From: Methanospirillum hungatei JF-1
GTDB taxonomy: Archaea; Halobacteriota; Methanomicrobia; Methanomicrobiales; Methanospirillaceae
NCBI RefSeq assembly: GCF_000013445.1
Contig: NC_007796.1
Span: 966,936 to 1,030,935 of the forward strand
Direction of reading: 5' to 3'
DNA: 64,000 nucleotides
Part shown: piece by piece, positions 1-64,000 of the stretch
Numbering within the stretch: the stretch's first letter is position 1
Layout: every line of letters begins with the position of its first letter
Translations under genes and position numbers: made by a program
The notes under the pieces: generated by a model
Databases searched by the model: none
What the model saw: the letters and a program-made list of their open reading frames with translations, nothing else
Told to the model about the DNA's origin: nothing

Positions 1-110
1 CGGAGAGACTGAATTCATGGAGAGATGAAAGGAAGAGCCTGCTTCGAATTATCATAGGAGTTATCATGCTTATTATGGGGATAATCATCCTGATGGATGT
101 ATTTCTCTAA
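1..110 (+). CDS. C-terminal end of a membrane protein (partial, 5' end outside window)
   Basis: An open frame enters from the left edge and stops with TAA at 108-110. The visible tail (about 36 residues) has charged residues around WRDERK followed by one strongly hydrophobic segment rich in Ile, Met and Leu, which is a last transmembrane helix. The next gene encodes an exported thioredoxin-fold protein, so a CcdA-like thiol-transporting membrane protein would fit. That is inference from position only, as too little sequence is present to assign a family. Confidence 0.5.
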   Translation, partial: ERLNSWRDERKSLLRIIIGVIMLIMGIIILMDVFL

Positions 111-139
111 ATTTTCAGCCGATAAATGGTGAAACAGGT

Positions 140-598
140 ATGCATATGGAAAAGATTGAACGTGGTATGTACAGTCTGATTCTTCTCGTAAATTTGGTAA
201 TTCTCATGCTCATCCCGGCATGCTCGGGAGCGATATTTCAAAAGGACGGGACTGAAATCACGCGAGATGAAGTTACGAAAATATTTACACATAATTCAAT
301 TTTTCATGAAAATTCTCCCATCCAGATACAATTCTTTTATAGTTCCGGTTGTGGCAGCTGTAAAGATGTACTTCAGTTCCTTCAATCATATGAACGGAAA
401 AATCCTTCTGTCCTGATCGAATTCCGGAATCTTGTATATGATGAAGAGAACCGTCAATTATTTACCGAATATAAAAACCAGTTCAATTATTCGAAAATAT
501 CGTATCCTGCATTATTTATCGGTGATATCGGAATAACAGGAAGCAGTGACATTATTCATATAACTGATTCGGTGGTAAAAGGGTATCAGAATCTATGA
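140..598 (+). CDS. Exported thioredoxin-fold protein (CGSC motif)
   Basis: The 152-residue protein has an N-terminal hydrophobic segment (about residues 10-31) that acts as a signal peptide or anchor, followed by a thioredoxin-like domain. The redox motif GCGSC sits near residue 70, and the segment ending YPALFIGD carries the cis-proline typical of the fold. It is paralogous to the protein at 7592-8113 and to the broken copy near 10100-10372, sharing the order GAIF..DG, CxxC, xxFxxYKxxF, cis-Pro, IG. It probably works outside the membrane as a thiol:disulfide or metal(loid)-linked redox protein. The gene lies 29 bp after the truncated membrane-protein gene, suggesting one operon. The substrate is unknown. 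Confidence 0.75.
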   Translation: MHMEKIERGMYSLILLVNLVILMLIPACSGAIFQKDGTEITRDEVTKIFTHNSIFHENSPIQIQFFYSSGCGSCKDVLQFLQSYERKNPSVLIEFRNLVYDEENRQLFTEYKNQFNYSKISYPALFIGDIGITGSSDIIHITDSVVKGYQNL

Positions 599-664
599 AG
601 GGAGAGAATGGTGGTTGGGATAGTGAAATCTATCCTTTTGCCATGGTAGATTATGGAACTGACA

Positions 665-1168
665 TCATTGTTCGTATATTGTCATTCTATCAATGATTGC
701 TCTGGATAACTCCTCTCCAAATGCCTTTTTATCGCTGAGTTTATACCAGAGTTGTATCTGGTTCTCTGCATGAAATCCGGTATCATCTATATATCCAATC
801 ATCACCGAAGACGAGGTCGTCCCGAACCTGGAGACAATGTCTGCATTCTCCGGGAGGTCAACATTCACATGTCTGAAAATGATCTTCCCTTCATCAATTT
901 CCTGCATGAATGATTTATTCATGGCCTCTTCAGTACGTTCTCCAAGCACCCGGCAGGGATAACATTGATGGGTTTCATGGAAATGATATACTTCTAGTGC
1001 TTTTGGAGGGAGGATAAATAATGATGAACTATTATGTTGAAGAGAGAGATTTTCAAGGGTAAATATCTGGTTGCATCCGCATCCGCCTGACAGGATCATA
1101 ATGGAGGTAATTACAGCAAGTAGCAGAAGAGGGATGAGGATATCTTTTCTCGGACCTTGAATAGGCAT
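665..1168 (-). CDS. ArsF-like thioredoxin-fold lipoprotein (copy 1)
   Basis: The 167-residue protein has a lipoprotein-type signal peptide ending LSGGC near residue 30, then an exported thioredoxin-like domain. Landmarks are VYHFHETHQCYPCRVLGE (CxxC), a segment IIFRHVNVDLPEN, and SSSVMIGY. These match the family annotated as ArsF-like, named after the ArsF subunit of the ArsEFG system acting on nitro/amino-aromatic arsenicals. Two paralogues follow at 8121-8588 and 9512-9997. The gene lies 36 bp downstream of the DGC gene that starts at 1561, so it probably ends the long minus-strand operon. The family name comes from recall and the biochemical role here is inferred. Confidence 0.7.
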   Translation of the reverse strand: MPIQGPRKDILIPLLLLAVITSIMILSGGCGCNQIFTLENLSLQHNSSSLFILPPKALEVYHFHETHQCYPCRVLGERTEEAMNKSFMQEIDEGKIIFRHVNVDLPENADIVSRFGTTSSSVMIGYIDDTGFHAENQIQLWYKLSDKKAFGEELSRAIIDRMTIYEQ

Positions 1169-1204
1169 TGATAAAAAAATAAGAGACTATCGCCGGAGGA
1201 AGGT

Positions 1205-1561
1205 TCACCGGAGTTTTTCCCTCACAACAGATGTCAAAAGTTCAATCTCGTCAAATCGCGGATCTTCCATACCATTCTTTACAATACCACACTCAGTGGC
1301 AATGACATGAATGTCCGGATCATACCCATGCTCCTTAAGTTTTTTCCTCCCGCAGCAGTCAGAACATCCATCAATAATAACTATTCTCTTTGCATGGGCG
1401 AGAACATCACGTAATTTTTCTGGATCACTTCGTGCAGCAAGAGAACATTCAATTATACCCGGACATCTCCGGTGGAGCGCATCACTTACCTTTGTCGTAA
1501 GTTTGCCCGTATTGGATATTCCTGAGCAGGTCACCAAAGCAGTGTCAGAATCCAGGTGCAT
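1205..1561 (-). CDS. DGC-domain putative zinc-binding protein
   Basis: The 118-residue protein contains the sequence IDGCSDCCGRK near residue 75, the hallmark of DGC-domain proteins (a family with conserved cysteines thought to bind metal). Further cysteines occur in VTCSGISNTGK at the N-terminus and ATECGI near residue 90, matching the family pattern of a Cys at the end of the first strand followed by a glycine turn. It is a shorter paralogue of the next upstream gene (1571-2026), from which it is separated by 9 bp, so the two are co-transcribed. The precise activity of the family is not established. Confidence 0.75.
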   Translation of the reverse strand: MHLDSDTALVTCSGISNTGKLTTKVSDALHRRCPGIIECSLAARSDPEKLRDVLAHAKRIVIIDGCSDCCGRKKLKEHGYDPDIHVIATECGIVKNGMEDPRFDEIELLTSVVREKLR

Positions 1562-1570
1562 AAAAAATGA

Positions 1571-2026
1571 TTAGGAGCAGTTACCGCTGCAGCCACACCC
1601 GCCGGAAGGAACCTTCTTTTCAGAATTAGATTCCTGGATTTTTCCTTCTCCTTTCCAGGCGGCAGAGACAATAGACTCAACCTGTTCTTTTGTAAAAGAT
1701 CGGTCAGAGGAATTTTTCTCGATACCAAGATCGGTTACAACCAGATGCTGATGAACCGGAACTCCCGCTTGCTCAGCTATCTTTCGTGCACAATCCATCC
1801 CACATCCGTCAATAGCAACGACTTCATGTACATTCCGTGCACGTTCAGCCAGAGACTCTGATCCAGATGCCAGCAGGGCCGTGCATACAAAGCTGCCATA
1901 TCCTTCGTCAGATAGCTGAATAGCAGCCTGATTTGATATCTGCCCGGTATTTGCCTGCCCGGAGCAGGGAAAAATCAATCGGTTCTTCTCGTTACTTCCA
2001 CAGGTACAGGGGGCTTGCTCTCCCAT
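1571..2026 (-). CDS. DGC-domain putative zinc-binding protein with Cys-rich ends
   Basis: The 151-residue protein shows the DGC signature AIDGCGMDCARK near residue 72 and FPCSGQANTG near residue 20. It adds cysteine-rich extensions absent from its neighbour: CTCGS at the N-terminus and GGCGCSGNCS at the C-terminus. The start codon overlaps the stop of the upstream thioredoxin gene (TAATG at 2026), implying translational coupling. Paired DGC genes next to a small thioredoxin and an ArsP-type permease suggest handling of a soft metal or metalloid; this is inference. Confidence 0.78.
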   Translation of the reverse strand: MGEQAPCTCGSNEKNRLIFPCSGQANTGQISNQAAIQLSDEGYGSFVCTALLASGSESLAERARNVHEVVAIDGCGMDCARKIAEQAGVPVHQHLVVTDLGIEKNSSDRSFTKEQVESIVSAAWKGEGKIQESNSEKKVPSGGCGCSGNCS

Positions 2027-2265
2027 TATGCATTCTCCTTGATGATTTCGATAATCTCATTAACAGTGGGAACCCGACCGGCAACAACTTCTTCGCCGTC
2101 CAGGAACAGAGACGGAGTCATCATGACACCCCTGCTTACAATCTCTTCCAGTGCTTCAACTTTCGTTACTTCAGCCAGAACACCTGATTTTTTTACCGCT
2201 TCAGTTACATTATCATACATACGTTTGCATTTCGTACAGCCGGTTCCTAACACTTCGAGTTTCAT
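2026..2265 (-). CDS. Small thioredoxin/glutaredoxin-like protein (MTH895 type)
   Basis: The 79-residue cytoplasmic protein is one compact thioredoxin fold. The active site GTGCTKCKRM begins at residue 7, and MTPSLFLDGE near residue 49 gives the cis-proline loop. Length and motif match the archaeal MTH895/TM0996 family of small redox-active disulfide proteins. It is followed without gap by a DGC gene and preceded by a DUF169 gene, inside the operon driven from the 4.8-kb promoter. It probably supplies reducing equivalents to one of its neighbours. Confidence 0.85.
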   Translation of the reverse strand: MKLEVLGTGCTKCKRMYDNVTEAVKKSGVLAEVTKVEALEEIVSRGVMMTPSLFLDGEEVVAGRVPTVNEIIEIIKENA

Positions 2266-2316
2266 ATTTCACCTTTATTTGAAACAGTTATGTTCTCTAT
2301 GAATATCATCTTTTGT

Positions 2317-3087
2317 TTAGAGCGAGGCACACCCTGTCCCGGCATGATCCTTTGTAAATGCACCGAATGCGTGTTTCTCCCGTGAATGGGGTAGGGCTTT
2401 CTTTGCCAGGTATTCAAGATGGGAAACCATCGCAGCAAGATCATCAGCCGGGAACCCGATGATCGCTTCCCCAGACCCCATATCCGTTGCATCCCGGCAG
2501 CCATAGCATCCAAGTCCATAATTCAACCGGTTTTCAAGGAACGGAATAATGCAGGAGTCAACACAGGTAGCCTGCAGGATAGCGGTAGAACCCTGGACCC
2601 GTTTTCCCCCGTGGGCATGGAGATAGGAAAGGGCAATCCACATGAGTCTCTCAGGTTCATCTTCGATGATGATAATATCAGGCACCTCATCAGCAGAATC
2701 CAGAGGGAAGATTTTAAGCTGCCTGACAGAATCCAGGGGCAGAATAGTCATCCCTTCAAACATATGCTGGGCAACCTTCTCATCTGAAACAATTCCAAAG
2801 CCAACCAGGCCTTTACCGGTCCGGAGCGGTTCAGGAAGCGGTTTGAACCCGAACGCACGGGCAGCAGCCGGACAGGTAATATTTTCCTCGGTGATGATAC
2901 TTTTTTCTCCATACCGAGCCCGCATTAATGCCTGGCAAAACCGCATTGGTGTCTGATCTCCGGCAAATGGGGGTGCACCGGGAGCCTGAACAATTTTTAC
3001 TCCAATCGGTGATCCCTTTAGCGCAAGGATCAAGCTGAGGGTCAACGCTTCAGTTCGTATTTTTTCAGGGGTTGTTGTGTGTGTCAT
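2317..3087 (-). CDS. DUF169 family protein
   Basis: I place the start at 3087 (about 256 residues, beginning MTHTTTPEKIR), where the DUF169-like part begins; the frame stays open to 3189 and no candidate start has a clear ribosome binding site. Family-like features are LKGSPIGVKIV near the N-terminus, MRFCQALMRAR, a central IEDEPERLMW, and the Cys-containing segment QATCVDSCIIPF followed by YGLGCYGCRD. DUF169 proteins are widespread in methanogens and clostridia and have no proven function; the conserved cysteines hint at metal or cofactor binding. A second member lies at 40005-40718. It belongs to the redox/permease operon. Confidence 0.75.
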   Translation of the reverse strand: MTHTTTPEKIRTEALTLSLILALKGSPIGVKIVQAPGAPPFAGDQTPMRFCQALMRARYGEKSIITEENITCPAAARAFGFKPLPEPLRTGKGLVGFGIVSDEKVAQHMFEGMTILPLDSVRQLKIFPLDSADEVPDIIIIEDEPERLMWIALSYLHAHGGKRVQGSTAILQATCVDSCIIPFLENRLNYGLGCYGCRDATDMGSGEAIIGFPADDLAAMVSHLEYLAKKALPHSREKHAFGAFTKDHAGTGCASL

Positions 3088-3200
3088 AGTATCACAAAAA
3101 ATGTTGAGAGGAATTCTTGCAGATCTCATGAGCGTAAACTGGTGCATTCGAAGAATGGGGATCAGGCTATGAGATACTGCAGGTTTCATACACTCATGTA

Positions 3201-3449
3201 TCAGAATTTATTGTACTCCGCAACAATCGCGTTCGCATACATCTCCTCAGCCCCTTTAGAGATGTAATTGTATACCTTCACCTTCTTGAGAAGAGTTTCT
3301 TTGATCTGCTGCTCAGAAGTAAGTTTCATCTCTTTTACCTCAGCGATTATCTCATCCAGCATGGTAATACCGGTTGGGATACCGTTTACCGGGATCATCC
3401 GAATCCTCCGGAGTGCATCCGCCGGACAACAGGGTTTATCTGCAGCCAT
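3201..3449 (-). CDS. Small CCP-motif protein of unknown function
   Basis: The 82-residue soluble protein begins MAADKPCCPADALRR, continues with a short turn-rich segment VNGIPTGITMLDEI and ends in a charged helical region with KVKVYNYISKG. The N-terminal CCP followed by an Ile/Gly-rich pattern resembles small proteins that accompany ArsP-type permeases in methanogens, but I know no function. It lies 5 bp downstream of the permease gene in the same operon. The cysteine pair could bind a soft metal. Confidence 0.6.
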   Translation of the reverse strand: MAADKPCCPADALRRIRMIPVNGIPTGITMLDEIIAEVKEMKLTSEQQIKETLLKKVKVYNYISKGAEEMYANAIVAEYNKF

Positions 3450-3454
3450 TCAAA

Positions 3455-4534
3455 TCAGAGCCCACTGTTTCCGAATACGAATCCGGCGAGGGTTGAGAAT
3501 ATAACGACCAGAACAGCATACACTCCGGTTTTCTTAGCTCCCATAACCCGGGTGAGAACCAGAAGACTTGGCAGACTTATCGATGGTCCGGTCAGGAGAA
3601 GAGAGAGAGCCGGTCCTTTTGCCATGTTCCCGGAAAGGTAGCCAAGAGTTGTCCCGATCACCGGTACTTCAAGCAGGGTAGGCATGTAGAGTATTGCTCC
3701 GATAACTGCAGCCGTAAAGTTTGCCAGGAGAGAATTGTCACCAATGTATGGCTTAAATGTCTCCGGTGGGATAAAGTAGGAAAGCACCCCGAGAGCAAAG
3801 GTTCCGATAACGAGGATGGGAAAGATCTTTTTGGTCAGATCCCAGATTTCGTATCCCCATTCGGTTACCTCATCTCTGCTGAAATAGTAGATGAGCAGGA
3901 ATGCAACCGCCATGGAGAGGAAGTAGACAATTAGAAGCCGGATAAAGATATCCAGTTGAGATGTTCCGACCAACAGGATTGCAATCAGAAAGATAAAAAA
4001 TGCCGGGATAATCCATTTGGGTCGTTCTTCTCCACCTGAAGAAAGACGGGGGTTCTTTTTTGCATTTGCACGGATTTCATTATCATGCTCTTTGAAAATT
4101 ATTGCCATGATAAGGCCGATGACAATTGACAGAAGAATGGCAGAGACAGCACGGGCAATTCCAATATCAAGACCAAGGACTTTCGCCGAATATACTATTG
4201 CAAGGATATTGATTGCCGGACCGGCATAGAGGAATGTGATTGCCGGACCTATGCCACTTCCTTTTTTAAGAATTCCGGCAAACATTGGCAGTATGGTACA
4301 ACTACAGACTGCTAGAACGGTTCCGGATACCGATGCAATGCCATAACTCACCGATTTCTTTGCATCAGGGCTGAAGTATTTCAGGATAGCATCCTTTTTG
4401 ACAAATGCAGCTATGCCACCGGCAATAAAAAAAGCCGGGATAAGGCACGTGACAACATGCTCGGAGAGATATGCAACGAGGGTTGTCCATCCCAGAAGTA
4501 ATGCTCCGGTAATTATTTCTATCATTGGTATCAC
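3455..4534 (-). CDS. ArsP/DUF318-type permease
   Basis: The 359-residue integral membrane protein has about eight to ten hydrophobic segments. Between the first and second pairs lies VCSCTILPMFAGILKKG with a conserved Cys-x-Cys, followed by FLYAGPAINILAIVYS, the signature of the DUF318 permease family. Characterised members (ArsP) export trivalent organoarsenicals, and others are linked to copper/zinc efflux. A cytoplasmic loop near residues 150-165 is basic and acidic. The start ATG overlaps the stop of the upstream 62-residue gene. Substrate is not determinable from sequence; island context favours metalloid export. Confidence 0.82.
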   Translation of the reverse strand: MIPMIEIITGALLLGWTTLVAYLSEHVVTCLIPAFFIAGGIAAFVKKDAILKYFSPDAKKSVSYGIASVSGTVLAVCSCTILPMFAGILKKGSGIGPAITFLYAGPAINILAIVYSAKVLGLDIGIARAVSAILLSIVIGLIMAIIFKEHDNEIRANAKKNPRLSSGGEERPKWIIPAFFIFLIAILLVGTSQLDIFIRLLIVYFLSMAVAFLLIYYFSRDEVTEWGYEIWDLTKKIFPILVIGTFALGVLSYFIPPETFKPYIGDNSLLANFTAAVIGAILYMPTLLEVPVIGTTLGYLSGNMAKGPALSLLLTGPSISLPSLLVLTRVMGAKKTGVYAVLVVIFSTLAGFVFGNSGL

Positions 4535-4719
4535 TGATTCTCAATTATCTTTTGATCATCTTGTTCTTTTTGAAGAACGCAGCAGTAGGGGCAACATCCA
4601 CCACGCACGGACATTCTTCGCATGATAAGCATCATCAGGAGCATGATAATTGCACAGACAACCACTATCCCAATAATGTAATAAATGGGAAATCCAAAGA
4701 ATGGCATTATAAATGGCAT
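4531..4719 (-). CDS. Small single-span membrane protein with CCPYCC motif
   Basis: The 62-residue protein has a hydrophobic helix at about residues 8-33 followed by a basic stretch and RGGCCPYCCVLQKE, a dense cysteine cluster placed on the cytoplasmic side if the positive-inside rule holds. It is the first gene of the minus-strand operon, overlapping the permease start by 4 bp. A role as a metal-binding or regulatory subunit of the permease is plausible. An internal ATG at 4707 is an alternative start. Confidence 0.6.
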   Translation of the reverse strand: MPFIMPFFGFPIYYIIGIVVVCAIIMLLMMLIMRRMSVRGGCCPYCCVLQKEQDDQKIIENQ

Positions 4720-4762
4720 GATTTGTTCATCTCAAATGATCTCTGATATTTCATCAGAATGT

Positions 4763-4778
4763 TTCAACATTTATTGAA
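4763..4778. promoter_or_regulatory. Putative ArsR operator TTCAA-N6-TTGAA (permease operon)
   Basis: A perfect inverted repeat TTCAACATTTATTGAA lies just downstream of a TATA-like element at 4792-4799 and about 45 bp upstream of the first operon ORF, covering the expected transcription start. The same motif occurs at 8718-8733 and 13006-13021. Operators of this form are typical for ArsR/SmtB repressors, and an ArsR gene lies at 13146-13550. Confidence 0.6.
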
Positions 4779-4791
4779 GTGGATCTTTGAA

Positions 4792-4799
4792 CTATATAA
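4792..4799 (-). promoter_or_regulatory. TATA box of the permease/DGC operon
   Basis: Read on the minus strand this is TTATATAG, embedded in AT-rich DNA and placed about 75 bp before the 4719 start codon. An archaeal start of transcription 25 bp on would fall near 4768, inside the putative operator. Confidence 0.5.
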
Positions 4800-4879
4800 C
4801 AATAGCTATTTTAAATAATTTTGGAATATCTGCGCGTAAATAAGAAATTCTTTTCAAAATAATAACAATATTTAATGAT

Positions 4880-5293
4880 ATCTGTGGTGCCGGAGCCCTC
4901 GGATAAGTCATCATGAGTTCATCATTTGCAGAAGATGCACTCCTCTTATCTCTCAAACACCGGCAATTTTGCTCATGCTGACCCCATTTATCCTTGCGGC
5001 CCTTGTCCAGATGGCACAGGAATAACATATCGTAACTGCGTCAACAACCGCCATCCTCCTTGCTGGAACCAGTATTCCAGCACTGATGAACCCTCTGACG
5101 TTGTTTTCATTCATCATAGCCGGAGCCGGAGTGATATGTTTTGTCACTGATCCCTAGTTTCTGACTGCTTCATGGGAAACCGGCGATGAAGTAAAAAAGA
5201 TTTTTACGTACTATACACTTCCCCAGATTCTTATTGGGATTACTACATGTATTCTGGCGGTTATGAAACAGATACTCTTCCCGATATCACTTT
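4880..5293 (+). pseudogene. Remnant of a GntP-family permease (C-terminal part)
   Basis: Translating the plus strand gives pieces of one protein interrupted by TAA after GAGALG (near 4905), a frameshift near 4955, TAA after QMAQE (near 5025) and TAG after CFVTDP (near 5157). The pieces GAGALG, LAALVQMAQE, VTASTTAILLAGTS and IAGAGVICFVTDP correspond in order to the last third of GntP-type gluconate/organic acid permeases, including the HVNDPxFW-like region. No intact reading frame remains. It occupies the gap between two divergent gene sets and shows that the island has lost genes. Confidence 0.6.
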
Positions 5294-5334
5294 AATAATT
5301 CGTTGACAAAAATACCAGGAATGGCAAAAAATGA

Positions 5335-5469
5335 TTATTCTTTCGCTTCTTTCTTCTCTTTAGATGAACAGCAGGAACCTTCTTTTGGAACAATCTTCGG
5401 ACCACAGCAACAACAAGATGAATCTTTTTTACCGAATATGCGTTCCATGAAACTTTTCTTCTCAGCCAT
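5335..5469 (-). CDS. 44-residue cysteine-rich mini-protein (CCCC motif)
   Basis: The frame runs from ATG at 5467-5469 to TAA at 5335-5337. It begins MAEKKSFMERIFGKKD, continues SSCCCCGPKIV and ends with SCCSSKEKKEAKE. Six cysteines in two clusters within a highly charged, soluble peptide suggest a metal-binding or metallochaperone-like protein. The amphipathic start (FMERIFGKK) looks like a short membrane-associating helix. I recall similar tiny proteins next to ArsP-type permeases in other methanogens, but cannot check. A larger overlapping frame on the same strand is a shadow: its product is merely basic. Confidence 0.5.
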   Translation of the reverse strand: MAEKKSFMERIFGKKDSSCCCCGPKIVPKEGSCCSSKEKKEAKE

Positions 5470-5971
5470 GTATAGTAATGTATCGTAAGCACCTAAAATT
5501 TTATGGAATCTCCTTGATTCATGGCTATCCAGATTGTCAGATCCAATCCTCGATATCTCATCTCAAAATTATTTCTAAGGTTCTTAGATATCCATAATTA
5601 TTTAGAATACGATCAGAATACACATTTGTTTTAATTCACACCTTGAGAACTTTGATAGTTCAAACAAATATGAAATAGATACTTATAAATAACGAACAAA
5701 TCAATAGATATTTTGGTTTTTAAACTTCTGAAGGAATTATCGTGGCTCTCTGTCAATGGTGTATGGGCTGGGGTGCTGATCCACCTGTTCTTTTCTGAAT
5801 TGTAACAATCCGGAGATTTCCGGTTAGGTAATGCATTGCAGATCTACGAAATCGTATCTTTAGATATCATGTCATTGTATGTAACGTCTTTAGGGCCTCT
5901 ATTTTGTGCCCATACAAGCGATAGCTCACTGAATAGAGAACTGAATAGTCTATTAACTGGTGGAGATGACC
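5470..5971. other. Intergenic region upstream of second ArsP-like permease
   Basis: About 500 bp without a conventional gene. It contains the palindrome GAACT-N5-AGTTC at 5647-5661, a near match to the ArsR motif (TTCAA-N6-ATGAA, 5659-5674), a TATA box CTTATAAATA at 5682-5691, and a 19-codon GTG frame at 5742-5798 with a good ribosome binding site. The last 170 bp before the permease show nothing further that I recognise. Confidence 0.4.
5742..5798 (+). CDS. Possible 18-residue leader or micro-protein with CxxC
   Basis: A GTG codon is preceded by AAGGA at 6-bp spacing and lies about 50 bp after a TATA box. The product would be M-ALCQWCMGWGADPPVLF, with a CQWC pair. The arrangement looks like a genuine translation unit, either a regulatory leader peptide for the downstream permease (start 174 bp later) or a remnant of a longer gene. 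There is no homology evidence. Confidence 0.25.
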   Translation: MALCQWCMGWGADPPVLF

Positions 5972-6898
5972 ATGACTGCCATCAATGATCTCTTCACCGC
6001 GGGTCAGTTTTTTCTCATTATAACTGTTGAACTGGTTATTTTATTTATCGGGATCAGTTTCCTGGTCGGTCTGATTCGGGAATACGTACCGGAGGAAAAT
6101 ATACGAAATGTTCTGACAAGTAAGCACCGAGGAGTGGGAAATATTTTCGGGGCATTTTTTGGGGCACTTACCCCTTTCTGTTCCTGTTCAACCATCCCTA
6201 TCCTGGTTGGACTGCTTGATGTCGGGGTTCCATTCGGAATTACATATTCATTCCTTATTGCGTCACCTCTCTTAAATCCGGTCATTTTTTTTCTTATTCT
6301 GGCACTCTTTGGCGTTGTGCCAACACTGATCTATACCATTATCACATTTTCTATCGCCGTTATCTCGGGTATCCTCCTCGAACGTGCCGGATATGGCAGG
6401 TATGTGAAAGCAGTAACATTGGAGAAGGGATGTTGCTGTAAAGGTGAATATTCCGAAAATTCAGTGCATAAAACCCAGTTTTCCCGGGCACTCACCTTTG
6501 TCTTCACCCTATTCAGGCAGATTGTCCCATATCTGATTCTTGGTGCTGCAATAGGAGCCTTTATTTATGGTTTTATTCCAGAGGAACTCATTGTAGCCGC
6601 CGCAGGACCTGACAACCCACTTGCAATCCCGGTCGCAGCGGTCATCGGGGTACCGATGTATATCCGGGCTGAAACGATCATCCCCATAAGTGCCGTCCTT
6701 CTTGAAAAGGGTATGGGAATCGGTGCGGTGATGGCACTTATTATTGGCGGTGCCGGGGCAAGTATCCCGGAAGTTACGCTTCTTGCCTCTATCTTTGAAA
6801 AAAGACTGGTTGCAGCATTCGTGGTCACGGTCCTCGGGGTTGCAGTCCTTGCCGGAGTGTTGTTCCAGGTACTCTCGAATATGGGAATTCTCATCTGA
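5972..6898 (+). CDS. ArsP/DUF318-type permease (second copy)
   Basis: The protein of about 308 residues has two bundles of hydrophobic helices separated by a cytoplasmic loop carrying KGCCCKGE near residue 155. The signature TPFCSCSTIPILVGLL lies near residue 68 and is mirrored by the second-half motif VPMYIRAETIIPI, as in ArsP-type organoarsenical exporters and related permeases. Start choice: GGTGGAG at 5959-5965 places ATG 5972 at ideal spacing, although the frame is open from GTG 5960. The protein differs clearly from the permease at 3455-4534, so it is an independent family member rather than a recent duplicate. The loop cysteines may sense or bind the exported metal(loid). Confidence 0.82.
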   Translation: MTAINDLFTAGQFFLIITVELVILFIGISFLVGLIREYVPEENIRNVLTSKHRGVGNIFGAFFGALTPFCSCSTIPILVGLLDVGVPFGITYSFLIASPLLNPVIFFLILALFGVVPTLIYTIITFSIAVISGILLERAGYGRYVKAVTLEKGCCCKGEYSENSVHKTQFSRALTFVFTLFRQIVPYLILGAAIGAFIYGFIPEELIVAAAGPDNPLAIPVAAVIGVPMYIRAETIIPISAVLLEKGMGIGAVMALIIGGAGASIPEVTLLASIFEKRLVAAFVVTVLGVAVLAGVLFQVLSNMGILI

Positions 6899-6960
6899 AG
6901 AGAGAAAAAACAGAATAGTTCTGGTTTTCAAAAATTTTATAAATTTTCATGAAAGAAGGG

Positions 6961-7533
6961 TTAATATACGCACTCAACTTTACCTTCAAGGACCTTCCCT
7001 TTACAACAGGTTTCAGTTTTTGGACTATAACACGTATCACCACAAGCAGTGAACCCTTTTCCATCATACACTTCACCAAGACAACAAGACTGATTTTTCG
7101 TATTATAACACGTGTCACCGCAGATCTGCCATCCGAACCCATCATAGATCTGGTTATTACAGCAACTCTGACTGGTCAAATCATAACAGACTCCCCCGCA
7201 TACACCCCAGAGTAGTCCGTCTTTTGGTTCACCAAGGCAACATGATTGATTAGTGGGAGTATAAAACGAATTACCACAAGTCGGAAGACACCGGCTTCCA
7301 TTCACCACGATTGTGTTACAACAGACCTGGCTTTCCATATTGTAGCAGGTATCCCCGCATACTCCAAAATGAAGACCGTCGTATACCTGCCCCTGACAGC
7401 ACGATTGTTTACTGGGATCATAACAAGTGTCACCACAGGGCACACATACTGGTTTAGCGCCAAATGCTGATATCGATAACACCAATACACAGATGAAAAT
7501 CAAACCGGCGATGGTAAGAGAGAACCGCTGCAA
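6961..7533 (-). CDS. Secreted protein of six galaxin-like Cys-rich repeats
   Basis: The 190-residue protein has a signal peptide (hydrophobic residues 6-24, cleavage around AFGA) and then six tandem repeats of about 26 residues. The consensus is CGDTCYxxxxQSCCxGxVYDGxxxxx, each with a CG, a Cys-Tyr and a CC pair; repeat 2 and repeat 3 deviate most. The pattern resembles galaxin repeats of eukaryotic biomineral and host-symbiont proteins. With around thirty cysteines and no other domain, it is likely a disulfide-rested surface protein or a metal-binding protein outside the cell. It lies downstream of and convergent with the ArsP-like permease, in a neighbourhood full of exported thioredoxin-like proteins that could shape its disulfides. 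Confidence 0.75.
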   Translation of the reverse strand: MQRFSLTIAGLIFICVLVLSISAFGAKPVCVPCGDTCYDPSKQSCCQGQVYDGLHFGVCGDTCYNMESQVCCNTIVVNGSRCLPTCGNSFYTPTNQSCCLGEPKDGLLWGVCGGVCYDLTSQSCCNNQIYDGFGWQICGDTCYNTKNQSCCLGEVYDGKGFTACGDTCYSPKTETCCKGKVLEGKVECVY

Positions 7534-7591
7534 ATCCTATGATACCGTTTCAGGATCTGAATAAGTTTCTTCTAGAGGGATAATCTGAAAA

Positions 7592-8113
7592 TTAAAAGAG
7601 TTTGAGATTTCTGAACAATGTAAAAAAATTGGATAAAAATCCTTGACTTTCATGCATATTCTGCTGAAGTTCTAATATTTCTCCCAGGTGATTGCTGATA
7701 TCCTGAGTCCCTTCAAGGGTAAGATTTCCTATCATCATGGAAGGTACAGACAGGTGGGTTCGGTGATATGTTGTTTTATACTGTTCGAATATCGTCCGAT
7801 TTTCCGGGCTGTTATAGAGATCATAATCCAATAGTTTCATCTCCGGGTGTTCTGGTATGAACTCATCCAGAAAATCCCATGCCATATGGCAACCGCCACA
7901 ATGAGTATTCCAGAAGAAGATAACTGTTCCCGGAGGGAGATCACCTCCAATCAGGGATGAATCTGACCGTATGAGATCAGATAATAATTCTGAATCAATT
8001 TCACTTCCATTTATCGAAAATATAGCTGCAGATACCGGTGCAATACAAAAGGCAAGAACAAGTCCCAGAAAGACAAGGGAAAAAAATTGGTTTAGAGATG
8101 ATGAATGAACCAT
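7592..8113 (-). CDS. Exported thioredoxin-fold protein (CGGC motif)
   Basis: The 173-residue protein has a signal peptide (residues 9-30, ending PVSA) followed by a thioredoxin-like domain. FFWNTHCGGCHMAWDFL near residue 67 carries the CxxC, and LSVPSMMIGN near residue 122 holds the cis-proline. It is a paralogue of the protein at 140-598. Its start lies 7 bp after the stop of the ArsF-like gene at 8121-8588, so both are co-transcribed from the promoter near 8740. It probably exchanges electrons with its ArsF-like partner on the outer face of the membrane; the final acceptor is unknown. Confidence 0.75.
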   Translation of the reverse strand: MVHSSSLNQFFSLVFLGLVLAFCIAPVSAAIFSINGSEIDSELLSDLIRSDSSLIGGDLPPGTVIFFWNTHCGGCHMAWDFLDEFIPEHPEMKLLDYDLYNSPENRTIFEQYKTTYHRTHLSVPSMMIGNLTLEGTQDISNHLGEILELQQNMHESQGFLSNFFTLFRNLKLF

Positions 8114-8120
8114 CGTACCC

Positions 8121-8588
8121 TTAATTCATATTACCTGAAAGTCTCTTTTCTATCAGGTCTTTCAGATATGCTTCATATTCATCAGGATTTCCAAGTTTGT
8201 ACCAGACTCTGGTATCTTCTTCGGCCTTAAACCCGTCAGGAGTGTATACCCCAATCATGAGAGATGATCCGGATGCACCATATCTATTTGTTATCTCCTT
8301 ATCTTTTGGATCATCGACGGTTACATGGCCAAATACTAATTTTCCGGATTCAAGTTCATCTGCAAAGTTTTTATTCACCGTCTGTTCTGCAAGTTCTCCA
8401 AGACGGATACAACTGTAACACTGGTGTTTTAAGTGAAAATGATAGACTTCCACTTTTTCAACTGCTGAAGAACCACCATCTGTTGTTTCTGATGCTGAAC
8501 AGGTAAGGATGGCTGTACAGAGAAATAAAACAGCAGTAATAATAATGATAAAGGCAAATTTTCTAGATCTGGCGTTTAAATTACTCAT
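8121..8588 (-). CDS. ArsF-like thioredoxin-fold exported protein (copy 2)
   Basis: The 155-residue protein has a membrane segment (residues 11-30), a Ser/Thr-rich linker, then VEVYHFHLKHQCYSC near residue 48, VFGHVTVDDPKD, and ASGSSLMIGVYT with the conserved serine pair. It is closely related to the copy at 9512-9997 and less so to 665-1168. The family is annotated as subunit ArsF of the nitro-aromatic arsenical system. It has its own promoter with an ArsR-like operator at 8718-8733 and precedes the CGGC thioredoxin gene. Confidence 0.75.
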   Translation of the reverse strand: MSNLNARSRKFAFIIIITAVLFLCTAILTCSASETTDGGSSAVEKVEVYHFHLKHQCYSCIRLGELAEQTVNKNFADELESGKLVFGHVTVDDPKDKEITNRYGASGSSLMIGVYTPDGFKAEEDTRVWYKLGNPDEYEAYLKDLIEKRLSGNMN

Positions 8589-8717
8589 GCGTTAACTCCT
8601 TCAATACGTGGAAATTGAAAAATTTCAGATGAGATATCTGATGAGGAAGACAGATGTGAAGACATCCAATATTCTAAGAACAGGGAATATTTTCTGTGAA
8701 CTCTCATCTGACTAAGT

Positions 8718-8733
8718 TTCAATATATTTTGAA
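8718..8733. promoter_or_regulatory. Putative ArsR operator TTCAA-N6-TTGAA (ArsF-like gene)
   Basis: TTCAATATATTTTGAA is a perfect inverted repeat next to a minus-strand TATA-like run (ATTATATATATG, about 8735-8746). It lies about 130 bp before the ArsF-like start at 8588 and downstream of the ArsG-like stop, so it marks a separate transcription unit. The same motif occurs upstream of the 4719 operon and of the ACR3 gene. Confidence 0.6.
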
Positions 8734-8786
8734 TCATATATATAATTTCCGGAAAAAGAGAGATTTTTTCCTCATAATTGCAATAA

Positions 8787-9515
8787 TTACAGAAGATATG
8801 CCTGTACTGTATAGTATGCCCCAATAATAATGAAGAGTACAGCAACAGCTCGACGGAATATCTTTTCTGCTGTCTGAACCTTGTTCATCATTGCTCCACA
8901 TCTGCCAACACCGGTGGAGAGAAGAGCTGCAAAAATGATAACAGGAAGACCGGTTGCCAGACCAAAAACGAGCGGGACACCTATCGGATCCTGAACGCTT
9001 AATGCAAGCGGGACCAGCATACCAAAGAAGAGGACTGCACTAAACGGACAGAAACTGAGTGCAAACAAAATTCCCAGGAGAAAACTTCCGAAAAAGCCTT
9101 TGTCTAAAAATTTTTTTGATAATTTTTCTTTCAGCTCTGAAAGGCCTTCATGCTCAAATTTCATGCTGAGAGGAATTACTTCGAGCATGAGAATACCACA
9201 GATCAAGAGTATCGGTCCTAACAGGAGATCACCGTACTCTTGGAGGAAGAGCGAAATGGACTGTACTTTCAGGCCACCAAGGACAATAAGTGCTGCAATG
9301 GCAACATACACAAGAACACGGCCGATTGTGTAGAGAGAGCCTACGAATAAGGTATACTTTCCGGATGAGAGATTTCGGGAGATATAGGCGATAGCAGTGA
9401 TATTCGTAGCCAGCGGACAGGGACTAATCGCCATCATAAGCCCAATGAAAAAGGCAGCTACAAGAGGAATATCGCTACTTCCCATCGCTTCCATGAAAGA
9501 CATCAGATCGCTCAA
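8787..9515 (-). CDS. CcdA/DsbD-like membrane protein, ArsG family
   Basis: The 242-residue protein has six or so transmembrane helices. Two cysteines sit in the paired motifs AISPCPLATN (near residue 33) and ALSFCPFSAVLF (near residue 153), the arrangement of CcdA/DsbD transmembrane thiol-disulfide carriers. The version with CPLA and CPFSA next to an ArsF-like gene matches the ArsG family, described as an efflux permease for aromatic aminoarsenicals. It overlaps the upstream ArsF-like gene (9512-9997) by 4 bp. It could either carry electrons outward to the thioredoxin-fold lipoproteins or export an arsenical; the sequence alone cannot separate these. Confidence 0.78.
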   Translation of the reverse strand: MSDLMSFMEAMGSSDIPLVAAFFIGLMMAISPCPLATNITAIAYISRNLSSGKYTLFVGSLYTIGRVLVYVAIAALIVLGGLKVQSISLFLQEYGDLLLGPILLICGILMLEVIPLSMKFEHEGLSELKEKLSKKFLDKGFFGSFLLGILFALSFCPFSAVLFFGMLVPLALSVQDPIGVPLVFGLATGLPVIIFAALLSTGVGRCGAMMNKVQTAEKIFRRAVAVLFIIIGAYYTVQAYLL

Positions 9516-9997
9516 GATTGACCTCCCTTTAAAATTGGATCCAGTATTCCAGTCAGGTAATCAGAATATTCTTCTTCATTTCCAAGCCTGTACCAGAGAC
9601 CAACCAGATCCTGTTTGGTAAATGAGTCTTTCGTGTATACCCCAATCATGAGTGAAGAAGAGACCACTTCATATTTTTGTGCAAGATAGCGGTTTGCCGG
9701 ATCCTCTGCATTGATATGACCAAATACTAGTTTTCCTGATGCGAGTTCATCCGGGTAGTTCTTTTTTACTACTTTCTCTGCTAAGTCTCCGAGAAGTACA
9801 CAGGAATAACACTGCTGATTTCCATGGAAATGGTAGAGTTCAACCTTGGTAATATCCGGCAACGCAGCATCATTCGGTACTTCATTTTTCACCGACGATT
9901 CATTATCCAGACTGGTTCCGGTACATCCTGCGAAGAGAGTGAGAAACAGAGCACACAAAATAAGTGCTCCGGTTATCTTAAGATGATTTTGTTTCAT
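9512..9997 (-). CDS. ArsF-like thioredoxin-fold lipoprotein (copy 3)
   Basis: The 161-residue protein has a lipoprotein signal with a lipobox LFAGC at residues 21-25, a linker, then VELYHFHGNQQCYSCVLLGD (CxxC near residue 65), LVFGHINAEDP and SSSLMIGVYT. It ends with an amphipathic helix. It is most similar to the copy at 8121-8588 (shared QCYSC, GHxxxxDP, SLMIGVYT, WYxLGNxxEY). It is translationally coupled to the ArsG-like gene, giving the fG arrangement known from ArsEFG loci, but no ArsE partner is visible. Confidence 0.78.
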   Translation of the reverse strand: MKQNHLKITGALILCALFLTLFAGCTGTSLDNESSVKNEVPNDAALPDITKVELYHFHGNQQCYSCVLLGDLAEKVVKKNYPDELASGKLVFGHINAEDPANRYLAQKYEVVSSSLMIGVYTKDSFTKQDLVGLWYRLGNEEEYSDYLTGILDPILKGGQS

Positions 9998-10067
9998 TTA
10001 GAAAGCTCCACATAGGTGATAATCACAAATGTGACCTAAACTCTCTATAGATTTTCACTCAAGGTAT

Positions 10068-10083
10068 TACAAACTTTCTTGAA
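10068..10083. promoter_or_regulatory. Degenerate ArsR-like operator upstream of ArsF/ArsG pair
   Basis: TACAA-N6-TTGAA differs from the island motif at one position. It lies about 70 bp upstream of the start at 9997. A smaller palindrome GTGATAATCAC follows at 10017-10027. Weak support taken alone. Confidence 0.3.
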
Positions 10084-10099
10084 CCATATGGAGTTCGAA

Positions 10100-10372
10100 A
10101 AAACATAGGTTGTGCTGGTGTATGCTATTTCGCGAGAAATCAGGATATTTCCGTTTCATTTTATGATCTGTACAACAGTTCTTTGAACAATATACTGTTT
10201 ACCGAGTATAAGACGAAATTTAACGATAATATCTATATACATTATCCAGCGGTTTTCATTGGGGATAATGTACTGTAGGTTCTTTTGACATTGCGTCATA
10301 TACAGAAATATTCACGAAATGGTATCAGGAAAAAAGGAATACAGAAGCGGTATCCGGATTTTTCCCGGTATA
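10100..10372 (+). pseudogene. Remnant of a thioredoxin-fold gene (140-598 family)
   Basis: Translation gives GCAGVCYF, then SFYDLYNSSLNNILFTEYKTKFN and YPAVFIGDN before a stop; after a frameshift it resumes with GSFDIASYTEIFTKWYQ. These pieces align in order with the protein at 140-598 (LFTEYK, YPALFIGD, GSSDI). The start and the normal CxxC spacing are lost. It is a third, decayed member of this exported thioredoxin-like family in the island. Confidence 0.6.
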
Positions 10373-10391
10373 ATGACACTCTTTTCTTAAA

Positions 10392-10960
10392 ATGAGAATT
10401 ATAAGCCGACCATTTTGGTTATCTGTACTCATCACTCTGCCCGTCACAGATAGCCGAGGGGTATATCAGGAACTGGTACGGAGATCGGTATACCGTATAT
10501 AGCGCAGGAACAGATGTAACCAGCGTCCATCCTCTTGCCGTTAAAGTAATGAAAGAAATTGGTATAGAAATATCTCATCATCGATCAAAACCACTCTTTG
10601 AATTTCTTGATACAGATGAGGCTGTTGCATAACTTCAAACAGTTAGTACAATGAGGAAAAACCAGATTTTTTTCGAGGATTTAAGCTCCAATCGGATGGA
10701 AATTGTCCTATTGCAGAAATGACATTTTGGTTATGCAACAGTCTCTGATATTGATATTATTATAACGGTCTGCAATGGGGCAAAGGCAGTCTGTCCGGTT
10801 TTCCCGGAGCGAGGCGAACCATCCATCAGGGATTTACTAATACATTAAAAGTCACGAGTTCGGATGAAGTGAAATTGGCAATATTCCGGACTTTCCGGTA
10901 TGAAATTACCCCGTTGATATATGACATTGTAAATCCTGGCGGAGCACTGACTTGGTTATT
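10392..10960 (+). pseudogene. arsC pseudogene interrupted by an inverted-repeat element
   Basis: The region is clearly homologous to the intact arsC at 13666-14097, at DNA and protein level: VICTHHSAR, GDRYTVYSAGT, SHHRSKPLFEFLDTD, then TVCNGAKAVCPVFP and VNPGGAL. A one-base loss after the active-site region causes a frameshift near 10445, a further frameshift follows the VCPVFP segment, and a 128-bp element with terminal inverted repeats separates DTD from DIDIIITV. The copy cannot make arsenate reductase. It lies directly before the DUF166 gene. Confidence 0.8.
10618..10745. mobile_element. 128-bp MITE-like element inserted in arsC pseudogene
   Basis: The left end GAGGCTGTTGCATAAC and the right end GTTATGCAACAGTCTC are inverted repeats with 15 of 16 matching bases. 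Comparison with the intact arsC shows that the flanking codons (DTD / DID) are otherwise continuous, so the segment is an insertion, possibly flanked by a GAT duplication. It encodes no transposase, as expected for a miniature element moved in trans. The TGTTGCA core recalls ends of IS5- and IS6-like elements. Confidence 0.7.
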
Positions 10961-11010
10961 TCATATCTCAAACTTTATTGAAATTGCCCACCAATTCTAT
11001 ACTGATTAGT

Positions 11011-11685
11011 TTGAAGATAGGGATAGTCAGTGACGGGCAGTACGGAGAGCGGGCATTTGAGCAGATACGAAGACGATTTCCTACTGAATGGATCCTGCTG
11101 CCTTACCCTTCTTCACCAGTAGTCGATGAAATAGAACTTACCATTCCTCCCTGTGATTTGTACATTTCCTATCTCCGGCATCCGGATATCGCCATGGAAC
11201 TTATCCGGACCGGCATTCCGGCCCTGCTTGGGATAAATCTCGGACCAGGTTTCATTGCTCAGGCACATGAATTCAATCCGGCTGTTATAGGTCCGGAAAC
11301 GATGTGTTCAGTACTGCCCAATACGAAGTTCTGTCAGGTAAATGAATATGCGAAGGTGTTTGGCAGACCGGTCTTCTACCTGGTGATGGATGGAGATCGC
11401 ATTGTTTGGTGCAAAACAATCCGGGGATCTCCATGTGGATCAACTGACGCTGCTGCATCTGAAATTTCTGGTCAGATTCTGGACCAGGAGGCATTAAGCA
11501 GGTTTGCTCTTTCTATATGTCATAATTGTCGTGCTCCCCGGTTTGGTAAGACCTGTGATAAAGAGAAGGCCGGAATTATTCATCTAGAAGAATTGATGCG
11601 GGCTTTGAAAGGGGTGAATCCAAAAAAATGGGAAGAACTGATTCAGGTGCTGGAAAAGATAGGATGCTCTTTTCCTAATGAATAG
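11011..11685 (+). CDS. DUF166 family protein
   Basis: The start at TTG 11011 gives a protein of 224 residues beginning MKIGIVSDGQYGERAFE, which is where DUF166 proteins begin; the frame is open to TTG 10978. Landmarks are the N-terminal IVSDGQYGERA, CDLYISYLRHPD, GPETMCSVL, the segment RGSPCGSTDAAA and a C-terminal Cys set CHNCRAPRFGKTCD. DUF166 occurs mainly in methanogens and was once linked to thymidylate synthase-like proteins without proof. Here it lies between arsenic genes, 50 bp after the arsC pseudogene. A degenerate ArsR-like site (CTCAA-N6-TTGAA) precedes it at 10967-10982. Function remains unknown. Confidence 0.7.
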   Translation: MKIGIVSDGQYGERAFEQIRRRFPTEWILLPYPSSPVVDEIELTIPPCDLYISYLRHPDIAMELIRTGIPALLGINLGPGFIAQAHEFNPAVIGPETMCSVLPNTKFCQVNEYAKVFGRPVFYLVMDGDRIVWCKTIRGSPCGSTDAAASEISGQILDQEALSRFALSICHNCRAPRFGKTCDKEKAGIIHLEELMRALKGVNPKKWEELIQVLEKIGCSFPNE

Positions 11686-11730
11686 CCATGTCCGGAAAGA
11701 GCAAAAGACTTCCCCATTGCAGCAGGTTTC

Positions 11731-11737
11731 TTTTTTT
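11731..11737 (+). terminator. T-tract terminator after the DUF166 gene
   Basis: A run of seven T residues 45 bp after the stop codon fits an archaeal T-rich terminator. Confidence 0.35.
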
Positions 11738-11787
11738 AGTAAAAACTTTTTTGAACTATTCATACCCCTAAAAAAGTTTACCTCGGA

Positions 11788-12990
11788 TTAAGACCTCAAC
11801 TGGAACCATCCTCTGGTCCGAAGACACATATTTACAAGGGTAAGCATTGTCGGGACTTCTATAAGCACTCCGACCACCGTTGCAAGGGCTGCTCCTGAAG
11901 AAAGACCAAAAAGGATGGTTGCCGTAGCAATAGCAACCTCAAAATGGTTGGATGCCCCAATCATGGCAGTAGGGGCGGCATCTTCATACGAGAATTTCCA
12001 TGCTTTTGAAAGGATATATCCTAAAGAAAAGATGAGTATTGTCTGAATAAAAAGTGGAATTGCAATCCAGAGAATCGTGAGAGGATCATTCAGGATGACC
12101 TCTCCCTTAAAACTGAAGAGCAAGATCAATGTGACTAACAGAGCGATAATAGTCACCGGGGTGAGAAGATGCATGAATTTTGTCTTAAACCATTCTTCTC
12201 CTTTATATTTGATGAGAAGAATTCGGGATAGATATCCACAGATAAGGGGAAGAGCAACATAAATTGCGATTGATAATGCCAAAGCCTCCCATGGCACCGG
12301 GAGCTGTCCAACACCGAGAAGGAATCCTCCAAGAGGGCCGTATAGGACGAGCATCGAAAGGGAGTTTATTGCGACCATGACCAAAGTATGACCGTCATTT
12401 CCTCTCGCCAGATATCCCCAGACCAGAACCATTGCCGTACAGGGGGCGATGCCAAGCAGAATACACCCAGCAAGGTAACTCCTCCAGAGGGGAATTTCCA
12501 GCATCTTTACCCCATTCTCCAGGACTACGGTTCCATCTCCGTATGTGGCCCCAACAGGAAGATCCACTCCAAATGGCATCTTCACAAGATCCAATGCATC
12601 TGGACCGATAAACTGAAGAAACAGATACCCAAGAAAAAATGAGGCAATGATATACATGGAGAATGGTTTAATTGCCCAGTTCACAAAGAGGGTCAGAGTT
12701 ACAGGTTTGATATTCCTCCCAGCTTTGAGTACTTCGGCAAAGTCGATCTTTACCATAATGGGATACATCATAAAAAACAGACAGAGGGCAATAGGGATAG
12801 ATATGACAGGAGCTTCTCCGATATAAATGGAAAGGCCATCAAGGTACTGTGCTCCATGTGGTGCAAACCGGCCCAGGAGAATTCCAAGGGCGATACAGAT
12901 CAAAACCCAGATGGTGAGATACTTTTCAAAAAAGCCAAGACCTTTTGATTTGTGTGGGGGATTCGGGAATGCCTGTTCTGTGTTACTCAT
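11788..12990 (-). CDS. acr3: ACR3-family arsenite efflux transporter
   Basis: The protein of 400 residues has ten transmembrane helices. Diagnostic segments are [16 protein letters not shown] with [33 protein letters not shown] with the essential cysteine, and [17 protein letters not shown]. These are hallmark sequences of ACR3 arsenite pumps, which expel As(III) using the membrane potential. I choose ATG 12990 (MSNTEQAF) rather than TTG 12999. A TTCAA-N6-TTGAA operator lies 16 bp upstream, and ArsR is encoded directly upstream in the same orientation. Together with ArsC this forms a complete arsenate resistance set. Confidence 0.95.
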
Positions 12991-13005
12991 GATACACAAT
13001 TGTGA

Positions 13006-13021
13006 TTCAAAATTATTTGAA
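13006..13021. promoter_or_regulatory. Putative ArsR operator TTCAA-N6-TTGAA (ACR3 promoter)
   Basis: The sequence ATTCAAAATTATTTGAAT (13005-13022) has perfect 7-bp arms around four bases. It begins 15 bp upstream of the ACR3 start codon. The form matches ArsR/CadC-type operators, and the regulator gene lies 125 bp further upstream. Confidence 0.65.
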
Positions 13022-13145
13022 TTTTATGAGAGGTCAAATCACAAAACATTCTATGGTATCTCTGATATGTTCGGTAATAGGATGAAAATCAACGAAAAAC
13101 AGGCATACTTTTTAGAGAAAAATTACTGTATAACAAAATTTTCCC

Positions 13146-13550
13146 TTAAGGTCTTTTTTTCTTCTCTTCTGAACAGAGAGACAATGCTTTTACTCCGAGA
13201 TCAGTCAGTTCATAAATGATATAGTTACCTTGGGATGTTCCTTCAATCAACCCCATCGAACTTAATTTTTTCAAATGATATGAAAGCCGGGTATCTGATA
13301 TTTTCAGTAACTCCCTGATAATACAGACACAAAGAGGCTGAATTGAAAGCATGGAGAGGATATTTATCCGAAATGGGTCTGATAATGCTTTAAAGAGAGA
13401 GACGTTTTGCATAATCGCATTCCTGGGCATGATTTGGTTTGATAATCCTTCCAGACCACCTATTGTCATCAGAGGTTCCAGAACTTCAGGAGGTATTTTG
13501 GGTGGTATTGCAGGGTCTGCACAATTCGTGCTGCAAGCGGCCTTTTTCAT
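13146..13550 (-). CDS. arsR: ArsR-family metalloregulatory repressor
   Basis: The 134-residue protein has a winged-helix domain from about residue 48. It contains LFKALSDPFRINILSML and then QPLCVCIIRELL, the cysteine pair C74/C76 of the As(III)-sensing ELCVC type motif, followed by the recognition helix region SDTRLSYHLKKLSSMGLI. A non-standard 45-residue N-terminus includes CSTNC, which may supply further metal ligands. It is divergent from arsC and upstream of acr3. It probably represses the island promoters carrying the TTCAA-N6-TTGAA motif. Confidence 0.9.
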   Translation of the reverse strand: MKKAACSTNCADPAIPPKIPPEVLEPLMTIGGLEGLSNQIMPRNAIMQNVSLFKALSDPFRINILSMLSIQPLCVCIIRELLKISDTRLSYHLKKLSSMGLIEGTSQGNYIIYELTDLGVKALSLCSEEKKKRP

Positions 13551-13665
13551 GGTACATCTTATCTCCCTGATGAGAAGTTCAATATTTCGATGGTCTTATG
13601 ATATCTATAGAGACTATTGAGAAAATCCTCATATGGCTATAATGCTCACGTAACATACTCATATT
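13551..13665. promoter_or_regulatory. Divergent arsR/arsC promoter region
   Basis: The 115 bp between the two divergent starts is AT-rich and must hold both promoters. A half site GTTCAA occurs near 13580 and a possible minus-strand TATA element (CTATAGATATC) near 13602-13612, but no full copy of the island operator is present. Confidence 0.35.
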
Positions 13666-14097
13666 ATGCATAAACCGACTGTTTTGTTTATCTGTACCCA
13701 TAACTCCGCCAGATCACAAATGGCCGAAGGATATCTCAAAAACCGATATGGAGATCGGTATACTACATATAGCGCAGGGACTGAAGTTACCCATGTCCAT
13801 CCTCTTGCCATAGAGGTCATGGATGAGATTGGCATTGATATATCACATCATCGTTCAAAACCGCTCCTGGAATTTTTCGATACTGATATTGATTTCGTTG
13901 TTACGGTCTGCGATGGGGCAAAATCAGTCTGTCCGGTTTTTCCCGGAGCAAAGAAGACAATCCATCAGGGCTTTATTGATCCATCTTCAGTGATAGGATC
14001 TGATGAAGAGAAATTATCGGCATTCCGGGCTGTACGGGATGAAATTATTAGATGGATTGACGAGAATGTCAAACCTGGCGGAGTTCTTGTTTTATAA
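13666..14097 (+). CDS. arsC: Arsenate reductase, thioredoxin-coupled LMW phosphatase type
   Basis: The 143-residue protein carries the phosphatase-loop signature CTHNSAR (C10 to R16) and the redox pair C82 and C89 in VTVCDGAKSVCPVFP, which pass electrons from arsenate to thioredoxin in the ArsC family. SHHRSKPL and a conserved Asp near the C-terminal helix complete the fold. It reduces arsenate to arsenite, the substrate of the ACR3 pump. Likely electron donors are the small thioredoxins encoded nearby. A decayed second copy lies at 10392-10960. Confidence 0.93.
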   Translation: MHKPTVLFICTHNSARSQMAEGYLKNRYGDRYTTYSAGTEVTHVHPLAIEVMDEIGIDISHHRSKPLLEFFDTDIDFVVTVCDGAKSVCPVFPGAKKTIHQGFIDPSSVIGSDEEKLSAFRAVRDEIIRWIDENVKPGGVLVL

Positions 14098-14101
14098 ATT
14101 G

Positions 14102-14203
14102 AATGACAGAAATTTCAATTTTGAAGGAGTGAGTCGGTTTTGAAAATTAGTAATTCTTAAAAATGAGAGATGTTACTTCTGTTTTAATGAAATTTCTGTC
14201 ATT
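14102..14203. repeat. 102-bp element with 16-bp perfect terminal inverted repeats
   Basis: AATGACAGAAATTTCA at 14102-14117 and TGAAATTTCTGTCATT at 14188-14203 are exact reverse complements. The 70-bp interior has no frame of note. The element starts 4 bp after the arsC stop. It may be a miniature transposable element, or a large hairpin serving as a transcription end. Confidence 0.55.
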
Positions 14204-14300
14204 TTATGAGATGAGCTGAATAGGATACAAAGAGGCCCCCTTCGAATCAAATAGAAACCGTCAATATTTTATAAGATTTTACTGCAACAGCCTATCCATC

Positions 14301-14609
14301 CTATTTCATACCACAACAAGACCCTGCATCTCCTCCACAACTGCACTCACCACTATCCATATCTCTCCCCCGAAGAGCAGCACTAATCATTGCCCAGGCA
14401 CATCCCACACCACTCTCAACCTCAATTGCCTGAACCGGACAATTCAATGCACATGCACCACACTCCATGCACCGGACTTGATATACAAGATTAACATGAG
14501 ATTTTCCAGCAGAAAACACACCATGAGGGCAAACCTCGGTGCATCGTTTACAGTTGATGCATCTATTCTTATAAAATTTCAAAGAGTTGTCAAGATATGA
14601 ATGAAACAT
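14301..14609 (-). CDS. hgcB: HgcB, 2[4Fe-4S] ferredoxin of mercury methylation
   Basis: The 102-residue protein has two cluster motifs: C17-C20-C23-C27 and C47-C50-C53-C57. Beyond these it has the isolated C70 in SGVGCAWAM and a C-terminal tail with SCSCGG-like residues ending SCCGMK, the terminal cysteine pair typical of HgcB. It reduces the corrinoid of HgcA and may deliver Hg(II). Start ATG overlaps the hgcA stop (TGATG at 14609), preceded by GGAG at 7-bp spacing. An ordinary ferredoxin would lack C70 and the Cys pair at the end. Confidence 0.93.
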   Translation of the reverse strand: MFHSYLDNSLKFYKNRCINCKRCTEVCPHGVFSAGKSHVNLVYQVRCMECGACALNCPVQAIEVESGVGCAWAMISAALRGRDMDSGECSCGGDAGSCCGMK

Positions 14610-15637
14610 CAGATCACTCCTGCTAATCGAAAAATACTAAGAACTATTCCAATGACCGACCCGATACCTGTCATGACAGCCATTATGGGAACATATCTGA
14701 ATATCTCCTTTTTTACCCCAGTTCGTGAAGTATATGGCGTGGACCCGGTAAAATTCAGTCCCAGGTATGCAACAACTGCAGGAATAATCAAAAGAGGGAC
14801 AATTGCTCCTGCAGCCAGTGCCCATTCCGGAAGATCTGCTGATTGTGCATACATCGCCGAGAATGGAACTGCACATACTCCTCCCAGAATAAATCCCTTC
14901 ATTGAGAAGTCCTGAGTCGGGAGATAGGGTAGGAGTATTGGAAAGAGGACAGTACCGGTTATGACAGCAGCGATTGCAGCAACTCCGGCCGCTGGTCCTG
15001 CTAACAACCAAAGAATGATAGAGATAATGATGGTCGGAATGGCAACATGTACCAGTTCTATTGGTATTAATACAAGCCGATCCTGTATAGGAAAGGATAC
15101 CTTACGCATTTCAGAGGTAGCCTTCCCGGTTCTCATATATTCAGGAAGATCAGCAGCCCGTACCGGACCATATTCAACCGTAAACCCGGATCTCTGTTTA
15201 ACCATATGCGCAGATATCCCGGGCGCACCCAATTGTGGGACGATAATATTCCGATGGGAAACAATGTGAGACAGCCCTGTTGATTCAATTCTTTTTACCA
15301 GTTCATCAGTACCAAAGGTCCCTTTTCCTGCTGCACACCAGACATTAATCCCTTTTGTGTCCAGTACAAGGATGTATGCATCAAATCCCTTCAGGTTTAA
15401 TCGAAGAGTATCAAAGCTGATAGTGTAATTTGCAGATGCAAAGACCGGTGAATCAGCATCAGGATTGCCCAATCGATAAAGGCCTGGTCGAACTACATGA
15501 CCTGAGCGTTTATATCCCCATCTGGCCAGGATATGATCAATTCTGTTTGCAATAGTAATATTTGAGTCTGTTTGAGGTATTGAATAAGAACAGGCTGTAT
15601 CCGGTTCTGAACATGAACAACAGCATGATGTTTCCAT
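14609..15637 (-). CDS. hgcA: HgcA, membrane corrinoid protein of mercury methylation
   Basis: The 342-residue protein begins with a Cys-rich tail (METSCCCSCSEP), continues with a corrinoid-binding domain with the cap-helix motif NVWCAAGKG (C101 is the lower cobalt ligand in the family), and ends in about five transmembrane helices from residue 188 on. The motif is diagnostic for HgcA, which transfers a methyl group to Hg(II). Start choice: GGAG in the hgcC end lies 6 bp before ATG 15637; the frame is open to ATG 15655, which overlaps the upstream gene. The source of the methyl group would be methyltetrahydrosarcinapterin in a methanogen. Confidence 0.95.
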   Translation of the reverse strand: METSCCCSCSEPDTACSYSIPQTDSNITIANRIDHILARWGYKRSGHVVRPGLYRLGNPDADSPVFASANYTISFDTLRLNLKGFDAYILVLDTKGINVWCAAGKGTFGTDELVKRIESTGLSHIVSHRNIIVPQLGAPGISAHMVKQRSGFTVEYGPVRAADLPEYMRTGKATSEMRKVSFPIQDRLVLIPIELVHVAIPTIIISIILWLLAGPAAGVAAIAAVITGTVLFPILLPYLPTQDFSMKGFILGGVCAVPFSAMYAQSADLPEWALAAGAIVPLLIIPAVVAYLGLNFTGSTPYTSRTGVKKEIFRYVPIMAVMTGIGSVIGIVLSIFRLAGVI

Positions 15638-15638
15638 G

Positions 15639-15938
15639 TTATGCTCCGGTGTCATTCATGAGTGGAGAGAGGACATCTTTTACCATCCCGCTCAGGTTTT
15701 CTGCCTTCATCAGTGCCATACAACAGATAGTACCTTCTTTCTCCCAACTGATGAGAGCCAGTTTGTCTCCGGGTTTAATATCGGCACGTTCCCTGATATC
15801 TTTTGGTAAGACCATCTGACCCCGTTCATCAATCGTGAGAATGGATTCAACCTTGCATGTCGTCTTCTGGTCACAACTACAGAAATTGCGGTCAGTATGC
15901 TTATCATCTTCCGGTTTTTCTTTGGCCATACTCTTCAT
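15639..15938 (-). CDS. hgcC: HgcAB-associated AbrB-like protein (HgcC)
   Basis: The 99-residue protein has an N-terminal charged region with CSCDQKTTC and then a SpoVT/AbrB swapped-hairpin domain: LTIDERGQMVLPKDIRER followed by IKPGDKLALISW. A C-terminal helical part with ICCMALMKAENLS follows. Proteins of this form are consistently found directly upstream of hgcAB. It could act as a repressor of the operon through the palindrome at 15977-15992, or as a metal-binding partner. Its end overlaps the ribosome binding site of hgcA. Confidence 0.82.
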   Translation of the reverse strand: MKSMAKEKPEDDKHTDRNFCSCDQKTTCKVESILTIDERGQMVLPKDIRERADIKPGDKLALISWEKEGTICCMALMKAENLSGMVKDVLSPLMNDTGA

Positions 15939-16341
15939 ATCCGTTGTATTTCATCATATTTAATATATTCAGAATAATCAGATTAATCTGATAAAAAATA
16001 CGAATCAGAAATAATTGGTAATCAATAACAGCCCTGTATTATCAAAACACTATGCAAGCTACCATCTGTCCTGCCTCATAGATCGATTGAATAGCGTCCG
16101 GATATGATGATGTGATTAGGCCGTATTTTTTACTTTTAAAAGCAAATTGAAGATCTTTTTCAGTAAAAATATGCGCCCTTTCCTCATGGATTTATTTTTC
16201 GATTTTAACCCTTATACGGCCAATAAATGAACTTAAGATCTCCTGTTTTAAGCTTAAGGACATGCCCCATTAAAAAAAGGGTTTTTTGAAACATTTAGTA
16301 TAATACCTACAATACCGAATACATCACATAAGAGTAATTAT
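15939..16341. other. Intergenic region between hgcC and the 16342 gene
   Basis: About 400 AT-rich bases without a supported gene. They contain the hgc promoter (minus-strand TATA-like ATATTAAATA, 15957-15966), the palindrome at 15977-15992, and a second TATA-like region before 16342. The middle (16020-16300) shows nothing that I recognise. Confidence 0.4.
15977..15992. promoter_or_regulatory. 16-bp perfect palindrome at the hgc promoter
   Basis: ATCAGATTAATCTGAT is fully self-complementary and lies about 11 bp upstream of the TATA-like element of the hgcCAB operon and about 40 bp before the hgcC start. It is a good candidate operator for HgcC or another dimeric regulator. It differs from the ArsR-like motif found elsewhere in the island. 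Confidence 0.55.
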
Positions 16342-16620
16342 ATGAACTTTAACGATGGAATGGTTGTAATAACGGGGATACTCTGTTTCCTTGCAGGCAT
16401 CCTGATGGTTCCCATGATCGATGCATATGCACTCTCCCATTTTGGGTTCAACCTCCCCATTGCTCTGATTGGAGTGGTAGATTTACTTCTTGTCATCGCT
16501 ATCATTTACGTTCACACCCGCATCGTGCTCTATAATCAGAAAAGAAAAATAAAAAGTATATCAGAAGGGTTCACAACAATATTTAAAAATGAGGGTTCTA
16601 TCAGGAAAGAGAAGGAATAA
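16342..16620 (+). CDS. Small two-span membrane protein, unknown
   Basis: The 92-residue protein has two hydrophobic helices (about residues 8-27 and 38-60) and a basic C-terminal tail with QKRKIKSI and an end KEKE. The first helix ends VPMIDAY and the second begins after a short loop. I do not recognise a family. It is convergent with the next gene, overlapping its end by 20 bp. The upstream AT-rich sequence offers a promoter. Confidence 0.55.
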   Translation: MNFNDGMVVITGILCFLAGILMVPMIDAYALSHFGFNLPIALIGVVDLLLVIAIIYVHTRIVLYNQKRKIKSISEGFTTIFKNEGSIRKEKE

Positions 16621-17071
16621 TCATCCGATCCAGTGACGTTATGGACATCTGATCTCCCCCGGTTATATCAACTCCCATTTCTGATCGTTTCAGTACTATT
16701 CCTGCCAAATCTTCAGAACCACAGAGCAGATGTTGTTCAGGATGGGTCCCCCGCTGTATTGAGCAGTTTATCTCGATATGATCTCCGGCAGACACAACCA
16801 TGGTAAGTCGTTTACTCCCCGGATGTCCTTTGGGGAGGACTACCAGGGGAGCATGATACTTCCGGATGAGTTCTAAAAGTATCATCGCCTGTCCAATCTC
16901 CCCTCCTTCAGGTGCAGAAACCACAACCAGATCCCCCTCTTCCAGATAGTGACAATATTCATCGCCGTACATTTCGATAAAAAGATGAAAGGGGGAGAGA
17001 ACCCTTCCTATCAATAGAAATGACAGTGGGGCCTGGATACAGAGATACCCTTCCTGTAAAAGAACATTCAT
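16601..17071 (-). CDS. Unknown protein coupled to a zinc ribbon
   Basis: The 156-residue protein has mixed alpha/beta composition with segments LEEGDLVVVSAPEGGEIGQAM and PLVVLPKGHPGSKR, then SAGDHIEINC and an end with DQMSITSLDRM. No signal peptide is evident. I know no family for it. Its start overlaps the stop of a 50-residue zinc-ribbon gene (ATGA at 17068-17071), so the two products are made together and may form one complex. Confidence 0.6.
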   Translation of the reverse strand: MNVLLQEGYLCIQAPLSFLLIGRVLSPFHLFIEMYGDEYCHYLEEGDLVVVSAPEGGEIGQAMILLELIRKYHAPLVVLPKGHPGSKRLTMVVSAGDHIEINCSIQRGTHPEQHLLCGSEDLAGIVLKRSEMGVDITGGDQMSITSLDRMIIPSLS

Positions 17072-17220
17072 GTCGGAACGCAGTTATCAGAACCACAGGT
17101 AGGACATCTGATATTCTTACCAAGGGAACTAAAACTGCCGCCACAGTCTTTACACTTGTAATTCTTTGCTTTCAATCCTTCATCAAATTCGATATCAACA
17201 GGTCCGCCTACGGTGCACAT
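17068..17220 (-). CDS. 50-residue zinc-ribbon protein
   Basis: The frame runs from ATG 17218-17220 to TGA 17068-17070 and codes for a protein starting MCTVGGPVDIEFDEG. It carries two knuckles, YKCKDCGGSF and IRCPTCGSDNC, making a rubredoxin-like or ribosomal-type zinc ribbon. The product is soluble. It overlaps the downstream gene by 4 bp. Small ribbons of this form often mediate protein or nucleic acid contacts; a role here is unknown. Confidence 0.7.
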   Translation of the reverse strand: MCTVGGPVDIEFDEGLKAKNYKCKDCGGSFSSLGKNIRCPTCGSDNCVPT

Positions 17221-17298
17221 TTGTGAATCACCTGAATATCATATCTTGACATATGCAGCAATAAATTATCCGCTTCTATCAGATAATGTAAGATTGAC

Positions 17299-17556
17299 AT
17301 GAGCTGACGGGACGTTCATTGCCTGGTTGCTTATGCTCTCATGGCCTGTACAGTTTTCATGATTGTCTCCGGTCTTGAAATTACTGAACCGGGTATCATC
17401 ACCCCGTTGACCTTTGGTCTTTATGATAAATTCATATCAATCCGGAATCATTCATTTCTGTGGGGGCCATTTTGTATCCTGTGTACCCTCCATATCTGGC
17501 TGACCAGGAAGCAATTAATTCAAAAAAGGAGTGAACGGAAATCTACGGACAATTAG
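17299..17556 (+). pseudogene. Possible membrane protein gene with stop at codon 3
   Basis: From ATG 17299 the frame reads M-S-stop-RDVHCLVAYALM and continues open to 17556; translation could also begin at ATG 17341, giving 71 residues. The product has two hydrophobic helices with RDVH at the start, SGLEITEPGI, and IRNHSFLWGPF with LHIWLTRK at the end. The spaced histidines recall small heme-binding DUF4405-like proteins. It ends inside the last bases of the convergent kup gene. I judge it a decayed or borderline gene. Confidence 0.35.
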
Positions 17557-19388
17557 AGTTCCACCCGGGTTATTACCCCATGAACCTTATGGGAAGGTAG
17601 CCGGTAATACTGGACAAATGATGGACAAAGTCTCTTAATGGCACTGAATATTTTCCAGATAATATTTCGGGTGACAATCTCTTCCATCCCATAAAAGATT
17701 GTCTTCTCTTCTATTCCGGCATCACGAATGATTCGCATCAGATCAATAATCTGCATGTATCCGTAACTGATGGAGAGATGGGAAAGACCAGGTTCTATTG
17801 ATTTATCGAAATGCCATGAAAATCCATATGGCTCATCCTTGATATCCAAAGAGATAATGACATTTTCCTCATAGATTATCTCATTATTAAACATCGTCCG
17901 GGAGATGTATGCCGGAACCTGGTCTAAAGAGCGGGCAAAGAACAGGGCTGTCCCCCGGAGATGGCGGGCGGTTTTATATGCACGGGTGTATTTCTTGATA
18001 AACTGATCATGACCCATCGGTTTCATGGACCGGTACAACGCCCGCTGTCCGGAGGTGTATATGATAACTATGGTGAATGGAATTGCTGCGATAACGAGTG
18101 ATAAATAACCACCATGAGTGATCTTGGATACCGTTGACAGGAAGTAGGTGATATCTACCAAAGTCACAATGAGTGCTATTCCCATATAGAGGTATTTACG
18201 GCGTTGCAGGAAGATGGCAATCATAAATGAACCGGTGATGGACATAGTTCCGGTCACGGCAAGACCATAGGCACTTGCCAGTCGTTCTGAGTATTGGAAT
18301 ATGAGAAGAACGCAGATGACCGCAATACAAAGAAGCCAGTTTACGGTGTTGATGTAAATCTGGGTCCTGAGTTCATCAGATGTATAATCAACCGGGAGCA
18401 TGGGAAGAAGATGAGTGGTAATTGCCTGGTAAATAATAGAGAAAATACCACTTATGACCGCCTGTGAAGCGATAATGGTTGCAATAATCATGAGAAGCAG
18501 GAATGGAATGTATAGTATTTGAGATAATGAAAATATCATCTCAAACAAGGGGTTTATGACATCGGTATTCCTGAGTAAATATGCTGCCTGACCCAGATAT
18601 GAGAAAAATACCGCAATAAAAACAAATCCCCAGGCATATTGAATGGGTTCACGGCCAAGATGGCCCATATCGGCAAATAATGCCTCAGCCCCGGTTGCAC
18701 ACAGGACAATCATGGATAATGAGAAAAAGCCCAGAAGTCCATTATGGATAAAAAATTCTACTGCATATATGGGATTGATGGCCAAAAGTATCTCCGGGCT
18801 GAAAGCGACTGAAATCGCACCAGATATGAATAATGTTAAAAACCAGATGACCATAACCGGTCCGAAGGTCCGGGAAACCCCTTCAGTTCCTCTCTTCTGG
18901 AATAAAAATAAACCCAGGGCAATAAGGATTGCAAGGAAAATCAGCCAGTCCTGGGCAATGAGTTCAAATCCGGGAATCTGCCGGACGCCCTCAACCGCGG
19001 AGAGTATCGATATCGCCGGAGTGATAACGCATTCACCGATCATCAAAGAGATACCAAGGGTAGCAAGAAGGGTAAATACTGCCACTCCCTTCGGTTTCTT
19101 TAAAAGCGGAATAAGAATCCCTTTTAGGACGAGAGTGCCTCCTTCACCGGTTTCAGAAAGACGCATGGCAAGGAAGGTATACTGAACGGTGACCATGATG
19201 AGAAGCGTCCAGAAGATCAGGGATACTGCACCCATGATATTTTCCGGAGTGGGCGGAAGGAAGAGGAATAAAACTGCAAGAGTGTAAATGGGACTGGTCC
19301 CGATATCACCAAATACCAGTCCTGCAGCTTTTATGATAGACGTTTTTGATGGGTGTTCCATTGTCTTACTTATAGTTCTTCTACTCAT
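17553..19388 (-). CDS. kup: KUP-family potassium uptake protein
   Basis: The 611-residue protein starts with LVFGDIGTSPIYTLAVLF, the KUP signature, and has twelve transmembrane helices, with VTVQYTFLAMRLSETGEGGTLVLKG and ALFADMGHLGREPIQYAW typical of the family. A cytoplasmic C-terminal domain of about 160 residues follows, with GTALFFARSLDQVPAYI, a segment conserved in KUP tails. It imports K+ with protons. Length is normal (about 620). No partner gene is seen next to it. Confidence 0.95.
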   Translation of the reverse strand: MSRRTISKTMEHPSKTSIIKAAGLVFGDIGTSPIYTLAVLFLFLPPTPENIMGAVSLIFWTLLIMVTVQYTFLAMRLSETGEGGTLVLKGILIPLLKKPKGVAVFTLLATLGISLMIGECVITPAISILSAVEGVRQIPGFELIAQDWLIFLAILIALGLFLFQKRGTEGVSRTFGPVMVIWFLTLFISGAISVAFSPEILLAINPIYAVEFFIHNGLLGFFSLSMIVLCATGAEALFADMGHLGREPIQYAWGFVFIAVFFSYLGQAAYLLRNTDVINPLFEMIFSLSQILYIPFLLLMIIATIIASQAVISGIFSIIYQAITTHLLPMLPVDYTSDELRTQIYINTVNWLLCIAVICVLLIFQYSERLASAYGLAVTGTMSITGSFMIAIFLQRRKYLYMGIALIVTLVDITYFLSTVSKITHGGYLSLVIAAIPFTIVIIYTSGQRALYRSMKPMGHDQFIKKYTRAYKTARHLRGTALFFARSLDQVPAYISRTMFNNEIIYEENVIISLDIKDEPYGFSWHFDKSIEPGLSHLSISYGYMQIIDLMRIIRDAGIEEKTIFYGMEEIVTRNIIWKIFSAIKRLCPSFVQYYRLPSHKVHGVITRVEL

Positions 19389-19428
19389 TCAGTTAATAAT
19401 TCCCGATGATCGGAATATGGGACCGGGA

Positions 19429-19441
19429 GAAAAAAAAAAAG
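19429..19441 (-). terminator. Poly-T terminator of the symporter transcript
   Basis: On the minus strand a run of ten to eleven T residues follows CCC about 25-35 bp after the symporter stop, typical of an archaeal intrinsic terminator. Confidence 0.55.
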
Positions 19442-19464
19442 AGTATACAATGAAAATAAAACTA

Positions 19465-20967
19465 TCAGCGACAGCGGATGTACCATCCGGTTTTCGTCTC
19501 GTCAAGCACTTTTTCACTGGTTTGTTTCGTGCACAGGCTGACAATAATCATTGCAATGCATGAGATAATTACCGCATAAAAACTGAAATGAAGCGGAAGT
19601 TTAGCCACGTACTGATAATATGCTCCGAATATTCCCGCAGATACAAGACCTGCTGCCATGCTGATGATTGCGCCCATCCGGGTAGCCCGGCGCCAGTATA
19701 GACCGGCAAGAAGCGGAACGGCAAAGGTTGAGAGCATCACACCAATTCCCATCCAGATAAGGAACGCGAGCATCTCCGGGGGGTTTAATGCGATTATCAT
19801 GGTAACCAGGGCTGAAAGAATGACGACTATCTTACTCATGAGGAGAACCTGCGTATCTGGGGCATTTGGTCTGATGATCTTCTTATAAATATCCCATGAG
19901 AACATGGCACCGATAGTCAGCATGAGCCGGTCAGTAGTTGACATGACCGCGGCAAGTACAATGACGGCAAAGATAGACCACAGAGCAATATGGGGGATCG
20001 CATTTTGTATTCCATATAGAATTACAAAATCCTGTGCATTTGGAACATCCGGGAGAGTGAATACTCCTTCCTGTACAAGGACGATGCCTGCAAATCCGGC
20101 AAATTTTAATAAAAACATGACGACCCCATAGATAAGGAATCCAAGAAGTGGAGCCCAGGTAAAAAGCCGGGCATCTTTCACGGCAAGGATATTATTAATG
20201 ACATGGGGTGCACAGGCAAGACCGATGATCAATAAAACTCCGAAAGAGACCAGGTATGCAGGAGTAAAGACCATCCCTCCCGCCATCCAGGGCTGAACCA
20301 GATCAGGATTTACTGATGCCATGAATTCATTGACATGAGTAAACCCACCGGCATAGAAGATAATGATCGGTGCCATGATGACAACGCCAAGGATGAGAAT
20401 AAAAGACTGGATCAGTGCGGCCCAGGCAACAGCATACAGACCGCCGATGGTCGTATAAATCGTTACAACAAGGGTTGCAATGATAAGTGCCAGCCAAAGT
20501 GGAATCTCAAAAAGCCACATAAGAACGATAGCTATTGCAGTATACTGTCCGACCAGATAGATGAGCGATACAATTATTCCTGCTACTGCTGACAACGTTC
20601 GAAGGGCGGTCGGACTTTCATACCGGTGGGCCAGGTAATCCTGCACGGTCATGTACCCGGTGTTACGGGTAATAGCATGCAGTTTCACTCCAAAGAAGAT
20701 GATACAAAAGGCTATCGAGAGTGGAACAAATATCTGTTCCCAGATGGTCGGCCATCCGAATTTAAATCCAAGCCCGGAGACTCCAAGGAGAGACATTCCG
20801 GAACATACAGTTCCGATCATAAGAAGAACAAATACCCAGAATCCAAGAGAGCGGCCTGCTACAAGATAATCTTCAGTATTTTTTATCTTCCGGGATGCCC
20901 ATCCCCCGATCCCAATCATTGCCAGACAATATATTACTACAATTCCAATGGTTGCTCCATCAGCCAT
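19465..20967 (-). CDS. Sodium:solute symporter (SSS family)
   Basis: The 500-residue protein has thirteen predicted helices. The N-terminal part shows GGWASRKIKNTEDYLVAGRS, and GMSLLGVSGLGFKFGW and TIGGLYAVAWAALIQ follow, all typical of the SSS family. AVIVLAAVMSTTDRLML in the second half matches the Na+-site region. Related archaeal members resemble PanF/PutP/ActP, so the substrate may be acetate, pantothenate or an amino acid; this cannot be settled. The start overlaps the stop of the small accessory gene upstream (TAATG). Confidence 0.9.
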   Translation of the reverse strand: MADGATIGIVVIYCLAMIGIGGWASRKIKNTEDYLVAGRSLGFWVFVLLMIGTVCSGMSLLGVSGLGFKFGWPTIWEQIFVPLSIAFCIIFFGVKLHAITRNTGYMTVQDYLAHRYESPTALRTLSAVAGIIVSLIYLVGQYTAIAIVLMWLFEIPLWLALIIATLVVTIYTTIGGLYAVAWAALIQSFILILGVVIMAPIIIFYAGGFTHVNEFMASVNPDLVQPWMAGGMVFTPAYLVSFGVLLIIGLACAPHVINNILAVKDARLFTWAPLLGFLIYGVVMFLLKFAGFAGIVLVQEGVFTLPDVPNAQDFVILYGIQNAIPHIALWSIFAVIVLAAVMSTTDRLMLTIGAMFSWDIYKKIIRPNAPDTQVLLMSKIVVILSALVTMIIALNPPEMLAFLIWMGIGVMLSTFAVPLLAGLYWRRATRMGAIISMAAGLVSAGIFGAYYQYVAKLPLHFSFYAVIISCIAMIIVSLCTKQTSEKVLDETKTGWYIRCR

Positions 20968-21077
20968 TATGCCTCACCTCTGAAATACAGACCCCAGAGA
21001 ATGAGAAGAATGGTAAAGAAAACAAAAGCTCCGCCTACAATAACAATAGTTTCTGTTGGTAACCCAAACATATCCAT
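20967..21077 (-). CDS. Symporter small accessory protein (36 residues)
   Basis: ATG 21075-21077 opens a frame ending TAA at 20967-20969 inside the symporter start. The product starts MDMFGLPTETIVIVGGA and has one transmembrane helix followed by LYFRGEA. Single-span peptides coded directly before SSS-type symporters are known in archaea and are named symporter small accessory proteins. It is likely a subunit or stabiliser of the transporter. Confidence 0.75.
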   Translation of the reverse strand: MDMFGLPTETIVIVGGAFVFFTILLILWGLYFRGEA

Positions 21078-21200
21078 GCATCTTTGTGCCATGCTAACAT
21101 ATAACAGGCTCGAATGGTGTCTGACCCGATTCCTCGGTTAATCTGGATTAGACCTAGAAAATCCGACAATTCCTTAAATTATGGAAGCCGAGTACATAGG

Positions 21201-21872
21201 ATGAGTCTCTTCGATCAAAAAGCGCAGACAAAGTTCTTTTTATTCTGCATCGGCATGGTGCTCCTTTGTATAGTTCCGGCATCAGCAGGGCTTGAAGGAC
21301 CTGTTGTTGATGCATTATCATACTATAACCAGGCAGTTGATGCCGCAGGACAGGGATCCTATGAAGAGGCAATGAACCTGATAGATAAATCACTACAGAT
21401 CCAGCCAGATTTTTATCTTGCCCAGATAACAAAGGCAAGTCTGCTCTCTCAGAAAAGTGAATATTCAGAGGCAGAAGATCTGTTGAAGCAGGCAGAACAG
21501 TCTCATCCGAATAATGCATTCGTACTGGCTGCGCATGCATCACTCTACATTGAAACCGGGCGGTATAAGGAAGCCCTGACCGCAGCTGAGGCTGCACTGG
21601 AAAAAGACCCTACTCTGGTGGAAGCATGGGTGCTGAAAGGAACTGCACATGGTGGCCTGGCTCAATATGAAGAAGAAATAAATGCATCAGAGAGAGCCCT
21701 TCAGATTGAACCGGCACATCCCCAGGCTTTATCCAATCTGAAGTTTGCAACAGAGTCCCTTACGATCCATCAGAATAAAACCGGTCAAGATGGTGCTGAG
21801 AAGACTCCTCTGTCAATACCCGTTGTTTTGGCGGGCGTCCTCTTCGCTTCGGTGTTTCGAAAGAAGATGTGA
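21201..21872 (+). CDS. Exported TPR-repeat protein with C-terminal anchor
   Basis: I start at ATG 21201 (223 residues, MSLFDQKAQ), as the frame upstream has no signal character. There is a signal peptide (residues 11-31, ending PASA), four TPR units with YNQAVDAAGQGSYEEAM and ALTAAEAALEKDPTLVEAWVLKG, then a C-terminal hydrophobic helix ending FRKKM, which tethers it to the membrane. Its last 113 bp overlap the end of the convergent methyltransferase gene. Paralogues with the same form are at 39411-39929 and 50513-51355. Confidence 0.8.
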   Translation: MSLFDQKAQTKFFLFCIGMVLLCIVPASAGLEGPVVDALSYYNQAVDAAGQGSYEEAMNLIDKSLQIQPDFYLAQITKASLLSQKSEYSEAEDLLKQAEQSHPNNAFVLAAHASLYIETGRYKEALTAAEAALEKDPTLVEAWVLKGTAHGGLAQYEEEINASERALQIEPAHPQALSNLKFATESLTIHQNKTGQDGAEKTPLSIPVVLAGVLFASVFRKKM

Positions 21873-23115
21873 GAACACTTTTTTCAGATGTCTTTTTTTG
21901 TTTCTCCTTTTTTCTGTCTGAAGAGGCAGGGATTTGAAGTAATCTTTCCCTGGCACAATCACAATATTCTGATGAGATATCAAGGCCAATAAAATGGCGG
22001 TTTGTTCTTGCTGCAACAGCTGTCGTTGTCCCGGCCCCGTTAAAGGGATCCAGAATGATATCGCCCTGAAAACTAAATAATTTCAGACACCGTTCAACAA
22101 GCTCTTCTGGAAACATAGCCGGATGATTAAAATGTTTCATCCTCCGTTCAGGTCCGATTGACCATTTTGCTACAACCCATGATTTGAACTCTTCATCAGA
22201 GATATCTGCATCCTCTGACTTTCCACTCTTTTTCAATGTCCCTTTACAAAAAATCTCGATAAATTCCCAGGTATATTTCAGATACGGGCTGCTGGGACTT
22301 TTCCAACTCCCCCATGACGTATATTTACAGTTATAATTATTCTTCTCCCAGAGGATCTCACCTTTCCAGATCATCTTCTGATTCATGAAAAATGATGAAA
22401 TGAGATGATGAAGGGGAATATAATCTGAGAACAGAGGCTGGACATTTACAATGAACCGTCCCCCGTATTTCAGTACCCTGATACCCTGGGCAAAGACCCG
22501 GTAGAGTTTATCCAGGTATGCCTGCCAGTGAGCACTGTCTCCTGATGATGAGTATTCAAGACCAAAATTGTATGGAGGAGAGGTAATAATAAGATCGATG
22601 CAGTTTTCAGGGAGGCGAGAGAGGATCTCTTCACTATCACCGCAAATGATCTGATCCAGGTACTCATCCGGAAGAGGATGTGTTTGGTGAGAGAATGAAT
22701 TTCCTTCAGCATAGAAAAAAGATCCCCGCTCAGACTCCTTCTCTTTTCTTCCGGTGACTTTCCGCTCATCAGCATAGCCTGCATATACCCGTTTCCGATA
22801 CCGGATTCCATAACTCCCGATTGAGACTATTTTATTTAGAAGTAAAGAAAAGGGATTTTCTAACCCAGCCAGATAGTGATCATTCAGACCTGTACGCGTG
22901 ATGAATTCGTTGATAGAATATTCATATTGGGTGGGATCAAGTTTCCATAACTGTGCGATAAGTGTCTGATCCCTGACATCCAGTGCGATCTCTTTGCCTG
23001 AATATTTTCTATTCAAAGAATGAAGAACTGAGAGCTCTTTTTGTAAAAGATCACGAGATAGTGGGATTTCAATGAGAACGGGGTTTTGTTTTGGGGTGAT
23101 TGAATCCTTCTTCAT
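21760..23115 (-). CDS. DNA methyltransferase (N4-cytosine/N6-adenine, beta-type order)
   Basis: The 451-residue protein has motif IV, ITSPPYNFGLEY, near residue 180, before motif I, DPFNGAGTTTAVAA, near residue 358, the order of beta-class amino-methyltransferases. Around 155 N-terminal residues have no known domain and may recognise DNA. The C-terminal tail contains PKRRGRPPKQR, an AT-hook that binds the minor groove. No restriction endonuclease gene lies next to it, so it appears to be an orphan methylase. The last 113 bp overlap the convergent TPR gene, which is unusual; the tail beyond the AT-hook may be an extension. Confidence 0.88.
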   Translation of the reverse strand: MKKDSITPKQNPVLIEIPLSRDLLQKELSVLHSLNRKYSGKEIALDVRDQTLIAQLWKLDPTQYEYSINEFITRTGLNDHYLAGLENPFSLLLNKIVSIGSYGIRYRKRVYAGYADERKVTGRKEKESERGSFFYAEGNSFSHQTHPLPDEYLDQIICGDSEEILSRLPENCIDLIITSPPYNFGLEYSSSGDSAHWQAYLDKLYRVFAQGIRVLKYGGRFIVNVQPLFSDYIPLHHLISSFFMNQKMIWKGEILWEKNNYNCKYTSWGSWKSPSSPYLKYTWEFIEIFCKGTLKKSGKSEDADISDEEFKSWVVAKWSIGPERRMKHFNHPAMFPEELVERCLKLFSFQGDIILDPFNGAGTTTAVAARTNRHFIGLDISSEYCDCARERLLQIPASSDRKKEKQKKTSEKSVLTSSFETPKRRGRPPKQRVLTEESSQHHLDRFYSDGS

Positions 23116-23233
23116 AAAAATATGACTAAGATTTCTGTTTTATAACCATTTACGAGTACCTGATACCGACCTTTGGGTGATATCTGATATGTTTATAACT
23201 ATCCATCCCAGATAATAGAACAGGGGGACCAGA

Positions 23234-25795
23234 TTGAACATCAAAGATAATACAGGGCACAGTGTTCAGTCTGAACAGACTCTTATTTCTCTTCTCTTGA
23301 ATATGCCCGGCCCTGCCTGTATCATAGATCTGACAGGAACAATTATTCTTGCGAATCAGAAATTTAAGGATATTTTAAAGATTCCTTTAGAACAAGAATC
23401 ATTCTCTTTTAATATACTCACTTTTGACAGCCCCTTTCGTGACTTGAGTCAGGACATTACCGAAGTAGGAACCGGGACTTATAAATCCACACATAAAAAT
23501 ATACTATTTCACTCCGATGATGATCTGGTTCATTGCTATCGAATTGCCATAACATCATTTCTTGATGAGAAACAGGAAACGTTGATCTTCATATCCGGAT
23601 GTGACATCACCGCTGAATATTATCTGAGTACTGAGCAAAATCGAATCAATACCCTTCATGGCCTTATCAGGGAAATAATCAGTTCACATCTTTTGGATAT
23701 GCATCCTGAAGAGCAGATTCAGCAGATAATGAGTCGTGTGGGTGCGGTCATGAAGGTGCAATATTCATCGTACCTGGAAATTGATCAGATCTCACCGCCT
23801 CAATCTATCCAGGAACGGTTTCTCTGGTCTCATCGGTACGGGTTTCTAATCGGAACTGATATGGATGAACTCCGAAACGACCCGCAATTTTTATCTATTA
23901 TGTCAGAGCTGAAGTCTCATCAACCGATAATTTTCAGAAAACAGCAAACAACCGGATTTATTCAAAAGTTGCTTGAAGAACGGGAGTCAGGTTCACTGGT
24001 AATGGTCCCCCTTATGAGGGATTCGTATCTCACCGGAATACTAATTTTTTGGGATGCAGCAGAAGAACGGCGGTGGATACAGGTTGAACTGACTACTTTG
24101 ATGGTTCTTGCCGGGATTATCGAAACCCGGTTTTCCAGACGTCAGATCGAAGGAACACTCGCGAAAAGCGAACAGAAATTCCAAAGTCTCATCGATCAGA
24201 TTGGAGATATGTATTTTATGACTGATAAATCAGGATATCTCATCAAGGTCAGTTCCTCGATGGTGAAAAACCTTGGATATCAGTCAGTAGAAAATCTGCA
24301 AGGAACATCTCTTGAAAATGTTGTCCATCCTCCTGAGTTCTGGCCGATTTTTCTTTCTGATATTATCAGTAGTGAAGGAGTGAAAGACTATGAAATTCAG
24401 CTGATTACCCGGGATCAGAAGATTATTTACTCTTCGATCAGTTGCCGTCTTATCTATGATGACGATGGGATGCTTCAGGGGATTGAAGGGGTCATACGGG
24501 ATATATCCAGACGGAAGCAATACGGTGATCTACTGTCAGATATTGAATGGAAACTTGAACAGGCCCAGAGAATTGCAAGGATGGGTGTCTGGTCATATGA
24601 TAATCATCTGGAACGATTCAGAGTCTCGCCTGAAGTCTTCTCTCTGCTTGGAATCCCCCCTGACCGGAATGACGTGGTCATTGATGATTTTATCTCCCGT
24701 ACCTATCCGAATGATACTGATAAATTTCTTCATTATTTTCCTCTCGCTGTGAAACAGGGAATTGAATTTGATTTTGAGTTCAGAATTAGTCTGGAGGAGG
24801 AGAAATTTAAATACCTCCGGATAAAAGGGAAACCATTAATTAAGAAAGGGATCGTTCAGGGTTCTTTTGGCATATTACAGGATACAACTGAACGGAAAGA
24901 CGTAGAGAATCACCTGATGAAATATGCTACCGAGCTTGAGAAGAAGACGATAGAACTGGATGAGATGCGGACCCAGCTCCTTGATATGAACCGGGATCTT
25001 GATTACCGGGTACGGAAAAGGACTGTTCAGATAGAGGATTTGTTAAAACAGAAGGATGAGTTTATCCAGATAATCGGTCATGATCTGAAGACACCACTCA
25101 CACCTCTTGTTGCGATTCTTCCATACATCAGGAAAAAAGTAACTGATCCCGAATTGTGCGAACTCCTGGATAATACCATAGAGGATGTTTCTACCATCAG
25201 AAAACTGGTCACTACAATTCTTGATCTCGCACAGATGAACAGCCTTTATATGATCTCTGACATCCAGAAGATACATATCAGGGAAATGATCGATCAGATA
25301 GTGAGTGACAATGCCTATCTTATTCATCAGAAAAGTCTGAAAATTACAAACAATATTCCGGATGAGTATCAGGTATTGATGTCACCGATGCATTTTGAGA
25401 CCATTTTAGGAAATCTCATCGGGAATGCAATTAAATACTCATTTATTAATGGCAATGTTACTATTGATGCAACAGATCTGGGAGATTCCGTAATGCTCTC
25501 TATCAAAGATGAAGGAATTGGAATCGAACCAGAACATATCTCAAGGGTATTTGAGGAGTTTTACCGCGCTGACAACTCCCGTCATGAGCGTGGGTCACAT
25601 GGCCTTGGCCTTGCAATTGCCAAGAGGGTAGCTGAAATATATCATGGGATTATTACCGTTGAGAGTGCCGGTGCAGGAAAAGGATCCATGTTTCATCTTC
25701 ACCTCAAGAAAAATCCGGATACATTTCTTAAAAAAAGAGAAGGACTGATACAGACTATTATCCAAAAACAGGGGGAAGAAAATGGCAGAGCATAA
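23234..25795 (+). CDS. Multi-PAS/GAF sensor histidine kinase
   Basis: The 853-residue cytoplasmic protein contains a PAS domain near residues 22-130, a GAF-like region 145-305, PAS near 310-430 (LIDQIGDMYFMTDKSG) and PAS near 440-555 (RMGVWSYDNHLERFRVSPE), a coiled coil, and the kinase core. The H-box is IIGHDLKTPLTP, the N-box GNLIGNAIKYS, and the G-boxes DEGIGI and HGLGLAIAKRVAE. No transmembrane helix is seen. It overlaps the response regulator gene by 14 bp. It likely senses a soluble or redox cue and phosphorylates the next gene product. Confidence 0.9.
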   Translation: MNIKDNTGHSVQSEQTLISLLLNMPGPACIIDLTGTIILANQKFKDILKIPLEQESFSFNILTFDSPFRDLSQDITEVGTGTYKSTHKNILFHSDDDLVHCYRIAITSFLDEKQETLIFISGCDITAEYYLSTEQNRINTLHGLIREIISSHLLDMHPEEQIQQIMSRVGAVMKVQYSSYLEIDQISPPQSIQERFLWSHRYGFLIGTDMDELRNDPQFLSIMSELKSHQPIIFRKQQTTGFIQKLLEERESGSLVMVPLMRDSYLTGILIFWDAAEERRWIQVELTTLMVLAGIIETRFSRRQIEGTLAKSEQKFQSLIDQIGDMYFMTDKSGYLIKVSSSMVKNLGYQSVENLQGTSLENVVHPPEFWPIFLSDIISSEGVKDYEIQLITRDQKIIYSSISCRLIYDDDGMLQGIEGVIRDISRRKQYGDLLSDIEWKLEQAQRIARMGVWSYDNHLERFRVSPEVFSLLGIPPDRNDVVIDDFISRTYPNDTDKFLHYFPLAVKQGIEFDFEFRISLEEEKFKYLRIKGKPLIKKGIVQGSFGILQDTTERKDVENHLMKYATELEKKTIELDEMRTQLLDMNRDLDYRVRKRTVQIEDLLKQKDEFIQIIGHDLKTPLTPLVAILPYIRKKVTDPELCELLDNTIEDVSTIRKLVTTILDLAQMNSLYMISDIQKIHIREMIDQIVSDNAYLIHQKSLKITNNIPDEYQVLMSPMHFETILGNLIGNAIKYSFINGNVTIDATDLGDSVMLSIKDEGIGIEPEHISRVFEEFYRADNSRHERGSHGLGLAIAKRVAEIYHGIITVESAGAGKGSMFHLHLKKNPDTFLKKREGLIQTIIQKQGEENGRA

Positions 25796-26195
25796 AGGAG
25801 ATGTAATGATTGTGGATGACGATGCGCATGTCAGAATAGCGGTAAAGACCATCCTTTCTGATGCAGGATTTCATATCATTTCTGCAGATAGTGGAGGGCA
25901 ATGTATTGATCTCTTAAAAAAAGGATTTTCAGGAGTCGTACTTCTCGATATCATGATGCCGGGGATGGATGGGTGGGATACCATCCGGGCAATTCTTGAT
26001 AATAGTCTTGAGCAGGGGATCGCAATTGTAATGCTCACCGCAAAGAATGCTCCTGATGCAAAAATGATTGGTCTTCAGGAGTATGTTGTTGATTACATAA
26101 CAAAGCCTTTTGATAATGAGGATCTTATTGAAAAAACCACGTTTTTTATGGGTTTTGTACGGAATCAAACCGGCAATGGAACAACTACAGAATGA
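25782..26195 (+). CDS. Single-domain response regulator (CheY-like)
   Basis: The 137-residue protein is a receiver domain alone: MIVDDDAHVR at the start holds the acidic pair, VVLLDIMMPGMDGW the phospho-acceptor Asp (near residue 52), VMLTAKN the Thr switch and ITKPFD the conserved Lys. It has no output domain. Overlap with the kinase before it and CheB after it (4 bp) makes a three-gene relay in which the receiver could control the methylesterase in trans. Confidence 0.92.
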   Translation: MAEHKGDVMIVDDDAHVRIAVKTILSDAGFHIISADSGGQCIDLLKKGFSGVVLLDIMMPGMDGWDTIRAILDNSLEQGIAIVMLTAKNAPDAKMIGLQEYVVDYITKPFDNEDLIEKTTFFMGFVRNQTGNGTTTE

Positions 26196-26740
26196 AAATC
26201 ATCATAATCGGTTCATCTACAGGCGGCCCGTATATACTGGAATCAATTTTCTCTGATTTTCCAGTTGTGAATGCAGCCATTGTTATCGTACAGCATCTCC
26301 CTCCGACCTTTACCCGGACTTTAGCCAACCATATCTCATCACTTATAAAAATGCCGGTTTCTGTCGCGAGTGAAGGAGAGGAACTGGCAGCGCCACATAT
26401 CTACATTGCTCCTGCCGGATCCCATCTTCTGATAAAAAATAATAGAACCTTTGCCCTCAATAATAGTGAGAAACTACATGGTGTCCGCCCAGCTGTTGAT
26501 TTGACCATGCTGTCAATGCAGAAAAAAACTGATGATTCTATCATGGGCATTGTACTGACCGGTATGGGACGAGATGGTGCTGATGGTATATATTTTCTGC
26601 ATACATTAGGTGCGATTACCATTGCACAGGACCCGGCAACTGCACCCATTAAAAGTATGCCACAGGCGGCAATAGAGACTGGAGGAGTTGATTTTATTCT
26701 GACTCCGGAAAAAATTAAGCATGCTATCATTCAGTTTTAA
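26192..26740 (+). CDS. Stand-alone CheB methylesterase domain
   Basis: The 182-residue protein corresponds to the catalytic half of CheB. The triad is in IGSSTGGP (Ser), VQHLPP (His) and TGMGRDGADG (Asp). The usual N-terminal receiver and linker are missing, and the receiver is a separate gene upstream. CheB removes methyl or amide groups from chemoreceptors, yet no receptor or CheR gene lies nearby. It could act on a distant chemotaxis array or another methylated target. Confidence 0.9.
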   Translation: MKIIIIGSSTGGPYILESIFSDFPVVNAAIVIVQHLPPTFTRTLANHISSLIKMPVSVASEGEELAAPHIYIAPAGSHLLIKNNRTFALNNSEKLHGVRPAVDLTMLSMQKKTDDSIMGIVLTGMGRDGADGIYFLHTLGAITIAQDPATAPIKSMPQAAIETGGVDFILTPEKIKHAIIQF

Positions 26741-26805
26741 TACCACCCAGTTCATCTGTGACCACAAACAATTCATTAATACCTGCCAATTAATATGATA
26801 GAACT

Positions 26806-27207
26806 ATGAAATCCAGTAGAAAAGACATGTACCTGGAACAAATATTCGGCTTTTTGATACTATGTATCTGTATGATATGTATGATATCATTCCCTGTCCT
26901 TGCTGATGAAGGAAATAGTTCAAATCAGACAAATCTTACCTCATGGAACGACACCCCGATGATTGAAGGGTTAGAATATCCAGAGGATGGATTAAAGACG
27001 GCTGAAGGTTTAGATTATGGGATCTCAGCCCAGGGATATGCTGATGTTGGTCGGGTAAGCACCGGATTTTCTGGATCTTCCCTGGAGGCACGTGGTAATA
27101 ATCAGTCTTCATCGGTGGTTATGTCGTTCTCTGACAAATCATCGGTAAGTGGATTTATCAAAAACTTTATGAAGTCTTTTCATTATGAGAGTGGAACAGA
27201 TCTCTAA
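26806..27207 (+). CDS. Exported protein, unknown
   Basis: The 133-residue protein has a signal peptide (hydrophobic residues 13-33, ending PVLA) and a polar body with several N-glycosylation sequons such as NSSNQTNLT and NNQSSS. It contains EGLEYPEDGLKTAEGLDYG, a short internal repeat. No domain is recognised. It lies between the CheB gene and ppk with no overlaps, so it may form its own unit. Confidence 0.6.
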   Translation: MKSSRKDMYLEQIFGFLILCICMICMISFPVLADEGNSSNQTNLTSWNDTPMIEGLEYPEDGLKTAEGLDYGISAQGYADVGRVSTGFSGSSLEARGNNQSSSVVMSFSDKSSVSGFIKNFMKSFHYESGTDL

Positions 27208-27266
27208 TCTCCTTCCATCGCCGTCAATTACTTATTCTTTTTTCTCATTATAATTCTGGAAAAGAA

Positions 27267-29429
27267 ATGGAAGGAGAACAGGAGAGTTCACATACAACTT
27301 TTTCACGAAATCCACATCTGAAAAATCCTAATTTGTATTTTAACCGGGAACTCTCGTGGATTCAGTTTAACCGTCATGTTCTGGATGAAGCAAAGGATCA
27401 TTCTCATCCTCTTCTCGAACGGGTGAAATTTTTATCCATTTTTGCAAATAACCTGGATGAATTTTTTATGATCCGGGTATCAGGTCTTCATCAGCAGCTA
27501 CAGGAAGGAGTAACCAAGGCATCTCCTGATGGTCTCTCACCCGGAGAACAACTGGACGCCATATATCATACACTTGTTCCTCTCCTTGAAGAAGCTGTGA
27601 AAACATGGAATGATGACATAATTCCTGCCTTAAAAGAAGAAGGCATCATCATTCATACCTATGAAACCTTACATGAAGAACAAAAATATAATATTCGTAA
27701 TTATTTTATTAAAGAAATCTTTCCAGTACTTACACCTCTTGCCTTTGATAAGTCACATCCCTTTCCGTTCATCTCTAATCTTGCATTAAATCTTGCCGTG
27801 ATACTCAGAAAACGAGGGCATAAAGAGGATTTATTTGCACGGATCAAGATCCCAAATAAATTATTTCCCCGCCTTATCCCGGTACCGGTGGTTGGTGATG
27901 GACAAAACATTCGGGGAAGGCATGAATTCATATTCTTAGAAGAGGTTATTGCAGAAAATCTGGACCTTCTCTTCCCGGGAATGGACGTCAGGGCAGCCTA
28001 TCCATTCAGAGTGACCAGGGATGCAGACATTGAGATAGAGGAAGATGAAGCAGATGACCTGCTCGTTGCAGTTCAGGAATCTATCGGACGCCGCTGGGTA
28101 GGCAGACCTGTCAGAATTGAAGTCTCTTCATGGATGGATCAATCGGTCTGTTCCATGATGGCAGAGAAGATGGCCGGATTTCCCCATATGTTCTATCGGC
28201 TGTCAGGGCCGGTTGGTATGGCTGATCTCATGTGTCTTGTAGACATTAACCGGCCGGATTTGAAAGATACTCCTTTCATCCCCTCTGTTCCGAAAAAGAT
28301 AGAGAACGAACAGAACCTCTTTACAAAAATCAAGGCACGGGATTTTATTCTCTTTCATCCCTACGAGAGTTTTCAGCCGGTCATCCAGCTGGTAAACCAG
28401 GCGGCCCATGACCCTGATGTTCTCGCAATTAAGATGACCTTGTACCGTTCAGGTGCAAAATCACCAGTCATTGCGGCCCTTCTTGATGCCAGAGAAAATG
28501 GGAAGGCAGTATCGGTTGTGGTAGAACTCAAGGCACGGTTTGATGAGGAGAATAATATCGGATGGGCGAAAGCCCTGGAACATGCCGGAGTCCATGTTGT
28601 CTATGGAATTATGGGACTAAAAGTCCATGCAAAGCTGTGTCTCATTGTCAGAAGAGAACGTGAAGGAATCATTCGGTACGTCCACATGAGTTCAGGGAAT
28701 TATAATGCTACAACTGCGCGAATTTACACAGATATTGGTCTTTTTACGGCTGATCCAGAGATCGCTTCGGATGTTTCAAATCTCTTTAATGCCCTGACCG
28801 GATACTCAAATTATATGGCCTATAACCATCTGATGGTCTCGCCAAAATACATCAGACGGGGAATTCTCTCTCTTATTGAACGGGAGATTCAGCGCCAGAA
28901 AGAGCATCAGGACGGCCATATCATCCTGAAATTAAATGCCCTGCAGGATGCAGAGATGATTCGGGCATTGTACCGTGCGTCACAGGCCGGTGTAAAGATT
29001 GATCTTCAGATACGGGGGATCTGCTGTCTTCGGCCAGGGATACCAGGAGTATCTGAAAATATTTCAGTATCCACTATCGTCGGACGGTTCCTGGAGCATT
29101 CAAGAATTTACTATTTCCATAATGGAGGGGATGAGATTGTCCTTATGGGGAGTGCGGACCTCATGCCACGGAATCTGAACAGGAGGATAGAGGTACTATT
29201 TCCCATCCTGGATCAGAGGATTCGAAGAGAGATAATCTCAACAATTCTCCCGGTACACCTGAATGACACCGTGAAGAAGCGGATTCTGACAAAAGATGGA
29301 TCATATATCAGGGCAGTTCCTGAAGGGGAGGCTTTACATGCACAGGAATGGCTCATTGCCCACCGGGGGATCTGGAATGAACATATGGATGAAGAAAATG
29401 GCAAGCTGCATAAAAACATTGACATCTAG
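27267..29429 (+). CDS. ppk1: Polyphosphate kinase 1
   Basis: The 720-residue protein begins with NPNLYFNRELSWIQFNRHVLDEA and LSIFANNLDEFFMIRVSG, the PPK N-domain. The catalytic half has DPDVLAIKMTLYRSGAKSP, KVHAKLCLIVRRE with the phospho-accepting histidine, and YVHMSSGNYNATTARIYTDIGLFTA. It polymerises ATP gamma-phosphate into polyphosphate and can run in reverse. Length is normal. The start is the first ATG after a T-rich stretch. Polyphosphate may act in phosphate storage, and a PhoU-type regulator lies 7 kb away. Confidence 0.96.
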   Translation: MEGEQESSHTTFSRNPHLKNPNLYFNRELSWIQFNRHVLDEAKDHSHPLLERVKFLSIFANNLDEFFMIRVSGLHQQLQEGVTKASPDGLSPGEQLDAIYHTLVPLLEEAVKTWNDDIIPALKEEGIIIHTYETLHEEQKYNIRNYFIKEIFPVLTPLAFDKSHPFPFISNLALNLAVILRKRGHKEDLFARIKIPNKLFPRLIPVPVVGDGQNIRGRHEFIFLEEVIAENLDLLFPGMDVRAAYPFRVTRDADIEIEEDEADDLLVAVQESIGRRWVGRPVRIEVSSWMDQSVCSMMAEKMAGFPHMFYRLSGPVGMADLMCLVDINRPDLKDTPFIPSVPKKIENEQNLFTKIKARDFILFHPYESFQPVIQLVNQAAHDPDVLAIKMTLYRSGAKSPVIAALLDARENGKAVSVVVELKARFDEENNIGWAKALEHAGVHVVYGIMGLKVHAKLCLIVRREREGIIRYVHMSSGNYNATTARIYTDIGLFTADPEIASDVSNLFNALTGYSNYMAYNHLMVSPKYIRRGILSLIEREIQRQKEHQDGHIILKLNALQDAEMIRALYRASQAGVKIDLQIRGICCLRPGIPGVSENISVSTIVGRFLEHSRIYYFHNGGDEIVLMGSADLMPRNLNRRIEVLFPILDQRIRREIISTILPVHLNDTVKKRILTKDGSYIRAVPEGEALHAQEWLIAHRGIWNEHMDEENGKLHKNIDI

Positions 29430-29453
29430 TTCAGGAATTGTAAGGTAATTGAT

Positions 29454-29948
29454 GTGAACACCGGAAATGAAACAGTTCTTGGCATCGATCCAGGATTTGC
29501 CAGATGTGGATATGGCGTTGTCGGTAAGGAAAAAAATACTCCGGTTGCATATGAATGGGGATGTATTGAGACCACCCCGAAAACCGGAGATACACCGGTC
29601 AGATTACTCTCAATTTATGATTCAATAGAGAATCTTATCCGCACCTATGCCCCCGCCTGTCTTGCATGTGAAAAACTCTTCTTCTCCCGCAATACCACGA
29701 CTGCGATGCAGGTCAGTGAAGCAAAAGGAGTTATCATTCTTGCTGCGGCGAAACATCAGATTCCGGTCTTTGAATATACACCAAAGCAGGTAAAACTCGC
29801 GATTACCGGATCCGGTCTGGCCGACAAGAAACAGATCCAGATGATGATTACGCGACTGCTCCGTCTTTCAGAGATACCACAGCCGGATGATGCTGCTGAC
29901 GGACTGGCACTGGCACTTTGTCATGTGAACTGGATGAGGATGAGATGA
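29454..29948 (+). CDS. ruvC: RuvC, Holliday junction endonuclease
   Basis: The 164-residue protein begins at GTG 29454. It shows GIDPGFARCGYGVV with the first catalytic Asp, CEKLFFSRNTTTAMQVSEAKGVI with the Glu, and QPDDAADGLALALCH with the last Asp pair, the full metal-binding set of RuvC. It resolves four-way junctions together with RuvAB. The stop overlaps the ruvA start (ATGA). Archaea normally use Hjc/Hje, so this bacterial-type operon probably came by transfer. Confidence 0.95.
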   Translation: MNTGNETVLGIDPGFARCGYGVVGKEKNTPVAYEWGCIETTPKTGDTPVRLLSIYDSIENLIRTYAPACLACEKLFFSRNTTTAMQVSEAKGVIILAAAKHQIPVFEYTPKQVKLAITGSGLADKKQIQMMITRLLRLSEIPQPDDAADGLALALCHVNWMRMR

Positions 29949-30532
29949 TAGCACGAATCAGGGGTCTGGTTATCGGATATGAAACAGGATCGGTCATTGT
30001 TGAGGCAGGGGGGATTGGTTATCGCATCCGTGTCCCGGAATCAGTCCTTACCTCTATCACAAAAGATGATGAGATTATTCTGTATACAGAACTTATCATC
30101 CGTCAGGATCTCATGCAGTTGTATGGTTTTTATACTCCTGAAGAGACAGAGATGTTCCGCCTTCTCATATCAGTATCTCACATCGGCCCACAGACCGGAC
30201 TTGCAATTATAAGCAGACTATCTCTTCCTGAAATCTGTGATGCCATCTCATCCAAAAAACCAGAGATATTATCACAGGTCCAGGGACTTGGGAAGAAGGG
30301 AGCAGAACGGATCATCCTGGAGCTTCAGAAAAAGGTATCAGAACTGAAGATTCAGTATCCGCAAACACCCACTTCATCAACAAAAATCCAGGACGCCGTT
30401 CTTGCATTGTTATCTCTGGGATATAGTCGTGAGGAAGCAATGGGAGCTTTAGAGAGATCAGCACTGGATACAGAAACCGTATCCTCATCAGAACTTGTCA
30501 GGGAAGCCCTCGTATTCCTTCGGAAAAAGTGA
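29945..30532 (+). CDS. ruvA: RuvA, Holliday junction binding subunit
   Basis: The 195-residue protein starts at ATG 29945 with MIARIRGLVIGYETGSVIVEAGGIGYRI, the OB-fold N-terminus. Two helix-hairpin-helix units follow: ISVSHIGPQTGLAII and VQGLGKKGAERIILELQKK. The C-terminal domain III (DAVLALLSLGYSREEAMGAL) contacts RuvB. The longer frame from 29918 would overlap ruvC and has no family support. It is coupled to ruvC and lies 6 bp before ruvB. Confidence 0.95.
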   Translation: MIARIRGLVIGYETGSVIVEAGGIGYRIRVPESVLTSITKDDEIILYTELIIRQDLMQLYGFYTPEETEMFRLLISVSHIGPQTGLAIISRLSLPEICDAISSKKPEILSQVQGLGKKGAERIILELQKKVSELKIQYPQTPTSSTKIQDAVLALLSLGYSREEAMGALERSALDTETVSSSELVREALVFLRKK

Positions 30533-30538
30533 GAAACC

Positions 30539-31552
30539 ATGCAGACCAGATTTGTAAGCCCGGTAAACCATGATGAAGAGCAGGATGAACCCTCCGTCAG
30601 ACCAGGGCTTCTGGCAGATTTTATTGGTCAGGATTCGATAAAGGATGCGCTAACGGTGGCGATTACATCCGCCAGGAAACGAAATAAGCCGCTTGATCAT
30701 ATCCTCTTCTCTGGACCGCCGGGTCTTGGAAAAACCACGCTTGCACACATCATCGCCCAGGAGATGAATTCACACATCGAGACGACAAGCGGTCCGGTGC
30801 TCGACAGGCCTGGAGATCTGGCAGCTCTCCTTACCCCTCTGAAGGATAGGGATTTTTTATTTATTGATGAAATTCATCGGTTGTCTCCGGTCATTGAAGA
30901 GATACTCTATCCGGCCATGGAGGATTATACAATTGACCTTCTGATCGGTGAAGGGCCTTCAGCACGGACCATACAGCTTCCCCTGGAGCGGTTTACTCTC
31001 ATCGGTGCAACCACCCGTCTTGGTCTTCTCGGTTCTCCTTTCAGGGATCGGTTCGGTATCATCCTGCGGCTTGATCTGTATGATCCATCCGAACTTACGG
31101 TAATCGTCACTCGATCAGCCGGAATTCTGGGCATTCCCATCACTCCTGAAGGGGCTGCAGAGATTGCAGGACGGTCCAGAGGAACACCCCGGATTGCGAA
31201 CCGACTGCTAAAAAGAGCATATGATTATGCAATCGTCAGGGGCACGGGATCAATAGACCAAAATATCGCCAATACTGCACTTTTTGCGCTTGGCGTGGAT
31301 CAGAAAGGGCTTGATATCCTGGACAGAAGAATCCTCGAAGTGATTGCCAATGACTTTGACGGCGGCCCGGTCGGTCTGAAAACCATCTCAATATCAGTCG
31401 GTGAGGAGCCGAGGACCATTGAGGATGTATATGAACCATACCTTATCAGAATCGGATTTCTAAAAAGAACCCCCCAGGGCCGGATGATAACCAGTGCAGC
31501 ACGGGATCATCTGGGAAATTCCCATACCAGAGATCTCACCTCCTTTCTCTGA
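30539..31552 (+). CDS. ruvB: RuvB, branch migration ATPase
   Basis: The 337-residue AAA+ protein has [19 protein letters not shown] at the start, Walker [13 protein letters not shown], Walker [11 protein letters not shown], sensor 1 GATTRLGLL and the arginine finger segment PFRDRFG. A winged helix ends the protein ([16 protein letters not shown]). It forms hexamers that drive junction migration with RuvA. All three genes of the resolvasome are intact and adjoining. Confidence 0.97.
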
Positions 31553-31596
31553 ATATTTCCTGCAAGCTTGTAAGAGATAATGATCAATAGATCAGT

Positions 31597-32946
31597 ATGA
31601 TCTGGTCCAAACCCACAAGTACTCTGGTTTTTTTATTCATCTGTCTCATCATAATCTCTCCATTACAAGCGGATTTAACGTCAGAAGAGACAGACAATCG
31701 ATCAACTCCCTATACCCTTACCCCTGACCTCTCCCTCTCTGATCTCATCATTCCCAATTCGGTAGAAAGCGGTAAACCTATTTCAGGTTCTGTTATTGTA
31801 ACCAATCGTGGCCCGGTACCGGCCAGTCATATCTCAATGGATGTGCTACTTACGCAGAACGCAACCCAGGGGATCCAATCTATCTGGCTTGGAAGCAGAG
31901 GGACAGATGTGATGGCACCAGGAACCAGGGGAAAAATCCCATTTTCCTTTGATGTGCCGATGGATCTTCGGGATGGAGAGTATTTTGTGAAAGTCAGTAT
32001 CCGGGCATACGAACCAGAAATTATTTTTTCTGATAATACCATCACTTCCCCTGAGCCGGTTTACATCCGGAAAAATCTTCCCTGGAAAGGAGGAGATCCA
32101 AATCTACAACTCTCTATTGATTCTGTCAGCACCAATTCCTCATCGCCAAATTCACCCTTCACAATAACATACAGGATTCTAAACACAAATACTGACGCTG
32201 CCGGATCATGCAAGTTGTTATTCCTCCTCTCTCCGGAAAGGGATATCATCGATGGATGCCGCCTTCGGGAGGAACAAGTCTTTTCAATATATGGATACAT
32301 GAATGAACAGGGAATATCTGATGACCTGATACCTGAACATATCCCACCAGGCTTCTATTACCTGATAGGAATTATTGATTATACGGGTATGATTCAGGAG
32401 ACGGATGAAACAGACAATATTTTTGTCTATCCTGATCCGATATCTATCTCCTATCCTCAAAATCTCTATTCAGAATCATACAATGACCAGATAACCGGGT
32501 ACCTTTTTCTGAAAACAAATAAATACAGGGAATATCTTGGCCTTTCACCCCTTACCTTTGATACCGATCTCTGCACCCTTGCCCTGGATCATACAACCGA
32601 TATGATACGGAGATCCTACTTTTCCCATTATACCCCTGAAGGAATTGACCCGACCGGAAGAGCTGAACTGATGGGATATGATGTAACACGAAGAATGGAC
32701 GATGGCAGTATCAGGACCGGTATTGCTGAAAATATAATACGGATAGCAGCAGGACATACGATCGGGAAGGCATATACCGGATTTGTTGATCCTACAACAC
32801 CAGAAGATGTCGCGGATGTCATGATGATTGAATGGATAAATAGTCCTGAGCATAATAAAAACCTCATCAACCCGACGATTGAAAAAATTGGTATCGGGAC
32901 CCGATTTGACGGGGAGTATTTTTATGCAACCCAGAACTTTTTTTAA
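31597..32946 (+). CDS. Secreted CARDB-CAP domain protein
   Basis: The 449-residue protein has a signal peptide (residues 8-25) and then two CARDB-like beta-sandwich units (about residues 45-150 and 165-285, each with NSV/SGKPISG-type openings and DGEYFVKVS or PPGFYYLIG closings). The C-terminal part from residue 310 is a CAP/SCP domain: LFLKTNKYREYLGLSPLTFD, DHTTDMIRRSYFSHYTPEG, GIAENI, and WINSPEHNKNLINPTIEKIGIG. It is an adhesive or enzymatic surface protein. It lies downstream of ruvB and convergent with a dockerin-like gene. Confidence 0.82.
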   Translation: MIWSKPTSTLVFLFICLIIISPLQADLTSEETDNRSTPYTLTPDLSLSDLIIPNSVESGKPISGSVIVTNRGPVPASHISMDVLLTQNATQGIQSIWLGSRGTDVMAPGTRGKIPFSFDVPMDLRDGEYFVKVSIRAYEPEIIFSDNTITSPEPVYIRKNLPWKGGDPNLQLSIDSVSTNSSSPNSPFTITYRILNTNTDAAGSCKLLFLLSPERDIIDGCRLREEQVFSIYGYMNEQGISDDLIPEHIPPGFYYLIGIIDYTGMIQETDETDNIFVYPDPISISYPQNLYSESYNDQITGYLFLKTNKYREYLGLSPLTFDTDLCTLALDHTTDMIRRSYFSHYTPEGIDPTGRAELMGYDVTRRMDDGSIRTGIAENIIRIAAGHTIGKAYTGFVDPTTPEDVADVMMIEWINSPEHNKNLINPTIEKIGIGTRFDGEYFYATQNFF

Positions 32947-32951
32947 ATTCC

Positions 32952-34370
32952 TTATTTTGATGACGTCTGATTCATAGAGTTGAATATCGTGACAATATCT
33001 GCATAATCAGCACGCCCGTTTTTATTGAAATCAATCCGAAGGGAGAGGTTGCTCTCACCAATCCATCGGAAGTTCTGGAATAAAAGAACCAGATCATGCA
33101 TATCAAGACGTCCATTCCCATTCAGATCTTCAAACCGCCCGTCATTATCGGTATCTTTCATCTCCTGAACCATCGATGCATTAAATCCGATCGGGATCAT
33201 AACATTGGCATTATATTCAAGATTCAACTCATCTGATCGTTCAGGATCACTGATCCTGGTGGTACTGCTGATCCGTGCGGATGATACTCCGGCGATCCCG
33301 GTCTGTGCTGATGCCTGCTTATACGGAGATTTTTCTTCTCCGGATGATGTGGTTCCACCAAGAGCACAGGCAGGTGTTCCTGAATCTTCCTGGCCCTCGC
33401 TCATCCGGGTAGCGACTACATGCTCTGAAGCCTGAATAGATCTATCCCCATCTGAAGTATATTCAACTAATCGTTCAGAAGAGATGCTGCCAGAACCGGA
33501 TATCTGTCTTGTTTCATGAGTCTTTCCTCCATTGGTCATAACATCCTGGGCATATACAGCAGTACCGGAACTGATTTTTCCTGATGTGGTATCATTCTGG
33601 CTGTATTTCTGTTCCAGTATGGTCTTATCATGAACTGATCCGGTTGTGGAAGTCATCTCTGAAAGTTCCTGCTGTTCCCCGCCATGATATAATCTGGTGA
33701 AGGTGGTAATAAGTCCTGAAATGAGTGTCCTGTCATAGAGCGAAACTTCTCCGGATTGTGTTTTGGTCTTTCCATGAATGGCAGAGATGACTGTTCCTTC
33801 TAATCCTGGGTTTGAAGCGTTGCTTTGAGGGGTTCCAATTGAAAGGGAGTAATCCAGAGTCCCATTCGAACTTCTGCCTGCCGATGCCAGGGTCAGAGTC
33901 TTTGCATTCGCTATTGAGAATGATGCTGACTGCTCTCCGGAAATACATGAAGATACAAGGTAGGGATCTCCAAAGCAAATAGCCCCCTGTGTCTTATTCG
34001 AGTACATATCTGAAGAGGTCAGAACATATTCATCTGCAATCAGATGCCCTCCTGATGTTCCTGATGAGTACCCCACTACTTTCTGTGTCTCAAATCCCTG
34101 CCCTGATGATTTTTCAGACATATCTACCTGTTTAGTCAGGGAAAGAGAACCGCCATTGGTCATGACTGAATCTGAATAAACACCGGAAACATTTGTACCA
34201 TTCCCATCTGCCTGAGAAAAGGTGCCGGTAAAACTGTCCCGAACCGGGCCTGTTGCCTCAATTATAGTCCCGATTGAATAATCTGCTGCGGTTATGAGAC
34301 ATATCATACCTGACGCTACCATCAATCCTGCAAGTAAAAAAATCCGGACACCTGACGGTAACAGATTCAT
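32952..34370 (-). CDS. Secreted protein with C-terminal dockerin-like EF-hands
   Basis: I start at ATG 34370, which gives a signal peptide (FLLAGLMVASGMICLI, residues 9-27); the frame is open to 34472 but that part has no coding character. The protein of 472 residues is Ser/Thr/Gly-rich with repeated segments around SGxISSGTAVYAQDVMTNGG. The last 75 residues carry two calcium loops, DTDNDGRFEDLNGNGRLDMHD and DFNKNGRADYADIV, a dockerin-like pair. The central part is repetitive with TNGG motifs. It is probably cell-surface bound. A strong TATA box lies 43 bp upstream. Confidence 0.78.
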   Translation of the reverse strand: MNLLPSGVRIFLLAGLMVASGMICLITAADYSIGTIIEATGPVRDSFTGTFSQADGNGTNVSGVYSDSVMTNGGSLSLTKQVDMSEKSSGQGFETQKVVGYSSGTSGGHLIADEYVLTSSDMYSNKTQGAICFGDPYLVSSCISGEQSASFSIANAKTLTLASAGRSSNGTLDYSLSIGTPQSNASNPGLEGTVISAIHGKTKTQSGEVSLYDRTLISGLITTFTRLYHGGEQQELSEMTSTTGSVHDKTILEQKYSQNDTTSGKISSGTAVYAQDVMTNGGKTHETRQISGSGSISSERLVEYTSDGDRSIQASEHVVATRMSEGQEDSGTPACALGGTTSSGEEKSPYKQASAQTGIAGVSSARISSTTRISDPERSDELNLEYNANVMIPIGFNASMVQEMKDTDNDGRFEDLNGNGRLDMHDLVLLFQNFRWIGESNLSLRIDFNKNGRADYADIVTIFNSMNQTSSK

Positions 34371-34412
34371 GAACGCAGATGTAGTATTGATGCACGAAGT
34401 ATAAAATTCGTT

Positions 34413-34423
34413 GTATATATAAA
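34413..34423 (-). promoter_or_regulatory. TATA box of the dockerin-like gene
   Basis: Minus-strand TTTATATATAC sits 43-53 bp before the ATG at 34370, giving a transcription start near 34390 and a leader of about 20 bases. Confidence 0.6.
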
Positions 34424-34618
34424 CGATGATAATCCCAGGTGAAAAGATTATTGTGGAATGCGAACCTTTCAAAAATAATTCTTATAGTTCGTGTATACTT
34501 TGAAATGAATGAGAATGCACGCCTTAATAATGTCTTCTTTTCAATCTGACTTATATATCGGTTCAAGTTTCTTATTATACAAAGAGACCTCGTTTTAAAA
34601 AGAGATTATATATGATAA

Positions 34619-35512
34619 TTACGAATTTTCCAGATAATACAATTTTACCATATGATCCGGATGATATCGCTCTTTGGCTTCACGAAGTCCGGGAATTCCC
34701 ATATCACTCTCCCGGTTAATGTAATGATATCTGTCCTTCAGATATAGTGCAGTCTGGATATTAACTTCCTTGTATATACCCTCACAGTCAGGTAATGCCT
34801 TTTCATAATGAACGACGGCTGTTGTAGGATTCAGTTCTTCGAAGATTGCAATCCCTCCAATCTCTCCTTTCGGGTTTACCGTAATTCCAGAAAAGCCAAG
34901 TTGGTCAAAATACTGAACTGCTTCATTAATTGCCTCCTTTTCATGTTTTAAAATAGTATATTTATCACATTCACGTTGCTGACACCATTTTACCAAAAAT
35001 TCCAAAACTTCATCCATGTTGGATTCAGAAATAAGTTCTACCGTTGATGGGCATTTCCGTCGAAATTTATTTAATTGTTTTCTGACCGACAAAAAATCCT
35101 GACCGGGAAGTGAGGCAAGAATCTCTGATTTATAAACATAATCAAAAAATTCACGATCCGGCTTTAATTTCAGGGTTGGATAATGCTCCCTCATCCAGGA
35201 ATATTGCCATGGCTCTAATATGAGAAGTGGGGCTTCTTCTCCAAGATTCTGCGCAAGTTTAATGGTCGCATGAAATACATCCGGTTTTACAGGGCCGATA
35301 GGAAACCGGTATGAATGATAATTTTCAGTCTCACCTTTGATGATGAGACATCCCTCATGTTCACAAATCTTATAATGACCATACGAACGCCAGCAGAATA
35401 ATGTTCCAAATGTATTTTCAGAATGTTGAATGGGATAATCCCGATAAATCCTATCAAAAATATCCTTATCCTCAAGCTCTATCGGGTGGAAATCTTCTTC
35501 ATGTATCTTCAT
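34619..35512 (-). CDS. DUF2156 family protein
   Basis: The protein of 297 residues starts at ATG 35512 (MKIHEEDFHPI); the frame upstream overlaps the GNAT gene and is unlikely to be used. It has two GNAT-like halves: FGTLFCWRSYGHYKI, DYVYKSEILASLPGQDFLSVRKQLNKFRR and a C-terminal INRESDMGIPGLREAKERYHPDH, as in DUF2156 and lysylphosphatidylglycerol-synthase-like proteins. Members are predicted aminoacyl-tRNA-dependent or acyl transferases. It overlaps the GNAT gene before it by 14 bp, so both acyltransferase-like proteins are coupled. Confidence 0.85.
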   Translation of the reverse strand: MKIHEEDFHPIELEDKDIFDRIYRDYPIQHSENTFGTLFCWRSYGHYKICEHEGCLIIKGETENYHSYRFPIGPVKPDVFHATIKLAQNLGEEAPLLILEPWQYSWMREHYPTLKLKPDREFFDYVYKSEILASLPGQDFLSVRKQLNKFRRKCPSTVELISESNMDEVLEFLVKWCQQRECDKYTILKHEKEAINEAVQYFDQLGFSGITVNPKGEIGGIAIFEELNPTTAVVHYEKALPDCEGIYKEVNIQTALYLKDRYHYINRESDMGIPGLREAKERYHPDHMVKLYYLENS

Positions 35513-35948
35513 TGTCACGCCCTTTCTGGTATAAAAGAAATATCTTATCTTTATCAGCAATAAATTCAGATTGCTCATAAAACGGACTGGTGCCAGGCTC
35601 TGCGACCAGAATAATCCGGAAAAGTCCGGCATCGCGTGCGGTTTTAATCAAGAAAGCCAGAAGATTATGGCCAATTCCCTGACCCCTGAATTTTTTTAAA
35701 ACGCACATATCCTGAATTATTCCGGTACTGGTACCATCAGAGATTATCCTCCCTGTTGCTACTGTTTCACCGGCCGGCTGATGCACCCCGACACAAAACC
35801 GGAAAGATGCTCTGATAAATTCTGGTATCTCATCAGGATGGTATTCATCCTTCCACCACCCGGCTTCTTTGTAAAGGGTCACAATTGCATCTGTATCCCA
35901 GATATCAGTTATTAAAAATTGAATTGAATCGCTGGAAGAATTATTCAT
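35499..35948 (-). CDS. GNAT-family N-acetyltransferase
   Basis: The 149-residue protein has the acetyl-CoA-binding segment VLKKFRGQGIGHNLLAFLIK near residues 88-107 (R-G-Q-G-I-G type), preceded by ATGRIISDGTSTGIIQDMCV and followed by FRIILVAEPGTSPFYEQSEF. The substrate is unknown; residues 30-50 (WWKDEYHPDEIPEF) resemble small-molecule acetylating members. The TATA-like stretch at 35971-35980 would give a nearly leaderless transcript. Confidence 0.88.
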   Translation of the reverse strand: MNNSSSDSIQFLITDIWDTDAIVTLYKEAGWWKDEYHPDEIPEFIRASFRFCVGVHQPAGETVATGRIISDGTSTGIIQDMCVLKKFRGQGIGHNLLAFLIKTARDAGLFRIILVAEPGTSPFYEQSEFIADKDKIFLLYQKGRDNEDT

Positions 35949-35975
35949 GGCATGTTACCTACAGGATATTTTATA

Positions 35976-36010
35976 TAAATACATAGAAATCAGCACATAA
36001 ATACATAGAT
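35976..36010. repeat. 13-bp direct repeats upstream of the PhoU-like gene
   Basis: ATAAATACATAGA occurs at 35976-35988 and again at 35998-36010, 22 bp apart (two helical turns). They lie between the divergent acetyltransferase and PhoU/AbrB genes, and could be regulator sites. Confidence 0.5.
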
Positions 36011-36053
36011 ACAATATATATTTTCATGATACTATACATAATTACTATCAAAT

Positions 36054-37070
36054 ATGGAAATACGTCGGGTTCAAATGACCGGAGGGTCATCCTATGTGAT
36101 CACCCTTCCGAAAGACTGGGTAGAATCAACCCACATCAGGAAGAATGATCCCCTGGGTGTAATAGTACAACCAGACGGGACGCTGTTAATTACTAAAAAT
36201 ACAACCGGAGATCAGATTCAGCGCGTGAAAAATCTGGAGATTGATACCGGAATCGACCCTGATCTCTTCTTAAGACTCCTTATCGGGATCTATATCGCCG
36301 GATATAATGCCATTCAGATAACTACAAAAGACCGGATGACCGGGACCATACGAATGAAACTTCGGGAATTTTCCAACATGGTCATCGGCCCTGAGTTCAT
36401 TGAAGAGACAGATACCAGTATCCTCATAAAAGATCTTTTAAATCCGCTGGAGATGCCGATTCAAAATTCGCTGAAACGAATGTTTGTAATTGTAAAAAGT
36501 ATGCATATCGACGCTATTGATGCATTTATCGCGCATGATTCTGATCTTATCACCGATGTGATTGAACGGGATAATGATGTGGACCGGTTATTCTGGCTCA
36601 TTGCCCGTCAGACAAATATGATTCTGCATAATGTTCACTTATCACGAAAAATGAACATGAACATATCAGAAATGCTTCCTCACTTTCAGGTAGCACGAAT
36701 CATAGAACGGGTTGGTGACCACAGTGTCAGAATTGCCCTGAACGCAAAAAAGATCCAGGAGGCAGAAATTGCCGGGGAGATACAGGGCCACATCAGGAAA
36801 GCATCAGAGGGCGCATTAACCACATTTGAAAAGAGTGTTGAGTCATTCTTCACTCATGATCTGAAAAAGGCAAATAAAATGATAGAATACATGCATGATC
36901 TGGAAGAATCATTCTTAAAAATAAATACCGAGCTCCTCTCACTTCCGGTGAACATTGCCGTGCCGCTAAGAAACATAACCGACAGTATCAGGCGCTCAGG
37001 AGAGTATTCTGCTGATATTGCAGAAAATGTGATAAATTATGAGATGATGTTTGAGAAGAAAGCTCTCTGA
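36054..37070 (+). CDS. PhoU-type regulator with N-terminal AbrB domain
   Basis: The 338-residue protein starts with a SpoVT/AbrB domain, MEIRRVQMTGGSSYVITLPKDWVE, followed by two PhoU-like helical bundles (around residues 125-215 and 235-330), with ERDNDVDRLFWLIARQ and ARIIERVGDHSVRIALNA carrying the PhoU metal motif E/DxxxD. Archaeal PhoU-AbrB fusions are thought to act as DNA-binding regulators of phosphate uptake. There is no pst cluster nearby. An archaeal TATA (CAATATATAT, near 36013) precedes it. Confidence 0.9.
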   Translation: MEIRRVQMTGGSSYVITLPKDWVESTHIRKNDPLGVIVQPDGTLLITKNTTGDQIQRVKNLEIDTGIDPDLFLRLLIGIYIAGYNAIQITTKDRMTGTIRMKLREFSNMVIGPEFIEETDTSILIKDLLNPLEMPIQNSLKRMFVIVKSMHIDAIDAFIAHDSDLITDVIERDNDVDRLFWLIARQTNMILHNVHLSRKMNMNISEMLPHFQVARIIERVGDHSVRIALNAKKIQEAEIAGEIQGHIRKASEGALTTFEKSVESFFTHDLKKANKMIEYMHDLEESFLKINTELLSLPVNIAVPLRNITDSIRRSGEYSADIAENVINYEMMFEKKAL

Positions 37071-37074
37071 TTAT

Positions 37075-37638
37075 TTAAATCTGACCCATATCACGAAGAA
37101 GTGTCTTAACATCAAGCCAAATTACAAGTTCAGTTCTTTCTTTATCCTTATCTTTTATTTTCTTTTTAATTATCCCAAGAATATGAGATGATTCTTCTCC
37201 TGATGTCGCCGTCTCATCCACATGACTTGCCGAATAGGTCGAGACAGTGAGAACATCATCTACCATGATACCGATTTTTGAATGGGTAATCCGATCATCC
37301 AGGACAATAATTCTTTTTTCCTCTTCTGATGCAGCATGGGATGAGGTGATTGCCAGTTGCTGTTTCAAATCAATAATGGTGGTAATTTCACCTCGTAGAT
37401 CAATAATACCCTTAATATATGTCGGACTGTTTGGTAGTTTGGTAATCCTGGTATACTCAACAACCTCTTTTACATCAAAAAGGTCAATCGCAAAATGTTC
37501 CTGTCCAAGGAGAAATTCCACAACCTGAAATGACTCCTCCGCACCCTCTTCATCAGTTTTTCCAGTCATTTTATGAGGAGATAATCCATTTAAATCAGAA
37601 GAGGGAGAAGACGCAATACCCGGAATTATGCCGGCCAT
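37075..37638 (-). CDS. cheW: CheW chemotaxis coupling protein
   Basis: The 187-residue protein has a CheW domain from residue 38: FQVVEFLLGQEHFAIDLFDVKEVVE, ITKLPNSPTYIKGIIDLRGEITTIIDL and SKIGIMVDDVLTV. It couples receptors to CheA. An unusual acidic and Ser-rich N-terminus of 35 residues precedes the domain, and a lysine-rich loop (KKKIKDKDKERT) lies near the end. No other che genes are adjacent, though a CheB-like protein lies 11 kb away. Confidence 0.9.
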   Translation of the reverse strand: MAGIIPGIASSPSSDLNGLSPHKMTGKTDEEGAEESFQVVEFLLGQEHFAIDLFDVKEVVEYTRITKLPNSPTYIKGIIDLRGEITTIIDLKQQLAITSSHAASEEEKRIIVLDDRITHSKIGIMVDDVLTVSTYSASHVDETATSGEESSHILGIIKKKIKDKDKERTELVIWLDVKTLLRDMGQI

Positions 37639-37692
37639 GGATTACAGTTAGAACGTGTAAATAAAAATAATATTTGAAAACGTGGAGCCAGG

Positions 37693-39366
37693 TTAGCATC
37701 CGCAAAAAACACATGGGCCAATATAAAGGCGGCCGATGTTAATATTATTTGATTTATCCAGTTCAGGCATTTCATCTCCACAATACGGCATAAATGTGCA
37801 GGGATCGATGACAGAGAACCAGTAATATTCACCATTACTAAGGTCGGCAGGTACTGAAACAGTGATCGTATTGGTCTTTTGTTCTCCGACACATAACCTG
37901 CTGATTTCCCAGACCCCAAGATATCGTGCCGTTGAGGGATCGAATGATGCATAGGGTGACAGATAATACGCAACCTGTGTATGGTCTGCACATGCATTTC
38001 CAATATTCGTAATGGTATCGGTAATTTCCACAGTATCTCCGGGCTGAGCACAGGGGAATTTTGTTGTGACATGGGTCAGATCCGGAATTCGTGCCGACGG
38101 ATTATATTCAATGCGGACAGGTCGGTTCCCGGTCCAGAAATTGTTGGCTGTATTTTTTTCCGGAGGACTCGATGTCACGGTAATCTTTTTTGTCAGGTAA
38201 TAAATCCCGGTATGAGTGCCACCAGGTATCCCAACGGTAACCTGCCCGGTTCTTGTCTCGCCACCTTTCAAATTATGTAGGGTCCACCAGTCAAGATGTC
38301 GTGCATCTGAACCGTCGTCATCAGATGAAAGGAGATATTCAACCCGGACTATCCCTGCAGTAGAAGATCCGATATTGGTTATCGAATCGGTAATCTTTGA
38401 AGACTCTCCAATATACATGACATCAGGATAATCTGTTTTAACAGTCATGATATCTGGCTCTATGGATGATGAAAGAGGTACAACATCAGGGACAGAAGTG
38501 ACTTGTGTGGGAATGGTGACTGAAAGCGAGATTGGTTCTTCTGATACCCAGTATAATGAAGAGTCATCGGAGACCATTTCCAGGGGAAGGAATGCTGAAA
38601 TCAGGAAATATTCTCCATCGGGAATGTCTTCTGGGAGTGATAAGGTTGAATCGACTCTGATCTGCTCATCTACCGGAACTATCAGATTATCAGATTCTCC
38701 AAGGGATATCAGATCATCGGAGATGAGACCAGACTGAGACAGGTAATACGATATTTTTGTCTCTATTGGATCTTGTCCTGCCGTATTCGTTATTGTGGAA
38801 CGAATAAGCAGCGTTCCTGCATCGCCGGAGTAAATGAGGTCATCTGTGTATCCGGTAAGTCCCTCACTATAATCCAGTATTTTCAGTTCCTTCTTCCCGC
38901 CTGAAAGGTATTTCCGTGAATCTTCAGATAAGGATTCTTCCGGATTTATCAGCCGGGTCATCATATAATTTCCTGCCCGGATATCTGGCGGGACTGGAAA
39001 GGTTGTGTTTATCTTTTTTTGCCCGCCACGAACAAGGTTTTGAATGGTGACGGTCCCGAGCATTCTCTCCTTAAAAACTCCGAGAGGGTCTTCCAATACA
39101 TACCCGATGGAAAAGGGGCCTGAAGCGTGCAATCCCTGATTTCTGAGAATATCTACTATCCGGAGATACGTCCCGGCCTGAACATGGTCCGGAACAGTCA
39201 TTGATAATCCGGTAATTTCCGGGACAATGGATGAATCAGCCAGTACTCCTCCGAATGAACAGGAGAAATTTTCCTGGTTATCAAAAATGTTAGGAACCCC
39301 GGTGAATGAGCCAAAGAAGCAGAGAAATAGTATGATAATACCGAATGTCAATATCCGATGATTCAT
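37693..39366 (-). CDS. Secreted multi-CARDB surface protein
   Basis: The 557-residue protein has a signal peptide (residues 7-24) and four beta-sandwich units of the CARDB kind. Each starts with a phrase like SMTVPDHVQAGTYLRIVD, DTITNIGNACADHTQVAYYLS or DSITNIGSSTAGIVRVEYLLSS, and ends with GEYFLISAF, GIYYLTKKI or GEYYWFSVI. The C-terminus ends with CVFCGC, a free cysteine cluster. It is likely exposed on the cell sheath or envelope. It resembles the CAP-CARDB protein at 31597 in its sandwich units. Confidence 0.82.
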   Translation of the reverse strand: MNHRILTFGIIILFLCFFGSFTGVPNIFDNQENFSCSFGGVLADSSIVPEITGLSMTVPDHVQAGTYLRIVDILRNQGLHASGPFSIGYVLEDPLGVFKERMLGTVTIQNLVRGGQKKINTTFPVPPDIRAGNYMMTRLINPEESLSEDSRKYLSGGKKELKILDYSEGLTGYTDDLIYSGDAGTLLIRSTITNTAGQDPIETKISYYLSQSGLISDDLISLGESDNLIVPVDEQIRVDSTLSLPEDIPDGEYFLISAFLPLEMVSDDSSLYWVSEEPISLSVTIPTQVTSVPDVVPLSSSIEPDIMTVKTDYPDVMYIGESSKITDSITNIGSSTAGIVRVEYLLSSDDDGSDARHLDWWTLHNLKGGETRTGQVTVGIPGGTHTGIYYLTKKITVTSSPPEKNTANNFWTGNRPVRIEYNPSARIPDLTHVTTKFPCAQPGDTVEITDTITNIGNACADHTQVAYYLSPYASFDPSTARYLGVWEISRLCVGEQKTNTITVSVPADLSNGEYYWFSVIDPCTFMPYCGDEMPELDKSNNINIGRLYIGPCVFCGC

Positions 39367-39410
39367 GTATGAGGATATCTCCTGCCCGATAAAAACCTTT
39401 TTGGGAAAAA

Positions 39411-39929
39411 TCAGGAGTCCCCGGAATACCTGCTCAGTATTCCAAGCACAGTAATTAGGGCAAGAAATGCAGACAATGGAGATAACGGAGTCTCTTCCTT
39501 TGGTGCAGATTTTAATAAAAGCTCTTTATCGATCCGGTATTTTACTACATCCGGATCTATTGCGATGGCCATATCATACGCCATGCCTGCTTCTTCATAT
39601 CTGCCCAGAAGGCCGTATGCCGTTCCCATATTATCATAGGCCATAGAAGAATTCGGAACCAGCATAATCGTTTCATTCCATGCCATTATCGCCTTCTCAT
39701 ACTCCTTCATTGCCGCATATGCCAGACCGGTATTATACCATGCATTCGCAGAGAGGGAAGGATCTATTTGTTTCGCCTGCATCCAGAGTTCGATTGCTTT
39801 TTCAAGTGACCCCTGTGCATAGTGTTCATTCCCAATCTCGAACAATTCTTCTCCGGTGTAAACAGGCGCACCTGATGCGGCCAAAACCAACATGGGGATA
39901 AGAAATACGATTGGATATTTTTTCAGCAT
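39411..39929 (-). CDS. Exported TPR protein with C-terminal membrane helix
   Basis: The 172-residue protein has a signal sequence (YPIVFLIPMLVLAASGAP), three TPR units including GNEHYAQGSLEKAIELWMQAKQ and YNTGLAYAAMKEYEKAIMAWNETI, and a C-terminal hydrophobic stretch (SPLSAFLALITVLGIL) followed by a short polar end. It is of the same build as 21201-21872. It may scaffold an envelope complex. Confidence 0.78.
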   Translation of the reverse strand: MLKKYPIVFLIPMLVLAASGAPVYTGEELFEIGNEHYAQGSLEKAIELWMQAKQIDPSLSANAWYNTGLAYAAMKEYEKAIMAWNETIMLVPNSSMAYDNMGTAYGLLGRYEEAGMAYDMAIAIDPDVVKYRIDKELLLKSAPKEETPLSPLSAFLALITVLGILSRYSGDS

Positions 39930-40004
39930 CCTGATACTCGTACCTATCTGTATTCTGCCATTGTTAAGATTCTTCTCCCTCAGGGGAGGGTTCGCAAAAA
40001 AAGA

Positions 40005-40718
40005 TTATGAAGATCCTGCTGCTCCGGTAACGATCTTCAAAGAGGCGACAATTTCCGGGACCATCTCAATAGGAATGCCCATTACCATTTCTCCATCCTC
40101 GATTCCGGAGAATTTTCTGGACCCGTCACATCCAAGGGAATAATTCGGAGTGCCGGAAAGATACACCTGCGCACAGGCATCAGAACAAACGGACTGTATT
40201 CCGGAGAAGTTTGATGTGATTCGACCACCAAGACGGTAGAGGTGGCTTTGAGCAAGTTTTAACATCGCTTTTGGTTTTGCAACAATCAGAACAATGGTCG
40301 GATCAAAGGGCGTTTTCTCCAGGGGAGCATATAAGGTAGCATGCGTGGTCAGCGATTCCACATGGGGGACGCGATCAATGGTCCTTTTACAGGCAGGCCA
40401 TGATTCAAATTTTCCCAGTTTGTAGTAAAATTCACCGGATTTCAGACTTGGTGTCAGTTCCCTGAGTCCAAGAGCCCAGGACCCACCCATACAGGAGTGA
40501 TTTTCAAGGGTCGCATAAAAGATCTTCCCTTCTTTCCTCGCCATCCCTACCATCTGACAATGACGGACCGTTTCAGAGATATGAGGCATCCCCTCAGGAA
40601 TGTCTTCTGCTGTCTTACAGAATTTGAATGCGACAGGAGACCCGTCAAGATTCAGAGTCTCTTTTAAAATTTTCGAAGCCTCCGCGTAATCAAATCTGGT
40701 TCGGATTGTGTCCTGCAT
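40005..40718 (-). CDS. DUF169 family protein (second copy)
   Basis: The 237-residue protein starts at ATG 40718 (MQDTIRTRFDY). It has LNLDGSPVAFKFC near residue 24, VRHCQMVGMARKEGK, HSCMGGSWALGLRE, IQSVCSDACAQVYLSG and NYSLGCDGSRKF, with several conserved cysteines. It shows the same block order as the protein at 2317-3087 but is only distantly related to it. The function of DUF169 is unknown. It lies upstream of a TPR gene and downstream of NAD kinase on the same strand. Confidence 0.82.
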   Translation of the reverse strand: MQDTIRTRFDYAEASKILKETLNLDGSPVAFKFCKTAEDIPEGMPHISETVRHCQMVGMARKEGKIFYATLENHSCMGGSWALGLRELTPSLKSGEFYYKLGKFESWPACKRTIDRVPHVESLTTHATLYAPLEKTPFDPTIVLIVAKPKAMLKLAQSHLYRLGGRITSNFSGIQSVCSDACAQVYLSGTPNYSLGCDGSRKFSGIEDGEMVMGIPIEMVPEIVASLKIVTGAAGSS

Positions 40719-40775
40719 GATACTCAGTCCTCTCGTGCATATCATACAGGGACAGAATTAAAACTTTCTTTTTGG

Positions 40776-41585
40776 TTACAGATGACGAAGTTTTCGGTTT
40801 ATCTTTTCAAAAAAATTCTGCCCTGCGTCGATAAATAAGGCAGGACTTGGACTTTTTGAGAGTTCTATAGTGCTGCTGGTCTCCAGGTGTATCTCAGTCT
40901 GTCCATCGATGACAAGTTTTGCAGGCTTTGTCGCCTCAAGGGTTATTGATACCGTTCTTGAAGAGTCAATAAGATGTGGACGGTTTGAGAGCATAAACGG
41001 GGCAAGGGGGACCATGAGAAATCCCTCAACCCGGGGGTCTACAATAGGGCCACCTGCACTCATGGCATATGCCGTAGAACCAGTCGGAGTACTGATTATC
41101 AATCCGTCCGCTCTGAACCGCTCTGCTACGTTTCCATTGATATGGATGAGGAACTTTAGCATTTTTGCCGGCCGATCTGTTACAATCAATGCTTCATTCA
41201 GTGCCGTCCCGATATGTTGCCCGTTTATCCGAAGTTCAATCCGCATCCGCGCTTCTAATGGGAGCGGCTCTGTAAGGTGAGAGACAAACGTGCTCATCTC
41301 TTCTGGTTCAATGTCTGCCAGGAATCCGACTTCTCCATAATTGATTCCAATAATCGGCACCTGAACCGGCATTCGCTGAGTCGTAAGCAGTATTGTACCG
41401 TCTCCTCCGATTACAATAACAAGGTCAGGTGGATGCTCTCCGGAAAAGAGTGGCGGGGCCTCTCCAAGCAGGTTTTCTTTATATATTGATGTGTGATGCC
41501 CGTGATGGTGCAACAATTTCTCGAGCTCATAGGAGAATTCCTCAACGTCCGGATCGCCATAGCGGTTAACAATAAGAATATTCAT
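40776..41585 (-). CDS. nadK: NAD kinase
   Basis: The 269-residue protein starts at ATG 41585 ([11 protein letters not shown]). The nucleotide-phosphate motif [13 protein letters not shown] lies near residue 58, with [14 protein letters not shown] and the acceptor site [25 protein letters not shown] following. It makes NADP from NAD with ATP. It is separated by about 20 bp from the IMPase/FBPase gene upstream; these two families are fused or linked in many archaea. Confidence 0.95.
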
Positions 41586-41603
41586 GGTTGTGGACAATTC
41601 TGC

Positions 41604-42380
41604 TCACCGAAGATATTCAATCACTTTTTTATGAAGAGAGGCATTTGTCCCGACAAGACAGTTGCCGATACTTACCTCATCAGGAAGGGTAAGAGGGTTC
41701 CCATCCCGGTCACTTACAATCCCGCCGGCTTCCTCAAGTATCAGGATACCCGCAGCGGCGTCTGTTGCCCTGAGTGTCCTTCGAAGATCAACAAAACCAT
41801 CGATCTTCCCTGCGCCCACATAGGAGAGTTCCAGGGCTGAAGCACCAAACTGCCGGAACCTCCTTATCTTTCGTATAAGATGGATTACCCGATCATATTG
41901 GAAATGCTTGCCATATACACTCATTGCACTGGCCTGTAATTCAGATACATCAGAGACATGAAGGGGAACACCGTTCAACCAGGATCCTTCACCTCTTTTC
42001 GCGGTGAAAATATCACCGTTGGAGAGGTTGCCAACAAAACCTTCCTTCAGGACTCCATCTTTCACATATGCCAGTGATACTGCAAAAAACGGGATATTCA
42101 TAAGGGCGTTATAGGTTCCGTCTACCGGATCAAGAAAGATTGTTCCGGTATCTCCGCCGATAACAACTTTCCCGGCCTCTTCACTGATGAGAAGACGGCA
42201 TAATTGTTCCTTCTTAATGACGGATACGGCAATATCCTCTGCGATTTTATCTATATATTTCGTAGGGGTGCCGTCGGCCCCGTTTCCGGTATTTACTGCG
42301 GCCTCTGGAGTTCCGATAAGAGGAGTAATGGCTGATCGTATTGCGGTGAATATGGTGTAACTAGCTTCATAAAAATCCAT
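41604..42380 (-). CDS. Inositol monophosphatase / fructose-1,6-bisphosphatase family
   Basis: The 258-residue protein has metal motif FLDPVDGTYNAL near residue 82 and upstream EEAGKVVIGG (the Glu-Glu pair), and the C-terminal RRTLRATDAAAGILILEEAGG. The archaeal members cut both inositol-1-phosphate and fructose-1,6-bisphosphate. The end of the WDxAAG motif is altered to TDAAAG, which is common in archaea. It forms a pair with NAD kinase downstream. Confidence 0.92.
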   Translation of the reverse strand: MDFYEASYTIFTAIRSAITPLIGTPEAAVNTGNGADGTPTKYIDKIAEDIAVSVIKKEQLCRLLISEEAGKVVIGGDTGTIFLDPVDGTYNALMNIPFFAVSLAYVKDGVLKEGFVGNLSNGDIFTAKRGEGSWLNGVPLHVSDVSELQASAMSVYGKHFQYDRVIHLIRKIRRFRQFGASALELSYVGAGKIDGFVDLRRTLRATDAAAGILILEEAGGIVSDRDGNPLTLPDEVSIGNCLVGTNASLHKKVIEYLR

Positions 42381-42463
42381 GAGAGTTCCCTGAGCTCAAA
42401 TTCGGACGGTGTATTTATGTAAGGGTGACACGTAAATATAACCAGCTTTTCCCAAGGTGTTTT

Positions 42464-42847
42464 ATGAAAGAGCAGACTGAAGTTGGTAAGCTGAAAGAAG
42501 GAAAATATCTGTTAGTTGATGATGAACCGTGTAAGATCCTGTCAATATCTGTATCCAAACCTGGGAAACATGGTGCTGCGAAGGCTCGTCTTGATGTCGT
42601 CGGTATTTTTGATGGTGTCAAGCGATCAATTGTTCAGCCGGTATCAGCAAAGGTATATGCGCCTATTGTTGAGAGAAGAAATGCCCAGGTAATTTCTATT
42701 GCCGGGAATGTTGTTCAGATGATGGACCTTGAAAGCTTTGAAAATTTTGAGGTTACAGTTACTGATGACGTGAAAGACAGGATCGAGGCAGGAAAAGAGA
42801 CGATGTATATCTACTCCATGGAAAAGAGAAAAATAGATTTCTTATAA
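42464..42847 (+). CDS. eif5A: Translation factor aIF5A
   Basis: The 127-residue protein starts at ATG 42464 (MKEQTEVGKLKEGK) behind AAGGTG; the longer frame upstream has no coding support. The loop SKPGKHGAAK contains K35, the site of (deoxy)hypusine modification, and the OB-fold C-terminus follows. It helps ribosomes pass difficult peptide bonds. It is transcribed away from the IMPase gene. The stop is followed by T8 at 42848-42855. Confidence 0.96.
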   Translation: MKEQTEVGKLKEGKYLLVDDEPCKILSISVSKPGKHGAAKARLDVVGIFDGVKRSIVQPVSAKVYAPIVERRNAQVISIAGNVVQMMDLESFENFEVTVTDDVKDRIEAGKETMYIYSMEKRKIDFL

Positions 42848-42855
42848 TTTTTTTT
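42848..42855 (+). terminator. T8 terminator after aIF5A
   Basis: TTTTTTTT starts directly at the stop codon of aIF5A and fits an archaeal T-tract terminator. Confidence 0.5.
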
Positions 42856-42862
42856 ACCTGTT

Positions 42863-44122
42863 TTAGAATCTGATTATTGGAAGGATATCCATCTTCCAGT
42901 ATCCGCTATCGATTACAAATGGAATTTCATGTGAAGTAACATATTCGCTTCCATTCCTTTCCCATATAAAGGAACCTTTCAGATTTCCTTCATTTAATCG
43001 ATAGAACGAATTATCAATCTTGTATTCAGAGATATTTACTCCGGATGATTTCATCTGATTTATTTCCCGGATACATCCATCACATCCACGGTTTTTAAGT
43101 ACTTCACTTGAAAAAAGATTACAGAATTCTGTTTTGTTTGGTTCCAGGGTTAAGTCACCATTATAAAGCATGATGAAATAATCCATAATCTGACGGAAAA
43201 TTGATGAAGGGGTACTTCTGTTGAGATCATTTTTGGATACATCAGTTTTCTCCAGAGAAACAGGATCTGGTAATTTAATGTCTAATGAATATGATGTAAT
43301 AAAACGAGAGTGGATATCGAGCCGGTAAGTATTATAGCCCTCAAAAAATTTTTCTTTCCAAGGCCTTGGATCCCAGTTAACCTCTATCTCATCCCCTTTC
43401 TCGGATAAAATAGTTGTTTTACTATCTTCACCTCTTCCAAAAGTTCCTTTCCAGACTTTTGGATCAAGACCGCCAGGAGGAATTACTCTTCTAATTACCT
43501 GATTTGTTTCAGCATTTATCACAGAAAATTCAAAATACGGGTTCACCGCAGATAATGACTGAACTTTCGGATCATCTTCTGATTGTTCTTCTAACATTGG
43601 GTTTTGCAAATCCTCAGGCAATTCTACAGTATACCAAATTTCCCAATATTTTGAAGGAATTGTAATCGGACTGGTTGTTTGAGAATATTTTCCTGAAATT
43701 GTAGTATATGTCTTTAATTGGACTGCTGGTTCCATGAAAGAATATCTTTGATATGAAGATACATATTCACGGGGAACCATCCCCTGCTGAGTAAGATTCC
43801 CTGGTGGTAAAACCACCGGAGATCCATTCCAAGGTTGGATTTGAGTTACTGTAGGAGTTAAAGTGATATTTACTTCACTTTCATTTGAGCTGACATTAAC
43901 TGATGTGTTATATGTCTGGTTGTCAGAAGGTAAGGACATATTGGAATTATTTATGGAAAAATTCACCTCTTCAACCGTTTCATTTTTTTGGGAAAAAATA
44001 TTCGATATCTCATCCGGGATAAGTTTTGCCTCTTTCCCGGTCACAAGAGGTTTTATGTACATCGCCATTATCAGAACAATAAGTATAGCAACAACAATGA
44101 CGATGATATCCCGTTTTTCCAT
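42863..44122 (-). CDS. Membrane-anchored extracytoplasmic protein (paralogue A)
   Basis: The 419-residue protein has a single N-terminal helix after MEKRDIIVIV (residues 5-27), then an Asn/Ser-rich stretch with many glycosylation sequons (SINNSNMSLPS and similar), and a globular part including STISGKYSQTTSPITIPSKYWEIWYTV. A C-terminal region has CDGCIREINQMKSSG and KIDNSFYRLNEG. It shares the first helix and the GKYTGSTSPFRIPTPYWEL-type segment with the next gene upstream, from which it is separated by 6 bp. No domain is recognised. Confidence 0.7.
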   Translation of the reverse strand: MEKRDIIVIVVAILIVLIMAMYIKPLVTGKEAKLIPDEISNIFSQKNETVEEVNFSINNSNMSLPSDNQTYNTSVNVSSNESEVNITLTPTVTQIQPWNGSPVVLPPGNLTQQGMVPREYVSSYQRYSFMEPAVQLKTYTTISGKYSQTTSPITIPSKYWEIWYTVELPEDLQNPMLEEQSEDDPKVQSLSAVNPYFEFSVINAETNQVIRRVIPPGGLDPKVWKGTFGRGEDSKTTILSEKGDEIEVNWDPRPWKEKFFEGYNTYRLDIHSRFITSYSLDIKLPDPVSLEKTDVSKNDLNRSTPSSIFRQIMDYFIMLYNGDLTLEPNKTEFCNLFSSEVLKNRGCDGCIREINQMKSSGVNISEYKIDNSFYRLNEGNLKGSFIWERNGSEYVTSHEIPFVIDSGYWKMDILPIIRF

Positions 44123-44128
44123 ATGTAC

Positions 44129-44779
44129 CTAGGTATCGCGAATGTACTTTAAAGGTATCTGGATAGTAATTCTGTACTCTTTCAAATTATTTCCAATTAT
44201 ATTCAGATAGTAATCCTTTCCACCTTCAAAGAAACGGTACTCCCGTGGATCAGGAGATTTTCCCTCCTTCCAGGTAATAGTCCGGATAGTTTTTTCTCCC
44301 TCATCAGATTTTTCCTTTACATCCATTGAAAAGACTGCATTTTCATCAGCAGGTGTGACATTATAGTGCAATTCCCAATATGGAGTCGGAATTCTGAAAG
44401 GTGAGGTAGAGCCTGTATACTTTCCAACAATTTCTGCATAGTTCGTCATCTGAATTGCCGGCATCGGATTATCAGGATTTGGTTGCCAGGTCATCGGAGT
44501 CATCTGTGGTGTAGGAAGAGCACCTGATGAAGGAACTGAAGTCTTATCAGGAAGTACCTGCTCCTCCTGAGTCTCGCCAGGGGTCGCTTCCTGAGTTGCC
44601 GGAGATACCTGATAGTCCGGTTCAGGAGTAAGATAGGGTTCCATCACAGGTTCAACCGGCGCAGGAGATTCAGGTAAAAATATCACCGGCTGTCCGGTAA
44701 TAATCGGCTTTACCACCACCGCCATTATTAATACGACAATTATTGCTGCTAAAATGACTATTACATCCCTTTTTTCCAT
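44129..44779 (-). CDS. Membrane-anchored extracytoplasmic protein (paralogue B)
   Basis: The 216-residue protein has an N-terminal helix after MEKRDVIVIL, then a Pro/Glu/Thr-rich spacer of about 80 residues and a domain of about 110 residues with YAEIVGKYTGSTSPFRIPT. It corresponds to the front two-thirds of paralogue A. Both are transcribed together from a TATA box at 44816-44826. The function is unknown. Confidence 0.7.
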   Translation of the reverse strand: MEKRDVIVILAAIIVVLIMAVVVKPIITGQPVIFLPESPAPVEPVMEPYLTPEPDYQVSPATQEATPGETQEEQVLPDKTSVPSSGALPTPQMTPMTWQPNPDNPMPAIQMTNYAEIVGKYTGSTSPFRIPTPYWELHYNVTPADENAVFSMDVKEKSDEGEKTIRTITWKEGKSPDPREYRFFEGGKDYYLNIIGNNLKEYRITIQIPLKYIRDT

Positions 44780-44815
44780 CTGGCAGCCCTCTTCTGATAG
44801 AACATACGCGACTGA

Positions 44816-44826
44816 AATATTTATAT
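44816..44826 (-). promoter_or_regulatory. TATA box of the MEKRD paralogue pair
   Basis: Minus-strand ATATAAATATT lies 37-47 bp before ATG 44779. Confidence 0.5.
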
Positions 44827-44944
44827 CGTGAAGTCATGACCCTTCCCATCTCAGAAAAATCCGTTACTTCACATAGAGAATCATGATCTTATTTATGCCA
44901 AAGTGAATCGAATAATATGGAATCACTGTATGAGGATGAAAAAT

Positions 44945-45826
44945 ATGTCTGATGCAAAAAAACCAACCCCTGAATCCTGTGACAATAACTGCTCATCCTG
45001 TCCATCAGGCGCTACTTGCCCGACAGCAGCCGGAAAATTACCGCCAAAAGCTGACATTGATGTGAGACACGTAATACTGGTTTTATCAGGCAAGGGTGGA
45101 GTCGGAAAATCCACGGTTGCCGTAAATCTTGCTTATGCCCTCTCGAATCATGGAAAGCAGGTAGGTCTTTTGGATCTTGATATACATGGCCCGAATATCC
45201 CTAAAATGCTTGGTATAGAAGATCATAAACTTCTCGCAGACCAGAATAAAATCGTCCCGGTAAAAGTAACCGGCTCATTACAAGTTGTTTCAATGGCTTT
45301 CCTGCTTCCTGAAAAACATGCCCCGGTCATCTGGCGTGGCGCCATGAAAGCAGGAGCAATTAAGCAGTTCCTTGAGGACACCGCCTGGGGTTCTTTAGAC
45401 TATCTTGTTGTTGACCTCCCGCCGGGAACTGGAGATGAAGCATTAACTATCGCACAACTTGCTCCGAATGTTCGTGGTGCAGTTATAGTCACAACTCCTC
45501 AGGAGGTATCCACCCTGGATTCAACCAAAGCTATCACTTTTGTGGAACAGCTTGGACTGAATGTTATTGGTGTTATTGAAAATATGAGCGGATTTGTTTG
45601 TCCGCATTGTGGAGAAGCAGTTGATCTTTTCGGCAAAGGGGGAGGCGAGCGGATTGCACAGGATCATAATGTCCCATTCCTTGGAAGCCTTCCTCTTGAT
45701 CCTGAAGTGAGAAAGGCCGGTGACGAAGGAAGACCATTCATTATCAGACAAAAGGATTCTCCGACCTGGAAAGCGGTAGATACCGTCATGGAACACCTGG
45801 TCAGCATTGTTGAAAAACAGATATGA
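44945..45826 (+). CDS. Mrp/NBP35-type iron-sulfur carrier ATPase
   Basis: The 293-residue protein begins at ATG 44945 behind GAGGATG. The N-terminus SCDNNCSSCPSGATCP holds four cysteines in an NBP35-like cluster site. The deviant Walker A is SGKGGVGKSTVA, followed by LDLDIHGPNIPKMLG and DLPPGTGDEALTIAQL, and the C-terminal CPHCG pair binds the bridging cluster. It assembles and delivers Fe-S clusters. It is coupled to a downstream 102-residue protein by ATGA. Confidence 0.92.
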   Translation: MSDAKKPTPESCDNNCSSCPSGATCPTAAGKLPPKADIDVRHVILVLSGKGGVGKSTVAVNLAYALSNHGKQVGLLDLDIHGPNIPKMLGIEDHKLLADQNKIVPVKVTGSLQVVSMAFLLPEKHAPVIWRGAMKAGAIKQFLEDTAWGSLDYLVVDLPPGTGDEALTIAQLAPNVRGAVIVTTPQEVSTLDSTKAITFVEQLGLNVIGVIENMSGFVCPHCGEAVDLFGKGGGERIAQDHNVPFLGSLPLDPEVRKAGDEGRPFIIRQKDSPTWKAVDTVMEHLVSIVEKQI

Positions 45827-46131
45827 ATTACTTGGAAGTTCTTTGTGGGAGAGAAGAAAATCTCCCGATTTATGCTGAAATTGTGAAATGCCTTGAGGAC
45901 ATAAATCAATTTCCTCAACTCATCGAACCGATTTATCGTGAGGCAATAACATTAAATGAAACCCTTCTTGAAAAACTACGGTTTGGCCTTCTACGACTTC
46001 AGTTACACTCTGAAATTCATCGGAACAGTGATATGGAAGAGGCACAGAAGATGCGGTTCGTTTCAGAGATGATAGAGCGCACCATATTTGGCGGTCTCTT
46101 TATTGAACGGGAAAGTTACGTATCAGAGTAA
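45823..46131 (+). CDS. Small helical protein coupled to NBP35-like ATPase
   Basis: The 102-residue soluble protein is almost wholly helical and rich in Glu and Leu, with a front MNYLEVLCGREENLPIYAE and a middle NETLLEKLRFGLLRLQLHSE. The start overlaps the stop of the Mrp/NBP35 gene. I know no family. Coupling suggests a partner or regulator of the ATPase. Confidence 0.6.
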   Translation: MNYLEVLCGREENLPIYAEIVKCLEDINQFPQLIEPIYREAITLNETLLEKLRFGLLRLQLHSEIHRNSDMEEAQKMRFVSEMIERTIFGGLFIERESYVSE

Positions 46132-46136
46132 TCACC

Positions 46137-47645
46137 ATGTCCCAGGATCGCAATGAATTCTTTGTCATCAGGATTCCGGATACCGGATCTCTTCTTGATG
46201 CGGTCCGTATTATTGCTGCATCAGGACTTACCATAACCAGGTGCCATTTCAATCGTTCGCTGGATCCGGTTACCGCATTTTTTTCCGTATCAGGTGATGA
46301 ATGGGCCTGTACCCGTGGTGCGCAGGCTTTGCTGGATGATGGATATCTGCAGACTACCGTGACCTATCCAAAAAGTGTTCAGTTTACTGTTATCGTTCCT
46401 GAAATTCCCGGGACTTTGCACAGAATTCTTACTATCCTGGATACATATAATGCAGAAATTAGTTCTCTCTCATTTGATAACCGTGGCAAATATCCGGATG
46501 CCCTACATATCATGCTCAGGGTCTTAAATCCTGATAAAACTGAAGAGTTAATCAGAACGATTGAAGCTGAATATCCGGTAAAGATTGAAGGGTATGACTG
46601 TGGAGACAGTTGCGATGATGGAAGCCTGTTTTATGTCAGATATGCGGCACGGGTCAGTGAAATCCTCGATGGCGTAGAAAACCCGCATATTCTTGAATTG
46701 TTACACCAGTTTAGTCATGTCGCTCAACAACTGACCGAATATGGGAAAGAATACCAGGATGTGCTTGAACAAATTCTGCTAAACGGAAAACGCCTGAAGG
46801 AAACAACCGGGGATGGTTTTTACGCAGATGTTCAAAAGATTGCCCTTGCGGACACGCTGACACTCTATTGTTTCCAGCTTCCGGGCGGAGGCTCTATCTT
46901 TGTCATCGATGCACCGGATGAACGAATCATGATTGACACCGGATATGGTATTTATCATGAGGATGTTCTCCGCATGTTTGCTGCCTATGGCCTTGGCGGA
47001 AAAGATGACTTTACCCGGATAATTCTAACCCATGGGGATACTGATCATTGTGGTGCTGCCGGATTTTTTAATGCCCCGGTGTATACCCATGAGGGGACCT
47101 GGGATATCATAAAAACCAATAATCGTGCATGGGGAGCCACAACACAGGATTTGGTCCTTGAACAGGTATATACAGTGATGATAAATCTGTTTGCACGGAT
47201 GACGCCTCCGGAGGAAGTGACTCTTTTACCCGGTCCAGGGGTTGTAAAGCGGGGTGAATTTCCAGTTCTTTCAACCTTCAATGCTGGCGGGTACAACTTT
47301 GAGATACTAGAGGGGCATGGGGGACATCAGCATGGTCTGATATATATCCTCTGCAAGGAAGCCGGAGTCTTATTTACTTCGGACACCATCCTCAACCTGA
47401 AACACCTGAGTCCTGAACGAAGTGCGTACAATAATTTCGCAGTATATCTGGTCACGACGGTGAATGTGGATCCGGATCTTGTAAAAAGTGAACGAAAAGC
47501 ATTGGCAAAGCTGGCACTGGAACTTGATCAGGAGCTTCAGGAAAGCGGAAAACGCCTTCTGTACTGTTGTGGACACGGGCCTGTTTCAGTGATGGAGAAC
47601 GGTGAACTGACCCCGGTGACCGAGCCGGCTACCTACCGTCACTGA
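46137..47645 (+). CDS. ACT-like domain plus metallo-beta-lactamase-fold hydrolase
   Basis: The 502-residue protein starts with two ACT-like domains (about residues 6-75, and 78-155 with VQFTVIVPEIPGTLHRILTIL), then a helical linker, then a metallo-beta-lactamase fold from residue 250, with ILTHGDTDHCGAAGFF, GHGGHQHGLIY, LFTSDTILN and a final CGHGP. ACT domains sense amino acids or other small molecules. The substrate is unknown. It follows the small gene before it by 5 bp. Confidence 0.82.
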   Translation: MSQDRNEFFVIRIPDTGSLLDAVRIIAASGLTITRCHFNRSLDPVTAFFSVSGDEWACTRGAQALLDDGYLQTTVTYPKSVQFTVIVPEIPGTLHRILTILDTYNAEISSLSFDNRGKYPDALHIMLRVLNPDKTEELIRTIEAEYPVKIEGYDCGDSCDDGSLFYVRYAARVSEILDGVENPHILELLHQFSHVAQQLTEYGKEYQDVLEQILLNGKRLKETTGDGFYADVQKIALADTLTLYCFQLPGGGSIFVIDAPDERIMIDTGYGIYHEDVLRMFAAYGLGGKDDFTRIILTHGDTDHCGAAGFFNAPVYTHEGTWDIIKTNNRAWGATTQDLVLEQVYTVMINLFARMTPPEEVTLLPGPGVVKRGEFPVLSTFNAGGYNFEILEGHGGHQHGLIYILCKEAGVLFTSDTILNLKHLSPERSAYNNFAVYLVTTVNVDPDLVKSERKALAKLALELDQELQESGKRLLYCCGHGPVSVMENGELTPVTEPATYRH

Positions 47646-47706
47646 CCAGTAGATGGGTTCAGGTGCGATATCCTGATGAGGATTCCATCTGAACGTATAC
47701 ACAGAT

Positions 47707-48306
47707 ATGAATCAGCACCGTGTGCAGGATATGATGCAACTGATGGCGTCACGGATAAATGCCATCGCAGATCATATCTCTGATGAAGAGGTTTCTCATT
47801 TTATTAAAGAACTCCTGGATGCCAAACGCATTTATGTGATGGGTGCAGGTCGTTCTGGTCTTGTTGCAAAGGCATTTGCCATGAGGCTCATGCACCTTGG
47901 GATGATGAGCTATGTGGTAGGTGAGACTATCACGCCGGCATTGCAAACAGGGGATCTTATTGTGGTCTTATCCGGATCAGGAAAGACAAGAACCATTGTG
48001 GAAATTGTCCAGACGGCAAAAGAGATTGGAGGACGGATTTCTCTTATCACTTCAAACCCAGACTCTCCGATTGGAAAAATCTCTGATACAAAAGTTATCA
48101 TTGAAAACTACCGTGACAGCATTCCTGATGAGAGTAAGGAGTACGATACCAGACAGATGCTTGGTGAGCACCGGTCATTTGCCCCGCTTGGAACTCTGTT
48201 TGAGACAGCAGCGATGACCTTTTGTGATGCTGTTATATCACGGCTGATGGAAATCACACAGACGGATGAGTCAGAACTCAAAGACCGGCATGCAAATATC
48301 GAGTGA
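47707..48306 (+). CDS. hxlB: 6-phospho-3-hexuloisomerase
   Basis: The 199-residue protein is a SIS-domain sugar isomerase: YVMGAGRSGLVAKAFAMRLMHLG, PALQTGDLIVVLSGSGKTRTIVEIV and TSNPDSPIGKISDTKV. Length and motifs match the archaeal PHI that turns hexulose-6-phosphate into fructose-6-phosphate for making pentoses. The matching hexulose-phosphate synthase is not next to it. The stop overlaps the frame of the aminotransferase. Confidence 0.92.
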   Translation: MNQHRVQDMMQLMASRINAIADHISDEEVSHFIKELLDAKRIYVMGAGRSGLVAKAFAMRLMHLGMMSYVVGETITPALQTGDLIVVLSGSGKTRTIVEIVQTAKEIGGRISLITSNPDSPIGKISDTKVIIENYRDSIPDESKEYDTRQMLGEHRSFAPLGTLFETAAMTFCDAVISRLMEITQTDESELKDRHANIE

Positions 48307-48311
48307 TTCTG

Positions 48312-49415
48312 ATGAAAAAAATTTCAGCACGTGCCCAGGCAATCGAAATGTCGGGAATCAGAAAATTTTTCCAGGCTGCAAAACCCGATTCTATCAATAT
48401 GACACTTGGTCAGCCGGATTTTGTCACCCCTGACCATATCAGAAATGCAGCGATAAAAGCAATTGAAGAGGGAAAAACCGGATATACATTCAATGCAGGT
48501 ATCCCTGAATTACGAGAGGCATTATCCGACAAATTTAAAAATGAAAATAATCTGCATTACAGTCCAGAACAGATCATTGTGACAGCTGGAGCCGGAGAAG
48601 CGCTCTTTATTGCTATTCAGAGTATTGTTGATCCTGGTGATCGTGTTCTTTTAACAGATCCGGGTTTTGTCTCCTATGAGGCGTGCATTCAGCTTGCAGG
48701 GGGAAAACCGGATTTCGTGCCACTTACAAAGGATTTGCACATTCAGGAAGATATTCTCCGAGAGAAACTGGAAGGGGCACGACTACTTATTCTTAATTCA
48801 CCCTGTAATCCAACCGGAACAGTCGAGTCCAAAGAAAAAATCCGCTCGATTACAGAAGCAGCCATGGATACAGGCGTAACTGTTCTCTCTGATGAAGTAT
48901 ATGAGCATATCATCTATGATGCGGTTCATGCAAGCGCCGGGACCTTTGGAGAAGACGTGATTACTGTCAATGCCGCAAGTAAGACCTATGCTATGACCGG
49001 TTGGCGTCTTGGATTTATAGCCGGTCCACCGGAATACATGGAACAGTGTCTGAAAGTTCATCAGTATTGTCAGACCTGTGCCACCTCAATCAGCCAGTAT
49101 GCCGGGATAGCAGCCTATACCGGCGATCAGTCCTGTGTGAAGATGATGCGGGATGAATACAAAGCACGCAGGGACATTCTTGTTTCAGGTTTTCATGATA
49201 TGGGTGTAAAATTCCCTGAACCGCAGGGTGCTTTTTATGCATTTGTTCCACTTGGAAAGGAGAGAACACAAAAAGTAATGGATGCCGGCGTAATAGTTGT
49301 TCCAGGTGATGCATTCGGACCATCAGGTGCAGAATATGCCCGATTCAGTTATGCCACTTCACGGGAAAATATTATGGCTGCAATCGAACGAATGAGACCG
49401 GTTCTTGAGGTATAA
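48312..49415 (+). CDS. PLP-dependent aminotransferase (class I)
   Basis: The 367-residue protein begins at ATG 48312 (MKKISARAQAIEMSGIRKFFQ). NSPCNPTGTV, VLSDEVYEHIIYD, NAASKTYAMTGWRLGFIAGP (with the PLP lysine) and RFSYATSRENI are standard class I motifs. It probably works on aspartate or an aromatic amino acid. It is followed at 1 bp by a peptidase gene. Confidence 0.92.
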   Translation: MKKISARAQAIEMSGIRKFFQAAKPDSINMTLGQPDFVTPDHIRNAAIKAIEEGKTGYTFNAGIPELREALSDKFKNENNLHYSPEQIIVTAGAGEALFIAIQSIVDPGDRVLLTDPGFVSYEACIQLAGGKPDFVPLTKDLHIQEDILREKLEGARLLILNSPCNPTGTVESKEKIRSITEAAMDTGVTVLSDEVYEHIIYDAVHASAGTFGEDVITVNAASKTYAMTGWRLGFIAGPPEYMEQCLKVHQYCQTCATSISQYAGIAAYTGDQSCVKMMRDEYKARRDILVSGFHDMGVKFPEPQGAFYAFVPLGKERTQKVMDAGVIVVPGDAFGPSGAEYARFSYATSRENIMAAIERMRPVLEV

Positions 49416-49416
49416 A

Positions 49417-50454
49417 ATGGTTTATGATTTATTAAAAAAACTCTCCGATGCACATGGACTTTCAGGATTTGAAGGAAATATCAAATCAATTATCCGAAAA
49501 GAACTGGAGGGATATGTCGATGAAATTTCTGAAGACAGACTTGGAAACCTTATCGCAGTAAAAAAGGGCACAGGACTTTCAGTTATGATTGCATCCCATA
49601 TGGATGAAATCGGACTTATGGTCCAGTATATCGATGAAAAAGGGTTTATAAAATTTGTAGGGATCGGAGGATGGTTCAATCCGACTCTTCATACCCAGAG
49701 GGTTGTCCTCCATGGGACGAGAGGGCCGGTTTTTGGAGTGATTGGATCGAAACCTCCACATGTCATGACACCGGAGGACCGGAAAAAAGAGATCAAGATG
49801 GAGGATATGTTCATTGATATCGGAGCATCATCAGCAGAAGAAGTTGCAGAGCTTGGTATTGAGATAGGAACTCCGGTAACGATTGAACAGGAACTCATTC
49901 ATCTGGCAAATAATCGGATTACCGGGAAAGCGTTGGATAATCGGGTGGGTGTTCTGGTCCTCATTGAAACACTGAAAAAGATGAAGACCTCAATGACCGT
50001 TTATGCAGTATTTACCGTACAGGAAGAGATCGGTTTGAAGGGGGCAAAGGTCAGTGCGTTTGCTTTACACCCTGATTTTGCAATTGCAACCGATGTTACG
50101 ATTCCAGGAGATCATCCTGGTGTAACCAAAAAAGAAGCATCGGTTGAGATGGGAAAAGGACCGGTCCTGGTTCTGGCAAGTGCATCAGGGAGAGGGTTAC
50201 TGGCTGATAACCGGCTGGTCGCATGGCTACGATCTGCCGGAGATAAGATGAAAATCCCATACCAGCTGGAAGTAGGCGACGGAGGAAATACTGATGCCTC
50301 GATTATTAACCTTGTCAGGGATGGGATCCCCAGTATCCCCTTATCAGTCCCATCTCGATACATCCATTCCCCGGTAGAGGTGGTTGATCTCAAGGATATC
50401 GAGGCTACGATTGACCTGCTTGTTGAAGCACTAAAAAAGAAACCAAAGATCTGA
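49417..50454 (+). CDS. M42-family metallopeptidase
   Basis: The 345-residue protein starts at ATG 49417 (MVYDLLKKLSDAHGLSGFEG) with TTGAGG before it. The metal ligands lie in ASHMDEIGLMV, KALDNRVGVLVLIE, TVQEEIGLKGAKVSAF and the C-terminal SRYIHSPVEVV. This is the M42 (tetrahedral aminopeptidase TET / deblocking aminopeptidase) type. The enzyme forms large complexes that trim peptides. Cotranscription with an aminotransferase suggests amino acid recycling. Confidence 0.93.
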   Translation: MVYDLLKKLSDAHGLSGFEGNIKSIIRKELEGYVDEISEDRLGNLIAVKKGTGLSVMIASHMDEIGLMVQYIDEKGFIKFVGIGGWFNPTLHTQRVVLHGTRGPVFGVIGSKPPHVMTPEDRKKEIKMEDMFIDIGASSAEEVAELGIEIGTPVTIEQELIHLANNRITGKALDNRVGVLVLIETLKKMKTSMTVYAVFTVQEEIGLKGAKVSAFALHPDFAIATDVTIPGDHPGVTKKEASVEMGKGPVLVLASASGRGLLADNRLVAWLRSAGDKMKIPYQLEVGDGGNTDASIINLVRDGIPSIPLSVPSRYIHSPVEVVDLKDIEATIDLLVEALKKKPKI

Positions 50455-50512
50455 AGATTGAAGATCACAAATCAATAAAACCTTTATTTTTTAATGATTA
50501 TCTCATACTATT

Positions 50513-51355
50513 ATGTTTCTGAAGACACCTCTCCATCTCTTCATACTCCTGTCTTTAGTTTTTTTCTTTTTACCCGCAAGCCATGCAGCGAATACCAGTA
50601 CTGACCCTGCACCTGGAATAGATCTGATACAGAACGGTTCTTTTAAGGAAGGACTGGCCATCCTGGAGGAGTATGTCAAATCCAATTCTACAAATCCGGA
50701 GGCTTGGAATTCAATAGGATATGCTCTGAATAATCTGGGCCGGTTTCGTGATGCAATACCTCCCCTTGAGAATGCCACCAGATTAGAACCCAATCATACG
50801 ATTGCCTGGACAAACATGGGATGGGCATATAATGAACTTGGAGATTATGAAAAAGCGCTGGAGGCTTTGGAGACTGCAACGAGAACCGGCCCGGACAATA
50901 AATATGCATGGAGTACAAAAGGATATTCACTTATCAGGACTGGTGCACTTACAGAAGCTATTTCTGTTCTGAATAAAGCCCTTGAACTGGATGCTAATTT
51001 TTCAGATGCATGGAATAACCTGGGATGGGCTTATGCAGAAGATAAGAGATATGATGAAGCAGTAGAGGCACTTTCCAAAGCGACCAGTCTTGATCCTGAA
51101 AATGGATATGCATGGAATAATTTTGGAAGGATCCTCTATCTGACAGGGCGAACAGAAGAAGCACGGGATGCCTTATATAATGCAACACAGACTAAACCTG
51201 AATTTGACCAGGGATGGTATAATCTTGGAAATGTGCTCTATGCAATGAAATCATATAATGAATCCATTGAAGCATACCGAAAGGCAGTTCAGCTGAATCC
51301 TGATAACCAGATAGCACGTGAAAATCTGGAGATTCTAGAAAAATTATTCATATAA
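50513..51355 (+). CDS. Secreted TPR protein
   Basis: The 280-residue protein has a signal peptide (residues 8-26) and seven TPR units from residue 45, of the form NPEAWNSIGYALNNLGRFRDAIPPLENATRLEPNH, with a Trp-Asn/Ser-Asn-Gly-Trp-like phase typical for the genus. It lacks the C-terminal helix of its relatives. It should bind other surface proteins. Confidence 0.8.
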   Translation: MFLKTPLHLFILLSLVFFFLPASHAANTSTDPAPGIDLIQNGSFKEGLAILEEYVKSNSTNPEAWNSIGYALNNLGRFRDAIPPLENATRLEPNHTIAWTNMGWAYNELGDYEKALEALETATRTGPDNKYAWSTKGYSLIRTGALTEAISVLNKALELDANFSDAWNNLGWAYAEDKRYDEAVEALSKATSLDPENGYAWNNFGRILYLTGRTEEARDALYNATQTKPEFDQGWYNLGNVLYAMKSYNESIEAYRKAVQLNPDNQIARENLEILEKLFI

Positions 51356-51358
51356 TTT

Positions 51359-51904
51359 TTAAAGCTGAACTGATAGCGGACTATTTTGTACTTTGCTCAT
51401 ACAGGTCTGACAGAGCATTGATTTCTTATTGTCAAGATCATCAAGGGTGAGCGGGTTTGCCATGATACATGAAGTATTGGTGCAGTGATCAAGATGTAAG
51501 AGATGACCAATCTCATGGGCTCCTTCTCGTGATAACCGGTCAATAAGCATCATCTCATCAGATGGAAGACCCCAGTATTCATTTCTTAGTCTGGCAGATG
51601 AGATTACAGCAGTCCCTGTTGCTGGACGGGAGAGACCAAATACATATCTGGTGCCCGGTCTGAAGATATCATCTCCGGTTACCAGTAAAATAAATCTCTT
51701 TTCTTCATTCCGGCGGGAAAAAACATCAAGACAGGTTAATATTGCACTTGCATCAAACTGGTTTCTGCTCCTGTCAAACCCGTTATAAAGAACCGGGCTT
51801 TCACACACTTCAGCCGGAATATCCATGATTTGAGAGATGATCCGGGCAACCGGTATTTCAAGACCGGCCGGAGCGTCCCGATCCCAAAAAATAAGGATAT
51901 TCAT
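51359..51904 (-). CDS. amzA: Archaemetzincin
   Basis: The 181-residue protein starts at ATG 51904 (MNILIFWDRDAP). The zinc motif is GAHEIGHLLHLDHCTNTSCIMANPL, the HExxHxxxHC arrangement extended by the archaemetzincin CxxC ligand set, and a later MLCQTC gives the second zinc. It is a minigluzincin-like protease of unknown substrate. It ends 4 bp before the convergent TPR gene end. Confidence 0.92.
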   Translation of the reverse strand: MNILIFWDRDAPAGLEIPVARIISQIMDIPAEVCESPVLYNGFDRSRNQFDASAILTCLDVFSRRNEEKRFILLVTGDDIFRPGTRYVFGLSRPATGTAVISSARLRNEYWGLPSDEMMLIDRLSREGAHEIGHLLHLDHCTNTSCIMANPLTLDDLDNKKSMLCQTCMSKVQNSPLSVQL

Positions 51905-51921
51905 CTCCAATAAACTGGGTA

Positions 51922-52320
51922 ATGAGCGGGTATAAATATATTGAGACGGCGATTGCCAGGTTCATCGCCGGACGGTACCGCTCAGTAATTGAAGTTGGAG
52001 CCGGAACAAACCTCCATACTGCAAACCTGTTATTCAGAACCGGGATATTGATCAGATGTGTGGATATCATCGATCCGCCCCTCAATTCATGGATCCCGTA
52101 CGTGAAAGATGATGTGTCAGATCCCGAACCAGGGCTCTATCAGGGTTGTGATTGTATCTATGCAATACGACCGGTGGAAGAGATGATTCCTCCACTTATA
52201 AGACTTGCACACTCTGTTCATGCAGATCTTGTCGTCTACCATCTGGGGTTTGAAGGAGCAGCCCGGCCGGCTCCCCTTCCCGGATGTGAAGTCCCTCTCC
52301 ATATATATGTTAAAAACTGA
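51922..52320 (+). CDS. UPF0146 family protein
   Basis: The 132-residue protein carries VIEVGAGTNLHTANLLFRTG, a Rossmann-like motif of methyltransferase kind (residues 22-42), then VDIIDPPLNSWIPYVKDDVSDPE and CDCIYAIRPVEEM. UPF0146 proteins are predicted small SAM-fold proteins in archaea. It is divergent from archaemetzincin and its end overlaps rfcL by 11 bp. Confidence 0.85.
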   Translation: MSGYKYIETAIARFIAGRYRSVIEVGAGTNLHTANLLFRTGILIRCVDIIDPPLNSWIPYVKDDVSDPEPGLYQGCDCIYAIRPVEEMIPPLIRLAHSVHADLVVYHLGFEGAARPAPLPGCEVPLHIYVKN

Positions 52321-53761
52321 AAAGGGTTGACTGAGACGATTTCTTATCCTTTTCCACCGGTTCAGTGGACGGTTGTTCAGGGGGATTTCCCGGTTCCTGA
52401 CTGGAGAATGAATCAATCGAAGGGGTCTCCTCTACTATGGGTTCTTTCTCCTTCTTCGATCCCCTGGCTTTCTTGCCCTTTGCATCCTCCTCTTTCTTCT
52501 TCTTTTTCAGTTCCTTTTCAATCTGCTTCTTCTCATCTTCGATCTTCTTTATTATTGATTTTGATGTGGCGGGATCATGTATCAGGATGTCAAGCTTATC
52601 CACATCCAGATCATAGCTCTTCGCAAACTGCTCAGGGAATTGTTTTGCAAGCAGAGAGATCGGACAGAGATATAAGTTCCGGACTGTAGAGGCTGACATA
52701 TGCATTGATGTTCCCATATCGGATAACAACTGTTCCCGTATTGTCTTCTGCTTTTTCGCAACAGACATCTGTCTCCATCGTGACGGAGGCATGATCTTGG
52801 CATATCCTGATGGCCGACCCTTCATTACATCATGTACCCCGTAGAGCATGACTGAGGTTGCATACCGCCATAATGTGTAATATTGGGTGAGAAATGTATA
52901 TCCCAGGTACATATCTGCCCTGGATAATGCAGCATAGGCTTGTGCTGTCTTTTTTCTGTCAGGGAGCACACCAAGATTTCCTTCAATCCATTGAAGGATA
53001 GTATCCGGTGTTTCATCCACAGACATTGACATATCAAGAAGTGAAGGAACCTGACGGTAGCCTAACGTTGCAGCAACAAGATCAAAAATACTGGCACGAC
53101 TGTCTTTTGCAGATATAGATACATCATCTTCACCCACGGTATCTTTCCCAATGGCAGACGCATAGAGCATGGTCACTGCAGATCTGATGTCACCACCAGA
53201 CTGCTCGGCAATGTCAGTTAATGCCTGGGCAGAGCAGGTCAGCTGTTCGCGTGAACAGATCTCACGAAGTCTTGGAACCAGTGATTTTGCTGGTAGTGCT
53301 TTAAATTGAACTTTTGTACACAGGTTCCGGATAGTACCATCAAGCCCATAGAGATCATTGGCTATAAGAATCAGCGGCTGACGTGCCTGCCGTATTACTT
53401 CCGCGATTGCACGTGCTCCTCCGCGATCCGCATTTCCCTGAAGATTGTCTGCTTCATCAAGAATGATGAGTTTTCTCGCGGCACCGGTGAGTGAGCCGGT
53501 ACTTGCGCTTCCACCTGCAACCTTTTCAATGACTGCTTTGGTTCGTTGATCGCTTGCATTGAGTTCCACAACTTCCCAGTTCATGTCATGTGCAAGTGCC
53601 CATGCACTGGAAGTTTTTCCTATACCGGGCTTACCATAGAGTATGAGAGGAGGGGATTCCACAGTCCACCGGGTCGCCCATTCACTCATCTGGTGCAATG
53701 CCTCCCGGTTGCCCACCATCTCATTCAGATGCCGGGGACGATACTTCTCAGCCCAGTCCAT
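52310..53761 (-). CDS. rfcL: Replication factor C large subunit
   Basis: The 483-residue protein has MDWAEKYRPRHLNEMVGN at the start, Walker A YGKPGIGKTSSAW, Walker B LIILDEADNLQG and a helical collar domain. A long Lys/Glu-rich tail leads to QSTLFSF, a PIP-box that binds PCNA. It is the archaeal clamp loader large subunit. Length and order are usual. Confidence 0.96.
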   Translation of the reverse strand: MDWAEKYRPRHLNEMVGNREALHQMSEWATRWTVESPPLILYGKPGIGKTSSAWALAHDMNWEVVELNASDQRTKAVIEKVAGGSASTGSLTGAARKLIILDEADNLQGNADRGGARAIAEVIRQARQPLILIANDLYGLDGTIRNLCTKVQFKALPAKSLVPRLREICSREQLTCSAQALTDIAEQSGGDIRSAVTMLYASAIGKDTVGEDDVSISAKDSRASIFDLVAATLGYRQVPSLLDMSMSVDETPDTILQWIEGNLGVLPDRKKTAQAYAALSRADMYLGYTFLTQYYTLWRYATSVMLYGVHDVMKGRPSGYAKIMPPSRWRQMSVAKKQKTIREQLLSDMGTSMHMSASTVRNLYLCPISLLAKQFPEQFAKSYDLDVDKLDILIHDPATSKSIIKKIEDEKKQIEKELKKKKKEEDAKGKKARGSKKEKEPIVEETPSIDSFSSQEPGNPPEQPSTEPVEKDKKSSQSTLFSF

Positions 53762-53900
53762 CCCGATTATATGTGCCGCCTATGAAGATAAACCACATGA
53801 ACTTAACTGACAGGCATGGAGTTTGGCCTTTGGTAAATTCTGAACCAAATAAGACATTTTATGAGTGATGAAACAGAAAAAAAGAGTGAGAATTAGGGCC

Positions 53901-54902
53901 ATGGGAGAATACACCTGCTCCACCGAACAGATAGCACAGGCTGTCAGAACATATGACGGAGTGAGACGGAAAAGTGAAATTGGTGCAATGGTTCGGGATC
54001 TTCAGATTGATTCTCAGGCTGTTGTCGCATCATTTGGGGAAGATGCTGCAGTAATTAAAAACGGATCTGATGCGTTGCTCCTGGCAGCAGATGGGATCTG
54101 GAGTAAACTTATGGATGCTGATCCCTACTGGGCAGGGTATTGTGCAGTCCTTGTAAATATTCATGACATTGCTGCCATGGGAGGAAAACCACTCGCCATG
54201 GTAGATGTGTTCTCAATTTCAAATGATACCATAAAAAAGCAGGTCATAGCGGGTATGCATGATGCGTCCAGACAATTTGGTGTGCCGATCGTCGGCGGGC
54301 ACCTGCATCCGGACACTCCATACAGCGTAATTGATGTTGCAATCCTCGGTATTGCCCCACTGGATAATATTATCTACAGCAATACAGCATGCTCCGGAGA
54401 TAACGTTCTTATTGCAATAGATTTAAAAGGCAGGGTTCATCCGTCTTGTGTATTAAACTGGGACAGTGCAACCTTGCGAACCGCAGAGGAGGTTCGTAGT
54501 CAGATCAGGATAATGGAGGAGATTGGATCCCGAAAACTCGTTACAGCAGGGAAGGACATATCCAATCCGGGGATCATTGGAACACTGGGCATGTTACTTG
54601 AAGTATCTGGAAAGGGAGCAGATATTGATCTCACAGCAGTGCCACATCCTGACCTGGATGAGTATAAAATCACCTTTGATCACTGGCTCCGGATGTATCC
54701 AGGAATGGGTTTTGTACTAACCGCAAAGAGGGAACATGTTGGCACTATTGTCAGCCTGTTTCATCAGTGTGATATGACCGTTTGTAGTATTGGGACCGTG
54801 AATGATTCAGGGGAACTTCGTATTCACAATAATAACTCCTCTGCACTTGTCTTTGACTTTTCGAAAAACGGAGGGGTAATGCATCTTGGAACATATCCCT
54901 GA
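53901..54902 (+). CDS. Methanogenesis marker protein 2 (AIR synthase-like)
   Basis: The 333-residue protein starts at ATG 53901 (MGEYTCSTEQIAQAVRTY). ASFGEDAAVIKNGSDALLLAADGIWSKL and NIHDIAAMGGKPLAMVDVFSI are typical of the PurM/ThiL-like fold, and the order matches methanogenesis marker 2. Its role is unknown but it is found in methanogens and their relatives. It overlaps the next marker gene by 17 bp. Confidence 0.9.
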   Translation: MGEYTCSTEQIAQAVRTYDGVRRKSEIGAMVRDLQIDSQAVVASFGEDAAVIKNGSDALLLAADGIWSKLMDADPYWAGYCAVLVNIHDIAAMGGKPLAMVDVFSISNDTIKKQVIAGMHDASRQFGVPIVGGHLHPDTPYSVIDVAILGIAPLDNIIYSNTACSGDNVLIAIDLKGRVHPSCVLNWDSATLRTAEEVRSQIRIMEEIGSRKLVTAGKDISNPGIIGTLGMLLEVSGKGADIDLTAVPHPDLDEYKITFDHWLRMYPGMGFVLTAKREHVGTIVSLFHQCDMTVCSIGTVNDSGELRIHNNNSSALVFDFSKNGGVMHLGTYP

Positions 54903-55680
54903 AAAATCATCAGTCATTGGCATTGGTATCAGAAGTGATCCCGAACGGGTATTTTTTGGTATCTCATCCTATTCAGGCAGGTCAACGATCAGGTGTTACC
55001 TGCATACGGATCTTCATACATCTGTACCACCCCGGTTTCATTCAATTATTTCCGAACATCCAGAGCTGGATCTGATATCAGATCTTTTTTCCGGGACACT
55101 TGATGCAGCGATTCGGGGGACATTATCCTCACATCATACACTGCAGCTATTAAAAGAGACAGCCGGAGTATCCACACTTGAACGAGTAGTCCTTTTGGAG
55201 ACTGCAGACGGCTCTCATTTCTTCCTTGGTCCGGTAGGGATAGATGAAGGATGGACCATTTCTGACAAAGTATCGCTTATTGAAAAAGTAAAACCACTCT
55301 GTCAGAAGTTCGGGCTTTCGGAAAAGGTGACCATTCTGTCAGGTGGTCGTCTGGATGATGTCGGTCGTCATCCTGCCGTTGACAGAAGTCTTGCTGATGC
55401 AGAACTGGTTGCCCGTCTGTCCGGAGGGGTTCACAGAGGCATACTCATCGAAGAGGCAGTAAAGGACTCAGGATTCATTGTAGCTCCTGATGGAGTATCG
55501 GGTAATTTAATCTTCAGAACACTGTTATTTCTTGGGAGAGGACGTTCTTATGGGGCACCAGTCCTGAATATCCCGAAAATCTTTGTAGATACTTCGCGCG
55601 TTAACCCGAACTATCTTCACGCGCTAAATCTCGCAGATAATCTCATTGAGTTATCTTTCCTGAAAAAATCTTCAATTTGA
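54886..55680 (+). CDS. mtxX: Methanogenesis marker protein 4 (MtxX-like)
   Basis: The 264-residue protein starts at TTG 54886, nine bases after GGAGGGG. VIGIGIRSDPERVFFGI at the start, ISDLFSGTLDAAIRGTLSSHHTLQLL, FLGPVGIDEGWT and ILSGGRLDDVGRHPAVDRSL match marker 4 (MtxX), related to the phosphate acetyl/butyryltransferase fold. It is coupled to marker 2, so the two may serve one methanogenesis-related process. Confidence 0.85.
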   Translation: MEHIPEKSSVIGIGIRSDPERVFFGISSYSGRSTIRCYLHTDLHTSVPPRFHSIISEHPELDLISDLFSGTLDAAIRGTLSSHHTLQLLKETAGVSTLERVVLLETADGSHFFLGPVGIDEGWTISDKVSLIEKVKPLCQKFGLSEKVTILSGGRLDDVGRHPAVDRSLADAELVARLSGGVHRGILIEEAVKDSGFIVAPDGVSGNLIFRTLLFLGRGRSYGAPVLNIPKIFVDTSRVNPNYLHALNLADNLIELSFLKKSSI

Positions 55681-55802
55681 ACCGGAATTTTATTTCTTTA
55701 CAATAATGCATCCGATTGGTCAACTCTGAAACCTAATCTCATGAAATATTAAAATCTACTCTTATCAGGTCAGAATATCGAAAATCTCGAGATAATCTCG
55801 AA

Positions 55803-55812
55803 ATATTTAAAT
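55803..55812 (+). promoter_or_regulatory. TATA box of the histone gene
   Basis: TATTTAAATA lies 36-45 bp before the histone ATG, and GAGG at 55841 is the ribosome binding site. The upstream stretch has CTCGAGAT/AATCTCG-like short repeats (55789-55801). Confidence 0.55.
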
Positions 55813-55847
55813 AGATATCAATATACTTTGTTTTGAGGTAGAGGACT

Positions 55848-56054
55848 ATGGCAGACTTACCTATTGCAGCAGTTGTAAGAATTGCAAAGAAGAATGGGGC
55901 TGAGCGTGTGGGAAGCGATGCAGCAGCAGCTCTTGTAGCAAAAGCTGAAGACTACATTGCAAACCTGACAAGGGAAGCAAACCGCCTTGCCCAGCATGCA
56001 GGTAGAAAAACAATTAAGGAAGAAGACGTCAAGATGGCCGCAGAGAATGCCTAA
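55848..56054 (+). CDS. Archaeal histone (HMf type)
   Basis: The 68-residue protein is a single histone fold: MADLPIAAVVRIAKKNGAERV, SDAAAALVAKAEDYIANLT and HAGRKTIKEEDVKMAAENA. All key residues for the dimer and for DNA binding are present. It wraps DNA in archaeal chromatin. It has its own strong promoter. Confidence 0.97.
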   Translation: MADLPIAAVVRIAKKNGAERVGSDAAAALVAKAEDYIANLTREANRLAQHAGRKTIKEEDVKMAAENA

Positions 56055-56144
56055 AAGCATTCTCCACCTTTGACTTATTCCGGAAAAGAATCTCCTTACC
56101 TCAAAAAAATTATATGTGTGCTCGGATGGGGTTGATTTCTTTCG

Positions 56145-56726
56145 TTACAGCACACCTTTTGTACTTGGAACCTGTCCGTCATCGTAGACAATTTTTGTTG
56201 CTGAGTGCAGTGCAACTCCAAATGCCTTAAAGAGTGCCTCGCATTTGTGATGATCCGAAAATCCGGATACATTCATATGAGCCGTCACTTTCGCGTTCTG
56301 AATAAAACTTTCAAAAAAATGTCGAACCAGCCAGGACTCGATAACTCCTTCTACCGGTCCGCTGAATGAACCCTCAAAGACAAGATACGGGCGACCCCCG
56401 ACATCAAGTGCTACCTCTGCCTTTGACTCATCCATAGGAACGATGACACTTGCGAATCGCTGAATACCTCTTCCCTCACCAAGAGCGTGTGTGAAGACCT
56501 GCCCCAGAACGATACCAATGTCTTCAATGGTGTGATGAGGACCCTTCTCAAGATCTCCGATAGCCTGAATATCCAGATCAAATCTGCTATGTCTCGTGAA
56601 TGAATCAAGCATATGATCAAAAAATGGAATTCCGGTATGAATTGTCCCCTTGCCAGAGCCGTCAAGTGAAAAACGAACCGTGATATCTGTTTCTTTAGTC
56701 TTTCTCTTTATTTCTGCAGTTCTCAT
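56145..56726 (-). CDS. hisB: Imidazoleglycerol-phosphate dehydratase
   Basis: The 193-residue protein has GIPFFDHMLDSFTRHSRFDL, GPHHTIEDIGIVLGQ and FSDHHKCEALFKAFGVAL with paired metal-binding HHxxE sites. It catalyses the sixth step of histidine formation. It starts 4 bp inside the hisA end and is the last gene of the metK-hisG-hisA-hisB unit. Confidence 0.96.
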   Translation of the reverse strand: MRTAEIKRKTKETDITVRFSLDGSGKGTIHTGIPFFDHMLDSFTRHSRFDLDIQAIGDLEKGPHHTIEDIGIVLGQVFTHALGEGRGIQRFASVIVPMDESKAEVALDVGGRPYLVFEGSFSGPVEGVIESWLVRHFFESFIQNAKVTAHMNVSGFSDHHKCEALFKAFGVALHSATKIVYDDGQVPSTKGVL

Positions 56727-57433
56727 CCTGCTGCCTCCAACGCCTCTTGAAGTGTTATCTTTCCAGAATAAAGAGCAGACCCAAGGACCACACCTGCAGC
56801 ATCGGCTTCTTTCAGAATTTTTATGTCCGATGGTGAGGTAATACCACCTGCCACAACAACAGGAACACTCACGGTGCTTAAGAGATCCCGAATCGGTTTT
56901 GGATCTATTCCATTACACAGGCCCTCGACACTAACATTGGTATACAGTAATGAACCAGCTCCCTTCCTGATAAACAGGTCAGCCCACTCAAGAAAGTCAC
57001 CTGCCGGACGTTCCCATCCATGTGTCACCATCTCTCCTGCCCTGGCATCGACCCCTGCCATTATCCGATCACTTCCATATTCTTCAGAAAGAATGGTAAG
57101 ACATTCCGGATCATCAGCAGCAAATGTGGAGATAATGATACGATCAACCCCGCAGTCAAGCCAGGAACGGGCATCATCAAGGGATCGAATCCCTCCGCCG
57201 AGTTGGGTTTTAACGCCAGTCCGGATAATGACGTCGGTTATCTTTTCAGCATTCAGTTTCGAAGATCCGAACGCCCCATCAAGATTTACGATATGAAGGG
57301 CTTCTGCTCCCTGGTTTATCCATGATTCTGCGCATAAAAGGGGATCGCCATAGCTGGTAGCGGTCTCCCGTTTCCCCTGAACGAGCTGAACACACCGGCC
57401 ACCCAGGATATCAACTGCCGGAAAGACAATCAT
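56723..57433 (-). CDS. hisA: ProFAR isomerase (HisA)
   Basis: The 236-residue TIM barrel has VFPAVDILGGRCVQLVQG with the catalytic Asp, LGGGIRSLDDARSWLDCGVDRIII, MAGVDARAGEMVTHGW with the second Asp and GGITSPSDIKIL. It opens the ring of ProFAR in histidine synthesis. It lies 4 bp after hisG. Confidence 0.96.
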   Translation of the reverse strand: MIVFPAVDILGGRCVQLVQGKRETATSYGDPLLCAESWINQGAEALHIVNLDGAFGSSKLNAEKITDVIIRTGVKTQLGGGIRSLDDARSWLDCGVDRIIISTFAADDPECLTILSEEYGSDRIMAGVDARAGEMVTHGWERPAGDFLEWADLFIRKGAGSLLYTNVSVEGLCNGIDPKPIRDLLSTVSVPVVVAGGITSPSDIKILKEADAAGVVLGSALYSGKITLQEALEAAG

Positions 57434-57437
57434 TTTT

Positions 57438-58340
57438 TCACCTGATTAAGCGCTCAATATTCATTACCAGTATATCCCGTGCACCTGCCTGTTTCAGGCG
57501 GTTTATAAGCTGGTAGACCTTCTCCTCGTCAACCACCGCATGAACAGCAACCATATCGGCAGAAGACGCCACATCCATTATGGTGGGTCCACCCATTCCA
57601 GGAATAATGGTTCTTATATCATCAAGGGAACTGCGTATTACATTCATCATCAGATAACATTTCCCCCGGGCATTCAATACACTCTCGAGTGCCAGATGAA
57701 TCTCATCAATCTTTTCTTTTTTATCAATACATGACCGGGGATTTGCGATAAGATAAGTACTTGTTTCAAGAACAGTATCAATAATCTTTAAGTGATTCTG
57801 ACGAAGAGTTGATCCAGAACTTGAAATATCAACAATGGCATCAGATATGCCAAGAGACGGAGTTGCTTCACAAGCTCCCCCGACCGGAACAATAATCGGT
57901 ATGATACCAGCTTTTTTAAAATATTTCCTGGTAATTGCAGGAAATTCTGTTGATACCCGCTTCCCATTCAGATCTTTGGGGGAATTCAGATTTGAATTTT
58001 CCGGGACTGCAAGAACAACAGAAGCTGATCCAAATCCCAAATTGAGAAGCTCCGTCACTGCGGAACCTCGTTCCACAACCATATCATGACCGGTAATCCC
58101 AAGATCTGCAACACCAGAAGCGACATATTCCGGGATATCTATCGGACGGGCATAGAGGATTTCCACGTGTTGATCACGGGTCCGGGCGATCAGGGTCCGA
58201 TCACCATTATCAATAATCCCAAGACCGGATTTTTCAATTAATTCCCTGATTGGAACAGATATCCGCCCTTTGTTCGGGATCGCAATACGGACATGAAAAA
58301 CAGGAGTCCGATCAGAGATCGGAGAAGAATTTTTGGTCAT
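57438..58340 (-). CDS. hisG: ATP phosphoribosyltransferase (long form)
   Basis: The 300-residue protein has IAIPNKGRISVPIRELIEKSG, DIPEYVASGVADLGITGHDMV, IVDISSSGSTLRQNHLKII and a C-terminal regulatory PII-like domain (GPTIMDVASSADMVAVHAVV). It catalyses the first step of histidine synthesis and the long form is inhibited by histidine. About 17 residues precede the usual start. Its ATG overlaps the metK stop (TAATG). Confidence 0.95.
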   Translation of the reverse strand: MTKNSSPISDRTPVFHVRIAIPNKGRISVPIRELIEKSGLGIIDNGDRTLIARTRDQHVEILYARPIDIPEYVASGVADLGITGHDMVVERGSAVTELLNLGFGSASVVLAVPENSNLNSPKDLNGKRVSTEFPAITRKYFKKAGIIPIIVPVGGACEATPSLGISDAIVDISSSGSTLRQNHLKIIDTVLETSTYLIANPRSCIDKKEKIDEIHLALESVLNARGKCYLMMNVIRSSLDDIRTIIPGMGGPTIMDVASSADMVAVHAVVDEEKVYQLINRLKQAGARDILVMNIERLIR

Positions 58341-59542
58341 TAAAATGTCTTTAATTCTCCTCTGATTACCCGTTCTGTAACAGAGGTGATGTTTTCAAGA
58401 CCGGAGTCAATGATCTCATAAACATCTCTTTCAATATCTTTTACGGTAAATGACGGCTTTGGAATTATCTGTGCACTTGCTACCAGCGGCTGGTCAATAG
58501 GTGAACCAATCTGTGAGAGAAGCCGGACCTGAATCTCTGCAATACCATCGACTTTCTCTACACAGGTGTGTGCCAGTTCATTCGAAAGGAGATTATAGAT
58601 CTTACCGATATGGTTAATCGGGTTTTTCCCACTGGTTGCTTCCATGCTCATCGGGCGGTGCGGAGTGATAAGACCATTGGCACGGTTTCCTCTTCCCACA
58701 GAACCATCATCACCCATTTCTGCAGATGTTCCGGTTACCGTCAGAAACAGACTGCACTCGATATCGCAATCTGCAGTATTAACAGAAACTTCTACTTTTT
58801 TATCAGTACAGGTTTTTGCTACTTTCAGTGCTTCCTCTGCTAATTTCTCACGGTAGTTTACATAATCAGAGAGGGATGAGACATAGCGGTCAACCATCGC
58901 ACAACAAATAGTGAGTTTAATGGTGTTACCCTGGCGAAGCCCCATGATTTTAATATCAGTTCCATAAACCGGGTATTTGGGACGGAGCGTGGTATCGATA
59001 TATGAAGAGATCTCACGGATACATTTTTCTATGTCAGAGAATGGAGCATAAGAAACTCCAAATGATGTATCGTTTGCGCGTGGAATTTGTCCTGCTTCAG
59101 GTTTAAAGACATCCCGAAGATCCGTTGACCCGGTACCAAGACGACAGTCCATGATTAAATGCTGGTCAAGATTGAGTTCAGGCAGGATTGTCCGGAGGTA
59201 GTCTTTGGCCGCTTTTAATGCAACGGTATCTGCGGCAATCTTTTCACCATTGAATTCCTTAGTGGCACGACCATCAAGAAGAACAAATATAGGCTTGATG
59301 ATCTTTCCACCGCCAAATTTCGGCATTGATTCTCCTGCAACTATCTCACCCTGATCGGTATTGTGATGAAGAACTCCGCCAAACTGGTCTATATAGGTAT
59401 TACACAATGCACGGCTGACTGCCTCTGCTATTCCATCTGCAATACTATCAGGATGACCAAGACATTTCCTCTCGACCAGTTCAATCTGTTGATCCTGAAC
59501 CGGGATCTGGTTCAGCATTTCAATTGTGATATTTCTGCTCAT
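58340..59542 (-). CDS. mat: Archaeal S-adenosylmethionine synthetase
   Basis: The 400-residue protein starts at ATG 59542 ([10 protein letters not shown]). [23 protein letters not shown], the GGG KIIKP region and the C-terminal [26 protein letters not shown] motif mark the archaeal type, which is far from bacterial MetK. It makes AdoMet, used by many methyltransferases. It precedes and overlaps hisG. Confidence 0.96.
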
Positions 59543-59676
59543 CAAAGACCTCTGTACGATTTAAATCAGAAAGATATACCAAGGACAGGTACAGAATACT
59601 GTACAAATTCGGTGAGATTGGAATAAGAGATTACCGATAAATTTCTCCATGACCTTCATCAACTGAACAAAAATCA

Positions 59677-60768
59677 ATGGTCCAGAATATGAAAAATACA
59701 CAAGACAACACGGATAATACCTGTAAAGCGTTATGGGAATTTCCACCTGTTCCCCCGGATAATTTTTTCTCCATTATAAATTCCAATAACGATGGCGCAA
59801 GACTTCTCTGCCTGATTGGTGCATCGGTCAGATTAGGAATATTTGATACCCTGGAAGACTGGAAAAATGAACATGATTTAGAAGATATAATTCAATATCC
59901 ACATCCGGTTACTGATTTCGTTCAGAGTTTAATAAAAACCGGTCTTGTTGAATATAAGGATGGAAAGATACGAAACACGCCGGTTGCTTCAACATATCTC
60001 ACCAGTCATTCTCCGTATTTTCAGGGAGCATATCTGGAAAAGTCTATTCAGCATCTACAAGACCTCTGGATACCTCTTTCTGATATTCTGACATCCGGCC
60101 CGAAAATATTTGTTGAAGAAAAGTTCTTTGCTGATATATCATTGCCATCGATGGCGCAGAATGCGTTGTGTGGACGACTTCAGGAAGTAGTGAATGGAGT
60201 AACATCTCTCTCCTCATTTATGAATATGAAAAAAATGATAGACCTTGGTGGGGGACATGGTCTGTACGCAATCGCACTTGCATGTAAAAATCCCAACCTC
60301 AGCGCAATAATATTTGATTTACCCGGAGTTGTTCCACTGGCAACCGGATATATTGAAAAATACCATCTTGAAGGAAGGGTCAAGGTAATGGGAGGGAATT
60401 TTTTCTCTGATCCAATTGGCCGGGATTATGATCTTATCCTTTCATCATCTAACCCCAGTGGGAAAAGTCCTGACATGGTAGGGAAAATCTCCGATGCTTT
60501 GAAAAAAGGAGGATTTTTTGTGAGTATTCAGCCAGGTGATGAGAATGCGCCCTATGATTCACTTCATGAACTTGAATTTTTCCTCTGGACATTTGACACC
60601 GCAACTTTGCCAAAGAAAACATGGAGTAAGAATAAAAAATTCCTGACAGAGGAATACCGATCTGCGTTAAAAGATAATGGACTTACCATCAGATCAGTTA
60701 CTAGGGTTTCTGATCCCTATATTCAGGATTATGGAGTAACCATGATGATTGCACAAAAAATGGGGTGA
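59677..60768 (+). CDS. SAM-dependent methyltransferase, O-methyltransferase-2 type
   Basis: The 363-residue protein has an N-terminal winged-helix domain (LGIFDTLEDWKNEHDLEDI, LIKTGLVEYKDGKIRNTPVASTYL) and a C-terminal Rossmann domain with MIDLGGGHGLYAIALAC and IIFDLPGVVPLA. This build is shared by plant-type O-methyltransferases and similar enzymes of anaerobes. Start may be ATG 59689 (MKNTQDN). The substrate is unknown; a conserved catalytic histidine is not obvious. Confidence 0.8.
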   Translation: MVQNMKNTQDNTDNTCKALWEFPPVPPDNFFSIINSNNDGARLLCLIGASVRLGIFDTLEDWKNEHDLEDIIQYPHPVTDFVQSLIKTGLVEYKDGKIRNTPVASTYLTSHSPYFQGAYLEKSIQHLQDLWIPLSDILTSGPKIFVEEKFFADISLPSMAQNALCGRLQEVVNGVTSLSSFMNMKKMIDLGGGHGLYAIALACKNPNLSAIIFDLPGVVPLATGYIEKYHLEGRVKVMGGNFFSDPIGRDYDLILSSSNPSGKSPDMVGKISDALKKGGFFVSIQPGDENAPYDSLHELEFFLWTFDTATLPKKTWSKNKKFLTEEYRSALKDNGLTIRSVTRVSDPYIQDYGVTMMIAQKMG

Positions 60769-60778
60769 GATGAGGTAA

Positions 60779-61804
60779 TCAGGATCGGATTTCCAAAATA
60801 TGAGAGGGTATCATCAACTCAAATCGTGCGCCTTCTCCGAAGACTCCATTTTCCTGAATGGTGATCTCAAAGATTGATAAAATTTTTTCAGCTAAAAATA
60901 ATCCATATCCACTACCCTTTCCAAAACCAAGATCAAATATTCTGGTTTTTTGCTGCTGGACAATACCACAACCGTCATCCTGGATAATAAGCTTCCCCCC
61001 GTCACCGTCTGGTTCTAGAGAGATGTGAACTGTAGTAGCACCGGTTGCGTGTTCCGGAATATTTGCTAAAATTTTCTCAAGGGCAAGCCTGAAATTTCTG
61101 TCTGCATACATCAGAGAGTTCCCGGTATCTATGAAGACCTGGATTGGATCCATCACAATTTCATTCAGAGCTTCTTTTATGATATCTGACAGGGATATCC
61201 AGGAGAATTCAAGCATTCCGATCTTCTGATATTCACAAGTAAAGATTAACCGGTCACGAATTTTTTCAGCAGCATTCTGTTCTTTCTGGGTAAAATCTAT
61301 CAATGTAGGATCTGTTATCAAATCAGTTGAAAGTTCAAGATATCCGAGTATTGCGGTAAGTTGGTTTAAAATATCATGCCGTATTTTTGAATTTAACGTA
61401 TTCCAGATTTCAGACCCTTTATATAATAATGCCCATTCTATCGGAAGAGAACTTATCCATAAATAGCTGAGTGCTTTTTGTGGCCGACCTGCATTATCAT
61501 AAGAAAGGGAACAGTATTCCTCAACCCACCGATAATATGCCCCGGCGCGGATTCTGTACCTAAGCTCAATGCCAGGCCTCTTCTGCAGTAAGGCCCCGCC
61601 CATTTTTCTGGAAACCAGATCCTGATCATCCTTGTAGATATTGGAAAGGATGTCAGTCTCCCCATCTGTTGAATTCACCAGAATGCCATATTTTAAATTA
61701 TTAGCAGAAATGGATTTTATTTTCCATATATCCGAATTATTACGTTCAAACGCAATAACCGGTGCAGCGTGAAAAAGGTCATCCGGGGAGGTTGTAATGG
61801 TCAT
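60779..61804 (-). CDS. PAS-like sensor histidine kinase
   Basis: The 341-residue soluble protein has an N-terminal PAS-like region (AAPVIAFERNNSDIWKIKSIS), RHDILNQLTAILGYLEL with the phospho-His, and an ATPase domain with IIQDDGCGIVQQQ and FGKGSGYGLFLAEKILSIF. The H-box of the form RHDILNQL is common in methanogen kinases. It has no adjacent regulator. It faces the methyltransferase gene at its end. Confidence 0.85.
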   Translation of the reverse strand: MTITTSPDDLFHAAPVIAFERNNSDIWKIKSISANNLKYGILVNSTDGETDILSNIYKDDQDLVSRKMGGALLQKRPGIELRYRIRAGAYYRWVEEYCSLSYDNAGRPQKALSYLWISSLPIEWALLYKGSEIWNTLNSKIRHDILNQLTAILGYLELSTDLITDPTLIDFTQKEQNAAEKIRDRLIFTCEYQKIGMLEFSWISLSDIIKEALNEIVMDPIQVFIDTGNSLMYADRNFRLALEKILANIPEHATGATTVHISLEPDGDGGKLIIQDDGCGIVQQQKTRIFDLGFGKGSGYGLFLAEKILSIFEITIQENGVFGEGARFELMIPSHILEIRS

Positions 61805-61868
61805 CTTATAACCGCTATTTCTCTTTCAGGGTGGTAATATACTTTGACACAGGAGGCAGGCATTATCA

Positions 61869-62213
61869 TCATGCCTGTAGTTCAGATGCTATCGCATCAC
61901 GAATCGGTTCCCATGAGATTCTGCCTACTGGAATTACCTTACCCTCAATTAATATCATGGGGATTGCAGGATGATCACGTTCATATATCTCTCTTATATA
62001 GTCAGGAGCTCCATCATCAAGAAGAGTAAGTTTAAGAGTAACGCACTCTCCAAATTCTTTTAAAACTCTACTTTTCAAAGCCTCAAACGCCTTTACCAGA
62101 CTTCCCGAAGGAGCACAGGAAGAGAGACCACAGGTTCTGTTCTCATCACAGGGAAAAGGGGAACATTCAGAATCTGAATAACCGACGATCTCAAGTGTTG
62201 CAGATGCTGTCAC
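61869..62213 (-). CDS. Cys-rich thioredoxin-like protein, unknown
   Basis: The 114-residue protein starts with a Cys-dense segment (SECSPFPCDENRTCGLSSC) near residue 16, then a helix and TLKLTLLDDGAPDYIREIYERDHPAIPMILIEGKVIPVG, whose AIPMILIEGK is like the cis-Pro strand of thioredoxins. It probably binds a metal or a cluster. It is downstream of and in line with the FTR and glutaredoxin genes. Confidence 0.65.
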   Translation of the reverse strand: MTASATLEIVGYSDSECSPFPCDENRTCGLSSCAPSGSLVKAFEALKSRVLKEFGECVTLKLTLLDDGAPDYIREIYERDHPAIPMILIEGKVIPVGRISWEPIRDAIASELQA

Positions 62214-62260
62214 GGGAATTAATGTCTGCAGAATAGGATAAGAGGATATTGGTTGGTAGC

Positions 62261-62764
62261 CTACCGGAGAAAGATCTCAAACCGTTCTTTTTCAGCCTTA
62301 CAAATGGGGCACTTTTCAGGCGGATTATTCCGAGCACAAAGATATCCGCAGACTTTACAGCGATAAACCGGAAATGGAAGGCCTCCTGCCGGAACTGATG
62401 ATGAAGACTTTTTCATTCGTTCAGAAGCAAGAGGTCGCCTTTCCGGAACCACCGGTGCCGGAAGATTCTCCGAGGCAATAGTGTCTGATACATAAAGGCC
62501 GCAAAAGCATGCTCCATACTCACTGAGGTCATCATCACGATAATCGCAGGGGCAGATAATGTCAAGATCAGATTCCTTATCTCCGAGAGAAAGTCTGCAT
62601 GGACATGATTCGTATCCATATCTGTTGGCATTGATTAAAAGTCCTTCAACCAACCCTCTGGTAAAAACCGTATCGGGATTAAGATTATATCCGCTTTTTT
62701 TAGCTTCCTGTATAAGTTCATTATGCCTTTTATCAAGTAAGTTCTCTGAAACATCCGGTGTCAT
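62261..62764 (-). CDS. Ferredoxin:thioredoxin reductase catalytic chain fused to rubredoxin
   Basis: The 167-residue protein has an FTR beta domain with SCPCRLSLG, CPCDYRDDD and GACFCGLYVS, giving the [4Fe-4S] ligands and the active disulfide. After a linker (residues 105-130) it ends in a rubredoxin-like domain with YRCKVCGYLC and CPICKAE. The fusion would let rubredoxin or ferredoxin pass electrons to disulfides. Its start overlaps the glutaredoxin gene before it by 4 bp. Confidence 0.9.
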   Translation of the reverse strand: MTPDVSENLLDKRHNELIQEAKKSGYNLNPDTVFTRGLVEGLLINANRYGYESCPCRLSLGDKESDLDIICPCDYRDDDLSEYGACFCGLYVSDTIASENLPAPVVPERRPLASERMKKSSSSVPAGGLPFPVYRCKVCGYLCARNNPPEKCPICKAEKERFEIFLR

Positions 62765-63048
62765 GACAAAAGCGCCTCTCGTATCTCATCAAGCCTGCTT
62801 CCCACAATAACCTTGTTATTATTGATTACCAAAGTCGGAAATGATCCCCGTGGATTTACTTTCTCCATCTCTTTGAGTACCTCATCCATCTCGCTTCGAC
62901 TGAGTTGATCAACATACAGGTAATCATAGGCTACTTTTAATTCATCAAGAAGTTTTCTGGTCTGTTTACAATGAATACAGGTAGAAAGGGCATACAACAT
63001 TATTGATCCCTTATCAATACCCTCAACATGAACAGGAGTTATCGCCAT
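62761..63048 (-). CDS. Glutaredoxin-like protein
   Basis: The protein of 95 residues starts at ATG 63048 (MAITPVHVEG), with TTG 63075 as an alternative. YALSTCIHCKQTRKLLDEL carries the CxxC, and NPRGSFPTLVINNNKVIVGS holds the cis-Pro. The pairing with FTR through a 4-bp overlap strongly suggests that this glutaredoxin is its redox partner. Confidence 0.88.
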   Translation of the reverse strand: MAITPVHVEGIDKGSIMLYALSTCIHCKQTRKLLDELKVAYDYLYVDQLSRSEMDEVLKEMEKVNPRGSFPTLVINNNKVIVGSRLDEIREALLS

Positions 63049-63114
63049 ATATCTGGTATCTGTTCTCTTTCGCAATAAAAGGGCAGGAGATATGGTGAAG
63101 AGTGTATCAACCTG

Positions 63115-64000
63115 TTACCTGAAATTATATTGACGGATAAAATACCAGTGATCTGCCAGCTTTTTCTTAAGATCAGTGACCATCTTAATTACAATCGGAA
63201 AGGCTTCATCAGATACTGCTTTCTCTAATACCTCCCGATATATTTCAGGCTCTCGAATAGCAGATATATCCAGACCAGCCATTGCTGCAATAAGACCAAG
63301 GTTCGTGTACGGGAGACCTCCTTCAACACTATATCCTCCTTCAAGGACAGCAATAATTCTCCCATAACAGATAGAATCGGCAAGAATGCACATCTCCTGC
63401 ATAAGACGAGCATACCCCTGCGCGGTCAGTGCAAGTCCGGTTAGGGGATCAGTGAAATGATTATCCTGACCTGCAGAAATTGCAATGGCATCTGGCATGT
63501 ACTCATCAGCCAGAGGAAGAATGATCTCCTCGAGAAGATACCGATAGACCTTATCTGAACTCCCAGCTGGAATTGGGAGATTTATATTGTATCCTTTGCC
63601 ATCACCAATCCCGATATCCTCAAATCGTCCGGACCCGGGATAAAAGGGATATTGATGTACTGAACAAAAAAGGACTGAAGGATCATCATAGAAGATCTCT
63701 TCTGTTCCATTTCCATGATGTGCATCCCAGTCAAGGACCATAATCCTCCTAAGGCCCCTGCGCTGAAGATACCGAACCATTATGGCAACATTATTGAGAT
63801 AGCAAAAACCTGCCCCATGTGAACGTCCTGCATGATGCCCGGGCGGCCGTGACAGGACAAAAGAATTCCTTACCTCCTGGTTCAGTACTGCATCTGCACC
63901 GGTTATTGCTCCCCCTGCTGCGAGAAGTGCATCATGAATCAATCCTTTTGGTACATAGGTATCTGCATCTATTATAGCACCGTTGACTGAGGCTTCTTCA
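63115..64000 (-). CDS. Histone deacetylase family protein (partial, 5' end outside window)
   Basis: The open frame continues through the right edge (EEASVNGAIIDADTYVPKGLIHDA), so the start lies beyond 64000. RPPGHHAGRSHGAGFCYLNNVA, VLDWDAHHGNGTEEIFYDD and AISAGQDNHFTDPLTGL are the metal and catalytic segments of the HDAC/acetoin-utilisation family. GQDNH replaces the usual GFDAH, but the metal Asp remains. Known archaeal members act on acetylated amines or proteins. Confidence 0.9.
   Translation of the reverse strand, partial: EEASVNGAIIDADTYVPKGLIHDALLAAGGAITGADAVLNQEVRNSFVLSRPPGHHAGRSHGAGFCYLNNVAIMVRYLQRRGLRRIMVLDWDAHHGNGTEEIFYDDPSVLFCSVHQYPFYPGSGRFEDIGIGDGKGYNINLPIPAGSSDKVYRYLLEEIILPLADEYMPDAIAISAGQDNHFTDPLTGLALTAQGYARLMQEMCILADSICYGRIIAVLEGGYSVEGGLPYTNLGLIAAMAGLDISAIREPEIYREVLEKAVSDEAFPIVIKMVTDLKKKLADHWYFIRQYNFR

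Follow-up and report, generated by a model that had tools for sequence, protein, structure and literature searches.

The arsenic-resistance genes at the left end of the window (the whole 64,000-nucleotide stretch of Methanospirillum hungatei JF-1 DNA that was analysed) represent a composite form of the arsEFG module, set within a standard Methanospirillum arsenic-resistance island and probably acting as a transmembrane dithiol relay with a metalloid-binding ArsF. The evidence that bears directly on this reading comprises the protein families, their gene order and linkage, the conservation of cysteines and cis-proline, the predicted export of ArsF, and the homology of ArsG to CcdA.

Gene content of the arsenic island

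We identified the following features in the window, given with coordinates and strand.

1..110, +: exported Trx-CcdA fusion, C-terminal end only (whole gene 373 aa; C1:965924-967045 = L063:15925-17046; tblastn)
140..598, +: exported thioredoxin-like protein; CGSC, cis-proline kept; starts 30 bp past the Trx-CcdA fusion
665..1168, -: ArsF copy 3; NF040494, 94.9 bits; lipobox-type; CxxC
1205..1561, -: DGC-domain Cys-rich protein, conserved island neighbour; PF08859, 92.7 bits
1571..2026, -: DGC-domain Cys-rich protein, conserved island neighbour; PF08859, 119.9 bits
2026..2265, -: ArsE, 79 aa, predicted cytosolic, thioredoxin-like (MTH895 family); TIGR00412, 94.9 bits; CxxC and cis-proline
2317..3189, -: DUF169 protein; PF02596, 173.3 bits
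3201..3449, -: 82-aa protein, no family assigned; kept beside the permease in relatives
3455..4534, -: ArsP-type permease copy a; PF03773, 241.5 bits
5960..6898, +: ArsP-type permease copy b; PF03773, 193 bits
7592..8113, -: exported thioredoxin-like protein; CxxC, cis-proline kept; closes the F-G-F-Trx run
8121..8588, -: ArsF copy 2; NF040494, 104.6 bits; predicted exported; CxxC at C57/C60; Ser108 at the cis-proline site
8787..9515, -: ArsG, CcdA/DsbD-type membrane protein; NF040495, 284.5 bits; PF13386 (DsbD_2), 6.8e-25
9512..9997, -: ArsF copy 1; NF040494, 96.8 bits; lipobox-type signal; CxxC at C63/C66
11788..12999, -: Acr3 arsenite efflux transporter; TIGR00832, 369.8 bits (cut-off 282.8)
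13146..13550, -: ArsR/SmtB metalloregulator; NF033788, 71.4 bits (cut-off 55)
13666..14097, +: thioredoxin-type arsenate reductase ArsC; C10, C82, C89; TIGR02691, 127.1 bits, below the cut-off of 174.3
14301..15938, -: hgcC-hgcA-hgcB, mercury methylation; NF040863 454.3, NF040864 113.8 and NF040962 129.6 bits, all above cut-off
14301-14609, -: HgcB
14609-15655, -: HgcA
15639-15938, -: HgcC

All three ArsF copies and ArsG scored well above the curated cut-offs (60 bits for NF040494 and 200 for NF040495), which, together with the two exported CxxC thioredoxin-fold proteins, bears out the inventory of the original prediction. The two permeases that it called ArsP-like do match PF03773 (ArsP_1), but both score under the cut-offs of two named NCBIfam subfamilies. 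The statement that no ArsE partner is present was wrong, as the 79-aa open reading frame matches TIGR00412 above its cut-off of 62 bits. ArsF copy 1 overlaps the start of ArsG by 4 bases (TTGA). The gene for the Trx-CcdA fusion straddles the left window edge and its start lies outside the window. The island reaches 14.1 kb in the window and is adjoined by hgcCAB at 14.3-15.9 kb; the original prediction had omitted the fusion, the remainder of the island and hgcCAB. Rfam gave zero matches.

Cysteines and cis-proline in ArsG, ArsF and ArsE

By profile comparison, ArsG is homologous to CcdA and retains both membrane cysteines. The ArsG profile matched CcdA of T. thermophilus (5vkv, E=5.8e-8) with the cysteine of the first transmembrane segment aligned. 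The cysteine pair consists of C33 (in SPCP), kept in 122/122 sequences, and C156 (in CP), kept in 119 of 123, while in the remaining four the cysteine is displaced by two residues. For ArsG, AlphaFold gave a low-confidence model (pLDDT 76) that yielded no PDB structural match, CcdA included.

ArsF is predicted to be exported with its CxxC outside the cell. An N-terminal hydrophobic segment was found in 127 of the 128 ArsF sequences and the CxxC in every one (128/128). The AlphaFold model of copy 2 (pLDDT 89) has a thioredoxin fold. ArsF thus carries the CxxC in a thioredoxin fold that is expected of a classical thioredoxin, but lacks the cis-proline before the third strand. In the profile alignment, ArsF residue 108 occupies the site of the cis-proline of the exported thioredoxin, and it is proline in only 2/127 sequences, being mainly Ser or Gln. 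The cis-proline is kept in all 110 ArsE sequences and all 14 exported thioredoxins, and ArsE is, judged by its sequence, a cytosolic protein with both CxxC and cis-proline. A passage in PMC2757866, citing Su 2007, indicates that cis-proline may prevent metal binding at CxxC. The loss of cis-proline in ArsF therefore suggests that the protein, once its CxxC is reduced, most likely uses this site to bind a soft metal(loid) rather than serving as a general disulfide reductase.

These features could be combined in a transmembrane relay, for which we infer the direction of electron flow, the metalloid binding and the substrate. Electrons would come from cytosolic ArsE and be taken up by the cysteine pair of ArsG, the CcdA-like membrane protein, which would hold the CxxC of the exported, membrane-tethered ArsF in the reduced state. 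Reduced ArsF may then bind a soft metal(loid), with As(III) or an organoarsenical as the first candidate and Hg(II) as the second, that would come with, or leave through, the ArsP/Acr3 permeases. In Methanospirillum, the module would be enlarged by the additional ArsF copies and the exported cis-proline thioredoxins. Arsenic methylation was considered as the process that supplies the ArsP permeases with substrate and dropped, as no ArsM above cut-off was present in the genome.

The family names in current use imply a different function, a two-step treatment of nitroaromatic arsenicals with nitro-group reduction by ArsE and ArsF and then export of the aminophenylarsenical products by ArsG. NCBIfam, following the 2019 arsEFG study, describes NF040494 (ArsF) as a nitroreductase subunit and NF040495 (ArsG) as an efflux permease. 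The sequences of ArsE, ArsG and ArsF favour a relay over these names. ArsF has a thioredoxin fold and no match to a flavin-type nitroreductase family, with ArsF exported as predicted, nitro reduction would take place extracellularly and ahead of the export step, and ArsG retains the redox cysteines of CcdA. Moreover, the module family occurs in methanogens, DPANN archaea, Bacteroidota and Chloroflexota, a spread over archaea and bacteria that synthetic nitroaromatic arsenicals cannot explain. We regard this function as unlikely.

Linkage and spread of the module

ArsF and ArsG form an obligate pair. Among 394 genomes, all 42 that bear ArsG also contain ArsF (Fisher P = 2e-53, with genomes treated as unrelated), and ArsF lies directly upstream of ArsG in 50/50 loci examined. 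In the bacterial loci with enough flank, ArsE, ArsF, ArsG, ArsR and an ArsP permease were found together in every case (16/16). In JF-1, only ArsF and ArsG are contiguous; ArsE lies 5.9 kb from them, with genes of both strands intervening. The three genes are contiguous in many relatives, but this is a common arrangement and no requirement of the family models. The F-G-F-Trx order recurs in M. stamsii (L064) and M. hungatei M59 (L113). Copy 3 is the most divergent of the three ArsF proteins and is sister (tree support 1.0) to the copy of genome G149, the sole genome with ArsF but no trace of ArsG. A Trx-CcdA fusion lies nearby in that genome and was considered as a natural replacement of ArsG. 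This candidate was dropped because ArsF there is frameshifted, and an assembly error or the degeneration of an orphan ArsF would explain the case equally well.

Co-occurrence of the families had been proposed as a check on the original prediction; ArsE, ArsF and ArsG do stay together, whereas the two exported thioredoxins (140 and 7592) scatter independently. Their family has several copies around the JF-1 genome, is found mostly outside ars islands in other genomes, and is tied to ArsFG only in Methanospirillum. We therefore rejected these multi-copy, mostly unlinked proteins as core members of the module. Across the order, exported thioredoxins and Trx-CcdA fusions of related kinds are common (75/150 genomes), which, with the homology of ArsG to CcdA, could point to general extracytoplasmic protein-disulfide reduction of the CcdA/ResA or DsbD-like kind, placed near ars genes because arsenite poisons exported thiols. 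However, ArsF lacks the cis-proline that such reductases use to bind substrate, the module is linked with ArsR and ArsP, and the general pool of thioredoxins and fusions is separate from it, so that this role seems quite improbable. Least likely of all is that the redox proteins feed electrons to thioredoxin-type ArsC for cytosolic arsenate reduction, as proposed by Castillo & Saier 2010 (PMC2963123), since, although the local ArsC has three cysteines and ArsE could serve as its cytosolic reductant, ArsF and its CxxC are predicted to be extracellular, and only 14/41, 7/26 and 8/16 loci have ArsC within 5 kb of ArsG.

The proximity of ars genes to hgcAB has already been published (PMC7438021). 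In our data, hgcA was linked to ArsG within 15 kb in 5 genomes, above chance. Over the phylum, hgcA was enriched in genomes with ArsG (19/42 versus 32/352), but the enrichment vanished within the family (P = 0.73). It is thus attributable to relatedness, and a tie based on co-occurrence was rejected. If the module is a relay, the presence of hgcAB next door in a methanogen would also make it a candidate for dealing with mercury thiols in the vicinity of a mercury methylator.

Comparison with known systems

The arsEFG genes were reportedly named and tested by Chen, Zhang & Rosen 2019. The M. hungatei locus shares with that system all three families above the curated cut-offs and an ArsF right before ArsG. 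It differs in that ArsE is split off, ArsF is present in three copies rather than one, extra exported thioredoxins are added and another mechanism is proposed. The original prediction had suggested a possible new thiol relay; a relay fits the ArsE, ArsG and ArsF sequences best, but the set is not new, since arsEFG has been known since 2019 and its composition was noted in 2010. Tentatively, and with somewhat less confidence than for the locus itself, ArsEFG across archaea and bacteria might be a dedicated relay that reduces the cis-proline-less ArsF for metal(loid) uptake or hand-over at an ArsP permease, perhaps also of Hg(II) or methylmercury in hgcAB methanogens, and not a nitroreductase with a pump. 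If a relay is true, the widely used database names misdescribe the family, and arsenic resistance has an overlooked extracytoplasmic redox arm.

Castillo & Saier described a set of CcdA, thioredoxin and redox-active disulfide protein 2 in ars operons (PMC2963123). They tied it to ArsC and, because ArsC is cytosolic, thought transmembrane flow unlikely. This doubt, the NCBIfam names and the distance of ArsE were counted against a relay. The protein kinds and the idea of transmembrane electrons are common to both sets, whereas ArsF here is predicted to be exported and has no cis-proline.

CcdA (5vkv) and the transmembrane domain of DsbD are homologous to ArsG and share both membrane cysteines, but the second motif of ArsG is C-P, not P-C, and ArsG has a dedicated exported partner in ArsF. 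In Sco/TlpA-type relays, an exported metal-binding thioredoxin fold without the usual cis-proline is reduced by a thioredoxin with cis-proline. As an exported thioredoxin fold that likewise lacks cis-proline, ArsF may be analogous to the metal-binding partner in these relays.

Gene content of the arsenic island

The genome is a single contig (C1) of 3,544,738 bases, of which the window spans C1:966936-1030935. The coordinates given in the original prediction were confirmed for the three ArsF proteins, for ArsG, for both exported CxxC proteins and for the pair of PF03773 permeases. ArsE, which it had reported as missing, is in fact present, as an ORF at window 2026-2265 scored over the cut-off of TIGR00412, the model for the MTH895/ArsE family (94.9 bits vs 62). 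The island was also found to extend beyond the limits first proposed, and the following genes were identified (window coordinates):

-1012 to 110 (L063:15925-17046 in the fetched locus), across the left window edge: exported Trx-CcdA fusion gene
1.2-3.2 kb: two DGC proteins and DUF169
11.8-14.1 kb: ArsR, Acr3 and Trx-type ArsC

The exported thioredoxin of the fusion has a CSSC motif and is joined to a CcdA-like domain, which was matched by no NCBIfam or Pfam model. An 82-aa protein at 3201-3449 (-), with family unassigned, is conserved as the gene that immediately follows the ArsP permease, both in archaeal islands and in some Dehalococcoidia. An exported 190-aa CC-repeat protein at 6961-7533 (-) matched Pfam Galaxin_repeat (61.6 bits), and no relative of it was seen in other ars islands.

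Linkage of ArsE, ArsF and ArsG across genomes

Among 394 genomes of the phylum, ArsG was found above cut-off in 42 and ArsF in 45, including all 42 with ArsG. The three ArsF-only genomes comprise one with a split ArsG (G326), one with a divergent adjoining ArsG (G065), and G149, the only ArsF genome without ArsG, whose ArsF (L077:9815-10284, -) is frameshifted between signal and domain. Among the fetched loci, ArsF immediately precedes ArsG, in the same orientation, in all 50 from the phylum, in 45 of the 47 on archaeal contigs and in 32 of the 33 on bacterial contigs, one exception beginning at a contig end. Mostly, the two genes overlap or are separated by 25 bases or fewer. The window ArsG shares 95% of its residues with its counterpart in an M. 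hungatei MAG and 90% with the M. stamsii protein.

ArsE, ArsR and the ArsP permease were all present in the 16 bacterial loci with 5 kb of flank on each side of ArsG, and the archaeal sets were accompanied by Acr3, DGC proteins and the small 82-aa protein. That ArsR and ArsP, joined by Acr3 in archaea, are constantly nearby points to a connection of the set with arsenic. ArsC was found in half or fewer of the ArsG loci. No ArsM above cut-off was found in this genome, so it is unlikely that the organism makes methylarsenicals itself. Divergent ArsE-F-G sets were observed in three loci (L095, L098 and L111), where the ArsG motifs, EPCA and YPCS, are nearer to CcdA; these sets are possibly an intermediate branch.

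The original prediction had placed ArsF, ArsG and the exported thioredoxins in a possible new extracytoplasmic thiol relay. ArsE, ArsF and ArsG stay together across genomes, whereas the exported thioredoxins and the Trx-CcdA fusion scatter independently. Within the order, 75 of the 150 genomes carry the family of these thioredoxins and the fusion, mostly at other sites; in this genome its single-domain copies number at least six, besides two fusions.

Features of the ArsE, ArsF and ArsG proteins

The one solved relative found with the ArsG profile is Thermus thermophilus CcdA (E = 5.8e-8), whose first cysteine motif lines up with that of ArsG, and both ArsG cysteines are retained throughout the family alignment. 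ArsE has 79 aa and lacks a signal; all 110 ArsE sequences contain both CxxC and cis-Pro. CxxC is likewise present in all 128 ArsF sequences, 127 of which have a hydrophobic N-terminal segment and 70 a lipobox-like site; the predicted ArsF structure is a thioredoxin fold (mean pLDDT 89, about 98 in the domain). Taken with the redox cysteines, these locations (ArsE in the cytosol, ArsG in the membrane and ArsF outside) are consistent with a relay of the CcdA type, through which electrons would be transferred.

In the profile alignment, ArsF Ser108 lies opposite the cis-Pro of the exported thioredoxins, which is present in 14 of 14 of them. At this site ArsF has Ser in 81, Gln in 32 and Pro in 2 of 127 sequences. 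According to a review of the thioredoxin fold, the cis-Pro probably contributes to the substrate site and may block the binding of metal by CxxC (PMC2757866, citing Su et al. 2007). Judged from sequence, its loss suggests that ArsF may be a soft metal(loid) receiver rather than a general disulfide reductase.

Island history, mercury neighbours and the known system

From 9997 to 7592, the genes on a single strand are ordered ArsF-ArsG-ArsF-Trx, with a four-base overlap between ArsF and ArsG and seven bases between ArsF and Trx. M. stamsii and another M. hungatei genome carry the same four-gene run. The third ArsF (665), a divergent copy, groups in the tree with the ArsF of G149. Its block also holds ArsE, two DGC proteins, the 82-aa protein, an ArsP permease and, convergent with these genes, the Trx-CcdA fusion. 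The equivalent M. stamsii block lacks both the third ArsF and Trx140, the exported thioredoxin-like protein at 140-598. Given the run, the separate block and this comparison, the island appears to consist of two adjacent ars clusters. Decayed genes at 10.1-10.95 kb fit such a history:

10102-10314 (+): remains of another gene for an exported thioredoxin-like protein (45% to Trx140 by tblastn), adjacent to the decayed arsC
10400-10949 (+): decayed second arsC, with frameshifts and stops
10620-10743: MITE-like repeat of ~124 bp with inverted ends, inside the decayed arsC; 18 genome matches

The island is adjoined by hgcC-hgcA-hgcB (14301-15938, -), all over family cut-offs. Nearness of ars genes to hgcAB has been published before (PMC7438021). 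We found hgcA and ArsG no more than 15 kb apart in 5 of the 19 genomes that have the two genes, vs 0.22 expected (uncorrected for relatedness), and these five genomes span three families. It is possible that ArsF and ArsG take part in mercury handling.

ArsEFG was reportedly given its name by Chen, Zhang and Rosen in 2019, for roxarsone and nitarsone resistance. Since it had already been named, the module of the island is this known system with further genes added to the set; our analysis contributes cross-family evidence for the export of ArsF and for its missing cis-Pro.
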